A stretch of DNA of 42,561 nt from an uncultured Eudoraea sp. (GTDB lineage Bacteria; Bacteroidota; Bacteroidia; Flavobacteriales; Flavobacteriaceae): assembly GCF_947490415.1 (NCBI RefSeq), contig NZ_CANLGX010000010.1, positions 1 through 42,561 of the forward strand, in the 5' to 3' direction. Shown piece by piece: positions 1 through 42,561 of this stretch. The notes beneath the pieces were generated by a model, which did no database searches, had not been told where the DNA came from, and was given only the letters and a program-made list of their open reading frames with translations. The position numbers were made by a program, and so were the translations under genes. Within the stretch, counting starts at the first letter, position 1; each line of letters begins with the position of its first letter.

Positions 1-915
1 ACCCTTGGCAATGGCAATGCGGGGAATTTTTCAGGAACAGGCACCACTTATACAGTTGATATTACTCCAACCACTGAGGGTACAGTCACCGTAGATATAG
101 CTGCAGGAGTAGCTACCGATACCGCGGGCAATGGCAATACAGCTGCGACGCAGTTCAGTATTCTATATCAAACTACGGATACCCAGGCGCCTGACGCCAT
201 TACAGATCTATCTGCCTTTAATATCACGGATACTACACTAGAACTGATTTGGAGCGAACCGTTCGACAATGTTGGTGTAACGGATTATGAGGTGTTTCAG
301 GATGGCGCTAACAGTTTAGGTCTTACAGGGGGAGCGACCACTTTTAATGTTACTGGGTTGATCTCTCAAACTCCTTATACTTTTACCGTATATGCCAGGG
401 ACTCAGAAGGGAATGTTTCCCAAGTAAGTAATTTGGTAAACATAAATACTTCGGCTATACATTATACAACCCAAAACGCCAATTTAGCAACGATAGACTG
501 GCAGGCCAGAGATTTAATAGTAAACCAAAATTTAGGAATTGGAACATCAAATACACAAGGGTATCGATTGGCTGTCGCAGGAAGTGTTATTGCAGAATCG
601 GTTAAGGTTGAGCTACAGGGCAGTTGGCCCGATTTTGTTTTTGACACCGCCTATGATCTGCCGAGTTTGGAAGAGGTAGCACAGTTTATTGAGGATAAGG
701 GCCATTTGAAAGGTATTCCTAGTGCGCAAAAAGTAAGACAGACCGGAATTGACCTAGGAGACATGAATGCCAAATTGCTTCAGAAAATCGAAGAATTAAC
801 CCTGTATACCATAAAACAGGAAATGGCATTGAAAGCGCTGAAAGAGGAAAACAAAAAGATTCAAGTTTTAATAGAACGCCTGGAAGTCCTTGAGAGAAAA
901 TTAGAACAGAAATAG
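1..915 (+). CDS. Large surface/adhesin-like protein, C-terminal part only (Ig-like + FN3 + coiled coil)
   Basis: The frame is open from the first base, so the start lies outside the window and only about 304 residues are visible. The first 60 residues are Thr/Gly/Asn-rich with a VDIAAGVATD motif typical of bacterial Ig-like repeats. Next comes a fibronectin type III domain (from about APDAITDLSA to SQVSNLVNI). The tail has a short beta-rich stretch (NLGIGTSN), then a segment common at the C-terminus of Bacteroidetes surface proteins (DLPSLEEVAQFI, GHLKGIPSA, GDMNAKLLQKIEELTLY), ending in a charged coiled coil. That tail resembles trimeric chaperone-like tails of phage-fibre and adhesin proteins, so trimerisation is plausible. 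No type IX sorting domain is seen at the end. The tyrosinase gene follows after 27 nt and may be co-transcribed. The function is inferred as cell-surface or extracellular; the ligand is unknown. Confidence 0.8.
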   Translation, partial: TLGNGNAGNFSGTGTTYTVDITPTTEGTVTVDIAAGVATDTAGNGNTAATQFSILYQTTDTQAPDAITDLSAFNITDTTLELIWSEPFDNVGVTDYEVFQDGANSLGLTGGATTFNVTGLISQTPYTFTVYARDSEGNVSQVSNLVNINTSAIHYTTQNANLATIDWQARDLIVNQNLGIGTSNTQGYRLAVAGSVIAESVKVELQGSWPDFVFDTAYDLPSLEEVAQFIEDKGHLKGIPSAQKVRQTGIDLGDMNAKLLQKIEELTLYTIKQEMALKALKEENKKIQVLIERLEVLERKLEQK

Positions 916-942
916 TATAAATTTTTAGGTAAACCGGTTATT

Positions 943-2388
943 GTGAGCAGGCTTTTTTCATTGGTAGCGATCTTTTTTTTAGTGTACTCGGTCGAAGGAC
1001 AAAGTATTCGAAAGAACTATACAGAAATGACCGATTCTGAAAAGACGGCCTTGGTTAATGCCTTCTATGCGTTACGCAACGGTCCGGATATTGTAAATGA
1101 TCTGGCAGTATTTCATAGGGATTTCTTCAGTTTTGGTATTTCTCCAAATAGAGATATTCACAATAACTTAATGGATGAGCCAGAAGACCAGATTTTCTTT
1201 GCTTGGCATCGGATGCAAATTTTTGAAATGGAGCAGGCCATGCAAGAGATTGATCCCAATATCAGCATTCCGTATTGGGATTCTTCGATAGATCAATCTA
1301 CTACCTCCTCTTTATGGGATCAAAATTTTATGGGTAGTTTTGACGCCAACTGGTCATTGGACAGGGTCTTGGGTAGTTCAAACTTACCCTCTCCAGCACA
1401 AGTAACTGCCTTGCAAGCTATACCTGGTTCGAACTGGCCACCACCTACATCTGGAAATATAGGTTTTTACAGCTATGCCAATAATATGGAAAGAGGCTCT
1501 GTTCATGTAGGAGCCCATGTCTGGGTAGAAGGGGCTATGCGTTCGAGAAGTTCACCCAGGGATCCGATTTTTTATCTGCACCATGGTAATGTAGACCGAC
1601 TTTGGGATGAATGGGAAAAGGCACAACTTCCTGGGCAAGGGTCGTTTCATATAACATCTACTACTATGCTTCGATATGATGGCACCTACAATTTTGATGG
1701 CGAGATACTTCCTCAGGTAGATCCTGATTTTATAGCTGATAATAAGGTTTTAGGAGTATTTTATGCTCAAAATCAATTAGCGGAACTTAGTGATTACACT
1801 ACCAGTATTTTTGGCAATGTGACAGATATAAGGCAGGCCTTTAACGAGCACACGGAAAGCTTTTATTATCAGTATCTAATACGTGTAGGAAATAATTTTA
1901 CAGTACCATCAGGTGCGAGGTGCCATATAGAATCTGTCAATGAGATAGAATTGATACCAGGTTTTGAAGCCATAGCAGGATCCTCTTTTGTGGCCGAAAT
2001 TGATCAGGGAACCATGGCTCCTTTAATTTTACTTAAAGAAGAAGAAACTGAAGATATAGTCCCCAATAAAATCCCATTTGATCTAAACGACGATGACCGA
2101 CTTGGTGTAAATGCCTATGATTTTACAGAAAGTATTGCGAATAAGGTTAAAGTAGTGGTATTTCCAAATCCATTTCTCCATAGTATCACTGTTCAGCTAG
2201 ACACACAACTAGCCAATGTTAAGGTAACTATTTTTGATGTCACAGGTAAGATTGTTTATGTAGACTATTTTGAAGATCGAGATTCAATTAGAATCCAAGA
2301 GATTCATAATTGGTCTCCGGGAATGTATATAATTGAGGTCAGTTCTAATGATCAGACTCTGCTTAGAGACAAAATTATCAGGCAGTAA
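943..2388 (+). CDS. Secreted tyrosinase-family copper oxidase with type IX sorting domain
   Basis: This is a type 3 binuclear copper protein, expected to oxidise phenols to catechols and quinones outside the cell. A GTG start gives a clean signal peptide (hydrophobic residues 4-16, cleavage near EGQ at 18-20). The CuB site is well formed: H188 and H192 (HVGAH) and the YLHHGNVDRLWDEW motif at 211-224. The CuA site has H89 in FFAWHRM, but the usual His nine residues earlier is Pro80; H58 and H73 are the candidates for the other two ligands, which would need a loop insertion. Residues of about 395-481 form a type A Por-secretion sorting domain (VVVFPNPF, FDVTGKIVY, GMYIIEV), so export by the type IX system is expected. 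The domain plan is strong; activity is less sure because of the CuA spacing. Confidence 0.88.
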   Translation: MSRLFSLVAIFFLVYSVEGQSIRKNYTEMTDSEKTALVNAFYALRNGPDIVNDLAVFHRDFFSFGISPNRDIHNNLMDEPEDQIFFAWHRMQIFEMEQAMQEIDPNISIPYWDSSIDQSTTSSLWDQNFMGSFDANWSLDRVLGSSNLPSPAQVTALQAIPGSNWPPPTSGNIGFYSYANNMERGSVHVGAHVWVEGAMRSRSSPRDPIFYLHHGNVDRLWDEWEKAQLPGQGSFHITSTTMLRYDGTYNFDGEILPQVDPDFIADNKVLGVFYAQNQLAELSDYTTSIFGNVTDIRQAFNEHTESFYYQYLIRVGNNFTVPSGARCHIESVNEIELIPGFEAIAGSSFVAEIDQGTMAPLILLKEEETEDIVPNKIPFDLNDDDRLGVNAYDFTESIANKVKVVVFPNPFLHSITVQLDTQLANVKVTIFDVTGKIVYVDYFEDRDSIRIQEIHNWSPGMYIIEVSSNDQTLLRDKIIRQ

Positions 2389-2790
2389 AATTGATGTTAT
2401 AGTATGATGAAAACCAAATTTACCATTCCATGAGTAATTTGGTGAATAACGATATTTCCTTGGATCTTAATTTGTGACCACTTTCAGAAAATAGTATCCA
2501 TTATCTTTGTTTAGGAGTATTTACCTGATACCATGAGTATAGGAAGCTTTTTTTGGATATCAGTCCGAAGTAAACTATCCTTGTATTGCAAGCTGTAATT
2601 CAAATGAAAGGCCTTTTGACCATTGCTAATTATCTCACATAAATAATGTTCCCCACAATTTCCCCATGAATTTTCCTTTTAGGTCCATTTAGTTCAATCT
2701 AATTGTATAGTCGTAAAACCAATTACAACTAGCTAATCAGTGATAATATCAATTTTTACAGGGGGTAAGATATGGATCTGGATCGAATAT
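2389..2790. other. Non-coding stretch, AT-rich
   Basis: About 400 bases lie between the tyrosinase stop and the tRNA-like fragment. I see no credible reading frame, no strong hairpin and no repeat. A short ACAGGGGGT at 2757-2765 resembles the variable-loop side of tRNA-Asp but is probably chance. If the fragment at 2791 is an attachment site, this is the terminal part of the integrated element. Confidence 0.5.
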
Positions 2791-2813
2791 TTCAAGTCCC
2801 GTCCAGACCGCCA
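2791..2813 (+). repeat. 3'-end fragment of tRNA-Asp (attachment-site-like scar)
   Basis: Twenty-three bases match the T-loop, the 3' half of the T-stem, the acceptor 3' strand and the encoded CCA of a Bacteroidetes tRNA-Asp: TTCAAGT, then CCCGT, then CCAGACC, then G, then CCA. The 5' partner strands (GGTCTGG and ACGGG) are absent upstream, so this is not a working tRNA. Integrases that target tRNA 3' ends leave this kind of fragment at the distal end of an inserted element, while the intact tRNA stays at the other end. The following terminator supports the view that sequence to the right is the original downstream flank. No integrase is in the window. The identification with tRNA-Asp is from memory of the family sequence. 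Confidence 0.7.
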
Positions 2814-2819
2814 CAAAGT

Positions 2820-2852
2820 AAACCCTTCATACATAGTATGAGGGGTTTTTTT
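2820..2852 (+). terminator. Intrinsic terminator of the original tRNA
   Basis: A 13-bp stem (AAACCCTTCATAC pairing with GTATGAGGGGTTT, one G-U pair) with a 3-nt ATA loop runs straight into a T tract. It sits 7 nt past the tRNA-like CCA, the usual place for a tRNA gene terminator in this group. Confidence 0.75.
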
Positions 2853-2853
2853 G

Positions 2854-3044
2854 TTCCAAGCTTGGAGCTTGCTCCAGGAGCGAAGGATATACCGGCAGTG
2901 GGTTACTCTGTGGCAGGCCCACCCCCTCAGGCCGCTTTTGATCCACTGAAGTTTTAACGAAAGTGGAGAGAAAGCAATCTCCTCCGGCGCACAATGTAAA
3001 ATTATTAAACACTTATTAATCATTCAATTGGTAAGTGCTTTTTA
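2854..3044. other. GC-rich non-coding or degenerate sequence downstream of the tRNA scar
   Basis: This stretch of about 170 bases is clearly more GC-rich than its neighbours and contains small palindromes (CCAAGCTTGG near 2856; GGAGC-TT-GCTCC just after). Three overlapping short frames cross it on both strands, none with a recognisable domain. It may be the remnant of a gene or a repeat that followed the tRNA. I cannot name it. Confidence 0.3.
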
Positions 3045-3476
3045 TTATTCGCTTTGTTTGTAAAATGAATTTTCATCTACCACAATTGTTGTCAATTCAA
3101 CTGTATGTCCGTCTGGATCTTTTGTGTAAATTGATTGGAAATAATAATGGTCCTGGATGTTATATTCCAAATTCAGATCCATGTAACGCTTTTTTGCTAT
3201 GTCAAAATTTTCTTTGGTTACATTGAAAGCAAAATGGTCAATTTTTATGTTTTTTGATTTTAAATCAAGCTCTGTGTCAGAAGTATTTGCGGGGAAAAGA
3301 GCTATTCCAGATTTATTTGCAAGCATAAAAACAGGAAAGTCTCCCCATTCTGACATTTGATATTTTTTTAGCCCCAAAACTTTATCGTACCAATCCGCAG
3401 ATATTTTTAAATCCTTAACGCGAATTGCAACGTGGTCTAAAAATTCTATCTCTATTTTATTTTCTTTACTATTCAT
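3045..3476 (-). CDS. VOC-family (glyoxalase/bleomycin-resistance-like) protein
   Basis: This 143-residue protein has the two beta-alpha-beta-beta-beta modules of the vicinal oxygen chelate fold. The first module starts at FLDHVAIRVKDL and the second at KIDHFAFNV. Three of the expected metal ligands are visible: H15, H81 and E127 (in DPDGHTVELTT). The DPDGH..E ending is the classic VOC signature shared by lactoylglutathione lyase-like enzymes, fosfomycin-resistance-like enzymes and ring-cleavage dioxygenases. No residues decide the substrate. The gene stands alone on the minus strand just past the tRNA scar, so its neighbours give no clue. It is probably cytosolic. Confidence 0.85.
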   Translation of the reverse strand: MNSKENKIEIEFLDHVAIRVKDLKISADWYDKVLGLKKYQMSEWGDFPVFMLANKSGIALFPANTSDTELDLKSKNIKIDHFAFNVTKENFDIAKKRYMDLNLEYNIQDHYYFQSIYTKDPDGHTVELTTIVVDENSFYKQSE

Positions 3477-3762
3477 TTTTCAAATTACAGCTAAGGTTTG
3501 GACCATGATTAGATAGGACGAAATTCTTTATGCATTTTCCACAACCTGATCAATTTTTCTAAAAATAAGAATTTCCAAGTAAAGAGAGAAGCAGTTATTA
3601 ACCTGCCTGCTAAGCCTGAGTCAGGTGATCCGGCAGATATTTAATAACCGGCGTAATGAGCATATTAAAGTTATGGATAATTAATTACCATAAAAATTCT
3701 CTTTTGGAATGCGCTCAATGTTTAAATTGAATTTATATCGCTAAGTTTATTAAAAGAAACTT

Positions 3763-4731
3763 ATGAAAGCAGCGGTAACTTTACAATCGGGTGCACCTGA
3801 AGTAATTGAGATACAAGAAAGAGCTATCCCGGAGCCAAAAAAGGGGTGGGTTCTACTAAAAATCAAAGCTTTTGGATTAAACAGATCTGAATTATTTACA
3901 CGTCAGGGCCATTCTCCGGATGTTCAGTTTCCAAGAATCCAGGGGATAGAATGCGTGGGAACTGTAGAGGAAGACCCATCCGGCGCCTATTATAAAGGTC
4001 AGAAAGTCGCTGCTATCATGGGCGGTATGGGAAGGGATTTTGATGGAGGTTATGCGGAGTATACTCTGGTGCCCTTAAAAATAGTATTTCCTTTTGAAAG
4101 CAATTTACCATGGAGTACCCTTGGAGCCATACCGGAAATGTTTCAAACTGTTTCAGGATCTTTAACTCAGGCATTAGAGGTCAGGTCTGGCGAAACCTTA
4201 CTTATCAGAGGTGGAACATCTTCCATAGGAATGCTCTCCTGCCAATTGGCAAAACATTTGGGGTTGACCGTTATATCTACCACCAGGAACGAGTCGAAGA
4301 AGGAGTTCTTAATAGAAAATGGGGCGGATCATGTCCTTATTGATAATGGAACGGTTGCAGAGGAACTTAAAGAATTGTTCCCCGATGGCGTAAACAAGGT
4401 GTTGGAATTAATCGGTATAAAAACTTTGAAGGATTCTTTAAAATGTATAAAACGAAGGGGGATAGTTTGCATGACAGGAATACTTGGCGGCGAATGGACA
4501 CTCAGGGAATTCACGCCCATGGGTGACATTCCTTCTTTGGGAAGATTGACAGTATACATGGGAGACGCGGCTAATTTAAAGAAAGACTTATTACAAGATT
4601 TTATTGATGCAGTTGCGGATGGGGAGATTACCCTTAATATCGACAAGATTTTTAGCCTTGACAAAATTGTTGAAGCGCATACCTATATGGAAAGTAATTT
4701 AGCAAAGGGAAAAATAGTGGTTGAAATATAG
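3763..4731 (+). CDS. Zinc-independent MDR-family NAD(P)H oxidoreductase (quinone-reductase-like)
   Basis: This 322-residue protein belongs to the medium-chain dehydrogenase/reductase superfamily. The N-terminal GroES-like half contains FGLNRSELFTRQG and IQGIECVGTVEE; the catalytic and structural zinc ligands of true alcohol dehydrogenases are missing. The Rossmann half starts at LLIRGGTSSIGMLSCQLAK (about 147-165), matching the nucleotide site of quinone oxidoreductase (QOR/Zta-crystallin) enzymes. The C-terminus ends with the usual HTYMESNLAKGKIVVEI. It would reduce quinones or enones with NADPH in the cytosol. It is monocistronic and converges with the operon on the other strand. The substrate is unknown. 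Confidence 0.87.
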   Translation: MKAAVTLQSGAPEVIEIQERAIPEPKKGWVLLKIKAFGLNRSELFTRQGHSPDVQFPRIQGIECVGTVEEDPSGAYYKGQKVAAIMGGMGRDFDGGYAEYTLVPLKIVFPFESNLPWSTLGAIPEMFQTVSGSLTQALEVRSGETLLIRGGTSSIGMLSCQLAKHLGLTVISTTRNESKKEFLIENGADHVLIDNGTVAEELKELFPDGVNKVLELIGIKTLKDSLKCIKRRGIVCMTGILGGEWTLREFTPMGDIPSLGRLTVYMGDAANLKKDLLQDFIDAVADGEITLNIDKIFSLDKIVEAHTYMESNLAKGKIVVEI

Positions 4732-4851
4732 GTCCACAAGTTCAACCATATAGTAATAACGAAGTTAGGTCCTATGCTTTAAATTTGGGATCACAGTACA
4801 GGGTTATTTACGCAAAACAAAAGTCCTTCATCGAAAGTTGGAAGTTTTTTA

Positions 4852-5913
4852 TTAGCTATCAATCCATCCCAAACCAGGACTTTCAGAAGGATAGAGTATA
4901 CCATTTTTCAGTTTGAAAATACCTTTGAACGGATCGTTTTCCATATCCAAATGCCCATCAAGATCTGCATACTGGATATTGGGGCGTGATAAAGCAAAAT
5001 GAAGGCCGGCCGATATTCCTAAACTACATTCATCTATACAACCAACCATAACTTCCAGATTGGCTGATTTTGCCACTGAATTGATATGCTTTGCCTCGGA
5101 AATACCTCCCACTTTCATCAACTTAATATTAATCATATCAATGCGCTCATTCTGAGCAAGCCGAAAAGCATCGGCCAGAGTTTTTATACTCTCATCGGCC
5201 ATTACAGGTATATGCACCTGATCTGTTACCTTACCCAATTTCTTTTCACGTTTAACTTTTGTGGGTTGTTCAAATATCTGGATCCCAATTTTTTTGGTTG
5301 CTTCCACAAAGGCAACAGATTCTGCAACATTATATCCCTGATTTCCATCAAACCGCAGTATGAGTTGGGGGTATTTTTCATGCACCCGCATCATTTTTTC
5401 AATATCTTCCTGCAAATTATGTCCTCCTTTTATTTTAAGGATGGTAAATCCCTGCTTTACAAATTCAGAGGCACGTTGGAGGGTATCCTCCAGTGGTAAT
5501 ATTCCAATTGTAATGCTGGTGGAAATGCAATTCCGATATCCCCCAAGAAATTGATACAAAGGCACTTCTGCCTTTTTTGCTATAAGGTCGTGCAGGGCAA
5601 TATCGACCATAGCCAGAGCAGATGATTTCTTCCCGAGCAATTCCTTTAGTTCTGCCAAAATCTTATTATAGGTAAATGGATTTTTACCTTTTAAATAAGG
5701 AATAATAATATCTTTTATAGCTTCTTCAACCTGCTCCGGGCCTTCCCCAGTTACAGTGAGATCGGGTGCTGAACAACCATAAGCCGTCCATTTACCTTCT
5801 GTCTCCAGCTTTAGAATAAAGTTTGTCGTTTCTTCAATGGTCTCATAAGCAATGGTATAGGGCTCCACAAGTTTTAAATGAAGTCGCTCATAAGATATCT
5901 TTGTGATTTTCAT
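4852..5913 (-). CDS. Enolase-superfamily epimerase: dipeptide epimerase / N-acetyl-D-Glu racemase (DgcA)-like
   Basis: This 353-residue protein is a complete member of the muconate-lactonizing-enzyme subgroup. The acid-base lysine pair is at K160-I-K162, Mg ligands at D189 (FDGNQGY), E215 (FEQP) and D240 (MADES), and the opposing lysine at K264 (INIKLMKVGG). A DLDG motif (D317, D319) near the C-terminus corresponds to the DxD that L-Ala-D/L-Glu epimerases use to bind the dipeptide amino group. Family enzymes epimerise the Glu of L-Ala-D-Glu from peptidoglycan, or in DgcA, N-acetyl-D-glutamate. It is last in a five-gene minus-strand operon; its ATG at 5911-5913 touches the preceding stop. The neighbouring DUF1611 gene supports a D-Glu role; the DxD supports a dipeptide. 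I keep both open. Confidence 0.85.
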   Translation of the reverse strand: MKITKISYERLHLKLVEPYTIAYETIEETTNFILKLETEGKWTAYGCSAPDLTVTGEGPEQVEEAIKDIIIPYLKGKNPFTYNKILAELKELLGKKSSALAMVDIALHDLIAKKAEVPLYQFLGGYRNCISTSITIGILPLEDTLQRASEFVKQGFTILKIKGGHNLQEDIEKMMRVHEKYPQLILRFDGNQGYNVAESVAFVEATKKIGIQIFEQPTKVKREKKLGKVTDQVHIPVMADESIKTLADAFRLAQNERIDMINIKLMKVGGISEAKHINSVAKSANLEVMVGCIDECSLGISAGLHFALSRPNIQYADLDGHLDMENDPFKGIFKLKNGILYPSESPGLGWIDS

Positions 5914-6713
5914 TAATACCGCTTTTGATATAAATCTTTTAAAGGGGCATTTTTAATAGATTCAACAAACCGAATCATATGCAGGATCATCAGTTCCCAC
6001 ATTTTTTTACCTTTTTCAGCAGTAGCCTTGGTAGCATCTCCCATAATTCCGCTTTCTGATATTTTATGGGTATGTACATACCAGTTGACACTAGATTCGC
6101 TGTCATAGTCCAGGTATTTATTGTCAAACATCATTGTCTCATTAACAGCCTTGTCCATTTGAACCAATTCCGGACGAAGTGCAAGGGTGGTACTGGTTTC
6201 AATTTCACCAGCATGAATATCATTTGGAGTATCAATTAGTTTATAAAGGAGGGCATCACTGGTCTCCCCGGTGTCTACACAAACAAAAATATTTGTATCC
6301 CTGGTGATCATCTGCGCCGCATAGCTCAGGGTAGGTGCATTATCTCCATGCCCATTGAGAATTATCAGCTTTTTTATCCCATTCTTGGCAAGGCTCATTC
6401 CCAGATCATATACAAATTTAGAAAGCGCATCATTTGTAACACTAAGCGTGCCTTTAAAATCATCGTGGTGAAATGACACCCCGAAAGGAATCGAAGGCAA
6501 CACTAATGGCTTTGGGTCTTTACAGCCTTCAGCTACCTTGTACGCAAGGTATTTGGCATCATAATAATCCACATCCACCGGCAGGTGAGGTCCATGCTGC
6601 TCTATGGCTCCGCATGGCAGAATGGCGGTATCTACCGTTTTAAGGTATGCTTCTATTTCCGGCCAGGTCATTTGCTCCCAAAGGAAACCTGTTTTTTTAG
6701 TTGTTGTTTTCAT
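5913..6713 (-). CDS. Creatininase-family amidohydrolase
   Basis: This 266-residue protein has all the family marks: GAIEQHGPHLPVDVD (E38, H40, D49), FHHDDFKGTLS around 81-91, NGHGDN at 120-125 and HAGEIETS at 167-174. These residues bind the two metal ions that activate water for cleavage of a cyclic or linear amide. Relatives include creatininase, the riboflavin-pathway formamide hydrolase ArfB and the mycofactocin peptidase MftE. The start overlaps the stop of the upstream PP-loop gene by 17 nt and its stop touches the next start, so translation is coupled. In this operon an amide or lactam hydrolysis step, such as opening a pyroglutamyl- or glutamyl-type ring, would fit, but that is inference. 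No signal peptide: cytosolic. Confidence 0.87.
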   Translation of the reverse strand: MKTTTKKTGFLWEQMTWPEIEAYLKTVDTAILPCGAIEQHGPHLPVDVDYYDAKYLAYKVAEGCKDPKPLVLPSIPFGVSFHHDDFKGTLSVTNDALSKFVYDLGMSLAKNGIKKLIILNGHGDNAPTLSYAAQMITRDTNIFVCVDTGETSDALLYKLIDTPNDIHAGEIETSTTLALRPELVQMDKAVNETMMFDNKYLDYDSESSVNWYVHTHKISESGIMGDATKATAEKGKKMWELMILHMIRFVESIKNAPLKDLYQKRY

Positions 6714-8220
6714 TTTCTTTAGTTAAAAAATAAGGAATATTAAGTTGCTCCTCATCAAATACGAAGGTATGCCATTTTCGATCTTTTAATTGTACCGCTC
6801 CCTCCGAATATTGTGCGAAAATACGGAACAGTGGTTCTCTGATGTATTTGGGTATATCGTCCAAATGACTTCGTTCCCTGTCAAAGCGAAGTTGTACAAT
6901 TTCAGGATGTTCCTTCGCCAGTTTAAGGGTATGTTCGTTCTCATCGATAAGTTTCTTATTCAGCAATATATGGAATAGTTGTGCCGCATCAGACCCAAGC
7001 TGTTTAATACTCTGTTTTGTGAGGGCATCCAGTCCTTTTTCTATTTGTTCATCTGAATAGCCACACCTTTTTGGATCCTCATCCAACGCCTTTAACATAC
7101 CTACAATTCGCCTGCATTTTTCACAATTCCCACAGGGCAGCATTCGTCCATGGTGCTCGTGTGCAGCATGACAGGACACCTGCTGTTTTTGCAGTTCAGG
7201 GTATCGTTTTACCAGCACTTTTAATATCAGGAGTTCCCCCAGGCTTCGCAAAATAGAATATTGATAAATATTCCACCCTTTTTTATGATAGTATCGGCTC
7301 AGGGCATTATCGAAATAAGCGCTCTGGTCATATAGGCCCTTATAATGTGTTATCCCGTTGTGGTTGCCTTTTAAAGTAGTATCATACTCATTCCCTATCA
7401 GAATATTTCCAATATTTCGCTTACGTGCAACAGGCAATACCCCGAAAAGAAATACAGCCACTGTCCATAATCTTATAGGATAGATGTCAGCCCTGATATT
7501 CTGAAAGTTTTCTTTAATAAAAGGCATTTGTCGCACCATCCAATTAAAGATGCGATCACTATTGCACCAGGGTTTGACCGTATTGGGTTCCGTTTTTTGA
7601 AAGTATTTAAAGGCATTGACAGCTGTAAACCAATGCCGTCCGGATTCATTGATAAAGACCGGGTGTGGTTCTCCAATTTCTTTGATTAACCCATACGTCA
7701 GCAAACTGTCTTTACCTCCGCTACTCAAAATCGCGTATTGTGATTTGTCTGTTTCCGACTTGCGCTTTTTGAGTTCCAGATGATAAAATTGCGTATTCGT
7801 GAAATTTAATTTCGCAGCCGTATAATGATCTATTTTTTCAGATGTAATTGCATCAAATGGTGGTTTTAAAAATTCATTTTTGGTCAGGAATTTGTTGACT
7901 AAAATTTCCCTGGAAGTGTTTTCCAGCATATCGAGGAGAAATCGTTTATCAGTCTGATCAAAAAGACCATCAAACTCAATGCTTTCAAAAAAAAGTCCGT
8001 AATTTAAGGCTACCTGAACCACCATCATTGAAGCAAGGTTGACATCTTCAGGATTTTTCCGGTCAAAGTAGGTGTTATCGTAGGAATAGATCAGCTCATT
8101 TTTCTCTTCACTTTCGTCATTTTTCACAATTGTATACACCGCTTTTACCCGTTTGGGCTCAACGCTTAAATTATGTACCCTGAGTAAAGGAAAAACAACA
8201 AGTGATCTAATGTCTATCAT
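6697..8220 (-). CDS. PP-loop ATP-pyrophosphatase-like protein with Cys4 site (MurL-like candidate)
   Basis: This 507-residue protein is not one I can name with certainty. A PP-loop SSGGKDS at 166-172 marks an enzyme that adenylates a substrate and releases pyrophosphate, as in QueC, asparagine synthetase and tRNA thiolases. Further on are GNEYD (277-281) and a zinc-type cluster C350, C363, C366, C369 (C-x12-C-G-N-C-E-K-C) like that of QueC. The N-terminal 150 residues and C-terminal 120 residues are extra domains. MurL, the UDP-MurNAc-L-Ala-L-Glu epimerase, has a similar size and uses ATP to give AMP, and the neighbouring epimerase makes a glutamyl substrate attractive. It overlaps both neighbours (ATGA with the DUF1611 gene), so it belongs to the operon. 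Call of fold: confident. Call of reaction: speculative. Confidence 0.7.
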   Translation of the reverse strand: MIDIRSLVVFPLLRVHNLSVEPKRVKAVYTIVKNDESEEKNELIYSYDNTYFDRKNPEDVNLASMMVVQVALNYGLFFESIEFDGLFDQTDKRFLLDMLENTSREILVNKFLTKNEFLKPPFDAITSEKIDHYTAAKLNFTNTQFYHLELKKRKSETDKSQYAILSSGGKDSLLTYGLIKEIGEPHPVFINESGRHWFTAVNAFKYFQKTEPNTVKPWCNSDRIFNWMVRQMPFIKENFQNIRADIYPIRLWTVAVFLFGVLPVARKRNIGNILIGNEYDTTLKGNHNGITHYKGLYDQSAYFDNALSRYYHKKGWNIYQYSILRSLGELLILKVLVKRYPELQKQQVSCHAAHEHHGRMLPCGNCEKCRRIVGMLKALDEDPKRCGYSDEQIEKGLDALTKQSIKQLGSDAAQLFHILLNKKLIDENEHTLKLAKEHPEIVQLRFDRERSHLDDIPKYIREPLFRIFAQYSEGAVQLKDRKWHTFVFDEEQLNIPYFLTKENENNN

Positions 8221-9290
8221 TTTATTTTTGCCTTCAATAGGCTAATAAGTTCATCTGCTCCATGGGCTAAAACATCAAAAGCAGGTAAGCCGGTTTCTTT
8301 CGTTATTGCCTCACAGGAAGGTAAAATTTCCTCTTCGGTCATCAACTCATGATTCACGGTAATAGCAATTACTTCTTTCCCCGATATTACCTCAACCGCA
8401 TTAATCTGTTCTTTTAAAGAATGAAGTTTATATCCGGGAAATCCGTCATACTCCAGTCGTTTGGGGGCGTGCTGCATAATAACATAATCTGGTCTTCCGG
8501 CCGCAAGAATTTCAAATCCTCCTGGATAGGCGGGATTCATCAGACTTCCCTGACCCTCAATGATGACCACATCAGGGTTTTCATTTTTCCATGCACTTAC
8601 TATGGCGTGTTCTATTTCACCTGAAACAAAATCGTTAATACAACTGTCCAGAATCATGCTATATTTGGCGCCTTGCATCCAGGCAGTTTGTCCCGTTCCA
8701 ATCATCTCAGCCTTAAGTCCGGCTCTCCTGAAACCATGAACAAGGATCCACGCCGTTGTTCTTTTACCCAAAGCGGAGTCTGTTCCCAAAACAGCCAATT
8801 TAAGGCAATCTACTTTTTCTATTTCACCAGTAAAAAAATGAAGTTTATCTCTTTCAGGCGTCATTCGCACATCCCTGATTTTACATCCACATTCATCAGC
8901 TAACCGTGCAATTGCTTTATCCTTAGATAAAAAATCATGCAGACCACTATCCACATTCCACCCCATTTCCAAAGCTTCTTTGACCGAAGATTTCGCCAAA
9001 GCTGTTAATCGGCCTCCATCTGGCGCGAGCCCTATAACAAAATATTTGGGCAAGTTTTTTGTTTCTGTCAGAGCTTTGGTGGCAGCAGCAACCGATCTAA
9101 ATATGGGTATTTCACAGGTCTTGCCGTCCAAAACCTCGCCTGCATCTTTCCCTGCGTATTTACTATCGATAACTCCCACAACTTCATAACGTTCTGTAAA
9201 TCGAACCAATCCATGGGCTGTTTTCCCATTAGGGGTGTTAAATGCGCCCTCACAATATACCAGGGCTTTTCCGTCTATACTTTTTTTCAT
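8217..9290 (-). CDS. DUF1611 / DgcN-like protein
   Basis: This 357-residue protein has the DUF1611 plan: an N-terminal Rossmann-like domain (VGVIDSKYAGKDAGEVLDG near 38-56, FVIGLAPDGG near 84-93) and a C-terminal P-loop-type domain with GTDSALGKRTTAW (169-181), GTGQTAWMQGAKY (198-210), VVIIEGQGSLMNPAYPGG and QHAPKRLEYDGFPGY. Proteins of this family paired with an enolase-superfamily gene have been described as DgcN, an acetyltransferase that turns D-glutamate into N-acetyl-D-glutamate before epimerisation by DgcA. Both members are present in this operon, separated by two genes. Its stop overlaps the next start by 4 nt. Whether it uses D-Glu or a related dicarboxylate cannot be read from sequence. 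Confidence 0.82.
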   Translation of the reverse strand: MKKSIDGKALVYCEGAFNTPNGKTAHGLVRFTERYEVVGVIDSKYAGKDAGEVLDGKTCEIPIFRSVAAATKALTETKNLPKYFVIGLAPDGGRLTALAKSSVKEALEMGWNVDSGLHDFLSKDKAIARLADECGCKIRDVRMTPERDKLHFFTGEIEKVDCLKLAVLGTDSALGKRTTAWILVHGFRRAGLKAEMIGTGQTAWMQGAKYSMILDSCINDFVSGEIEHAIVSAWKNENPDVVIIEGQGSLMNPAYPGGFEILAAGRPDYVIMQHAPKRLEYDGFPGYKLHSLKEQINAVEVISGKEVIAITVNHELMTEEEILPSCEAITKETGLPAFDVLAHGADELISLLKAKIK

Positions 9291-9307
9291 TTTCTAAATT
9301 TTAATAC

Positions 9308-10369
9308 TTAGTACCTGGCTGTTAAAACAGCCACAAACCGGTCGGGTTCAAAATCAAGTTTTGCATCAAGTTCCAATAATGCTATAAGGCCGGCTGTAGC
9401 TGCAGGCAGAATTCTTAGCCCCTCTTTTTTAAGCAAAAGCGAACTCATATCCTTCAACTTTTTATCGCTTATATTAAATGCGTCGCCCCCGGATTCCCTT
9501 ATGGCATACAGTGCTTCGTCTCCGTCAAAACTGTGCCAGTTAATAAGAGGTTCATTGTATTGTGTTTCCTTAATAACTTCCGGACTCAAATCTTTACAAA
9601 CATCTAAGCCTAGTTTAAATGACTGCACTATTGGATTCTTTCTGCTTGATGAAGCAGCTATCATCTTTGGAATTCTCGAGGTTTTCCCTCTTTTATACAA
9701 ACTCACAAAACCGCGGTAAATTCCGGCAAATAGCGTTCCGTTAGATACCGGAGCCGCACAATATTTAGGGGCGTCTCCAAGGTCTTCAACAATTTCGTTG
9801 GCAATTTTGGAATAGGCAGAAATTTGCAAGGGGGTGTTGGCTCCCCCGGGATTCGCATCATACCACTCGTTTTGCCTGGCCAGTTCACTACTCTTAATAA
9901 CTACTTCCTCATAGCTGGCAGGGAGCCGAATAATTTCTGCATTCAATATTTCCATTTCCTTAATGCGTTCTGTATGATATGCTTCAGGAATGAATATTTT
10001 ACACTTAATTCCGGCTAAATTGGCCGCCAGAGCCATTGCTACTCCGTAGTTGCCGCAAGTTGCAAGGGAAACTACATCGAACTCCCTGCGCAATGCATCG
10101 TAAATCTGGGCAAAAGCTATACGGTCCTTTTGGGTTCCGGTGGGATTGTCGCCTTCATATTTTGTATACAGTTGCCGAATATTAAACTCCCGTTCCAACG
10201 TCTTGGCTCTGTACAGCCCTGTATCCCCAACTTCAATATTCGTGATATCCTCATAACTTTCCAACCTGTCTATCAGAGCATTCTCCTTGTTCCGGACATA
10301 TAAACTTAAGTTACTGGTCTCCGCAGAGACTTTATTTTCAGCGGTTTTGACCCCGTCTTTCAGATCCAT
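9308..10369 (-). CDS. PLP-dependent fold-type II enzyme (threonine synthase/cysteate synthase-like)
   Basis: This 353-residue protein has the beta-family PLP fold. The Schiff-base lysine is K81 in NPTGTQKDR, the phosphate/substrate loop is ATCGNYG (103-109), and a second loop reads PVSNGTLFAG. The nearest named relatives are threonine synthase and the archaeal cysteate synthase; the TQKDR form differs from the SFKDR of true threonine synthases. Such enzymes do beta- or gamma-replacement or elimination on amino acids, so this one may make or break the amino-acid substrate of the operon. It is the first gene of the cluster: 17 nt separate its stop from the DUF1611 start. The exact reaction is not known. 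Cytosolic. Confidence 0.8.
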   Translation of the reverse strand: MDLKDGVKTAENKVSAETSNLSLYVRNKENALIDRLESYEDITNIEVGDTGLYRAKTLEREFNIRQLYTKYEGDNPTGTQKDRIAFAQIYDALRREFDVVSLATCGNYGVAMALAANLAGIKCKIFIPEAYHTERIKEMEILNAEIIRLPASYEEVVIKSSELARQNEWYDANPGGANTPLQISAYSKIANEIVEDLGDAPKYCAAPVSNGTLFAGIYRGFVSLYKRGKTSRIPKMIAASSSRKNPIVQSFKLGLDVCKDLSPEVIKETQYNEPLINWHSFDGDEALYAIRESGGDAFNISDKKLKDMSSLLLKKEGLRILPAATAGLIALLELDAKLDFEPDRFVAVLTARY

Positions 10370-10410
10370 TTTAAAACACTTCTATTTTGAATAAATGTAT
10401 ACTAAATATA

Positions 10411-10426
10411 TGTTCTTCTGTGAACA
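10411..10426. promoter_or_regulatory. Operator-like palindrome upstream of the five-gene operon
   Basis: TGTTC-TTCTGT-GAACA is a perfect 5-bp inverted repeat with a 6-nt spacer, 42 nt before the first ATG of the minus-strand operon. A TATATTTA-like box lies between it and the gene. It could bind a dimeric regulator; no regulator gene is adjacent. The signal is short and could be chance. Confidence 0.3.
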
Positions 10427-10562
10427 AAAAACAGATTAAATTACATATAATTCCAACCTCTAAATTGGAGAAAGGATTATTGTTCCGGTGAAGTTTGCTA
10501 TTTAAATTAGGATTAGATACCTGTTTTCAATCAACAATCCACCTAATAGCATTAGGAAAACG

Positions 10563-10594
10563 TTTGTAGGACACTCCTAAATAAACTACATTGT
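10563..10594 (+). promoter_or_regulatory. Bacteroidetes-type promoter for corA
   Basis: TTTG at 10563-10566, a 20-nt spacer and TACATTGT at 10587-10594 fit the TTTG / TAnnTTTG pattern of the Bacteroidetes primary sigma factor with one mismatch. The corA ATG follows 19 nt later. Confidence 0.4.
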
Positions 10595-10613
10595 AATACT
10601 ATAAAATCAGGAC

Positions 10614-11681
10614 ATGCAAAAAGCAACTTCATCAAGAGCAGCAAATAAAACAGGATTAGCCCCTGGTACTATCGTTTATGTTGGGAATAAAGCCAAAAAA
10701 GATTTGTTTATAGATGTCTTTGACTATAACAAGGAATATCTGGACGAAAAGCAACTCAAAAATATTGAAGAAGCCTTTACCTATGAAAATAAGGAGACCA
10801 TAACATGGATAAATGTCAACGGGCTTAATCACGTCAATGAAATTGAAAAATTGGGGAAAGATTTTGAGCTGCATCCGCTAATCTTAGAAGATATTGCCAA
10901 TACCAAGCAAAGGCCCAAACTGGAGGAGCATGAGGAATATATTTTTGTAGTGTTAAAAATGCTTTATTTTGATCAGGAACAGAATCTAAAATTTGAAAAT
11001 ATAAGTTTCATTCAGGGTTCCAATTATGTATTGTCTTTTCAGGAAGCGGATGGTGATGTTTTTGATTCGGTCAGGGAGCGATTGCGCAACAGCAAAGGCC
11101 GGGTTAGGAGCCAGAGTGCAGACTACCTGCTTTATGTACTCATGGATGCCATAGTGGATAATTATTTTAATCTCATGGAGGTGATGGGTGAAAAAATAGA
11201 AGAATTGGAGGAAAATTTATTTGAAGAAAAATCAAATAATGATCTTATTCAGGAAATCCACAACCTAAAAAGGGAAATACTAAGAATACGCCGCGCTGTT
11301 TATCCACTTAGAGAAGTGGTAAACCGCATGGATAAAGTTGAGACCTCACTGGTTTCTGAAAAAACTCAATTGTACTTAAGGGATTTGTATGATCACGTTA
11401 TTCAGGTCTCGGAAAGTATAGATATTCAGAGAGAATTGATCTGGAGTTTGATGGATATGTACATGACGACTATCAGCAACCGGATGAATGAAGTTATGAA
11501 AGTGCTTACCATTATGGCTACCATCTTTATCCCGCTTACCTTTATAGCCGGAGTCTATGGAATGAATTTCGAAAATATTCCGGAGCTTAAATTTCAATAC
11601 GGATATTTTGTGCTCTGGGGTGTAATGGTTGTGGTATTTTTAGGTATGCTCTACTACTTTAAACGTAGAGAGTGGCTTTAG
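10614..11681 (+). CDS. corA: CorA-family Mg2+/Co2+ transporter
   Basis: This 355-residue protein is a full-length CorA channel. The N-terminal cytosolic domain (about 1-280) is acidic and helical, with a long helix region (EKIEELEENLFEEKSN to ELIWSLMDMYM) that forms the gating stalk. Two transmembrane segments close the protein (about 292-315 and 325-345). The YGMNFENIPEL motif after the first carries the Gly-Met-Asn selectivity filter, and the C-terminus is basic (KRREWL) as expected on the cytosolic side. It works as a pentamer in the inner membrane for magnesium uptake. The gene is alone, with its own promoter-like boxes and a weak hairpin at its end. Confidence 0.93.
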   Translation: MQKATSSRAANKTGLAPGTIVYVGNKAKKDLFIDVFDYNKEYLDEKQLKNIEEAFTYENKETITWINVNGLNHVNEIEKLGKDFELHPLILEDIANTKQRPKLEEHEEYIFVVLKMLYFDQEQNLKFENISFIQGSNYVLSFQEADGDVFDSVRERLRNSKGRVRSQSADYLLYVLMDAIVDNYFNLMEVMGEKIEELEENLFEEKSNNDLIQEIHNLKREILRIRRAVYPLREVVNRMDKVETSLVSEKTQLYLRDLYDHVIQVSESIDIQRELIWSLMDMYMTTISNRMNEVMKVLTIMATIFIPLTFIAGVYGMNFENIPELKFQYGYFVLWGVMVVVFLGMLYYFKRREWL

Positions 11682-11700
11682 AATGCTGCTACTATTCTAA
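11678..11700 (+). terminator. Weak hairpin at the corA stop
   Basis: TTAGAAT pairs with ATTCTAA over a 9-nt loop and includes the corA stop codon. The stem is AT-rich and lacks a T tract, so termination here is doubtful. Confidence 0.25.
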
Positions 11701-11712
11701 TAAATTATTCAA

Positions 11713-12114
11713 TCAATAGAGTGCCATTAACTTATCATTCTTTTTCTTTTTTTTGGCAGATTTTTTTCTTTTTACATAGTATTTCCCTTCCTTTTTGGAA
11801 AATAATTCAATACTTACCCCAACAGTAACACCACCTAAGACCGTTGCCGCCAAATCGCCATTATCCCATTTACCTCCATTGCCTTTATCGATAGCCTCCT
11901 TGGCTAAGCCCGCCATTAGGCTGGCTGCCACAGAGCCGGTAACCGTCCAGAAACGATTTCTTTTACTTATTTTTGAAGCTATTAACGCACCGGCTGCCCC
12001 TGAAAATGCGCCGGCAGCAAAATGAAGGGCCTTATCTTCCTCTATCTGACTTCTCATTGAAAATTGAACAAAAAGAAGCATCACTAAAATACTTGTGATA
12101 GGTGATCTCATCAA
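11713..12114 (-). CDS. YfiM/DUF2279-like small membrane-associated protein
   Basis: This 133-residue protein has an N-terminal signal segment (ITSILVMLLFVQFSMRSQ) followed by DKALHFAAGAFSG, a Gly/Ala-rich hydrophobic hairpin, AKEAIDKGNGGKWDNGDL and a second Gly-rich segment (AATVLGGVTVGVSIEL). The DK..H...G and KE..D......W...D pattern matches the YfiM/DUF2279 group of predicted outer-membrane or periplasmic proteins. The C-terminus is very lysine-rich (KRKKSAKKKKK). No function is known for the group. It converges with corA and is read alone. Confidence 0.65.
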   Translation of the reverse strand: MMRSPITSILVMLLFVQFSMRSQIEEDKALHFAAGAFSGAAGALIASKISKRNRFWTVTGSVAASLMAGLAKEAIDKGNGGKWDNGDLAATVLGGVTVGVSIELFSKKEGKYYVKRKKSAKKKKKNDKLMALY

Positions 12115-12270
12115 CCTAAAATAAGAATATATTACGAAAAAGAGTATCTCCCGTTTAAATTAAAGGACATCTGAATATAATTAATCGATTATTTGTATTA
12201 ATATTTTGTGTTCCACCTCCTTTAGATGCTTACTTTTCCCTACATTTATTGGTCTAAATTTTAGAACACT

Positions 12271-13440
12271 ATGAAGATAAATTCCATAATCCTTTTGGCC
12301 TTAATTGTTATAGGCTGTAAGGATAATAGCACCAAAGATCAACCTCAGAAAATAGAAAAAAGGTTTTCATATTCCAACACAGTAAATCCTGATGATTTTG
12401 AAGCCGTTATTGATGGTGATAGTATTAACTTATATACCCTTACTAATAAAAACGGACTAAGAGCCGACTTCACAAATTACGGACAACGATTAATTGCCTT
12501 ACATGTACCTGATAAAAATGGAGCAATGGGCGATGTTGTTCTGGGCTTACCAACACTTGACGAATATATGAATGGGCCCAAAAACAACTTCGGGGCTGTA
12601 ATTGGCCGATATGGAAACCGAATTGCCAAAGGAGAATTTTCCATTAAAAATACTAAGTATACGCTGGCAAAAAATAATGGTGAAAACCATTTGCACGGTG
12701 GTAATATTGGTTTTGAAAGCGTAATCTGGAAAGCCAGGCAAACCGCAGCCAACCAAATTGAATTTACCCGCGTTTCTCCCGATATGGAGGAAGGTTATCC
12801 CGGTAACCTCGATGTAAAGGTTACCTATGTTCTTTCAGATAACAATGAACTAAAAATTATCTATGAAGCCAACACAGATAATACCACTATTATTAATTTA
12901 ACCAACCACTCCTATTTTAACCTTAAAGGTGAAGGTATGGGGGATATTAATGATCATGTAATGATGATCAACGCCTCTTCATATACCCCGGTGGATAACG
13001 GACTTATCCCTATTGGCGCCATTGAGAGTGTTGAAGGCACTCCCTTTGATTTTACCACGCCGAAAACAATTCGCAGAGACCTGGATAGTAATCATGCACA
13101 GATGGTTATAGGAGGAGGTTATGATCATAATTTTGTGCTGAATGAATCTCCTAAAAATAGTGAAGGACTTGTTCTGGCCGCCAGGGTCACAGAACCCACA
13201 AGTGGAAGAATAATGGAGGTATACACCTCCGAACCGGGTGTTCAACTTTACGGTGGTAACTTTTTGAATGGGAGCAGTATTGGTAAAAGTGGAAAGCCTT
13301 ATATGAAAAGAAACGCTTTTTGCCTGGAAACACAACATTTCCCGGATTCTCCAAACCAGCCAAACTTCCCAAGCACCTTGTTAGAACCGGGAGAAACCTA
13401 TAAATCAATGACCGTTTATAAATTTGATATAGTAAAATAA
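12271..13440 (+). CDS. Aldose 1-epimerase (galactose mutarotase), lipoprotein
   Basis: This 389-residue protein interconverts alpha and beta anomers of galactose or another aldose. An SpII signal ends at C16 (LIVIGC), so it is a lipoprotein, probably periplasm-facing. Family motifs are clear: NYGQRLIALHVPD at the start of the fold, GRYGNRIAKGEF, ENHLHGGNIGFESVIW, NLTNHSYFNLKG with its catalytic-type His, and LETQHFPDSPNQPNFPS with the catalytic Glu. It opens a co-directional run that includes the hydroxyproline genes (35 nt to the next start) and galactokinase, so galactose is the likely substrate. A mutarotase outside the cytoplasm fits sugars released from a glycan by surface or periplasmic hydrolases. 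Confidence 0.88.
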   Translation: MKINSIILLALIVIGCKDNSTKDQPQKIEKRFSYSNTVNPDDFEAVIDGDSINLYTLTNKNGLRADFTNYGQRLIALHVPDKNGAMGDVVLGLPTLDEYMNGPKNNFGAVIGRYGNRIAKGEFSIKNTKYTLAKNNGENHLHGGNIGFESVIWKARQTAANQIEFTRVSPDMEEGYPGNLDVKVTYVLSDNNELKIIYEANTDNTTIINLTNHSYFNLKGEGMGDINDHVMMINASSYTPVDNGLIPIGAIESVEGTPFDFTTPKTIRRDLDSNHAQMVIGGGYDHNFVLNESPKNSEGLVLAARVTEPTSGRIMEVYTSEPGVQLYGGNFLNGSSIGKSGKPYMKRNAFCLETQHFPDSPNQPNFPSTLLEPGETYKSMTVYKFDIVK

Positions 13441-13475
13441 GTAATTTTACATTTTACAACTAATTCCTGATAATT

Positions 13476-14414
13476 ATGCAAGTACAATGGAAGGGTGTTA
13501 TGCCCGCTGTAACCACCAAATTCACAGAGGCCGATACTCTGGATTTAAAGATGTTTGAGCAAAACATAAATGCTCAGGTCGAGGCGGGTGTTAGCGGAAT
13601 TATACTGGGAGGCACCCTGGGCGAAGCCAGTACACTTTCAGATGATGAAAAGAGGATTCTTATTGAGACCACTGTAGGCATCGTAGATGGGAAAATTCCT
13701 GTTATCATAAACATTGCAGAACAATCCACCAAAGGAGCTATTATGGCTGCAAATAATGCATTAAAGTATGGTGCAAGTGGACTTATGATGCTACCTCCGA
13801 TGCGCTATAAAGCAAATGATTATGAAACGGTTACCTATTTTAAGGCTATTGCCCAAAGTACAGACCTGCCAATCATGATTTACAATAATCCGGTAGATTA
13901 TGGAATTGAAGTTACGCTGGACATGTTTGAGGAAATATTACAATGCGCCAACATACAGGCGGTAAAGGAATCTACCCGTGATATTTCTAATATCACCCGA
14001 ATAAAAAACAGATTTGGAGATCGGTTAAAAGTACTTACAGGGGTAGATACCCTTGGGCTTGAAAGTATATTAATGGGGGCCGATGGCTGGGTAGCCGGCC
14101 TCGTCTGTGCCTTTCCACAGGAAACCGTTGCTATTTACGAACTGGCAAAAGCCGGCAGAACTGCCGAGGCTTTACAAATTTACCGCTGGTTTTTACCGCT
14201 ATTGGAACTGGATATAAGCCCACAACTGGTGCAGAATATTAAATTGGCTGAAGTTGCCACAGGAATAGGCTCAGAAAATGTGAGGGCACCCAGACTCGCG
14301 CTACAGGGAGACGAACGCCAAAGGGTTTTAAAAATTATAGAAGAAGGAATGAAATCCAGACCAACATTACCGGATTATAAAGATTTGAACAAAACATCTT
14401 ATCATACGGCCTAA
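13476..14414 (+). CDS. DHDPS-family lyase, probable 1-pyrroline-4-hydroxy-2-carboxylate deaminase
   Basis: This 312-residue TIM-barrel aldolase/dehydratase keeps the Schiff-base K164 (AVKESTRD) and the Y136 proton relay (MIYNNP). The substrate loop GGTLGEAST (45-53) replaces the GTTGE of true dihydrodipicolinate synthase. With an aldehyde dehydrogenase, a hydroxyproline epimerase and a FAD amine oxidoreductase directly behind it, the best fit is the step that turns 1-pyrroline-4-hydroxy-2-carboxylate into 2-oxoglutarate semialdehyde plus ammonia. The alternative, 2-keto-3-deoxy-L-arabonate dehydratase, gives the same product and cannot be excluded given the arabinosidase downstream. Only 11 nt separate it from the next gene. 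Confidence 0.85.
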   Translation: MQVQWKGVMPAVTTKFTEADTLDLKMFEQNINAQVEAGVSGIILGGTLGEASTLSDDEKRILIETTVGIVDGKIPVIINIAEQSTKGAIMAANNALKYGASGLMMLPPMRYKANDYETVTYFKAIAQSTDLPIMIYNNPVDYGIEVTLDMFEEILQCANIQAVKESTRDISNITRIKNRFGDRLKVLTGVDTLGLESILMGADGWVAGLVCAFPQETVAIYELAKAGRTAEALQIYRWFLPLLELDISPQLVQNIKLAEVATGIGSENVRAPRLALQGDERQRVLKIIEEGMKSRPTLPDYKDLNKTSYHTA

Positions 14415-14425
14415 CTAACAACACT

Positions 14426-16009
14426 ATGATCACAGGAAAAAATTATATTGGAAATAAACACTCTGCCAATGGCAGTAAGACTTATAAAACTTTTAACCCC
14501 AAATTAAATCTGGAGAACGAATGGACTTTTTATGAAGCCACAGGAGAGGAACTGAATGAAGCCGCAAAACTAGCCTCAGAAGCTTTTGAAAGTTATAGAA
14601 ACTTCACAGCAGAACGTAAGGCCGGCTTTTTAAGAGTTATTGCTGATGAAATCGAAGCCCTGGGTGATTTGCTTATCGATACCTATTGCCTGGAAAGCGG
14701 TCTCCCCGAAGGCAGGGCTAAAGGAGAACGGGGGCGCACCGTCGGTCAGTTAAGAACCTTTGCCAACACTTTGGAAGATGGTTCCTGGGTAGAGGCCAGT
14801 ATTGATACTGCGCTGCCAGACAGGACTCCTGTACCAAAACCCGATATAAGAAAGATGCTTTTCCCTATGGGGCCTGTTGCCGTATTTGGCTCCAGTAATT
14901 TTCCACTAGCCTATTCCACTGCGGGTGGGGATACTGCCAGTGCACTTGCAGCCGGTTGTCCGGTTATTGTGAAGAGTCATCCCATGCATGCCGGAACAGG
15001 GGAACTGGTAGCTTCAGCCATTCAAAAAGCAGCAAAAAAAACAGATATGCCCAATGGGGTGTTTTCCAACCTGAACAGTAGTGGCATTGAAGTGGGTCAG
15101 CAACTTGTTAAACACCCAGTGATAAAGGCAGTTGGATTTACGGGAAGTATCCGGGGTGGAACAGCCTTGCAAAAATTGGCCAATGAGCGTCCGGAACCAA
15201 TTCCTGTTTTCGCTGAAATGGGCAGTATTAATCCCGTAGTGGTATTGCCTTCTGCCCTTCGAGAAAAGGCAAGTTCTTGGGCGGAACAATACGCCGGATC
15301 TATTATGTTGGGTGCTGGGCAGTTTTGTACCAATCCCGGACTTATTTTAGGCCTGAAAAGTGAAGCCCTGGATACTTTTATCAGTTCCCTGGGGAAAGAA
15401 ATTGCGAAGCTGGAACCCAGTTGTATGTTGCATCCCAACATTTATGGCAATTACGAAAGAGGTAAGCAAACAGCTGCTGCCCAGTCCGGTACCAGCCCAA
15501 TAGCAAATTTTGGAAAAGACCCACAGCCCTATTTTGCCCAACAACTTGTGCTTACAACCGAAGGGAAAAATTTTCTGGAGAACCCCAAACTACACCAGGA
15601 AGTATTTGGCCCCTTTTCAATAGTTGTTCAATGCGAGAATATCAAGGAACTCATCAGTATCCTCAATAATTTGGAAGGACAGCTTACCGGTACCATTTTA
15701 GGAAGCGTACAGGAAGTAGGTGGACATGTAAATGTGGTGTCCGCCCTCGGAAGTCGGGTTGGCCGGATTATTTTTAACGGCGTTCCTACCGGGGTGGAAG
15801 TTTGCCCCTCTATGGTACATGGCGGACCTTTCCCTGCTTCAACAGATAGCAGGTTTACCGCAGTGGGCCCGTATGCAATAAAACGTTGGGTAAGGCCCGT
15901 GGCCTATCAAAGCTGGCCCCAGGATCTTCTCCCGGATGAGCTTAAAGATGAGAATCCGCGTCAAATTTTACGATTGGTAAATGGGGTTTATACGGATGCA
16001 GCGATTTAA
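14426..16009 (+). CDS. Aldehyde dehydrogenase, probable 2-oxoglutarate semialdehyde dehydrogenase
   Basis: This 527-residue protein has the catalytic Cys301 (GAGQFCTNPG) and general base E264 (FAEMGSINP). The cofactor region includes VFGSSNFPLAYS and the GFTGS segment near 237-241. Length and sequence style match the NADP-type 2,5-dioxovalerate (2-oxoglutarate semialdehyde) dehydrogenases that end the hydroxyproline, L-arabinose and glucarate pathways. It would yield 2-oxoglutarate for the TCA cycle. It sits between the lyase and the epimerase with gaps of 11 and 14 nt, strong support for a shared transcript. Cytosolic. Confidence 0.9.
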   Translation: MITGKNYIGNKHSANGSKTYKTFNPKLNLENEWTFYEATGEELNEAAKLASEAFESYRNFTAERKAGFLRVIADEIEALGDLLIDTYCLESGLPEGRAKGERGRTVGQLRTFANTLEDGSWVEASIDTALPDRTPVPKPDIRKMLFPMGPVAVFGSSNFPLAYSTAGGDTASALAAGCPVIVKSHPMHAGTGELVASAIQKAAKKTDMPNGVFSNLNSSGIEVGQQLVKHPVIKAVGFTGSIRGGTALQKLANERPEPIPVFAEMGSINPVVVLPSALREKASSWAEQYAGSIMLGAGQFCTNPGLILGLKSEALDTFISSLGKEIAKLEPSCMLHPNIYGNYERGKQTAAAQSGTSPIANFGKDPQPYFAQQLVLTTEGKNFLENPKLHQEVFGPFSIVVQCENIKELISILNNLEGQLTGTILGSVQEVGGHVNVVSALGSRVGRIIFNGVPTGVEVCPSMVHGGPFPASTDSRFTAVGPYAIKRWVRPVAYQSWPQDLLPDELKDENPRQILRLVNGVYTDAAI

Positions 16010-16023
16010 CAGACCATAGGCCA

Positions 16024-17031
16024 ATGGCTATAACTACCTTTAATTGTATTGATGCTCATACTTGCGGTAATCCTGTACGGGTAGTGGCAGAGGGTGGCCC
16101 CGATTTGAAGGGCCGGAACATGAGCGAAATGCGGCAACACTTTTTGGAGTCTTATGACTGGATTCGTAAAGGTCTTATGTTTGAACCTCGCGGTCATGAT
16201 ATGATGAGCGGTAGTATTTTTTACCCTCCGGCAGATCCTGTAAACGACCTGGGTATCCTATTTATTGAAACCAGCGGTTGTTTGCCTATGTGCGGACATG
16301 GCACTATTGGTTCCATAACCATTGGAATTGAAGAAGGGCTAATACACCCTAAAATTCCCGGAAAAATTCGTTTGGAGACCCCTGCAGGTTTGGTTGAAGT
16401 TGAATATCAGCAAACAGCTAAAAAAGTAGATTGGGTCAAATTCAACAATGTAAAGTCCTTTCTTGCAGCTGAGGAATTAAATATTGAAAGCGCTCATTTG
16501 GGTACTTTAGTTTTTGATGTTTCCTATGGAGGGAATTTTTACGCGATTGTAGATCCCCAGAAAAACTTCAGCGGGCTGCAGGATTACACCGCCACGGAAC
16601 TCATTCAGTTTAGTCGGGAAATACGTAAGGCTATTAACGCAAAATACCCCAATCAATTTATACATCCTGAAAATGAGACCATCAGAGATGTGAGCCACAT
16701 TCTGTGGACCGGCAGCACCATAGCGCCAAATGCCACCGCCCGGAATGCTGTTTTTTATGGGGACAATGCCATAGATCGTTCACCCTGTGGCACAGGCACC
16801 TCAGCCCGGATGGCACAATGGCATGCTAAAGGCCTCCTGAAATCAGCTGAAGATTTTATCCACGAGAGTTTTATCGGGTCTCAGTTTATAGGTCGTATTG
16901 AAGAAGTTACTACTTTAGACAATAAAACGGCCATTATCCCCAGCATTAAAGGATGGGCTAGGGTTTATGGATATAATAAAATAAACATTGATGATGATGA
17001 CCCTTTTGCACAGGGCTTTCAGGTAATTTAA
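16024..17031 (+). CDS. 4-hydroxyproline 2-epimerase (proline racemase family)
   Basis: This 335-residue protein interconverts trans-4-hydroxy-L-proline and cis-4-hydroxy-D-proline without cofactor. Both catalytic cysteines of the two-base mechanism are present: C90 in LPMCGHGTIG and C255 in SPCGTGTSAR. Having Cys at both places separates it from the trans-3-hydroxyproline dehydratases, where the first is Thr or Ser. The AHTCGNPVRVV start is typical of the hydroxyproline epimerases. One base separates its stop from the next ATG, the FAD enzyme that would oxidise its D-product, so the pair is almost certainly coupled. Confidence 0.92.
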   Translation: MAITTFNCIDAHTCGNPVRVVAEGGPDLKGRNMSEMRQHFLESYDWIRKGLMFEPRGHDMMSGSIFYPPADPVNDLGILFIETSGCLPMCGHGTIGSITIGIEEGLIHPKIPGKIRLETPAGLVEVEYQQTAKKVDWVKFNNVKSFLAAEELNIESAHLGTLVFDVSYGGNFYAIVDPQKNFSGLQDYTATELIQFSREIRKAINAKYPNQFIHPENETIRDVSHILWTGSTIAPNATARNAVFYGDNAIDRSPCGTGTSARMAQWHAKGLLKSAEDFIHESFIGSQFIGRIEEVTTLDNKTAIIPSIKGWARVYGYNKINIDDDDPFAQGFQVI

Positions 17032-17032
17032 T

Positions 17033-18283
17033 ATGAGTAAACGCATAGTTATCATTGGCGGTGGAATTGCTGGTTTGAGTTCTGCCTATTATTTATATAA
17101 GTCAGGTCACCAGGTGACCGTTATAGATAAATCAGACATAACTGCCGGGGCTTCTTTTGTGAACGCTGGTTATATTACTCCCAGCCATATCATTCCACTG
17201 GCATCTCCGGGAATGATTGTTAAGGGCATTAAATGGATGTTCAATTCGGCAAGTCCGTTTTATATGAAACCGCGGTGGGACCCGGATTTTTTTAGATGGT
17301 CCTGGTATTTTCACAAGTCTTCCACCCAAGCCAAAGTGACAAAGGCAATTCCGGTGATCAAGGATATTAATATTTTAAGTCGTGGTTTGTTTGAAGACAT
17401 CTATGCATCTGGTGATCTAGGTGAATTTCAACTGGAACGAAAAGGTCTGCTAATGCTGTACAAAACAGATAAAGCAGGTGAAGGTGAATTAGAAGTGGCA
17501 CAGAAAGCACGTTTTCTTGGACTCGAAGTAAAAGCCCTGGACCTTGAAGAATTGAAGAAACTGGAGCCTGATGTAAAATTAGATGTAAAAGGGGCCATCC
17601 ATTATGAATGTGACCGCCATACAACCCCTACTGAATTTATGCCTAAAATGGTAAAACATCTCAAGGATGCCGGGGTGAATCTAAAAACTAATGAAGAAGT
17701 ACTGGAGATTTCCACTTCAGCGGGTCTAATTACTGAAATAACAACCTCCAAAGGATCTTACAATGCCGACGAAGTAGTTTTGGCAGCCGGTTCCTGGAGT
17801 GGCAAGATATCAAAACAATTGGCTGTTAGCCTTCCCTTGCAAGCAGGGAAAGGATATTCAATTAATGTAAAAAAGCCTACCGGGATCAGCATTCCGGCCG
17901 TACTTTTGGAAGCCAAAGCTGCGGTTACCCCTATGCAAGGCTTTACACGTTTTGCCGGAACCATGGAATTCTCAGGTATTAACAATAACATAAGAAAAGA
18001 GCGGGTTGAGGCAATTGCCAAGGCGGCAAAAAGTTATTATCCGGAAATTGAAATAAGTATGGAGGACAAGGCAAATGCCAAAAGCGGGCTTCGGCCGGTA
18101 AGTCCGGACGGCCTGCCGTATATTGGCAGGAGTATAGCCTATAGCAACCTTGTTTATGCCACCGGGCACGCCATGATGGGCTGGAGTCTTGGTCCGGCCA
18201 CAGGGAAACTCGTTTCAGAAATAATTGACAATAAAAAAACAGCAATGGATATTGCGCCATTTAACCCCGACAGAAAATTTTAA
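17033..18283 (+). CDS. FAD-dependent D-amino-acid (cis-4-hydroxy-D-proline) oxidoreductase
   Basis: This 416-residue protein is of the DAO/DadA family. The FAD-binding GGGIAGLSSAYYL follows the first beta strand (RIVIIGGG), then VTVIDKSD closes the Rossmann motif. The C-terminal SGLRPVSPDGLPYIGRS and GHAMMGWSLGPATGKL are typical of D-amino-acid dehydrogenases. Set directly after the epimerase, it should oxidise cis-4-hydroxy-D-proline to 1-pyrroline-4-hydroxy-2-carboxylate, the substrate of the upstream lyase. Electrons probably go to the quinone pool. No signal peptide. With its three upstream neighbours it makes the hydroxyproline route complete. Confidence 0.9.
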   Translation: MSKRIVIIGGGIAGLSSAYYLYKSGHQVTVIDKSDITAGASFVNAGYITPSHIIPLASPGMIVKGIKWMFNSASPFYMKPRWDPDFFRWSWYFHKSSTQAKVTKAIPVIKDINILSRGLFEDIYASGDLGEFQLERKGLLMLYKTDKAGEGELEVAQKARFLGLEVKALDLEELKKLEPDVKLDVKGAIHYECDRHTTPTEFMPKMVKHLKDAGVNLKTNEEVLEISTSAGLITEITTSKGSYNADEVVLAAGSWSGKISKQLAVSLPLQAGKGYSINVKKPTGISIPAVLLEAKAAVTPMQGFTRFAGTMEFSGINNNIRKERVEAIAKAAKSYYPEIEISMEDKANAKSGLRPVSPDGLPYIGRSIAYSNLVYATGHAMMGWSLGPATGKLVSEIIDNKKTAMDIAPFNPDRKF

Positions 18284-18315
18284 GATTAAAAGCAAAAGTT
18301 CTCAATTCACAAATA

Positions 18316-19437
18316 ATGGCTGATATGGTTTTGGATAAAGTGATTGTAGATTCTCCCGGGAGGATCAATATCATTGGGGAACATACCGACTATAATCTGG
18401 GATATGTATTACCCACTGCCATAGACAAGAGAATTCGCTTTACACTTGAGAGAAATAATACAGATACCCAATGTGAAATTAGAAGCAGGGGATATGAAAA
18501 AGCACTTGTTGTAGATCTTAAACATATTGCCCCGAGCAACATTCAATGGGAAAATTACATCCTGGGAGTGTTGTATGAAATCTATAAAAGAAATCAGGAA
18601 CTAAAAGGGTTTCAATGCACTATAGAAAGTGATCTGCCGGTTGGCTCAGGAGTCAGTTCGTCAGCAGCCCTGGAATGCGGTCTGGCCTTTGGACTCAATG
18701 AACTTTTTGATCTTGGATTGTCTAAACATGAGATCGTGGCGCTATCCCGGGATGCAGAACACAATTATGTAGGTACCAAATGTGGCATAATGGACCAGTT
18801 TGCCTCAGTAATGAGTAAAAAAGATCATGTGATCTTACTGGATTGCAAAAGTATGGAGCATACCTATGTGCCATTTGCCATAGCCCCCTACAAACTTGTT
18901 TTATTAAATAGCAATATTTCTCACAGCCTGGCCAGTAGTGAGTACAACACCAGAAGAAAAGAGTGCGAAGAAGGAGTAGCCATCCTGCAAAAAAATTACT
19001 CCTATGTAGCATCGCTAAGGGATGCCAATCTCAAGATGATCGAGACCTGTAAAACGGCTTTGAGTCCGAAAGTGTTGGATAGATGTACCTATGTGGTGGA
19101 AGAAAACAACAGGGTTTTGAATGCTGTAAAAGCTTTAAAAAAGGGAGATTTAAAAACCCTTGGAGCTTTGATGTACCAAACACACGAGGGCCTCCGAACT
19201 TTATATGAAGTAAGTTGCCGGGAATTAGACTTCTTAGTGGATTTTACAACAAATATGGAGGAGGTTTTAGGTGCCCGGTTAATGGGTGGTGGCTTTGGCG
19301 GATGTACCATCAATTTGGTTCATGAAGATGTAGCCGATGCATTTATTCAATCGGCATGTGAAGCGTATGAAAAGGAATTTAATATTAAACTGACTTCTTT
19401 TGAAGGGCATCCCAGTGCCGGGACTACCCTCCTATAA
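18316..19437 (+). CDS. galK: Galactokinase
   Basis: This 373-residue GHMP kinase phosphorylates galactose at C1 with ATP. All signatures are seen: the galactokinase motif GRINIIGEHTDYNLGYVLP near 15-33, the ATP loop PVGSGVSSSAAL near 112-123, and the third GHMP motif MGGGFGG near the C-terminus. MKDRCGIMDQF-type chemistry is kept in GTKCGIMDQFAS, with the catalytic Asp. Two in-frame ATGs lie 9 bases apart at the start. It follows the D-hydroxyproline oxidoreductase by 32 nt, an unusual place for galK, whose usual Leloir partners galT and galE are absent here; the mutarotase is five genes upstream. Confidence 0.95.
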   Translation: MADMVLDKVIVDSPGRINIIGEHTDYNLGYVLPTAIDKRIRFTLERNNTDTQCEIRSRGYEKALVVDLKHIAPSNIQWENYILGVLYEIYKRNQELKGFQCTIESDLPVGSGVSSSAALECGLAFGLNELFDLGLSKHEIVALSRDAEHNYVGTKCGIMDQFASVMSKKDHVILLDCKSMEHTYVPFAIAPYKLVLLNSNISHSLASSEYNTRRKECEEGVAILQKNYSYVASLRDANLKMIETCKTALSPKVLDRCTYVVEENNRVLNAVKALKKGDLKTLGALMYQTHEGLRTLYEVSCRELDFLVDFTTNMEEVLGARLMGGGFGGCTINLVHEDVADAFIQSACEAYEKEFNIKLTSFEGHPSAGTTLL

Positions 19438-19495
19438 CTTCGGGCTAAAATAGTGACACTTTTTTTTGTACTTTAAAAGTGTAAAAAATAGTACT

Positions 19496-20782
19496 ATGAA
19501 AGCACCTAAACACAATCGTCGGGAATTTGTAAAAAAAAGTAGCCTGGGCCTTATGGGATTAACCCTCCTGCCGTCGCTAACAACTAAAGTAGCGGCAAGT
19601 GACCGGCTTCGCGTGGCTCATATTGGGGTTGGTGGCATGGGAAATAACCATATGAAATGGTTCGCCGGTTTAGATGATGTAGAAGTGGTTGCCCTTTGTG
19701 ATGTAGATGAATTGCATCTGGCCGATAGCTTAAAAACTTTGGAAAGTCTTCAACCGGGATCTAAAGTCAGCGGGTATAAAGATTTTCGAAAAATTTTGGA
19801 TCGAAAGGATATTGACGCCATAACCTGCGCTACTCCGGATCATTGGCACAGCCAGATTGCATCACTCGCCTTCCAGGCAGGGAAAGATGTCTATGGTGAA
19901 AAACCACTTTCATACGACGTAAAAGAAGGACAATTATTACTTAAAAACCAACAGAAATACAACCGTATTTTTCAATTGGGAACGCAGATTCATGCCACAG
20001 ATAATTACCACAGAGTAGTTGAATTGATTCAGGCCGGGGCCATTGGAAAAGTCCATACCGTAAGGCTTTGGAAAACTGGTGGACCTCCGGATTTGACCGA
20101 GACTGTAATAAAACCTATTCCCAAAACCCTGGATTGGGATATGTGGCTGGGGCCAGCACCATATGTAGATTATATTCCTGCAAAATGCCATTTTACCTAT
20201 AGGTATTTTATGGATTATTCCGGTGGGGTATTTGCCGATTTCTGGTGCCATATTGCTGATGTGGTATACTGGGCAATTCAGCCAAAAGGCCTGAAGAGTA
20301 TCTCAGCCAGAGGGGAAGAAGCCGATGGAATAGCCAATACACCTAAATGGATAGACGTGGATTATGAATTTCAGGATTTAAAACTGTTCTGGACTTCCAC
20401 CCCACCCGATGTTCCCGGTGCGGCGAAAAGAGGCATTGGCGCTTATTTTGAAGGTGAAAAGGGCACCCTTATTTGTGATTATGAAACCCGGGAAATCACC
20501 ATCAACGGTGAGACGGTTACCGATATTCCGGAAATTCCAAAAACCCTGACGCGCTCTCCCGGTCACCAGCAGAATTTCGTTGATGCGGTAAAATCGCGTA
20601 AGCCCTCGGAGTCTAACCTGGCCTATGCCAGAGAGATGACCCTGCCCATGCATTTGGGATTAATATCCTGGCAGCTGAACAGAAAACTGGCATGGAATGC
20701 TGAAAAAGAAAAATTTATTGGGGATAAGGAAGCTAATGCACTGCTCTCCAGAAAGCCCAGGAAAAAATGGGATTTAACTTAA
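19496..20782 (+). CDS. Gfo/Idh/MocA-family oxidoreductase with Tat leader
   Basis: From the ATG at 19496 this is a 428-residue protein; an upstream TTG at 19466 is in frame but lies in a T-rich promoter-like run, so I reject it. The leader RREFVKKSSLGLMG is a twin-arginine signal. The NAD(P)-binding domain starts RVAHIGVGGMGNNHM, followed by VALCDVDE, TCATPDHWH and the sugar-dehydrogenase lysine in GEKPLSYD. The C-terminal half is the usual beta-sheet domain (TYRYFMDYSGGVFADFWCH). It would oxidise or isomerise a sugar or cyclitol in the periplasm. GH109 glycosidases share this plan, but the motifs here fit the large exported MocA group of Bacteroidetes and Planctomycetes better. It is followed closely by the PQQ enzyme. 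Confidence 0.86.
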   Translation: MKAPKHNRREFVKKSSLGLMGLTLLPSLTTKVAASDRLRVAHIGVGGMGNNHMKWFAGLDDVEVVALCDVDELHLADSLKTLESLQPGSKVSGYKDFRKILDRKDIDAITCATPDHWHSQIASLAFQAGKDVYGEKPLSYDVKEGQLLLKNQQKYNRIFQLGTQIHATDNYHRVVELIQAGAIGKVHTVRLWKTGGPPDLTETVIKPIPKTLDWDMWLGPAPYVDYIPAKCHFTYRYFMDYSGGVFADFWCHIADVVYWAIQPKGLKSISARGEEADGIANTPKWIDVDYEFQDLKLFWTSTPPDVPGAAKRGIGAYFEGEKGTLICDYETREITINGETVTDIPEIPKTLTRSPGHQQNFVDAVKSRKPSESNLAYAREMTLPMHLGLISWQLNRKLAWNAEKEKFIGDKEANALLSRKPRKKWDLT

Positions 20783-20796
20783 CAAAAAAACCAACC

Positions 20797-22935
20797 ATGA
20801 ACAACCTTTTTAGGTTTCTATTTGGTATTGTCTTACTTATATCAATAACTAGCTGCGGCACAGATCCGGAACCGGGCTCAAAAGAACATATTACTACAGT
20901 TACAAATCAGATAGATGAGAATAGGCTTCTGACTGCCGATGAAAGCCCTGGAGATTGGCTCAGTTATGGGAAAAATTACAAAGAAGACAGGTTTAGTTCC
21001 TTAGGTCAGATCACCAAATCTAATATAGATAGTTTAGGATTGGCGTGGAGCATAAACCTGGGAACCAAACGTGGTATTGAAGCAACACCAATTGTGGTAG
21101 ATGGTATTATGTATGTTTCGGGGCCCTGGAGTGTGGTATATGCCATTGATGCCAGAAAGGGTGAACTTATCTGGACCTATGATCCTAAAGTTCCCAAAGG
21201 ACATGGCGAAAAGGCTTGTTGTGATGTGGTGAACAGAGGGGTCGCCATCTATAAAGGTATGGTGTATGTAGCCTCTCTTGATGGCCGCTTAATTGCTATA
21301 AACGCAACTACAGGTGAACAATACTGGGAGGTGCTCACCGTTGATCAGAGTAGAGGATATACCATAACAGGAGCTCCAAGAGTAATTGACGGAAAAGTAA
21401 TCATAGGAAATGGAGGGGCAGAATATGGAGTAAGAGGCTACATTTCTGCCTACGATGCCCTAAGCGGTGAGCAACTATGGCGGTTTTATACCGTACCTGG
21501 TAATCCTGCAGATGGATTTGAGTCCAAAGCCATGGAAGACGCTGCAAAAACCTGGACCGGAGAATGGTGGAAATTTGGTGGTGGAGGTACGGCATGGGAT
21601 GCCATGGCCTATGATCCTGATTTAAACCTTTTGTACATTGGCGTTGGGAATGGTTCTCCATGGAATAGGGATATTAGAAGTCCGGGGGGAGGCGATAACC
21701 TATATTTATCCTCCATTGTAGCTTTAGACCCGGATGATGGAACATATCAATGGCATTATCAGACTACCCCCGGAGACACCTGGGATTATACCGCAACCCA
21801 ACATATTATTTTAGCTGATCTCGAAATAAAAGGTACAAGCCGGAAAGTGCTGATGCAGGCTCCTAAAAACGGGTTTTTCTATGTGATAGACCGTACTAAC
21901 GGGGAATTTATTTCTGCTGAACCCTATGTTTATACGAATTGGGCAAAGAGCATCGATAAAGAAACCGGACGGCCCGTAGAAAGTAGTTTTAGCAGGTATC
22001 CAAATATGAATTCAGAAATATCGCCATCGGCCTTAGGCGGACATAACTGGCAACCTATGGCTTTTAATCCTGTTACCGGATTAGTTTATATCCCCGCACG
22101 TGAAAATGGTATGTTTTACGGGCAACCTGCCAACTGGAAATATGAAGAGGACGGAAGAAGCTGGAACACGGGTTCAGATTTTGACCCGGAAAAAAAAGTC
22201 CATGAAGATCTGATGGCCAGAAGAGGTTTTGGTAAACTGATAGCCTGGGACCCTATAAAGCAAAAGGAAGTCTGGAATGTAAAACAACTCACCCCATGGA
22301 ATGCAGGAGTTCTTTCCACGCGCGATTTTGTTTTTCAGGGAACTTCAGAAGGCGACTTTGTAGCTTACGATGCCGTTACAGGAGAAAAAGTTTGGTCCTA
22401 TCCATTAGCAACCGGAATTATTGCACCTCCCATTACCTATGAAATAGATAATGTACAATATATCACTATCCCTGTAGGTTGGGGTGGCGTAATGGGACTC
22501 TGGACAAAGTTTACAGAACAGATAAATCCCGGTACCATTTATACCTTTGCCCTGGGCAGGAATGAACCCATGCCCTTTTTTGAAAAAAAGCCAGCTCAGC
22601 AACTGGTAGACCTTGATTTTGAAGCCACCACAGCTCAAATAGACCATGGCCAAAAATTGTACCTCAAGTATTGTACCCGCTGCCATGGAGGCGGTAATCT
22701 TCCCACGGGTGGCGGAAGCATTCCTAACTTAGCTTATTCCCAACCCGAAACCTTAAACATGATAACACAGATTGCCGGGGAAGGTGTTTTTCTTGAAAAA
22801 GGAATGCCCAATTTTGGTGACCGCTTATCTAAAGAAGACATTGGTGATATTAAAAATTACATTTTGAATGATGCCAAAGAAAGGAGAGAAGCACAAACAA
22901 ATAGCAATAATGAACCAGCTTCCTCGCTACATTAG
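20797..22935 (+). CDS. PQQ-dependent quinohemoprotein alcohol dehydrogenase, lipoprotein
   Basis: I take the ATG at 20797 (712 residues) because it gives an SpII signal ending ISITSCG; the ATG at 20767 overlaps the previous gene. The eight-bladed propeller has tryptophan-docking repeats (GELIWTYDP, GEQYWEV, GEQLWRFY, GEKVWSYP), the vicinal disulfide pair in EKACCDVVNRG that sits above PQQ, and the catalytic-type Asp in GDTWDYTATQ. The C-terminal domain carries one c-type heme site, CTRCHGG, with a likely Met ligand in KGMPNFGD. It oxidises alcohols in the periplasm and passes electrons through heme. No PQQ synthesis genes are in the window. It follows the MocA gene by 14 nt, so sugar-alcohol oxidation may be shared work. 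Confidence 0.92.
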   Translation: MNNLFRFLFGIVLLISITSCGTDPEPGSKEHITTVTNQIDENRLLTADESPGDWLSYGKNYKEDRFSSLGQITKSNIDSLGLAWSINLGTKRGIEATPIVVDGIMYVSGPWSVVYAIDARKGELIWTYDPKVPKGHGEKACCDVVNRGVAIYKGMVYVASLDGRLIAINATTGEQYWEVLTVDQSRGYTITGAPRVIDGKVIIGNGGAEYGVRGYISAYDALSGEQLWRFYTVPGNPADGFESKAMEDAAKTWTGEWWKFGGGGTAWDAMAYDPDLNLLYIGVGNGSPWNRDIRSPGGGDNLYLSSIVALDPDDGTYQWHYQTTPGDTWDYTATQHIILADLEIKGTSRKVLMQAPKNGFFYVIDRTNGEFISAEPYVYTNWAKSIDKETGRPVESSFSRYPNMNSEISPSALGGHNWQPMAFNPVTGLVYIPARENGMFYGQPANWKYEEDGRSWNTGSDFDPEKKVHEDLMARRGFGKLIAWDPIKQKEVWNVKQLTPWNAGVLSTRDFVFQGTSEGDFVAYDAVTGEKVWSYPLATGIIAPPITYEIDNVQYITIPVGWGGVMGLWTKFTEQINPGTIYTFALGRNEPMPFFEKKPAQQLVDLDFEATTAQIDHGQKLYLKYCTRCHGGGNLPTGGGSIPNLAYSQPETLNMITQIAGEGVFLEKGMPNFGDRLSKEDIGDIKNYILNDAKERREAQTNSNNEPASSLH

Positions 22936-22952
22936 TTTATAAAAATATTAGT

Positions 22953-23879
22953 ATGGAAACCGAAAAACTACCAGCATTACCTTTTGATGAATGGACAGAA
23001 ATCAGGATAACCGTTCATTTACTACTCCAAATATTGGGTAAGACAAGATTGAAATCAACCACCAGAAAAAACCATTGGTGGTACATTACAATCTATGTTA
23101 CCCCAAGAGGCTTTGGGACCTATAGCATCCCCATAAATGACGGGTTGGACAGCTTTGAAATAGAGTTTAATATAAAAAGGAAAGCGGTCATCATCTCCCA
23201 AAGTTCAGCAGAGGAAATTGTGTTGTCCCTTGAAGATAATCCTACCATAGCAGATTTTTACACACGGTTTATGGCCGAAATAAATGGCATTGGTGTATTT
23301 CCAAAATTTATTGACAAACCATTTGATGTAGGCATCGATAAAAGCTTCAACGAGATTACAGAGTACCACCATTACGACTGGAAGTATATTAATACCTTCT
23401 GGAAACTGATGTTGTGGAATAACAACGTTTTTCAGGAATTTAGCGGTCGTTTTTACGGAAAAACCTGTCCCGTTCACATCTACTGGCATCACCTCGATTT
23501 AGTGGTTACCAGATTCTCCGGGAAAAAGCTTCCTCCTATGGATAAATCTGCGAGGATTTTGGAAAAAGAAACCTATTCCCATGAACAAATTAGCTTTGGA
23601 TTTTGGGTGGGCGACAATAATGTGCCAGAGCCAATGTATTACTCCTATACCTACCCTTCCCCTGATGGGATAGATGAGGAACCCCTTCAACCAAAAGGGG
23701 CATTCTGGCAGGATAGCAATGGTAGCCCTATGGCCCTGTTGCGATACGAAGATGTTAAGAATTCAACGAACCCGCGAAAAGCTGTACTCGATTTCTTGGA
23801 AAGCACCTACCAGGCAGGTGCAAAAAGGGCAAAATGGAATATTGATGAGCTTACTGTACCTGATTTAGATCAACTTTGA
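22953..23879 (+). CDS. DUF5996-like protein of unknown function
   Basis: This 308-residue protein starts LPALPFDEWTEIRITVHLLLQILGK, then KNHWWYITIYVTPRGFGTYSIP, a pattern I know from DUF5996. The centre has YHHYDWKYINTFWKLMLW and CPVHIYWHHLDLVVTRFSG, with several conserved-looking His and Trp residues that could bind a metal or heme, and the C-terminal part ends FLESTYQAGAKRAKWNID. There is no signal peptide or membrane segment, so it should be cytosolic. It is 17 nt after the PQQ dehydrogenase and in the same direction. No function is known. Confidence 0.75.
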   Translation: METEKLPALPFDEWTEIRITVHLLLQILGKTRLKSTTRKNHWWYITIYVTPRGFGTYSIPINDGLDSFEIEFNIKRKAVIISQSSAEEIVLSLEDNPTIADFYTRFMAEINGIGVFPKFIDKPFDVGIDKSFNEITEYHHYDWKYINTFWKLMLWNNNVFQEFSGRFYGKTCPVHIYWHHLDLVVTRFSGKKLPPMDKSARILEKETYSHEQISFGFWVGDNNVPEPMYYSYTYPSPDGIDEEPLQPKGAFWQDSNGSPMALLRYEDVKNSTNPRKAVLDFLESTYQAGAKRAKWNIDELTVPDLDQL

Positions 23880-23994
23880 ACAGAGAACAATATATTGTTA
23901 TCACTTGTAGCGGGGGTAAGATGGGTACTCCATCTAATGATGCTCTCGTTGCTTTTGCCCCGGAATAAAGGAATTAAAATACTTAAAAACCACT

Positions 23995-25488
23995 ATGGAT
24001 CGAAGAAAATTTATAAAAAATACCGCAGCTTATGGTGCTGTACTTTCCGTACCCTTTCCTTTTTCGAATACTCTTTTTGCAGCCAATCTTTCTTCGGATC
24101 TGACAGATTTCAGCGCATCCGATCTTTCAGTCGCAATAAGAACAAAGCAGGCCAGTTGTGTAGAGGTGATGCAGGTCTATCTGAATCATATCCACCGCTA
24201 CAATCCGGTGTATAATGCCATTGTGAGTATGGTTAATGACGATGAATTATTAGGCTTAGCACGCCAAGCAGATCAGGCCTTAGCCAGAAATGAATATTGG
24301 GGATGGATGCACGGCATGCCCCACGCAATTAAGGATTTGGCTCCGGTGGCTGGATTGCCTTACACAAGTGGATCGCCCATGTTTGCTAAGCGCATAGCTG
24401 AAGAAGACAGTGCTTTGGTGGCAAAAATTCGAAACCAAGGCGCCATCTTTATTGGCAAAACAAATACGCCGGAATTTGGCTTGGGTTCCCAATGCTACAA
24501 TCCGGTATTCGGGGCCACGGGAAGTGCTTACAATCCGAAATTGACCTGTGGTGGCAGTAGTGGAGGTGCGGCCTGCGGTTTAGGCACTCGTATGCTTCCT
24601 GTCGCAGATGGTGGCGATATGATGGGATCCCTTAGAAATCCAGGAGCATTTAATAATGTAATAGGTTTCAGACCGAGTACAAATGTGGTGATGGATGAAG
24701 GGGATGCTGAAAACAGGCTTCTTTCGACCTCCGGACCTATGGGGCGAAATACCCGTGATACTATTAAACTATTACAGACGATCGCACGTAGCCCCGATTT
24801 TGATAACTTAAATCCCCTAAGCCTCAATAAAATAAAGATAGGCTGGATGGGCAATCTCAATAATTATTTGGCGATGGAGCCCGGAATCCTTGAATTGTGT
24901 GAGGCCAGCCTGGGGGAAATAGCGAGTGCTGGTGCAAAAGTAGAATCTATGCAGTCCAATTTTAATATGTCAGATTTATGGCAAAGCTGGACCATCCTGC
25001 GTCATTATGGGCGTATGAACATGCTGGATTACTATGAGGATCCAGACACCCGGGGTTTGCTAAAACCAGAGTTGATATGGGAAATTGAACAGGGTCTGCG
25101 TTTTAATGAGAAAGATGTAGATAGGGCAAATATGATTCGCACCAATTGGTACGCCGAGTTAGACAGGATGTTTGGTGAATATGACTTCCTGGTTTTACCC
25201 ACCGCACAAGTGTTTCCGTTTCCAAAAGAGATCCACTGGCCCAAACAAATTAATGGGCGGGAGATGGATACTTATCATCGTTGGATGGAAGTAGTTATTT
25301 TAGGAAGTTTGGGTGGCATTCCGGTAGTTAATGTCCCTGTGGGATTCGATGCAAAAGGCAGGCCAATGGGTATGCAGGTCATGGGTAAATTTGGAGATGA
25401 TAAAAGGGTATTGGAGTTTGCCCTGGCATATGAACAGATCACTAATCATTTAGGCCAGAGACCCGAATTGATCGCAGTTGATGATTAG
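23995..25488 (+). CDS. Exported amidase-signature-family hydrolase
   Basis: This 497-residue protein starts with DRRKFIKNTAAYGAVLSVPF, a twin-arginine leader (RRKF), so it acts outside the cytoplasm. The Ser-cisSer-Lys triad of the amidase signature family is complete: K113 (HAIKDL), S188 in GGSSGGAA and the nucleophile S212 in GDMMGSLRNPGAF. The oxyanion loop reads GGDMMGS, whereas GTDTGGS or a close form is the norm, and may change substrate choice. The family cleaves linear amides, including amidated amino acids and peptides. It follows the DUF5996 gene after 115 nt. In this locus an amide from a glycoprotein or amino sugar is possible. Not GatA: no partner genes and it is exported. Confidence 0.9.
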   Translation: MDRRKFIKNTAAYGAVLSVPFPFSNTLFAANLSSDLTDFSASDLSVAIRTKQASCVEVMQVYLNHIHRYNPVYNAIVSMVNDDELLGLARQADQALARNEYWGWMHGMPHAIKDLAPVAGLPYTSGSPMFAKRIAEEDSALVAKIRNQGAIFIGKTNTPEFGLGSQCYNPVFGATGSAYNPKLTCGGSSGGAACGLGTRMLPVADGGDMMGSLRNPGAFNNVIGFRPSTNVVMDEGDAENRLLSTSGPMGRNTRDTIKLLQTIARSPDFDNLNPLSLNKIKIGWMGNLNNYLAMEPGILELCEASLGEIASAGAKVESMQSNFNMSDLWQSWTILRHYGRMNMLDYYEDPDTRGLLKPELIWEIEQGLRFNEKDVDRANMIRTNWYAELDRMFGEYDFLVLPTAQVFPFPKEIHWPKQINGREMDTYHRWMEVVILGSLGGIPVVNVPVGFDAKGRPMGMQVMGKFGDDKRVLEFALAYEQITNHLGQRPELIAVDD

Positions 25489-25712
25489 AATTCTCTTGTA
25501 ATTAAACAGGTACCTTCGCAAAATTCAGAGGATTACATTATGAAATTTTTTGAAAAATTATTCTGGTAGATGACAACCAATTAAACTTTCCCATGGGTGT
25601 AAAGGATTCCGTATCTTAGAGCCAGAAATCCCTATAAATTTCTAAAGTGTTTATTTAGTTGTTCGGGTAATTAGCATCAGTGAGAAAACAAAATTAGAAA
25701 TCTCAAATTGAG

Positions 25713-25720
25713 TAAATTTG
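25713..25720 (+). promoter_or_regulatory. -7 box upstream of the NYN gene
   Basis: TAAATTTG fits TAnnTTTG exactly and lies 17 nt before the ATG. A good TTTG partner at the right upstream distance was not found, so this is a partial match. Confidence 0.3.
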
Positions 25721-25737
25721 AATCAAAATAAAATAAT

Positions 25738-26475
25738 ATGAATTTCAATTTAGCCGTGTTAATCGACGGTGATAATATCCCGTCAGCCTATATAAAAGAG
25801 ATGATGGAAGAAATTGCCAAATACGGCAACCCAACGATAAAAAGGATTTATGGTGACTGGACCAGACCTCATTTGTCAAAATGGAAAAACCTGTTACTTG
25901 AAAATGCAATAACTCCAATTCAGCAATATGGATATACCACTGGAAAGAATGCTACAGATTCAGCAATGATAATTGATGCTATGGATATTTTGTATTCGGA
26001 AAAAGTTCATGGCTTCTGTTTGGTATCCAGTGACAGTGATTTTACCCGTCTGGCCACCCGTCTAAGGGAAGCTGGAATGCAGGTAATAGGAATTGGAGAA
26101 AAAAAGACGCCCAACCCGTTTATTGTTGCATGTGACAAATTTATATATATTGAAATTTTGAAAAACCAATCTAAAGGGGCAGTATCTGAGAGTGAAAAAA
26201 CTGCAACCAAAGATAGTGTCGATAAAATAACTTTAAAGGAAATTAAGTTGATTGCCACAACTATAGACGACACATCCGACGACGATGGATGGGCATTTTT
26301 AGGGGATGTTGGCAGTTTGTTGCAAAAGAAACAAACGAATTTTGATCCCAGGAACTACGGTTTTCAGAAATTAACTCCATTGATTAAATCTATTGGAAAA
26401 TTTGAGATCGAGCAGAGAGAAAACCCAAAAAGCAAACATAAATTAATATTCGTCAAAAACAAAAGCAGGGTATAA
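25738..26475 (+). CDS. NYN-domain nuclease-like protein with LOTUS/OST-HTH domain
   Basis: This 245-residue protein has an N-terminal PIN-like NYN domain (about 1-145): FNLAVLIDGDNIPS with acidic D10 and D12, ATDSAMIIDAMDI, and VSSDSDFTRLATRLREAGMQVIGIGE. These acidic residues form the metal site of predicted RNases of the LabA/DUF88 group. A Ser/Thr/Lys-rich linker leads to a C-terminal winged-helix LOTUS/OST-HTH domain (about 170-240: ITLKEIKLIA, WAFLGDVGSLL, FDPRNYGFQKLTPLIK), thought to bind RNA or G-quadruplexes. It is likely cytosolic and acts on RNA. It breaks the metabolic run and has its own upstream gap of 249 nt with a TAAATTTG box at 25713-25720. Confidence 0.88.
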   Translation: MNFNLAVLIDGDNIPSAYIKEMMEEIAKYGNPTIKRIYGDWTRPHLSKWKNLLLENAITPIQQYGYTTGKNATDSAMIIDAMDILYSEKVHGFCLVSSDSDFTRLATRLREAGMQVIGIGEKKTPNPFIVACDKFIYIEILKNQSKGAVSESEKTATKDSVDKITLKEIKLIATTIDDTSDDDGWAFLGDVGSLLQKKQTNFDPRNYGFQKLTPLIKSIGKFEIEQRENPKSKHKLIFVKNKSRV

Positions 26476-26514
26476 AATCAATGATTTAAGTTACTCCCAT
26501 TATCGTCCTGAAAT

Positions 26515-28581
26515 ATGAAAAAAAGAAGTCTTCATCTTTTTGCCGATTGGTCGTCCATGGTCTTTAAGGCCTCCCCTAAGGCGGAAAGTTGTCGATGTTA
26601 CTTATCAGCCATATTTTTAAAATGTATTTTAGTCACAGGGTTATTACTAACGGTTTCCTGTCAGGAAAAAGAAGTTAAAAACGATCTTGCTGTTGCCCCG
26701 CCGGCCATTTTAGACTATCCTATTCAGCCCGTGCCCTTTACGTCGGTACATATCCAGGATGATTTCTGGGCCCCTCGTTTAGAAACCAACCGACAAGTAA
26801 CCCTGCCCTATAATTTTAAAAAGTGTGAGGAAACAGGAAGACTTAGAAATTTTGCCATTGCCGGAGGGCTGGAAGAAGGAGAGTTTGAGGGGATTTTTTT
26901 TAATGATTCCGATGTATTTAAAGTAATAGAAGGAGCCAGTTATTCGCTGCAGGTACACGACGATCCCGAGCTCAAATCCTTTCTGGACGACTTAATTGTC
27001 AAGATCGCTGCGGCTCAGGAAGCCGATGGCTATTTATATACCAACCGCACTATAGATCCCGAAAAGGCCGCGGACGGTGGAGGGACTGAAAGATGGACGA
27101 ATCTTCAAACCTACCACGAATTGTATAATGTGGGGCATCTGTATGAAGCCGCCGTGGCGCATTATCAGGCAACAGGAGAAAGAACCCTGCTCGACGTGGC
27201 CCTTAAAAATGCGGACCTCGTGGATGAGGTATTCGGACCCGGGAAAAACATGGGCGTGCCCGGACATCAGGAAATAGAACTTGGGTTAGTGAAACTCTAT
27301 CGTGTAACAGGAGAAAAAAGATATTTGGATCTCGCCAAGTTTTTTATAGATGAGCGCGGCAATGCCGAGGGACATAATACTACGGAGGGGAAATATGCCG
27401 GAAAATATCAACAAGATCATATGCCGCTTGCAGAACAGGAAGAGGCAGTTGGGCATGCCGTAAGGGCCGGATATTTCTACGCTGCAGCTACTGATCTGGC
27501 AGCCCTGACAGGTGAAACCGCTTATGATGAAGCACTTGATAAAATTTGGAATGATATTGTACACCAAAAGATTTACATTACCGGGGGCATTGGCGCCGAA
27601 CCCAAGTATGAAGGCTTTGGTCCTGATTATGAGCTTCCAAATGCGACGGCTTATACCGAAACCTGTGCAGCCATTGCATTAATGCTGTGGAATGAACGCA
27701 TGTTCCTTAAAAGCGGTAAGGTAAAATATATGGACGTTTTTGAGAGAACCCTTTATAATGGCTTTCTTGCCGGAGTTTCTTTTGAAGGCAATACCTTCTT
27801 CTATCCAAACCCTCTGGAAGCCGATGGGTTTACAAAATTTAACCAGGGGGTCTGTGGCAGATCCCCATGGTTTGATTGTTCATGCTGTCCGGTAAACGTT
27901 GTCCGTATTTTACCTTCGCTTCCAGGCTATATCTACGCTACCAAAGGGAAAGAAGTATATGTAAACCTGTATATGGGTAATAAGGCCGAGATTCCCATGG
28001 GAGATCAAATGCTGCAGCTTATTCAGACCACAAATTATCCCCGGGATGGTAAGATTGAACTGGAAGTGTTGAATAGTGAAACAATAGCTGCCAATTTTAA
28101 ATTAAGGGTTCCGGGATGGGTGCGAAATGAAGTCATGGATGGTGACCTTTATAAATATACAGACAATCAAACCCCTTCAATACACCTGACGGTAAATGGT
28201 GAAAATGTGGAACCGGTACTGGAAAATGGCTATATAACTCTTGAGAAACACCACTGGCAGCAGAACGATAAAATAAACATCTCATTTGAAATGCCTGTCC
28301 GCAAAGTAGCAAGTCATGATCTTGTAGTGGCCAACAAAGGTAAAATGGCCTTAGAACGAGGACCAATAGTCTATTGCGCCGAGGAAGTAGATAACCCCAA
28401 AGGTGTCCTGAATATCCTGTTACCAGCAGATGAAAAATTCACCTATTCTTTTGAAACAGATTTACTCGGTGGCCTTGGTAAAATTGAAAGTCCTACCCTC
28501 ACCGCCATCCCCTATTATGCCTGGGCGCATCGTGGAAATGGTGAAATGGCAGTTTGGATAAATGAAACTCCTGCCCAATGA
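26515..28581 (+). CDS. GH127-family (DUF1680) beta-L-arabinofuranosidase-like lipoprotein
   Basis: This 688-residue protein has the (alpha/alpha)6 barrel of GH127/GH146. Signature pieces are FTSVHIQDDFWAPRL near the start, DGYLYTN, the HxxLAEQEEAVGHAVRAGYFY-type helix, ITGGIGAE, NATAYTETCAAIALMLWNERM, and the zinc/catalytic cysteines CGRSPWFDCSCCPVN around residues 446-457. In HypBA1 of Bifidobacterium such a Cys attacks the sugar. The family removes beta-L-arabinofuranose, including arabinosides attached to hydroxyproline. An SpII site LTVSC follows an unusually long N-terminal region of about 45 residues; an internal ATG may be the true start. The stop overlaps the sulfatase start. Confidence 0.87.
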   Translation: MKKRSLHLFADWSSMVFKASPKAESCRCYLSAIFLKCILVTGLLLTVSCQEKEVKNDLAVAPPAILDYPIQPVPFTSVHIQDDFWAPRLETNRQVTLPYNFKKCEETGRLRNFAIAGGLEEGEFEGIFFNDSDVFKVIEGASYSLQVHDDPELKSFLDDLIVKIAAAQEADGYLYTNRTIDPEKAADGGGTERWTNLQTYHELYNVGHLYEAAVAHYQATGERTLLDVALKNADLVDEVFGPGKNMGVPGHQEIELGLVKLYRVTGEKRYLDLAKFFIDERGNAEGHNTTEGKYAGKYQQDHMPLAEQEEAVGHAVRAGYFYAAATDLAALTGETAYDEALDKIWNDIVHQKIYITGGIGAEPKYEGFGPDYELPNATAYTETCAAIALMLWNERMFLKSGKVKYMDVFERTLYNGFLAGVSFEGNTFFYPNPLEADGFTKFNQGVCGRSPWFDCSCCPVNVVRILPSLPGYIYATKGKEVYVNLYMGNKAEIPMGDQMLQLIQTTNYPRDGKIELEVLNSETIAANFKLRVPGWVRNEVMDGDLYKYTDNQTPSIHLTVNGENVEPVLENGYITLEKHHWQQNDKINISFEMPVRKVASHDLVVANKGKMALERGPIVYCAEEVDNPKGVLNILLPADEKFTYSFETDLLGGLGKIESPTLTAIPYYAWAHRGNGEMAVWINETPAQ

Positions 28582-30284
28582 AAAGGACAGTCTTTCTCTT
28601 ACTACCAGTTTTTCTAATCATTTTTCAAAGCTGTGAATCGCCAAAGGAATTGCCCAAAAAGGAACTTCCTCCAAATATTATCCTCATACTGGGAGATGAT
28701 ATGGGGTATTCCGATATTGGTTGTTATGGCGGGGAAATAAATACCCCAAGGCTGGACGAACTGGCCAAAAATGGTTTGCGGTTTACCCAATTTTATAACG
28801 GGGCTCGTTGTTGTCCCAGCCGTGCCTCTTTACTTACAGGCTTGTATCCTCAACAGGCAGGGATAGGACATATGGTGTATGATAGAGGAACGCCTCCATT
28901 CAGGGGAGATTTAAGTAGTAATGCAGTAACCATCGCGGAGGCTCTGAAAGGAGCCGGATATTCCACCTATATGTCTGGTAAATGGCATATTACACCATAC
29001 GTTATTGATAATCCGGATAAAAGTAATTGGCCCAGGCAAAGGGGTTTTGATAAGTTTTTTGGTATCATATCAGGAGCAGGCAGTCATTACGACCCTCGTT
29101 CTTTAGCAGAAGACAATGAATATGTTCCGCCGAGGGAGGGTTTTTATAGCACCACAGACTTTACGGATTATGCGGTAAAAAGTATTGAAGATCATAAGGG
29201 GGAGAATCCTTTTTTTCTTTATTTATCGTATACTGCTGCACATTGGCCAATGCAGGCTCCGGCAGATGCTATCTCCAAATACAAAGGTCAGTATGATAAG
29301 GGTTGGGATGAAATGCGAGAGGCTCGTTTTGAACGGATGAAAAAAATGGGGTTGGCCGATGAAGATTGGGAATTAACTGCCCGGGATTCTTTTGTACAAG
29401 CCTGGTCTGATGAACTCCCTGATAAAGAGTGGGAACTTGCCAATATGGAAACCTATGCAGCTATGACAACGCTTATGGATGAAGGTATTGGCCAGGTAGT
29501 GGATGCACTTAAGGCCAAAGGGCAACTGGAGAATACAATAATTTTTTATTTGCAGGACAACGGCGCCTGTGCTGAAGAACTGGATTGGATAAATAATAGA
29601 CCGGATGAAAAAGAGGTGGTGGCTCTGGCTCCGGATGAAGTACAAACCGAGATGATTCCTTTTACCAGCCGGAACGGGAAGTCTGTAAAAATAATGAAAG
29701 AGGGTTGGCCGGGTCCTGCGGACGGGTACACGGCCTATGGCCTCAACTGGGCAAATGCCAGCAATACTCCGTTTAGGGAGTACAAACATTGGGTACATGA
29801 AGGAGGGATTGCTACTCCTTTAATTGTTCATTGGCCGGCAAAAATTAAAAAAGGCTGGGAATTAAGAAAAACCCCAACCCATTTAATAGATATTATGGCC
29901 ACCTGTGTTGACCTGGGTGGCAAGGCATATCCCGTAAACTATAATGGAAATATAATTAGGCCTATGGAGGGCAAAAGTTTAGTGCCCATTATAGAAGGAA
30001 GAGACCTGGAAAGAGATGCCATTTATTGGGAACACGAAGGTAACCGGGCGATTCGTATGGACAAGTGGAAATTGATTTCCAAAGCACGTAAAAAGAACTC
30101 TTATATCTGGGATAAAACAGATGAGTTGGAATTAGCAAATTGGGAACTGTTTGATATGGAAAAAGACCGTACAGAAATACATGATTTAGCTGCCACGCAC
30201 CCCGAATTGGTTAATAAAATGGCAGCGATGTGGCTAGAATGGGGAAAACGAACGGGTATTGTACCCAGACCTGAGAAAAGATAA
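28578..30284 (+). CDS. Sulfatase (type I, formylglycine-dependent), lipoprotein
   Basis: This 568-residue protein hydrolyses a sulfate ester, probably on a glycan. An SpII signal ends at C19 (LIIFQSC). Metal ligands D40 and D41 (LGDDMGYSD) and the activation motif C78-C-P-S-R (C78 to be changed to formylglycine) followed by ASLLTG are intact. SGKWHI and FFLYLSYTAAHWP are the family's Lys/His sites, and IFYLQDNGAC holds late metal ligands. The length suits arylsulfatase/GalNAc-sulfatase-like members. Its ATG overlaps the GH127 stop (ATGA), so the two are translated together and should act on one sulfated, arabinose-like substrate. An anaerobic or formylglycine-generating maturase is not in the window. 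Confidence 0.94.
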   Translation: MKRTVFLLLPVFLIIFQSCESPKELPKKELPPNIILILGDDMGYSDIGCYGGEINTPRLDELAKNGLRFTQFYNGARCCPSRASLLTGLYPQQAGIGHMVYDRGTPPFRGDLSSNAVTIAEALKGAGYSTYMSGKWHITPYVIDNPDKSNWPRQRGFDKFFGIISGAGSHYDPRSLAEDNEYVPPREGFYSTTDFTDYAVKSIEDHKGENPFFLYLSYTAAHWPMQAPADAISKYKGQYDKGWDEMREARFERMKKMGLADEDWELTARDSFVQAWSDELPDKEWELANMETYAAMTTLMDEGIGQVVDALKAKGQLENTIIFYLQDNGACAEELDWINNRPDEKEVVALAPDEVQTEMIPFTSRNGKSVKIMKEGWPGPADGYTAYGLNWANASNTPFREYKHWVHEGGIATPLIVHWPAKIKKGWELRKTPTHLIDIMATCVDLGGKAYPVNYNGNIIRPMEGKSLVPIIEGRDLERDAIYWEHEGNRAIRMDKWKLISKARKKNSYIWDKTDELELANWELFDMEKDRTEIHDLAATHPELVNKMAAMWLEWGKRTGIVPRPEKR

Positions 30285-30329
30285 TTCCGATAACTAAACC
30301 AACTAAAATCAGAACCATTATACAAAGAC

Positions 30330-30977
30330 TTAGTCCTCTTCTATAATATTATACCCCTTAAAGGCTGTCCAGGCCAGGGCTACTTGTAACAAGGCTATGA
30401 TTACCCCTATCTTATCTGTAATACCATGAGATTCGCCCATATAAAAGAGTACTATCTGCACCGGGATAGGTGCCAATAAAAGTATTGCCCAGAATTTATT
30501 TTTTTTAGTTCCCTTAGCTACAAAACTATGATTAAGGTCTTCCAGGATCACCTTTACCACCAAAGCACCCAAAACAATCATAAATGGAATGATAATAAAG
30601 GAAAGATCTAAATGAACATTAAGGGTGTCACCATGAAACATATACCCGTCTCCTGCAAAGACCTCAAAAAACGAGTTTCCAATCATACTGCCATACCACA
30701 ATACCAATAAAGAATAGAATACTTTCCTGTTTTTTATCCAGTAAAAAAAGTACATAAGCAGCAGACATAAAAATACATTTATTGCTACATAATAAAAGTC
30801 ACCCCCCGTGCCCTTGCCGTAAAAGACATTTCCAAAGAGGCTGGTTCCCCAATGGTAAGATTCCCCGTCGGCAATTCCACGGATAAAAGGGAGCCAGCTG
30901 GTGGCAAAGGTCAAACTGGTAAGGATGAGTAAGAGGTTCAGTCTTTTAAAAAAAGGAAGGGGTTTTTTGGTTTCCAT
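30330..30977 (-). CDS. Multi-pass membrane protein of unknown function
   Basis: This 215-residue protein has about five to six hydrophobic segments (LLILTSLTFATSWLPF, VAINVFLCLLLMYFFYWI, VFYSLLVLWYGSMIG, LSFIIIPFMIVLGALVV, FWAILLLAPIPVQIVLFY, IGVIIALLQVALAW). Between them are Gly/His-rich loops (ADGESYHWGTSLFG, FAGDGYMFHGDTLNVH). I recognise no family. It converges with the sulfatase and is followed upstream by other minus-strand genes, separated by about 85 nt. Confidence 0.75.
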   Translation of the reverse strand: METKKPLPFFKRLNLLLILTSLTFATSWLPFIRGIADGESYHWGTSLFGNVFYGKGTGGDFYYVAINVFLCLLLMYFFYWIKNRKVFYSLLVLWYGSMIGNSFFEVFAGDGYMFHGDTLNVHLDLSFIIIPFMIVLGALVVKVILEDLNHSFVAKGTKKNKFWAILLLAPIPVQIVLFYMGESHGITDKIGVIIALLQVALAWTAFKGYNIIEED

Positions 30978-31061
30978 AGGTTATTGTTTTTATAAAAGAT
31001 AGCAACTCCCTAAAAATGTTACAGTTAAACTTTATGCTTTTAAGTACAAACCACAAAAAAA

Positions 31062-31514
31062 TTAAGCTCTTCGCAACAAAAAAGCTATTTTGCGGATCCC
31101 GTGAGTAGTATCATATTCCCTTACTTTTCTAAAATGAAAACCATAGTACAAATCTTTGGCTGGTTCATTGGCCAGGCCAGTTTCTACAGTAAAAGTATTG
31201 GTGGGGTAATTCTCAAGTACAAATTGCACCAGAGCACTCCCTATACCATTCCTGAAAAAGTTGGGGTGCACTACCAGGCTTTGGATATGGGTGTTGCTTT
31301 CTTCTGCTTTTACCTCCACCACCCCAGCTAAAGTATCTTCCATGTAATAGCCGTAAAATGCGTTCCTGCTTTCAATAAATTCCTCTAACCTTCTTTTTAA
31401 TGGTGGAAAATCTGTAGCTTTTAAAAGTTTGGCTTCTATAGTATAAGAGGCCTGAAAAACGGAGCGGATGGTTTCAGCTATTTTTTGGTCTTTTTGATTT
31501 ATAGTTAAAATCAT
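31062..31514 (-). CDS. GNAT-family N-acetyltransferase
   Basis: This 150-residue protein has the acetyl-CoA motif A: SLVVHPNFFRNGIGSALVQFVLEN (split over about 80-105), with the R-x-x-G-x-G/A turn RNGIGSA. Motif B follows in TVETGLANEPAKDLYYGFHFRKVREY. The N-terminal half is a degenerate acceptor-binding part. It would transfer an acetyl group to an amine; the target is unknown. It lies between two membrane protein genes on the same strand with gaps of about 70-85 nt. Confidence 0.88.
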   Translation of the reverse strand: MILTINQKDQKIAETIRSVFQASYTIEAKLLKATDFPPLKRRLEEFIESRNAFYGYYMEDTLAGVVEVKAEESNTHIQSLVVHPNFFRNGIGSALVQFVLENYPTNTFTVETGLANEPAKDLYYGFHFRKVREYDTTHGIRKIAFLLRRA

Positions 31515-31585
31515 TTATTGGATCTAAAATAGGATACCTTATTGTTTCACTTTTTTTGAATCTACCACCGGGGTTAATGGCCTTA

Positions 31586-32053
31586 CTATTCCCGTTTATG
31601 AACTAAAAACAAAGACGCCGCAAGGATTAGAATTATTAGTGGAAGTATAAGGTCCTCCCAGGTAAGAGCGTTATCCTTTAAAAAGTCCGTGACGGAAAAA
31701 GTGACCAGGGCAAACAAAATGGTACGCCATAACAGCACTTTTAGCTCTTCCAAACTATAAACATTGAGCCATTTAGGTATTGTCTTCCCTTCAGTCTTAT
31801 CAAAAATAAACAGCCGGGCTATTCCCAAACCAAAAATCATAAATACCAAAGAGATCATAAAGGCATCCAATGCCTCCAGTAAATGTAATCCCGGATGATG
31901 ACCTTCGGTTACTAAAAAATCTGATCTGAAAAATCCTTTATAGCCCTTTATACTTTTGGCAACCCCCGAACCAATAAAGAAAACAGCATTTATTAGGGTA
32001 AAGATTACCGCTACTGCATAGATATATCTGAAAGGAGTAATTTTATTAAGCAT
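31586..32053 (-). CDS. UPF0114 (YqhA-like) membrane protein
   Basis: This 155-residue protein has three to four transmembrane segments. The first is YIYAVAVIFTLINAVFFIGSG; the family core LHLLEALDAFMISLVFMIFGLGIARLFI (split about 58-86) and the following PKWLNVYSLEELKVLLWRTI match UPF0114. Function is unknown; the family has been linked to stress but not proven. It is 54 nt downstream of the DnaE2-like gene on the same strand. Confidence 0.75.
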   Translation of the reverse strand: MLNKITPFRYIYAVAVIFTLINAVFFIGSGVAKSIKGYKGFFRSDFLVTEGHHPGLHLLEALDAFMISLVFMIFGLGIARLFIFDKTEGKTIPKWLNVYSLEELKVLLWRTILFALVTFSVTDFLKDNALTWEDLILPLIILILAASLFLVHKRE

Positions 32054-32107
32054 CCCTAGTTTTTTTTAAAATTACATAATATTTCCTATCCTCAAAAAAT
32101 GCTATCT

Positions 32108-35100
32108 CTATTTTTTGGGTGCTGTCAACCGTCTTTTATTAGCGGTCTTCATATCGGCATACCTGGGGTCCTGGATCACCTCCTGCTTTTGCATCTTTAT
32201 GGTCTCTATACTTAAAAAACCAAACTCACTTACTACCCTGCCATAAAATCTATAAATACCCTTGCCCCTAAAAAAGTATTTGGCCGCCACCGGAGGGAAA
32301 AGCACCGTATCAAACACCTCTCCATGCTGGTCTACACAGGTGGCAAAATGCATGCGCTTACCCGTATGCGTATTCGTATTCTTTACGGTAACCAGATAGC
32401 CATAGATATCTATATTCCTGTTTAAATGCCGCTCCAAATCCCTACTGCCATTTTCGTTTTTAGGGGGCTCCTTTAACAAATGAAAAGGGGAGCACAGACA
32501 AAACCCCAGTAGCTCTAATTGGGTAAAGGCCATCTCCAGGTCTGTGGTATGAAGGCGTGGGATCTTAAATTTTTGGTGGGTAGGCGGGAACAATTTTGGA
32601 TGATCAACTATAGTGCCTTTGGAAAGAAACAAATGCGCCTCCCACAAGAGTTTGTGCTTATTAATTTTTGTAAACCTAAACGCGTTAATGCGAATAAGGA
32701 TACTCAGCTGCTCTATGGAAATAGGTACCCGGTCTAAAAAATCTTCCAAAGAAGTAAAGACCCCATGCAACTGCCGCTCCTTAAGAATACGCTCCATCAC
32801 CCGACTCTCCAGTTCTTTCAGATACATATAACCCAAATAAATGTCTGTACCATAAATACAGTTTACCGCAAAACTTTTGTTTATACAGGGCGCATGTATG
32901 CTCGCACCCATCATCCGGGCCTCGTGTACATAAAACTCGGAACGGTAAAAACCACCCCCATTGTTAAGCACCGCTACCAGGTATTCCAGAGGGTAATAGG
33001 CCCTTAAAAACAGGGTCTGGTAACTCTCCACGGCATAGGAAGCAGAGTGCCCTTTGGCAAAAGCATAACCGGCAAAACTGGCTACCTGGTGCCAGATCTC
33101 GGAGATCAGCCCTTCTTCATAACCTTTTTTGCGGCAGTTGTCCATAAACTTGTCCTGTACCTTTTGGAACTCCTCCCGGGAACGAAATTTTCCACTCATG
33201 CCCCTTCTTAGCACATCGGCCTCACCAAGGGTAAGTCCGGCAAAATAGTGAGCTACTTTTATTACGTCTTCCTGGTAGACCATAATGCCATAAGTCTCAG
33301 GCATAATATTAAGCATTACCGGGTGACCCTTCTCCTCTGCCCTGCCCTCTTCGCGATGCCGCAGGATGTATTCGCGCATCATCCCGCTCTTGGCCACCCC
33401 GGGACGGATAATGGAACTCGCCGCCACCAGACCCAAATAATTATCTACCTCCAACTTTTTTAGGAGCATCCGCATGGCGGGAGATTCTACGTAAAAACAC
33501 CCCATGCACTGGGCGGTTTTTATCAACTGGTTAATACGGGCATCTTCCTTAAATCTTTTGATATTATGGATGTCAATCTTTTGAAACTCCTCTGGGTTAT
33601 TAAGTTGCAGGATCTGCAGGGTTTCCTTGATCTTTGCCAGGCCGCGCTGGCCCAAAATATCAAATTTATAGAGGCCTACGTCTTCGGCAATGACCATATC
33701 AAACATAACCGTGGCAAAGCCCTTTGGCGGCAAATGCGTAGCCGAAAAATAGTGGATAGGCCTTTGGGTAATTAAGATCCCCCCTGCATGGATGCTCAGG
33801 TAGTTGGGAAAGCCTTTTATTAACTGTCCGTATTTTAATACCAGCAGGGATACCTCATCTAATTGCGATAGCTGATAGTGTCCATCGCTTAGAACATCAA
33901 TCTCTGCCTTTGGCAAGCCAAAGACTTTCCCTAGCTCGCGTACAATGCCCTTATGTTTAAAGGTGACATAGGTGCCTAAAAGGGTAACATGATCAAAACG
34001 GTCAAAAATATACTGGGTAATCTCTTCCCGGTCTCTCCATGAAAAATCGATATCAAAATCGGGCGGGTTGGCCCGGTAGAGGTTAATAAAGCGCTCAAAA
34101 TACAGGTCGAGCTCTATGGGGTCTACATCGGTAATACGAAGCAAATAGGCCACAATGCTGTTGGCGCCACTGCCGCGTCCCACATAAAAAAACCCTTTTT
34201 CACGAGCCTTGGAAACAATGTCCCAATTGATTAAAAAATAGGAGACAAAGTTCTTTTCTTTAATGAGGCCCAACTCCTTTTGGAGTCGCTCCCGGATAGG
34301 CTTGTCCACTACGGGATAGCGGTAAGGGAGGCCGTCGTGGCATAATTGCTGGAGCAATTTTTCGTCCTCTTCCCTGCTGCCCAGATAAGTCTGCAGGTTC
34401 TGGGGAGTGCGGTTTTTGGAAAAATCAAAATGGATGCTGCAGGAATTCATCAGCCATTCTGTATTTTCAAGAATAAAGGGGAACTCTGCAAAGGCCGCGG
34501 CCAGGTTTTGAATAGGAAACATTTTTTCCTCTTCGCTGGCCTCTTCTTCCTTGGAGAGCTTGCTTAACAGCACGTTCTTATCTATGGCCCGCAGCAATCG
34601 GTGCGCATTAAAGTCGCGCTTATTCCTAAAGGTAACGGGTTGCAGCACCAGCAGCTTGTGTTTTTTTTCCACCAAGCTGGAGAAGGGCAGCCTTCTTAGG
34701 TCCCTTATTGAAATTCCTATAAACTCATGCTCCCGGAAATCGCTTTGGTCATTGAGGAGCACCTTTTCAAAGGGGTAGATTACGTAGGCGTGTTTAAACT
34801 TCGGGGCTCTTTGGGGGATATCTTTTTCCTTGTGAAGGTGGGTTGAGAGGAAGCTGTTTAGTTCCTGGTAGCCTTCATTGTTTTTGGCAATGCCTACAAA
34901 GCATTGGTCTGCCCCGTTTCTGAAATCGATCCCCAAAATAGGTTTTATGTCGTATTCCGCAGCTTTACGGACAAAGTTCAGGCCTGCAGAGGTATTGTTG
35001 ATATCTGTAAGTACCAGTTGAGTCACCTGGTTTTCCCGGGCGAGTTCTAAGAGGGCTACTTCGGAAAAAGTCCCGTATCGGAGGCTGTAGTAGCTGTGGC

Positions 35101-35113
35101 AGTTAAGGTACAT
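32108..35113 (-). CDS. dnaE2: DnaE2-like DNA polymerase III alpha subunit (error-prone type)
   Basis: I place the start at 35113 (about 1001 residues), since MYLNCHSYYSLRYGT is the family's N-terminus. Domains run: PHP (1-200; the usual HxH is reduced to NCH, so nuclease activity is doubtful), the C-family catalytic palm with FYVGRGSGANSIVAYLL and the acidic PPDFDIDF, the thumb/fingers with GIMVYQEDVIKVA, GLTLGEADVLRRGMSGK and FAGYAFAKGHSASYAV, then a helix-hairpin-helix and an OB-type tail (about 880-980). The short length compared with 1,150-1,400 for replicative DnaE and the partner Y-family polymerase mark it as the translesion-type copy (ImuC/DnaE2). It should act in DNA-damage mutagenesis with the gene upstream. 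Confidence 0.87.
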   Translation of the reverse strand: MYLNCHSYYSLRYGTFSEVALLELARENQVTQLVLTDINNTSAGLNFVRKAAEYDIKPILGIDFRNGADQCFVGIAKNNEGYQELNSFLSTHLHKEKDIPQRAPKFKHAYVIYPFEKVLLNDQSDFREHEFIGISIRDLRRLPFSSLVEKKHKLLVLQPVTFRNKRDFNAHRLLRAIDKNVLLSKLSKEEEASEEEKMFPIQNLAAAFAEFPFILENTEWLMNSCSIHFDFSKNRTPQNLQTYLGSREEDEKLLQQLCHDGLPYRYPVVDKPIRERLQKELGLIKEKNFVSYFLINWDIVSKAREKGFFYVGRGSGANSIVAYLLRITDVDPIELDLYFERFINLYRANPPDFDIDFSWRDREEITQYIFDRFDHVTLLGTYVTFKHKGIVRELGKVFGLPKAEIDVLSDGHYQLSQLDEVSLLVLKYGQLIKGFPNYLSIHAGGILITQRPIHYFSATHLPPKGFATVMFDMVIAEDVGLYKFDILGQRGLAKIKETLQILQLNNPEEFQKIDIHNIKRFKEDARINQLIKTAQCMGCFYVESPAMRMLLKKLEVDNYLGLVAASSIIRPGVAKSGMMREYILRHREEGRAEEKGHPVMLNIMPETYGIMVYQEDVIKVAHYFAGLTLGEADVLRRGMSGKFRSREEFQKVQDKFMDNCRKKGYEEGLISEIWHQVASFAGYAFAKGHSASYAVESYQTLFLRAYYPLEYLVAVLNNGGGFYRSEFYVHEARMMGASIHAPCINKSFAVNCIYGTDIYLGYMYLKELESRVMERILKERQLHGVFTSLEDFLDRVPISIEQLSILIRINAFRFTKINKHKLLWEAHLFLSKGTIVDHPKLFPPTHQKFKIPRLHTTDLEMAFTQLELLGFCLCSPFHLLKEPPKNENGSRDLERHLNRNIDIYGYLVTVKNTNTHTGKRMHFATCVDQHGEVFDTVLFPPVAAKYFFRGKGIYRFYGRVVSEFGFLSIETIKMQKQEVIQDPRYADMKTANKRRLTAPKK

Positions 35114-35131
35114 AAGTTGTATTATTTCTAT

Positions 35132-35420
35132 ATCCACCGTAGTTTGTATAAGCAGAAGCGGATGTTGTTATTTTTAGTCTTTCATTTCTTTTGTTCGCCC
35201 AAAAGAAATGAAACAAAGAAAAGGGCGCTTTTCCGTATGAATTTTCAGACTTTGGCTGAAACCGATTGTGAAACTTCGCCACAAATGACAGTGCCATTTG
35301 TGTGTGCCAATCGAAGCTTCCACAATCTATTCGCGGAAAAAGAAAGTTTTTTATAATGTTTTTTGTTTCATCTTAGTGTTTCTTCATCCACCGTAGCTCG
35401 CAAGAGCGGAGGCGGAGTTT
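35132..35420. repeat. Repeat-bounded intergenic element between dinB and dnaE2
   Basis: Two related 35-nt direct repeats (35132-35166 and 35386-35420), sharing ATCCACCGTAG and AGCGGA/GCGGA blocks with 26 of 35 bases alike, bracket about 220 bases. The right copy forms a GCTC-GCAA-GAGC hairpin. Inside is a perfect 14-bp inverted repeat (35180-35193 with 35200-35213, 6-nt loop). The left copy overlaps nothing but the upstream edge of dnaE2. No protein-coding frame is credible. Similar CAAAAGAAA palindromes are common between genes in Flavobacteria, so it may be a dispersed repeat. Confidence 0.6.
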
Positions 35421-36633
35421 ATTGCTTTCTATGTGCCAGCACTATAGGCGGTTGGCCATTGAAGGGGTTGTGCATTCTGCCAATAGTTTTAGCACCAAGG
35501 CCGGAGGCTCTTAGCACGCTTTTATCACCAAAGCGCTCCCGTATGTTATCCATTGCGGCATAGAGGCTCAGGGCTTCTTCGGTATCTTCAAACAGGTTGA
35601 TCTGGTAATTACCCGGCACCAGATGGCTAAAGCGGATACCTATAAGTCTTACCAGCAAGCGCCTGTTATAAAGGACTCTGAACAGCTCCAGGATTTTGGG
35701 GATAAGAATATGGTCTGCACTGGTGTAGGGAATCCGGACTTGTTTGGAATAAGTATTAAAATCTGAATACCTGATCTTGACGGCAATGCAGGCGGTAAGC
35801 TTTTCCCCCCTGCGGAGCTGGTAGGCCAGGTTCTCTGTCATGGCTATAAGGATGCCTTTTAGTTTACTAACATCTATGGTATCGCGGTCAAAGGTGCGTT
35901 CTGTAGAAATGGACTTACGGTCGCAAAAAGGGATCACGGGGGAGTTGTCTACCCCATTGGCCCGTTTCCAGATGACAGCGCCGTTAGCCCCCAGTACGCG
36001 TCGCATAAGATCTATAGGCATTTCCTGTACGGTTTTTACTTTTCTGAGTCCCAAATTTCTGAGTGTCTGGTAGGTTTTGTCGCCCACCATAGGGATCTTT
36101 TTGATAGAGAGCGGGGCCAGAAAGGGTTTTTCATAGCCAAAATCTACTTTCAACTGGTTGTTGGGCTTGGCCTCATTAGTAGCTACTTTAGAGACTACTT
36201 TGTTTACAGAAAGCCCGAAGGAAATAGGTAGCCCGGTTTCTTTAATGATCATTTTCCGCAATTCAGAAGCGTAGTGGTAGCAGCCAAAAAAGCGGTCCAT
36301 CCCGGAGAGGTCTGCGTAGAACTCATCTATGCTCGATTTCTCAAAAACGGGGACCTGCTCTTTAATAATTTCGGTAACCAAATCGGAGTGCTTGCTATAG
36401 GTGCCTGCGTTACCGCGGATGACAACGGCTTCAGGGCAAAGTTCCCGCGCCATTTTCATGGGCATCCCGGAATGTATGCCAAAACCCCGGGTCTCGTAGC
36501 TGCAGGCAGCTACGACTCCCCTATCGCTGGTACCACCTACCAGCAGGGGTTTGTTTTGCAACTCGGAATTAATGAGCCGCTCTACGGATACAAAAAAGGT
36601 ATCCAGATCCAGATGAAGAATGGTTTTTTGCAT
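35419..36633 (-). CDS. dinB: Y-family DNA polymerase (Pol IV, DinB type)
   Basis: This 404-residue protein copies damaged DNA with low fidelity. The palm has both acidic sites: LDLDTFFVSVE (D7, D9 area) and SSIDEFYADLSG, so unlike ImuB proteins it should be active. A finger segment reads ACSYETRGFGIHSGMP, then a HhH thumb (KIPMVGDKTYQTLRNLG) and the little finger domain. QINLFED near 346-352 fits the beta-clamp-binding consensus. It is upstream of the DnaE2-like gene on the same strand but 281 nt apart because of a repeat element. There is no ImuA-like or LexA-like gene next to it. The stop lies at the edge of the right repeat copy (TCTTT..). Confidence 0.92.
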   Translation of the reverse strand: MQKTILHLDLDTFFVSVERLINSELQNKPLLVGGTSDRGVVAACSYETRGFGIHSGMPMKMARELCPEAVVIRGNAGTYSKHSDLVTEIIKEQVPVFEKSSIDEFYADLSGMDRFFGCYHYASELRKMIIKETGLPISFGLSVNKVVSKVATNEAKPNNQLKVDFGYEKPFLAPLSIKKIPMVGDKTYQTLRNLGLRKVKTVQEMPIDLMRRVLGANGAVIWKRANGVDNSPVIPFCDRKSISTERTFDRDTIDVSKLKGILIAMTENLAYQLRRGEKLTACIAVKIRYSDFNTYSKQVRIPYTSADHILIPKILELFRVLYNRRLLVRLIGIRFSHLVPGNYQINLFEDTEEALSLYAAMDNIRERFGDKSVLRASGLGAKTIGRMHNPFNGQPPIVLAHRKQ

Positions 36634-36748
36634 AACTATCTAAAAGGACCGCTAAGTTATGGATTATTTCCTTTTTTATGGATTTTTTCCATATTAATTA
36701 TGAATTATTTTAAAAAGAATAATTTTTTTTAAAATTACTTGGTATTTA

Positions 36749-36784
36749 ATACGAAACGTATTATTTTTATAGTACGATTCGTAT
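36749..36784 (+). promoter_or_regulatory. Pair of PadR operator-like palindromes
   Basis: ATACG-AAA-CGTAT (36749-36761) is a perfect 5-3-5 palindrome, and GTACG-ATT-CGTAT (36772-36784) is the same motif with one end mismatch. Their centres are 23 bp apart and the second ends 4 nt before the PadR ATG. A TATTTTTATAG stretch between them could hold the -7 box. This layout fits autorepression by the PadR protein, covering both promoter and start codon region. Confidence 0.65.
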
Positions 36785-36788
36785 CATT

Positions 36789-37337
36789 ATGAAAACAACA
36801 AGAAAACCTACATCCCTGGATTATGCCATTCTCGGCTTAGTCCACGAACAGCCACAAACAGGCTATGGCATCCGAAAGGCATTTGACACTACCGCTTTAG
36901 GGAATTATAGCAGTAGCCCGGGAGTCATTTATCCGGCTCTTAAAAGATTGCAAGAACTGGGACTGGTGGTAAACTCGGTTAAAGGCGACGCCAAAAAAAG
37001 CATGTTTCGTTGCACAACAAAAGGGGAATCCATTCTTAAAGAATGGCTTCTAAAACCTATAGAAGTAACGGATATAGCCAAAAACCTGAATGACCTCCTA
37101 CTTCGATTTGCTTTTATGGAAAACTTACTGAAAAGAGAAGTACAACTAGAATTTCTAAGCTCTTTTCAAGACGTACTGAAAAAATATATTAAATCGCTTA
37201 AAGAATACCATAAAAGCGAATATAATACCCTGCCTTTGAATGCCAGATTGGCTTTTGAACATGGCATAGCCTCCTACGCAACTACCTTAAAATGGTGCGT
37301 AAAAACGATTTCAACCTTAAAAAAAATAGAAAAATGA
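36789..37337 (+). CDS. PadR-family transcriptional regulator
   Basis: This 182-residue protein has the PadR winged helix at 10-85: SLDYAILGLVHEQPQTGYGIRK, SPGVIYPALKRLQELGLV and a wing (DAKKSMFRCTTKGE). The C-terminal half (about 95-180) is helical and dimerises, giving the larger PadR-s1/VirR-type length. It should bind the twin palindromes just upstream and repress its own operon, with release by a small ligand. Its stop overlaps the start of the membrane protein (ATGA), so the membrane protein is the likely target. Confidence 0.92.
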   Translation: MKTTRKPTSLDYAILGLVHEQPQTGYGIRKAFDTTALGNYSSSPGVIYPALKRLQELGLVVNSVKGDAKKSMFRCTTKGESILKEWLLKPIEVTDIAKNLNDLLLRFAFMENLLKREVQLEFLSSFQDVLKKYIKSLKEYHKSEYNTLPLNARLAFEHGIASYATTLKWCVKTISTLKKIEK

Positions 37338-38176
37338 AAACTACCTTGTTCGTGAAATCAATTTTTGGAGCACTGCTGCTCACAGTGCTCTACATGCTCT
37401 TCAATATGCTACTTGGCCAAACCATAGGCTTTGATAATTTCTTTTGGGGCATCCTTCCCAACTATATGGTTGCCCTGCTACTGGGATATTATATAATGTC
37501 ATCCAGTCTGGGTGGAATACGGTTAAGTATTTCGGTTTTTCTAATCTATTTCCTGATTGGTCATTTTAATCTTCTAATAGAGGCCTATATTTTTAATGTC
37601 AGTTCCCGCCAGGAAACTGCACTGGAAATAATAAGAGGGCTTTTTATATCGGTAACATTCGCCCCCCTCTATGTTTATATATTCAGAAATAAAATAGTGA
37701 AGGAAGCGGTGATTTTTTCGAAAAGGTCTCTTATAGGCTGGTTCTGGCGAATCCTTGTAGCCGATATTTTATATCTCCTTCTTTATATTATTGCCGGATT
37801 TGTTTTAACCATTGTATACCCACAATTGCTTCAGTTTTATGAAGGTAAAATCCCGTCTTTTGATATTTTGATCAATACGCAACTATTTATACGAGGATTT
37901 ATATTTATTGGTATAGCGCTATTAATGCTTCAGACTCTGAACATTTCGGTGGTAAAAAAGGCTATATTAATAGGCCTGACTTTTGCGATCCTTGGTGGCA
38001 TAGCCCCTTTGATACCGCCAAGTGAACTCATGCCTGCCTATGTTAGGCTAGGCCACGGCTTTGAAGTGGGGATTTCCAACTTTATTTATGGAATTCTTCT
38101 AACGCTTCTACTGAAGCTGAATAGTGGTGCAAAAGCAGATATAAATCCAGGTATTGCAGTTAAACCCACGGTTTAA
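37334..38176 (+). CDS. Multi-pass membrane protein coupled to PadR
   Basis: I use the ATG at 37334 (280 residues), which overlaps the padR stop by 4 nt; a longer in-frame ATG at 37292 lies inside padR. The protein has about seven to eight hydrophobic segments (SIFGALLLTVLYMLFNMLLG, ILPNYMVALLLGYYIM, ISVFLIYFLIGHFNLLI, GLFISVTFAPLYVYIF, ILVADILYLLLYIIAGFVLTIV, FIRGFIFIGIALLMLQ, AILIGLTFAILGGIAPLI, FEVGISNFIYGILLTLLL). I recognise no family or motif. PadR-linked membrane genes often give efflux or envelope-stress response, which is a guess here. Confidence 0.75.
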   Translation: MKTTLFVKSIFGALLLTVLYMLFNMLLGQTIGFDNFFWGILPNYMVALLLGYYIMSSSLGGIRLSISVFLIYFLIGHFNLLIEAYIFNVSSRQETALEIIRGLFISVTFAPLYVYIFRNKIVKEAVIFSKRSLIGWFWRILVADILYLLLYIIAGFVLTIVYPQLLQFYEGKIPSFDILINTQLFIRGFIFIGIALLMLQTLNISVVKKAILIGLTFAILGGIAPLIPPSELMPAYVRLGHGFEVGISNFIYGILLTLLLKLNSGAKADINPGIAVKPTV

Positions 38177-38236
38177 TTCCTCTATTTGTAAAACGTCAAA
38201 AGAAAAAAAATCACTTTCGCAGCCGGGCATTTCATA

Positions 38237-38407
38237 TTAGTCGAATGCAAATCCCGTAGATACTCTAAAGATAAATGCATAGAGTGCAATCAAAAACATA
38301 GCAAAGCTAAACCATGCAAAAAGTTTAAAATAGTTTCGAACAATAAGGATTCCTAAATCCCTGAATCCTTCTAAATAAATCTCCCTAAGTAATTCTATCG
38401 TTTTCAT
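38237..38407 (-). CDS. Small single-TM protein, paralog copy 1 (56 aa)
   Basis: A 56-residue product (MKTIELLREIYLEGF... to VSTGFAFD) starts at the ATG at 38405-38407. The same-length copies at 38810 and 39542 fix this start rather than one 7 codons upstream. The protein has an amphipathic N-terminal helix (RE-IYLEGFRDLG), a basic stretch (RNYFK), one transmembrane segment (LFAWFSFAMFLIALYAFIF) and the invariant tail TGFAFD. This may be a flavobacterial family of unknown function (possibly DUF6747, from memory). It is most divergent of the three: RN replaces KK and LF replaces AF before the shared AWFSF core. Confidence 0.85.
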   Translation of the reverse strand: MKTIELLREIYLEGFRDLGILIVRNYFKLFAWFSFAMFLIALYAFIFRVSTGFAFD

Positions 38408-38569
38408 AATACTAATTTTAGAATTCACTTATAAGACTTCAAAAGCCGTTCTAAGTTTAGTTTTTTGCCATTCTTTTAGCCAAGGGAACAGAATTCCCAG
38501 ATAAAATGCACAATTTTTAAACAGCAACCCTGGAATTGGAGATTCTAAGGAACGGGTGGGGAGTAGCAA

Positions 38570-38605
38570 CAAAAAATCTCTGTAAGTGTAAACCTTACAG
38601 GGATT
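38570..38605 (-). terminator. Intrinsic terminator after the 36-aa peptide gene
   Basis: On the minus strand a 12-bp stem (AATCCCTGTAAG with CTTACAGAGATT, one wobble pair) and a 7-nt loop run into six T residues. It sits about 70 nt past the stop of the small gene at 38676-38786 and so would end the copy-2 transcript before copy 1. Confidence 0.8.
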
Positions 38606-38675
38606 AATTATTATTTTAGGTTGGTTATTTAGTCCACCGGAGTTCTTAAGAACCAAGTGGTTACTTTAGACTTCT

Positions 38676-38786
38676 TTATTGGACTCCCGCTGCTGTTATT
38701 ATCATAAACATTATCACAGAAATAAACAGACATCCGGCTGCCACAAAAAAGTCGATTATACTGAATCCTTTATGTCTATGAGCCAT
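38676..38786 (-). CDS. 36-aa hydrophobic peptide
   Basis: A 37-codon frame encodes MAHRHKGFSI followed by a single transmembrane helix (DFFVAAGCLFISVIMFMIIT) and AAGVQ. The His/Lys-rich start suggests an N-in orientation. It lies 23 nt downstream of small-protein copy 2 on the same strand and just before a strong terminator, so the two genes look like one operon. Too short to place in a family. The well-formed start, charge bias and position argue for a real gene. Confidence 0.6.
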   Translation of the reverse strand: MAHRHKGFSIIDFFVAAGCLFISVIMFMIITAAGVQ

Positions 38787-38809
38787 AGGCTTTTATTTTA
38801 AGTTAATAA

Positions 38810-38980
38810 TTAGTCAAATGCGAATCCCGTGAACACCCTAAAAATAAAGGCATAAAGGACCATGGCATACATTATAAAACTAAACCAGGCAAAGGCCTTA
38901 AAATACTTCTTAACAATAATATTTCCCAAATTCCTGAAACCTTCTAAATAGATTTCTTTAATAAGTAAAGCTGTTTTCAT
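38810..38980 (-). CDS. Small single-TM protein, paralog copy 2 (56 aa)
   Basis: Exactly 56 residues, MKTALLIKEIYLEGFRNLG through KKYFKAFAWFSF and MYAMVLYAFIFRV to TGFAFD. It matches copy 3 in most positions and copy 1 in about two thirds, with the AWFSF core, the aromatic YAFIFR end of the membrane segment and the TGFAFD tail unchanged. The N-terminus is predicted cytosolic with a KK anchor. The gene is followed by the 36-aa peptide gene and a terminator. It is below the usual annotation size limit and would often be missed. Confidence 0.85.
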   Translation of the reverse strand: MKTALLIKEIYLEGFRNLGNIIVKKYFKAFAWFSFIMYAMVLYAFIFRVFTGFAFD

Positions 38981-39541
38981 ATCCCAAATATTAAAAAATT
39001 ATTATGCTGCCAAATTCCATATTTTATTAATTTCTATTTCAAATCATAGATTAAAAACACATTAATTTGATAAGATGCGTATTTTATACCTATGAACGGA
39101 AAATATCGCAGATTATGGAGAATGGAAATTTTACTTCCTTTGGCTAAAAAGACAGAACATAACGACTAACGGCACCTGGTATTCACCCTAATTACTAATA
39201 ATAGATGGAAGCTACTAGTGAAAGCAGCTCCACAATTACATACTATAGAACCTGAGGGGCCTGTTGTAATTGACAGGAATAAAAAATAGAATGGAGGATT
39301 AGAAGGAATATATTACCAGAATGACAATCGAAATTACAAAACACAAACAGGCAAAGAGTACTGCCGGATATTTTGCCAATAATCTACCTGGTCTACCAAA
39401 ATTCTCAACCAGGTATTTATTTAAATTTAAAAAAGGCTTCATAGCTAATTATAGTTGACCTTACTATATACATCAGTTTGAAGCCTTTATCAAAAGACTT
39501 TATGATGATTCATTAATAGGTGAGGAAACTTTATAAACAGA
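38981..39541. other. Intergenic stretch without a clear gene
   Basis: This interval upstream of copy 2 contains only short broken frames, for example 20 codons from 39091. Its sole clear structure is the minus-strand terminator at 39425-39488. The promoter of copy 2 should be here, but I find no convincing TTTG/TAnnTTTG pair. Confidence 0.4.
39425..39488 (-). terminator. Intrinsic terminator after small-protein copy 3
   Basis: On the minus strand a 10-bp stem (AAAGGCTTCA with TGAAGCCTTT) encloses a 37-nt loop holding its own ATAGT/ACTAT hairpin and ends in a run of seven T residues. It is about 55 nt past the copy-3 stop. Confidence 0.65.
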
Positions 39542-39712
39542 CTAATCAAAGGCAAAGCCGGTTGATATCCTGTAAATGAGCGCGTATAGCACTATAAAGA
39601 ACATGATAAAACTAAACCATGCAAAGGCTTTAAAATATTTCTTGACAATAATATTGCCAAGGTTCCTGAAACCTTCTTTATATATTTCTTTAATAAGTAG
39701 TATTGTTTTCAT
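39542..39712 (-). CDS. Small single-TM protein, paralog copy 3 (56 aa)
   Basis: Exactly 56 residues: MKTILLIKEIYKEGFRNLG, KKYFKAFAWFSF, IMFFIVLYALIYRIS, TGFAFD. Nearly all changes from copy 2 are conservative. It ends in TAG where the others use TAA and has its own terminator, so each copy appears to be a separate transcription unit. Same predicted topology as the others: amphipathic helix, lysine anchor, one membrane helix, short acidic-ended tail. Confidence 0.85.
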   Translation of the reverse strand: MKTILLIKEIYKEGFRNLGNIIVKKYFKAFAWFSFIMFFIVLYALIYRISTGFAFD

Positions 39713-40104
39713 AAACTAAGATTTGTGGTTGTTAGTTAGACGGCAAAGCTCATACCTCGTTTACTTTTATTCATGAATTTTAGTCGTATTTGAAGATAAT
39801 CCGGTTGAATTGTACCAAAATGAGCTCTTAGCTCAAAAACACTTCGAATTGTAATACCTTGTGAATAGGATAAGGGGTGCGTTTTGTCGATTAACGACAC
39901 CTGGCTGGAATCCCAGGGAATATTTGTAGAAAGTGATTTAGTTTTAAACTAAAAAAAACCCGCCGGGAAATCCCGGCGGGTTAATACATTTTTAGGACAC
40001 TATTGAATTGGAATTAATGAATTTCTATTGAGGATATCACTGTCTTTGTAAATTCATTCCAATGCTCCGATATTAATTGAAAAGTGAAATGCCTTAAATC
40101 AGTT
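39713..40104. other. Intergenic stretch with terminator, no gene seen
   Basis: This gap of about 390 bases holds the copy-3 upstream region, a small TGAGCT-CTT-AGCTCA palindrome at 39821-39835 and the terminator at 39951-39982. I see no coding frame. Confidence 0.5.
39951..39982 (-). terminator. Strong GC-rich intrinsic terminator
   Basis: On the minus strand AACCCGCCGGGA pairs with TCCCGGCGGGTT, 12 bp with only two unpaired bases between, then eight T residues. It is the most stable hairpin in the window and is oriented to end transcription of the gene at 40105-40455. Confidence 0.88.
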
Positions 40105-40455
40105 TTATTGGAAATCAGCATCATTATCTCCCTCTCCTATAGGCTCTTTTCCGGTTCTGATGTAACCCATATTCAAGTTTATGGAATAACTGAAATAAAT
40201 TGGTTTTTCATTTCTTAAAATGTCTATAATATTCGGATACATTGACATAGGGTAGCGCAAGTACACCAATTTATTCCTTTTGTCGTAGCTATTTTCAGGT
40301 ACGCTTTTATTATCCGGATAGAAGTTTATCTGTACAACAAAATCATCATGATTATAACATTTTATGAGGGCACGCGGGTAAACACGATTCTTTTCAGCTC
40401 CGCCGGCTTGAAAGTGAACCCAATAATGGTCTATTTCGCTATCTAATAACTTCAT
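40105..40455 (-). CDS. Hypothetical 116-aa cytosolic protein
   Basis: This protein (MKLLDSEIDHYWVHF ... EPIGEGDNDADFQ) has no signal peptide or membrane segment. It looks like a compact beta-rich domain with alternating hydrophobics (RALIKCYNHDDFVVQINFYP, NKLVYLRYPMSMYP, PIYFSYSINLNMGYIRTG) and an acidic tail. I do not recognise the family; the pattern resembles small beta-sandwich proteins seen singly in Flavobacteria. A strong terminator lies 120 nt past its stop and it stands apart from both neighbours. Confidence 0.7.
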   Translation of the reverse strand: MKLLDSEIDHYWVHFQAGGAEKNRVYPRALIKCYNHDDFVVQINFYPDNKSVPENSYDKRNKLVYLRYPMSMYPNIIDILRNEKPIYFSYSINLNMGYIRTGKEPIGEGDNDADFQ

Positions 40456-40776
40456 TCTATCTAGGTTTAATTGATTAATAAGGTAACAAGTTAAAGATTA
40501 TTTCACAAGATAGAAATAGAAATAGAAAAAAAGGATAATTTTTTGTCCTAAGGCCGCTATATTTTTAATGCTATAGACAAGCAGTATCAAGGATTTATAA
40601 TTGGTTTAAAGTATTTAAGCCTGTTTATGTTAATTTAATGTGTGTTTGGTGAAATGGGATATAGAAAAATGAATATTGTTTGTTTTATATAAGGAGTCTT
40701 ACGATTTCAACCAAAACGAATTAACAATATTTAATTATTCCTTACCTTAGGAAGAACAACCAACTACTTCCTTCCC
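40456..40776. other. Divergent intergenic region
   Basis: About 320 AT-rich bases separate two divergent genes. Possible promoter elements toward the right are TGTTTGG near 40647 and a TATTGTTTG box near 40674-40682, but the spacing is longer than the consensus. No gene was seen. Confidence 0.4.
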
Positions 40777-41511
40777 ATGATCAACTTCTTTAGACGCATA
40801 CGCAAAAAACTGGCTGATGACAACAAGCCTTTGAAATACATGAGGTATGCTATTGGGGAAATTTTGTTAGTGGTTATAGGTATTTTAATTGCTTTGCAGA
40901 TCAATAACTGGAATCAAAATAGAATCACCTCCGCCAGGGAAAGTCTATTGCTTAAAGAAATTAATACTGAATTCAAATTCAATAAAGAAGAGTTGGAAAG
41001 CACTGTCAGAGCTTATGTTCACATTCGAGAACAGTGCAACTATTTATTAAAATCACTACCTATAATCCTAAGTGAAATAGATAAAGACTCTTTATCAAGA
41101 GCATTGAGTCAGATTCGAAACCTCCCTACGGCCGATCTATCGATGGGATCTATTTCAGCTTTAATCAATACCTCGTCATTTGAAATTATTACAAATACGG
41201 AACTTCGATCTTTACTAATTCAATGGGATGATTTGATAGCTGACTATTTCGAAAGAGAGGGGCAAGCAATAAATTATACCCGGCAAACTATAATTCCATA
41301 TTTGGCAAAAAAAATACCCCGGCCTTATATTGAAGGTATTAATGATGAACGGGTAGATTTATCTTTTATGAATTCGATAGAATTTGAAAATTTAATTATT
41401 GATCGAAGTGGAGATGCGAGATCTTTGTTAAATGTTGTAGAGGATGAAGAAGATAAAATTAGAAAAGCGTTAAATCGAATAATATTTCTAACTAATAGTA
41501 ATAAGGAATAA
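40777..41511 (+). CDS. DUF6090-family membrane-anchored protein, copy A
   Basis: This 244-residue protein starts with the family block MINFFRRIRKKLADDNK, then YMRYAIGEILLVVIGILIALQINNWN, a single transmembrane anchor followed by NxW. The basic N-terminus is cytosolic and the rest outside the membrane. The C-terminal 190 residues are mostly helical, with charged coiled-coil-like parts (ESLLLKEINTEFKFNKEELEST, DLIADYFEREGQ). DUF6090 proteins occur in runs in Flavobacteria with unknown function. It is the first of an array; 4 nt separate its stop from copy B. Confidence 0.85.
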   Translation: MINFFRRIRKKLADDNKPLKYMRYAIGEILLVVIGILIALQINNWNQNRITSARESLLLKEINTEFKFNKEELESTVRAYVHIREQCNYLLKSLPIILSEIDKDSLSRALSQIRNLPTADLSMGSISALINTSSFEIITNTELRSLLIQWDDLIADYFEREGQAINYTRQTIIPYLAKKIPRPYIEGINDERVDLSFMNSIEFENLIIDRSGDARSLLNVVEDEEDKIRKALNRIIFLTNSNKE

Positions 41512-41515
41512 TGAA

Positions 41516-42268
41516 ATGATTAATTTTTTCAGACGCATACGCAAGAAACTTGCTGATGACAACAAGCCGCTGAAATATGCCCGTTATGCTATTGGGGAGA
41601 TTGTACTGGTGGTAGTTGGTATTTTGATTGCTTTACAGATCAATACTTGGAATGAAGAACGAATTCTGCGTAAAAAGGAGCATGTGTATCTTCATGAAAT
41701 ACGGACCAATCTGCAGGATGATTTTGCTAATATTAAGTATTCCCTGGATTTCAATCGTAAAAAGGACTCCACCATAGGTGCCTGCCTGAATACCATCCTA
41801 CTTGCAAAATCTGACGGGGAGGCTATGCTGGCAATAAACAGTAATATGCCATTGCTGGCACAATTCAGTGTCTTCACACAAAACCGTGTCGCTTTTGACA
41901 ACATGTTGTCTTCGGAAAACATAGGCATTATTTCTACGGATACCTTACGGAACATGCTCTCTGCCTACTATGCCCATAGAAGTTTGCTGGAAGGTACACA
42001 GGAACGGGTTAAAGAACTTACCCGTAATTTCGTGGACAATATTACCCCCAAACTCATGAATCGTGAGAACATCCGTAAGTTCTTCAGAGTGGAAAGTGAA
42101 TTCGCTTCAGCGGATGACCAGGATTTTAAAACCGATCAGGTACTTTTCGGAGACCTTTTTGGGATGCAGCGGAACCTTGAATCCCATAGTCAATTCCTGT
42201 GGGAGTATCAGCAGAATATAGAAAGACTCCTTGAACAAATCGATTTGTTTCTAATCCAGAAAGAATGA
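41516..42268 (+). CDS. DUF6090-family membrane-anchored protein, copy B
   Basis: This 250-residue protein repeats the family start (MINFFRRIRKKLADDNK, YARYAIGEIVLVVVGILIALQINTWN) nearly unchanged from copy A and then has a different helical domain (HVYLHEIRTNLQDDFANIK ... FLWEYQQNIERLLEQIDLF). The conserved anchor with changing exported part is notable. It overlaps a truncated fourth start (ATGA at its stop). Function unknown. Confidence 0.85.
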   Translation: MINFFRRIRKKLADDNKPLKYARYAIGEIVLVVVGILIALQINTWNEERILRKKEHVYLHEIRTNLQDDFANIKYSLDFNRKKDSTIGACLNTILLAKSDGEAMLAINSNMPLLAQFSVFTQNRVAFDNMLSSENIGIISTDTLRNMLSAYYAHRSLLEGTQERVKELTRNFVDNITPKLMNRENIRKFFRVESEFASADDQDFKTDQVLFGDLFGMQRNLESHSQFLWEYQQNIERLLEQIDLFLIQKE

Positions 42269-42321
42269 TTAATTTTTTTAGAGGACAGAGCGTTAAAAAA
42301 ACATTCAGTGAATGTTTTTAG
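42265..42321 (+). pseudogene. Truncated DUF6090 copy
   Basis: A frame of 18 codons begins MINFFR like the other copies, overlapping the copy B stop as ATGA, then runs GQSVKKTFSECF to a TAG. The family continues RRIRKKL at this point, so the copy has been cut after six residues. It is best read as debris of a duplication or deletion in the array. Confidence 0.6.
42297..42319 (+). terminator. Hairpin inside the broken DUF6090 copy
   Basis: AAAAACATTC and GAATGTTTTT form a perfect 10-bp stem with a 3-nt AGT loop. The T run is part of the stem, so termination is possible but unproven; it may lower read-through into copy C. Confidence 0.4.
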
Positions 42322-42361
42322 TGAATGGGCCAGCCGGCGGGAGGGCATTAAGACTAAGACT

Positions 42362-42561
42362 ATGATAAATTTCTTTAGACGTATTCGCAAGAAACTAGCC
42401 GACGATAACAAGCCACTAAAATACATGAGGTATGCTATTGGGGAGATTGTGCTTGTGGTAATTGGGATTTTGATTGCTCTTTCCATTAATAATTGGAATG
42501 ACTACAGAAAAGACAGGATTGAAGAGAAAAACCTATATAAAACCTTAATTAGAAGTCTGAA
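42362..42561 (+). CDS. DUF6090-family membrane-anchored protein, copy C (cut by window end)
   Basis: From the ATG at 42362 the visible 66 residues repeat the family start (MINFFRRIRKKLADDNK, YMRYAIGEIVLVVIGILIALSINNWN) with Ser replacing Gln before INNWN, then a charged helix (DYRKDRIEEKNLYKTLIRSL). It runs past the right edge, so the length is not known. Forty nt of non-coding sequence lie between the broken copy and this start. Confidence 0.85.
   Translation, partial: MINFFRRIRKKLADDNKPLKYMRYAIGEIVLVVIGILIALSINNWNDYRKDRIEEKNLYKTLIRSL

Follow-up and report, generated by a model that had tools for sequence, protein, structure and literature searches.

A conserved five-gene cassette around a QueC-like PP-loop protein in an uncultured Eudoraea sp. 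may make a small amide-linked compound

Introduction

DgcN is described as acetylating D-glutamate. The DgcN-DgcA pathway, which pairs a DUF1611 protein with an enolase-superfamily racemase, is presented as a D-glutamate route in the available text of its report (PMC10845958). The QueC family (PF06508; QueC, Cap9, QatC) shares a fold with known roles in forming nitriles and amides and in conjugating proteins in phage defence. In the accessible sections of the respective papers, QueC converts a carboxylate to an amide (PMC13329287), the nucleophile of Cap9 is an N-terminal amine (PMC13329287, PMC13279940), and the QueC zinc motif is given as C(x)8CxxCxxC, from which QatC also deviates (PMC13329287). 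Two further systems serve as working analogies only. Charge-masked peptide osmolytes such as N-acetylglutaminylglutamine amide are described, in the part of the source available, as small peptide solutes with masked charges (PMC1224877), and MurD2/MurL, according to the available part of its description, epimerises a peptide while converting ATP to AMP (PMC8788868).

Here we describe five adjacent genes of a probably marine bacterium that combine a DUF1611 protein and an enolase-superfamily epimerase with three further enzymes. The window, i.e., the whole stretch of DNA analysed, comprises 42,561 nucleotides from an uncultured Eudoraea sp.

Results

Five co-directional open reading frames were found on the minus strand between positions 4852 and 10369, in the transcription order PLP enzyme, DUF1611 protein, PP-loop protein, creatininase and epimerase:

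9308..10369, minus strand: gene 1, PLP enzyme (fold-type-II, PALP, threonine-synthase-like), 353 aa; Pfam PALP, 189 bits
8217..9290, minus strand: gene 2, DUF1611 protein (Rossmann-like + P-loop), distant DgcN relative, 357 aa; Pfam match
6697..8220, minus strand: gene 3, PP-loop protein, 507 aa; SSGGKDS motif and predicted QueC-like fold
5913..6713, minus strand: gene 4, creatininase-family amidohydrolase, 266 aa; Pfam Creatininase
4852..5913, minus strand: gene 5, enolase-superfamily epimerase of the dipeptide-epimerase type, 353 aa; Pfam MR_MLE_N and MR_MLE_C
10614..11681, plus strand: CorA-type transporter outside the operon, divergent from gene 1; Pfam CorA, 264 bits

Genes 1 and 2 are separated by 17 nt, and the following genes overlap by 4 nt (genes 2 and 3), 17 nt (genes 3 and 4) and 1 nt (genes 4 and 5), in agreement with the original prediction, made from the sequence alone, of co-directional genes with overlaps or 17-nt gaps. 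The families that it had named for four of the five proteins were each recovered by Pfam (PALP; DUF1611_N and DUF1611_C; Creatininase; MR_MLE_N and MR_MLE_C). In a consensus scan, promoters and terminators did not clearly outnumber those in shuffled sequences.

The distribution of the cassette was surveyed in 80 loci from about ten phyla that were found with the PP-loop protein, 63 of which had room on the contig. All five genes were present in 52 of these 63, and in 49 their order and strands were also the same and their span stayed within 7 kb. The five genes are thus a real unit whose linkage goes beyond chance, and the rare co-occurrence in relatives that would have counted against the original prediction was not observed. 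The suspicion that this five-part set was not a described system also stood, as no description was found in the literature searched. Among the 63 loci, the gene most often missing nearby was the epimerase (10 loci), followed by DUF1611 (4), the creatininase (3) and the PLP gene (2); a close epimerase copy elsewhere in the genome was detected for only one of the 10 genomes whose locus is without it. Pairwise distances of the five proteins correlated at 0.64–0.85 across 58 loci, values that are uncorrected for shared descent.

The PP-loop gene is sporadically distributed (2 of 100 genomes of the family and 11 of 395 of the phylum) and the cassette shows signs of transfer; it is probably moving horizontally. 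No cluster of non-core genes occurred near more than 11 of the 80 loci, which indicates that the unit has no transporter, regulator or peptidase of its own. The commonest such cluster (11/80 loci) resembles a sigma factor by eye and may regulate the cassette; sigma-70 domains were found in 4 of 113 second neighbours.

In Muriicola/Eudoraea, the cluster is interrupted by an insert of 8 kb that encodes a TLC-type transporter and secreted proteins. This block, c5–c8, encodes two beta-lactamase2 proteins, a TLC transporter with HEAT repeats and a secreted PPDK_N protein. In Maribacter, Muriicola/Eudoraea and one Bacteroidales locus it is found within the operon or next to it, a position that at first suggested a role in the pathway. 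Of 100 family genomes, 18 carry its c8 gene, and a single one of these 18 also has the PP-loop gene, so the block was treated as independent and rejected as a part of the pathway. The same data bear on the reading that the cassette makes a secreted metallophore, peptide antibiotic or other natural product, with a non-proteinogenic amino acid supplied by the PLP enzyme. The sporadic distribution, the signs of transfer and the inserted transporter and secreted proteins would all suit such a product; the independence of the insert, the presence of the TLC-type transporter in only 9 of the 80 loci and the rarity of every non-core cluster argue against it, and we regard this reading as unlikely. 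A modification of the cell wall or a lipid headgroup, in which the cassette would supply a D-amino-acid building block to the envelope, appears quite improbable. Dipeptide-epimerase chemistry and beta-lactamase2 proteins as 4 of 131 first neighbours would be in line with it, but these neighbours belong to the c5–c8 module, and no ligase, flippase or transpeptidase was seen by eye among the clusters common to at least three loci.

First neighbours are overwhelmingly genes other than channels. Of 131 first neighbours, 5 were MscS channels, where genome density predicts 0.23 (Poisson 4e-6; 367 MscS matches in the 259.6 Mb of 50 host genomes of the 80 loci); the family was chosen after looking at the neighbours by eye and before counting, while 177 families matched first neighbours. 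Compared with distant genes from the same loci, the difference was not significant (7/244 near against 1/131 distant; Fisher p 0.27), with a small control of 131 of the 299 distant genes. The MscS neighbours fall in separate branches, and two of them abut the cassette on the same strand. CorA transporters made up 3 of 131 first neighbours and Na+/H+ exchangers 2 of 131, and in two loci a Usp gene lies within 20 nt upstream. CorA is a first neighbour at the locus described here, where it is the only neighbour of an osmotic type, and at three other loci. Carbon-nitrogen hydrolases and beta-lactamase-like proteins each reached 4 of 131 first neighbours, and these would also fit peptide or wall metabolism.

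The PP-loop protein matched no model in Pfam or NCBIfam, and the QueC family PF06508 was not listed for it at E values up to 10. Its SSGGKDS motif, which fits the SGGxDS of the QueC superfamily, is invariant among 80 relatives; one further relative (L012) has SSGGKES. An AlphaFold2 model (mean pLDDT 92.8) gave four Foldseek matches at E <= 0.001, including Cap9 as the top match and QueC, with a TM score of 0.75 against B. subtilis QueC when normalised by target. By sequence, the family profile gave one marginal match in the PDB (3k32, E 0.07). The protein comprises an N-terminal domain of its own (about residues 1–155), a QueC-like domain and a C-terminal helical part. The QueC-like domain holds both the SSGGKDS motif and a zinc-type motif, C(x)12CGxCEKC, whose cysteines C350, C363, C366 and C369 are invariant among the 80 relatives; the first spacing is 12, compared with 8 in QueC. 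The PP-loop and the predicted fold link gene 3 to the QueC family, whose zinc motif its C-terminal cysteine motif may represent. It differs from that family in the lack of a Pfam match, the motif spacing, the extra N-terminal domain, for which no structural match in the PDB was found at E <= 0.001, and a fusion to the creatininase in 28 of 80 relatives. Since the predicted fold contains a QueC domain, the probable chemistry of the protein is carboxylate activation followed by amide formation, which supports the adenylating enzyme of the original prediction.

With Cap9 as the top structural match, anti-phage defence was considered, in which the QueC-like protein would attach a small molecule to its partner in the manner of Cap9 and QatC. 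The partners encoded here are small-molecule enzymes, and PADLOC models, including QatABCD and type IV CBASS, matched none of the five cassette proteins, to which the scan was confined. Defence was rejected on this result and is very improbable.

Gene 4 passed the Pfam cut-off for Creatininase (PF02633; 236.8 bits, cut-off 31.3). Like MftE, creatininase and IolN, it keeps the positions E38, H40, D49, H122 and E172, which we take to be the metal ligands, wherever the column is covered. Unlike these, it scored below the cut-offs of all four NCBIfam models matched and is fused to the QueC-like enzyme in relatives.

Gene 1 carries the PLP lysine, by motif, at K81. It passed the threonine synthase model PRK06381/NF004996 (400.7 bits, cut-off 266) and stayed below the cut-off of TIGR00260 (90 bits). 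A housekeeping threonine synthase was rejected because a canonical ThrC (289.7 bits) is encoded elsewhere in the genome. Ahead of the GN loop, gene 1 has a cysteine (C105) that is invariant among relatives, whereas the aligned 2zsj has threonine there.

Gene 2 matched DUF1611_C with 214 bits and DUF1611_N with 86 bits; its P-loop residues are conserved among relatives, and its solved relatives are 2g0t, 7xrj and 2obn. Gene 5 shares family and active-site positions with the enolase-superfamily dipeptide epimerases, and its closest solved structures are 3rit, 1jpm and 3jva. K160/K162/K264 and D189/E215/D240, which we assume to be the catalytic lysines and the metal ligands, are kept wherever covered (59–62 of 63 relatives). 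The presumed DxD (D317-L-D319), which had been predicted to be retained from the L-Ala-D/L-Glu epimerases, is indeed present in all 59 of the 63 relatives that cover the column. Gene 5 accordingly has the two lysines, three metal-ligand positions and DxD by which dipeptide epimerases were judged.

As in DgcN-DgcA, a DUF1611 gene here lies near an enolase-superfamily gene. The scores, in contrast, missed the cut-offs by far (gene 2 against the DgcN model NF041892, 150.7 bits, curated cut-off 480; gene 5 against the DgcA model NF042940, 143.2 bits, cut-off 400), and the cassette has additional PLP, QueC-like and creatininase enzymes. Gene 5 is nearer to the L-Ala-D/L-Glu epimerase model NF041118 (261.5 bits), although below its equivalog cut-off of 500. 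It also differs from the Ala-Glu epimerases in standing beside PLP and DUF1611 genes and at the position of R24, the residue of the B. subtilis enzyme that presumably binds Glu: its relatives have Glu in 60, Asp in 2 and Gln in 1 of 63, and both 1jpm and 3rit have Arg there. The genome further encodes a MurI above the cut-off and a separate enolase-superfamily gene that is more DgcA-like (220 bits against 143). On these grounds we rejected DgcN and DgcA membership for genes 2 and 5, and the D-glutamate metabolism through an N-acyl intermediate that had been suggested for the locus lost its footing.

The same results weigh on a salvage route for D-glutamate or muropeptides, in which the DUF1611 enzyme would acetylate D-Glu or a murein dipeptide, the epimerase would yield the L form, the creatininase would deacetylate it and the remainder would feed glutamate metabolism. 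In its favour are the DgcN/DgcA-type pairing (NCBIfam names; PMC10845958, in its available text) and DUF1611-epimerase pairs that occur without the PLP gene in the phylum, adjacent in 10 of the 13 such genomes checked. One such pair (L111) was seen by eye behind a putative secreted beta-lactamase-like gene. Salvage would leave an ATP-consuming QueC-like enzyme and a synthase-like PLP enzyme unexplained, and together with the scores and the R24 position this makes it an unlikely explanation.

A three-gene form of the cassette consists of PLP enzyme, DUF1611 and epimerase and has no PP-loop gene. That gene is absent from nine genomes that carry a close DUF1611, and in the seven that were checked (those other than G199 and G261) all three genes were found, contiguous and on the same strand in G001, G137, G125, G153 and G276 and with a divergent PLP gene in G256 and G163. 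No creatininase was found beside the three-gene form in the five neighbourhoods read, and the QueC-like and creatininase pair is therefore inessential to the core chemistry. The notion of a longer pathway was thereby borne out in part: the five-gene unit does hold extra enzymes, but the shorter form exists without the PP-loop gene. A first model of protection, ligation, deprotection and epimerisation with the QueC-like ligase at its centre was weakened by these genomes. Beside one three-gene form, antiporter, Usp and MscS-like genes were noted by eye.

Discussion

We tentatively favour one conserved cassette, probably transferred horizontally and probably biosynthetic, whose product would be a small compound with an amide link and a D-residue, such as a dipeptide or an amidated N-acyl amino acid; the cell may use it to withstand osmotic or ionic stress. 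The analysis shows the genes and how they are linked, the fusion, a predicted fold like that of QueC and the retained catalytic-type residues, and from these we infer a route of five steps. First, the PLP enzyme would make or racemise an amino acid. Second, the DUF1611 enzyme would acylate or aminoacylate the nitrogen of that amino acid, much as the distant relative DgcN is said to acetylate D-Glu, and third, the lysine pair of the epimerase would invert the alpha carbon of the amide-linked residue while its DxD, like that of dipeptide epimerases, would bind the free ammonium at the N-terminus; N-acylation followed by racemisation in DgcN-DgcA is the model for these two steps. Fourth, in the five-gene form, the QueC-like enzyme would use ATP to activate a carboxylate and join it to an amine. 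Fifth, the creatininase-family enzyme, often fused to the QueC-like one, would act on this molecule by hydrolysing one of its amides, perhaps that of a protecting group. The analogy to MurD2/MurL would lie in ATP-dependent peptide epimerisation.

A bolder version of this proposal, which we hold to be doubtful, is a new class of compatible solute: a charge-masked, peptidase-resistant D-residue dipeptide, made without an NRPS by a QueC-type synthetase fused to its deprotecting amidase and transferred among about ten phyla. The comparison with N-acetylglutaminylglutamine amide concerns the use of a small masked-charge peptide as a solute; the enzymes of the cassette presumably differ from those of that system.

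Five enzymes whose gene order is maintained over about ten phyla must yield or process something of use. With gene 3, a QueC-like family that can be fused to a creatininase joins a fold of known nitrile- and amide-forming chemistry. The results also suggest that DUF1611/epimerase pairs serve more than D-glutamate breakdown, so that a broad count of ‘dgcN’ in marine metagenomes may lump together genes that differ in function. Should the osmotic reading be correct, the cassette would add a new kind of solute to those of marine bacteria.

Organization and distribution of the operon

The five genes lie where the original prediction placed them (4852-10369), all on the minus strand, and in order of transcription they encode a PLP enzyme, a DUF1611 protein, a PP-loop protein, a creatininase and an enolase-superfamily epimerase. 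They are separated by a single 17-nt gap and by three overlaps of 4, 17 and 1 nt. Four of the five proteins were assigned to families by Pfam; the PP-loop protein had no match to any Pfam or NCBIfam model. The genome carrying the window is 3.89 Mb in size. The window's PP-loop protein shares 95% and 87% identity with its counterparts at two Eudoraea loci, which makes a Eudoraea-like member of the Flavobacteriaceae the probable host. The distribution of this protein is sporadic, since it was present in only 2 of 100 genomes of the host's family and 11 of 395 genomes of the phylum (both counts include the window's genome).

Relatives were collected by a pattern-based scan of one genome per species (84,980 species), which gave 190, and the best 80 loci were used (hereafter given L-numbers). 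These 80 span Bacteroidota, Ignavibacteriota, Calditrichota, KSB1, Zixiibacteriota, Latescibacterota, Aminicenantes, Acidobacteriota, Thermodesulfobacteriota, SAR324 and others, and many are metagenome-assembled. Gene presence was scored with phmmer (threshold 100 bits) at the 63 loci with room on the contig. All five genes were found at 52 of these, which bears out the co-occurrence for which a neighbourhood survey had been proposed; in 49 of the 63 they fit into 7 kb with identical order and strand, and a further three loci keep the order with an 8-kb insertion separating DUF1611 from the PP-loop gene. We regard it as almost certain that the five genes serve one pathway. Pairwise distances among the five proteins correlate at 0.64-0.85 (58 loci; shared descent not corrected for). 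The 11 incomplete loci lack the following genes:

L034, L036: PLP enzyme, DUF1611 and epimerase
L052, L081: DUF1611 and epimerase
L043, L047, L050, L063: epimerase
L067, L070: creatininase and epimerase
L077: creatininase

The epimerase is thus missing from 10 of the 11. Only L070 has a close copy elsewhere in its genome (412 bits); at seven others the best genomic homologue is more distant (189-246 bits), and in the genomes of the remaining two no homologue was found at 1e-40. At the Lewinella-type loci L034 (10685-11992) and L036 (12902-14299), the PP-loop and creatininase genes, without PLP and DUF1611 genes, precede one for an enolase-superfamily-like protein with, by eye, an apparent Tat signal.

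A probable three-gene core

DUF1611 matches occurred in 69 of the same 395 phylum genomes and reached at least 470 bits in 20, among which fall all 11 genomes carrying the PP-loop gene. Of the nine others, seven were checked; each has its PLP, DUF1611 and epimerase genes grouped together. By eye, no creatininase or PP-loop gene stands beside the three in five such neighbourhoods (L103-L107), whose epimerases have Glu (four) or Gln (one) at position 24. Among the lower-scoring DUF1611 genomes, 10 of 13 checked have DUF1611 adjoining an epimerase homologue, and the PLP enzyme was absent at 1e-30 from all 13; position 24 in six of these pairs is E (2), K (2), Q (1) or R (1). Because sets of PLP, DUF1611 and epimerase genes occur without PP-loop or creatininase genes alongside, the full set looks like three core genes plus a QueC-like/creatininase add-on.

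The PP-loop and creatininase genes are fused into a single protein in 28 of the 80 loci, and the fused state requires five changes on the PP-loop tree (81 rows), where shuffles average 23.5. On this tree the Robiginitalea rows are separated from most other Flavobacteriaceae. Three rows, one each from Ignavibacteriota, Desulfobacula and SAR324, are nested in Bacteroidota branches. Such placement away from relatives fits horizontal transfer, although wrong binning may instead account for metagenomic rows.

The QueC-like protein

The SSGGKDS motif and C350/C363/C366/C369 are invariant across the 80 PP-loop relatives; one further relative, L012, reads SSGGKES. An AlphaFold2 model (mean pLDDT 92.8) drew on 71 sequences, the window's own plus those of 70 of the 80 loci. 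It had four PDB matches at E <= 0.001: two B. subtilis QueC chains (TM 0.74-0.75, normalised by target length), Cap9, and 3k32, annotated "predicted subunit of tRNA methyltransferase". When the N-terminal domain was modelled separately (57 sequences, pLDDT 95.4), it had no PDB match at this threshold. QueC converts a carboxylate with ATP to an amide and then a nitrile, and its motifs are described as SGGxDS and C(x)8CxxCxxC (PMC13329287); in Cap9 a protein amine replaces ammonia as the nucleophile (PMC13279940). By analogy with this chemistry, the PP-loop protein likely forms an amide.

The original prediction did not recognise the five-part set, and we likewise found no paper describing it in open-licence PubMed Central; as far as searches of that literature go, it is therefore undescribed. 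The QueC-family survey (PMC13329287) contains neither "creatininase" nor "epimerase".

The remaining enzymes

The nearest solved relatives of the epimerase are the dipeptide epimerases 3rit, 1jpm and 3jva. Its lysines, metal-ligand positions and DLD are retained in all relatives covering them; the DLD is the DxD originally reported. In 1jpm, R24 is the Glu-binding residue, and the aligned site is Glu in 60 of 63 relatives, Asp in two and Gln in one. This Glu would be a weak guide to substrate, since 3rit, reportedly crystallised with a cationic dipeptide, also carries Arg there. The DUF1611 protein is distant from DgcN, the D-glutamate enzyme with which it was compared.

The PLP enzyme is threonine-synthase-like, and a canonical ThrC is present elsewhere in the genome. 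Its C105 is invariant, and a single aligned relative, 2zsj, has Thr at that site. The equivalent position is the catalytic serine of serine racemase, which suggests, short of demonstrating it, that the enzyme is a racemase. The creatininase retains its putative metal-ligand positions.

Neighbouring genes

Pfam scanning of the 131 first neighbours within 2.5 kb matched 177 families, including DUF2807 (6, every one in related Flavobacteriaceae), MscS (5), CN-hydrolase (4), beta-lactamase2 (4), CorA (3), DUF2179 (3), Na+/H+ exchanger (2) and Usp (2). The 113 second neighbours included two MscS, two CN-hydrolase and four with sigma-70 domains. In a control of 131 of the 299 genes lying 4 kb or more from the loci, MscS, CorA, Na+/H+ exchanger and Usp each had fewer than two members, the one MscS being at L076. 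From the MscS density in 50 host genomes, corresponding to 50 of the 80 loci (367 matches in 259.6 Mb), 0.23 would be expected among the first neighbours against five observed (Poisson 4e-6, or about 8e-4 once 177 families are allowed for); the near-versus-far comparison was not significant (7/244 vs 1/131, p 0.27).

With our own HMMs, MscS genes adjoin L044, L063, L064, L086 and L089, in separate branches, and abut on the same strand in L086 and L089. Among the three-gene loci (genes named by eye), L105 carries a Na+/H+ antiporter, an MscS-like gene and, 13 nt past the epimerase, a Usp-like gene; in L107 a convergent Na+/H+ antiporter lies 34 nt off. In the window the operon's neighbour is a divergent CorA. 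Together, the neighbours weakly suggest osmotic or ionic stress.

L082, L086 and L087 each have a DUF2179/DUF5698 membrane protein as their first or second neighbour. The commonest non-core cluster within 10 kb (11 of 80 loci, e.g. L028:6963-7583) resembles an ECF-type sigma factor by eye. A GNAT and carbon-nitrogen hydrolase fusion near the operon (L026, L029, L030:13425-14955; L041; L092) could be a further pathway step. Another block recurs at L026:1806-9773, L029, L030, L035; L015, L018, L023; and L076:1-7494. It comprises a secreted-looking PPDK_N (ATP-binding) protein, two beta-lactamase2 proteins and a TLC ATP/ADP-transporter-like protein with HEAT repeats; a periplasmic ATP-binding enzyme next to an ATP-carrier-like transporter would be an odd combination. 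One of its genes, c8, occurs in 18 of the 100 genomes of the family, and a single one of these 18 has the PP-loop gene. Two further features were seen in the window:

943-2388 (+): tyrosinase with a type IX secretion sorting domain
13476-18283 (+): by eye, genes for the degradation of trans-4-hydroxyproline (DapA-like deaminase, aldehyde dehydrogenase, proline-racemase-family epimerase, FAD-dependent D-amino acid dehydrogenase)

Proposed function

We consider it fairly probable that the operon serves synthesis rather than breakdown, because it combines an ATP-using amide-forming enzyme with a PLP enzyme, and no gene outside the five is shared by over 11 of the 80 loci, hence no dedicated uptake system or peptidase. 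The type of epimerase points to conversion of an amide-linked residue to the D form. In known peptide-like osmolytes charges are masked (PMC1224877), and amide formation could achieve such masking. Accepting the whole with somewhat less than even confidence, we tentatively propose that the operon is a conserved, probably horizontally moving and probably biosynthetic cassette for a small amide-linked compound containing a D residue, possibly made against osmotic or ionic stress.
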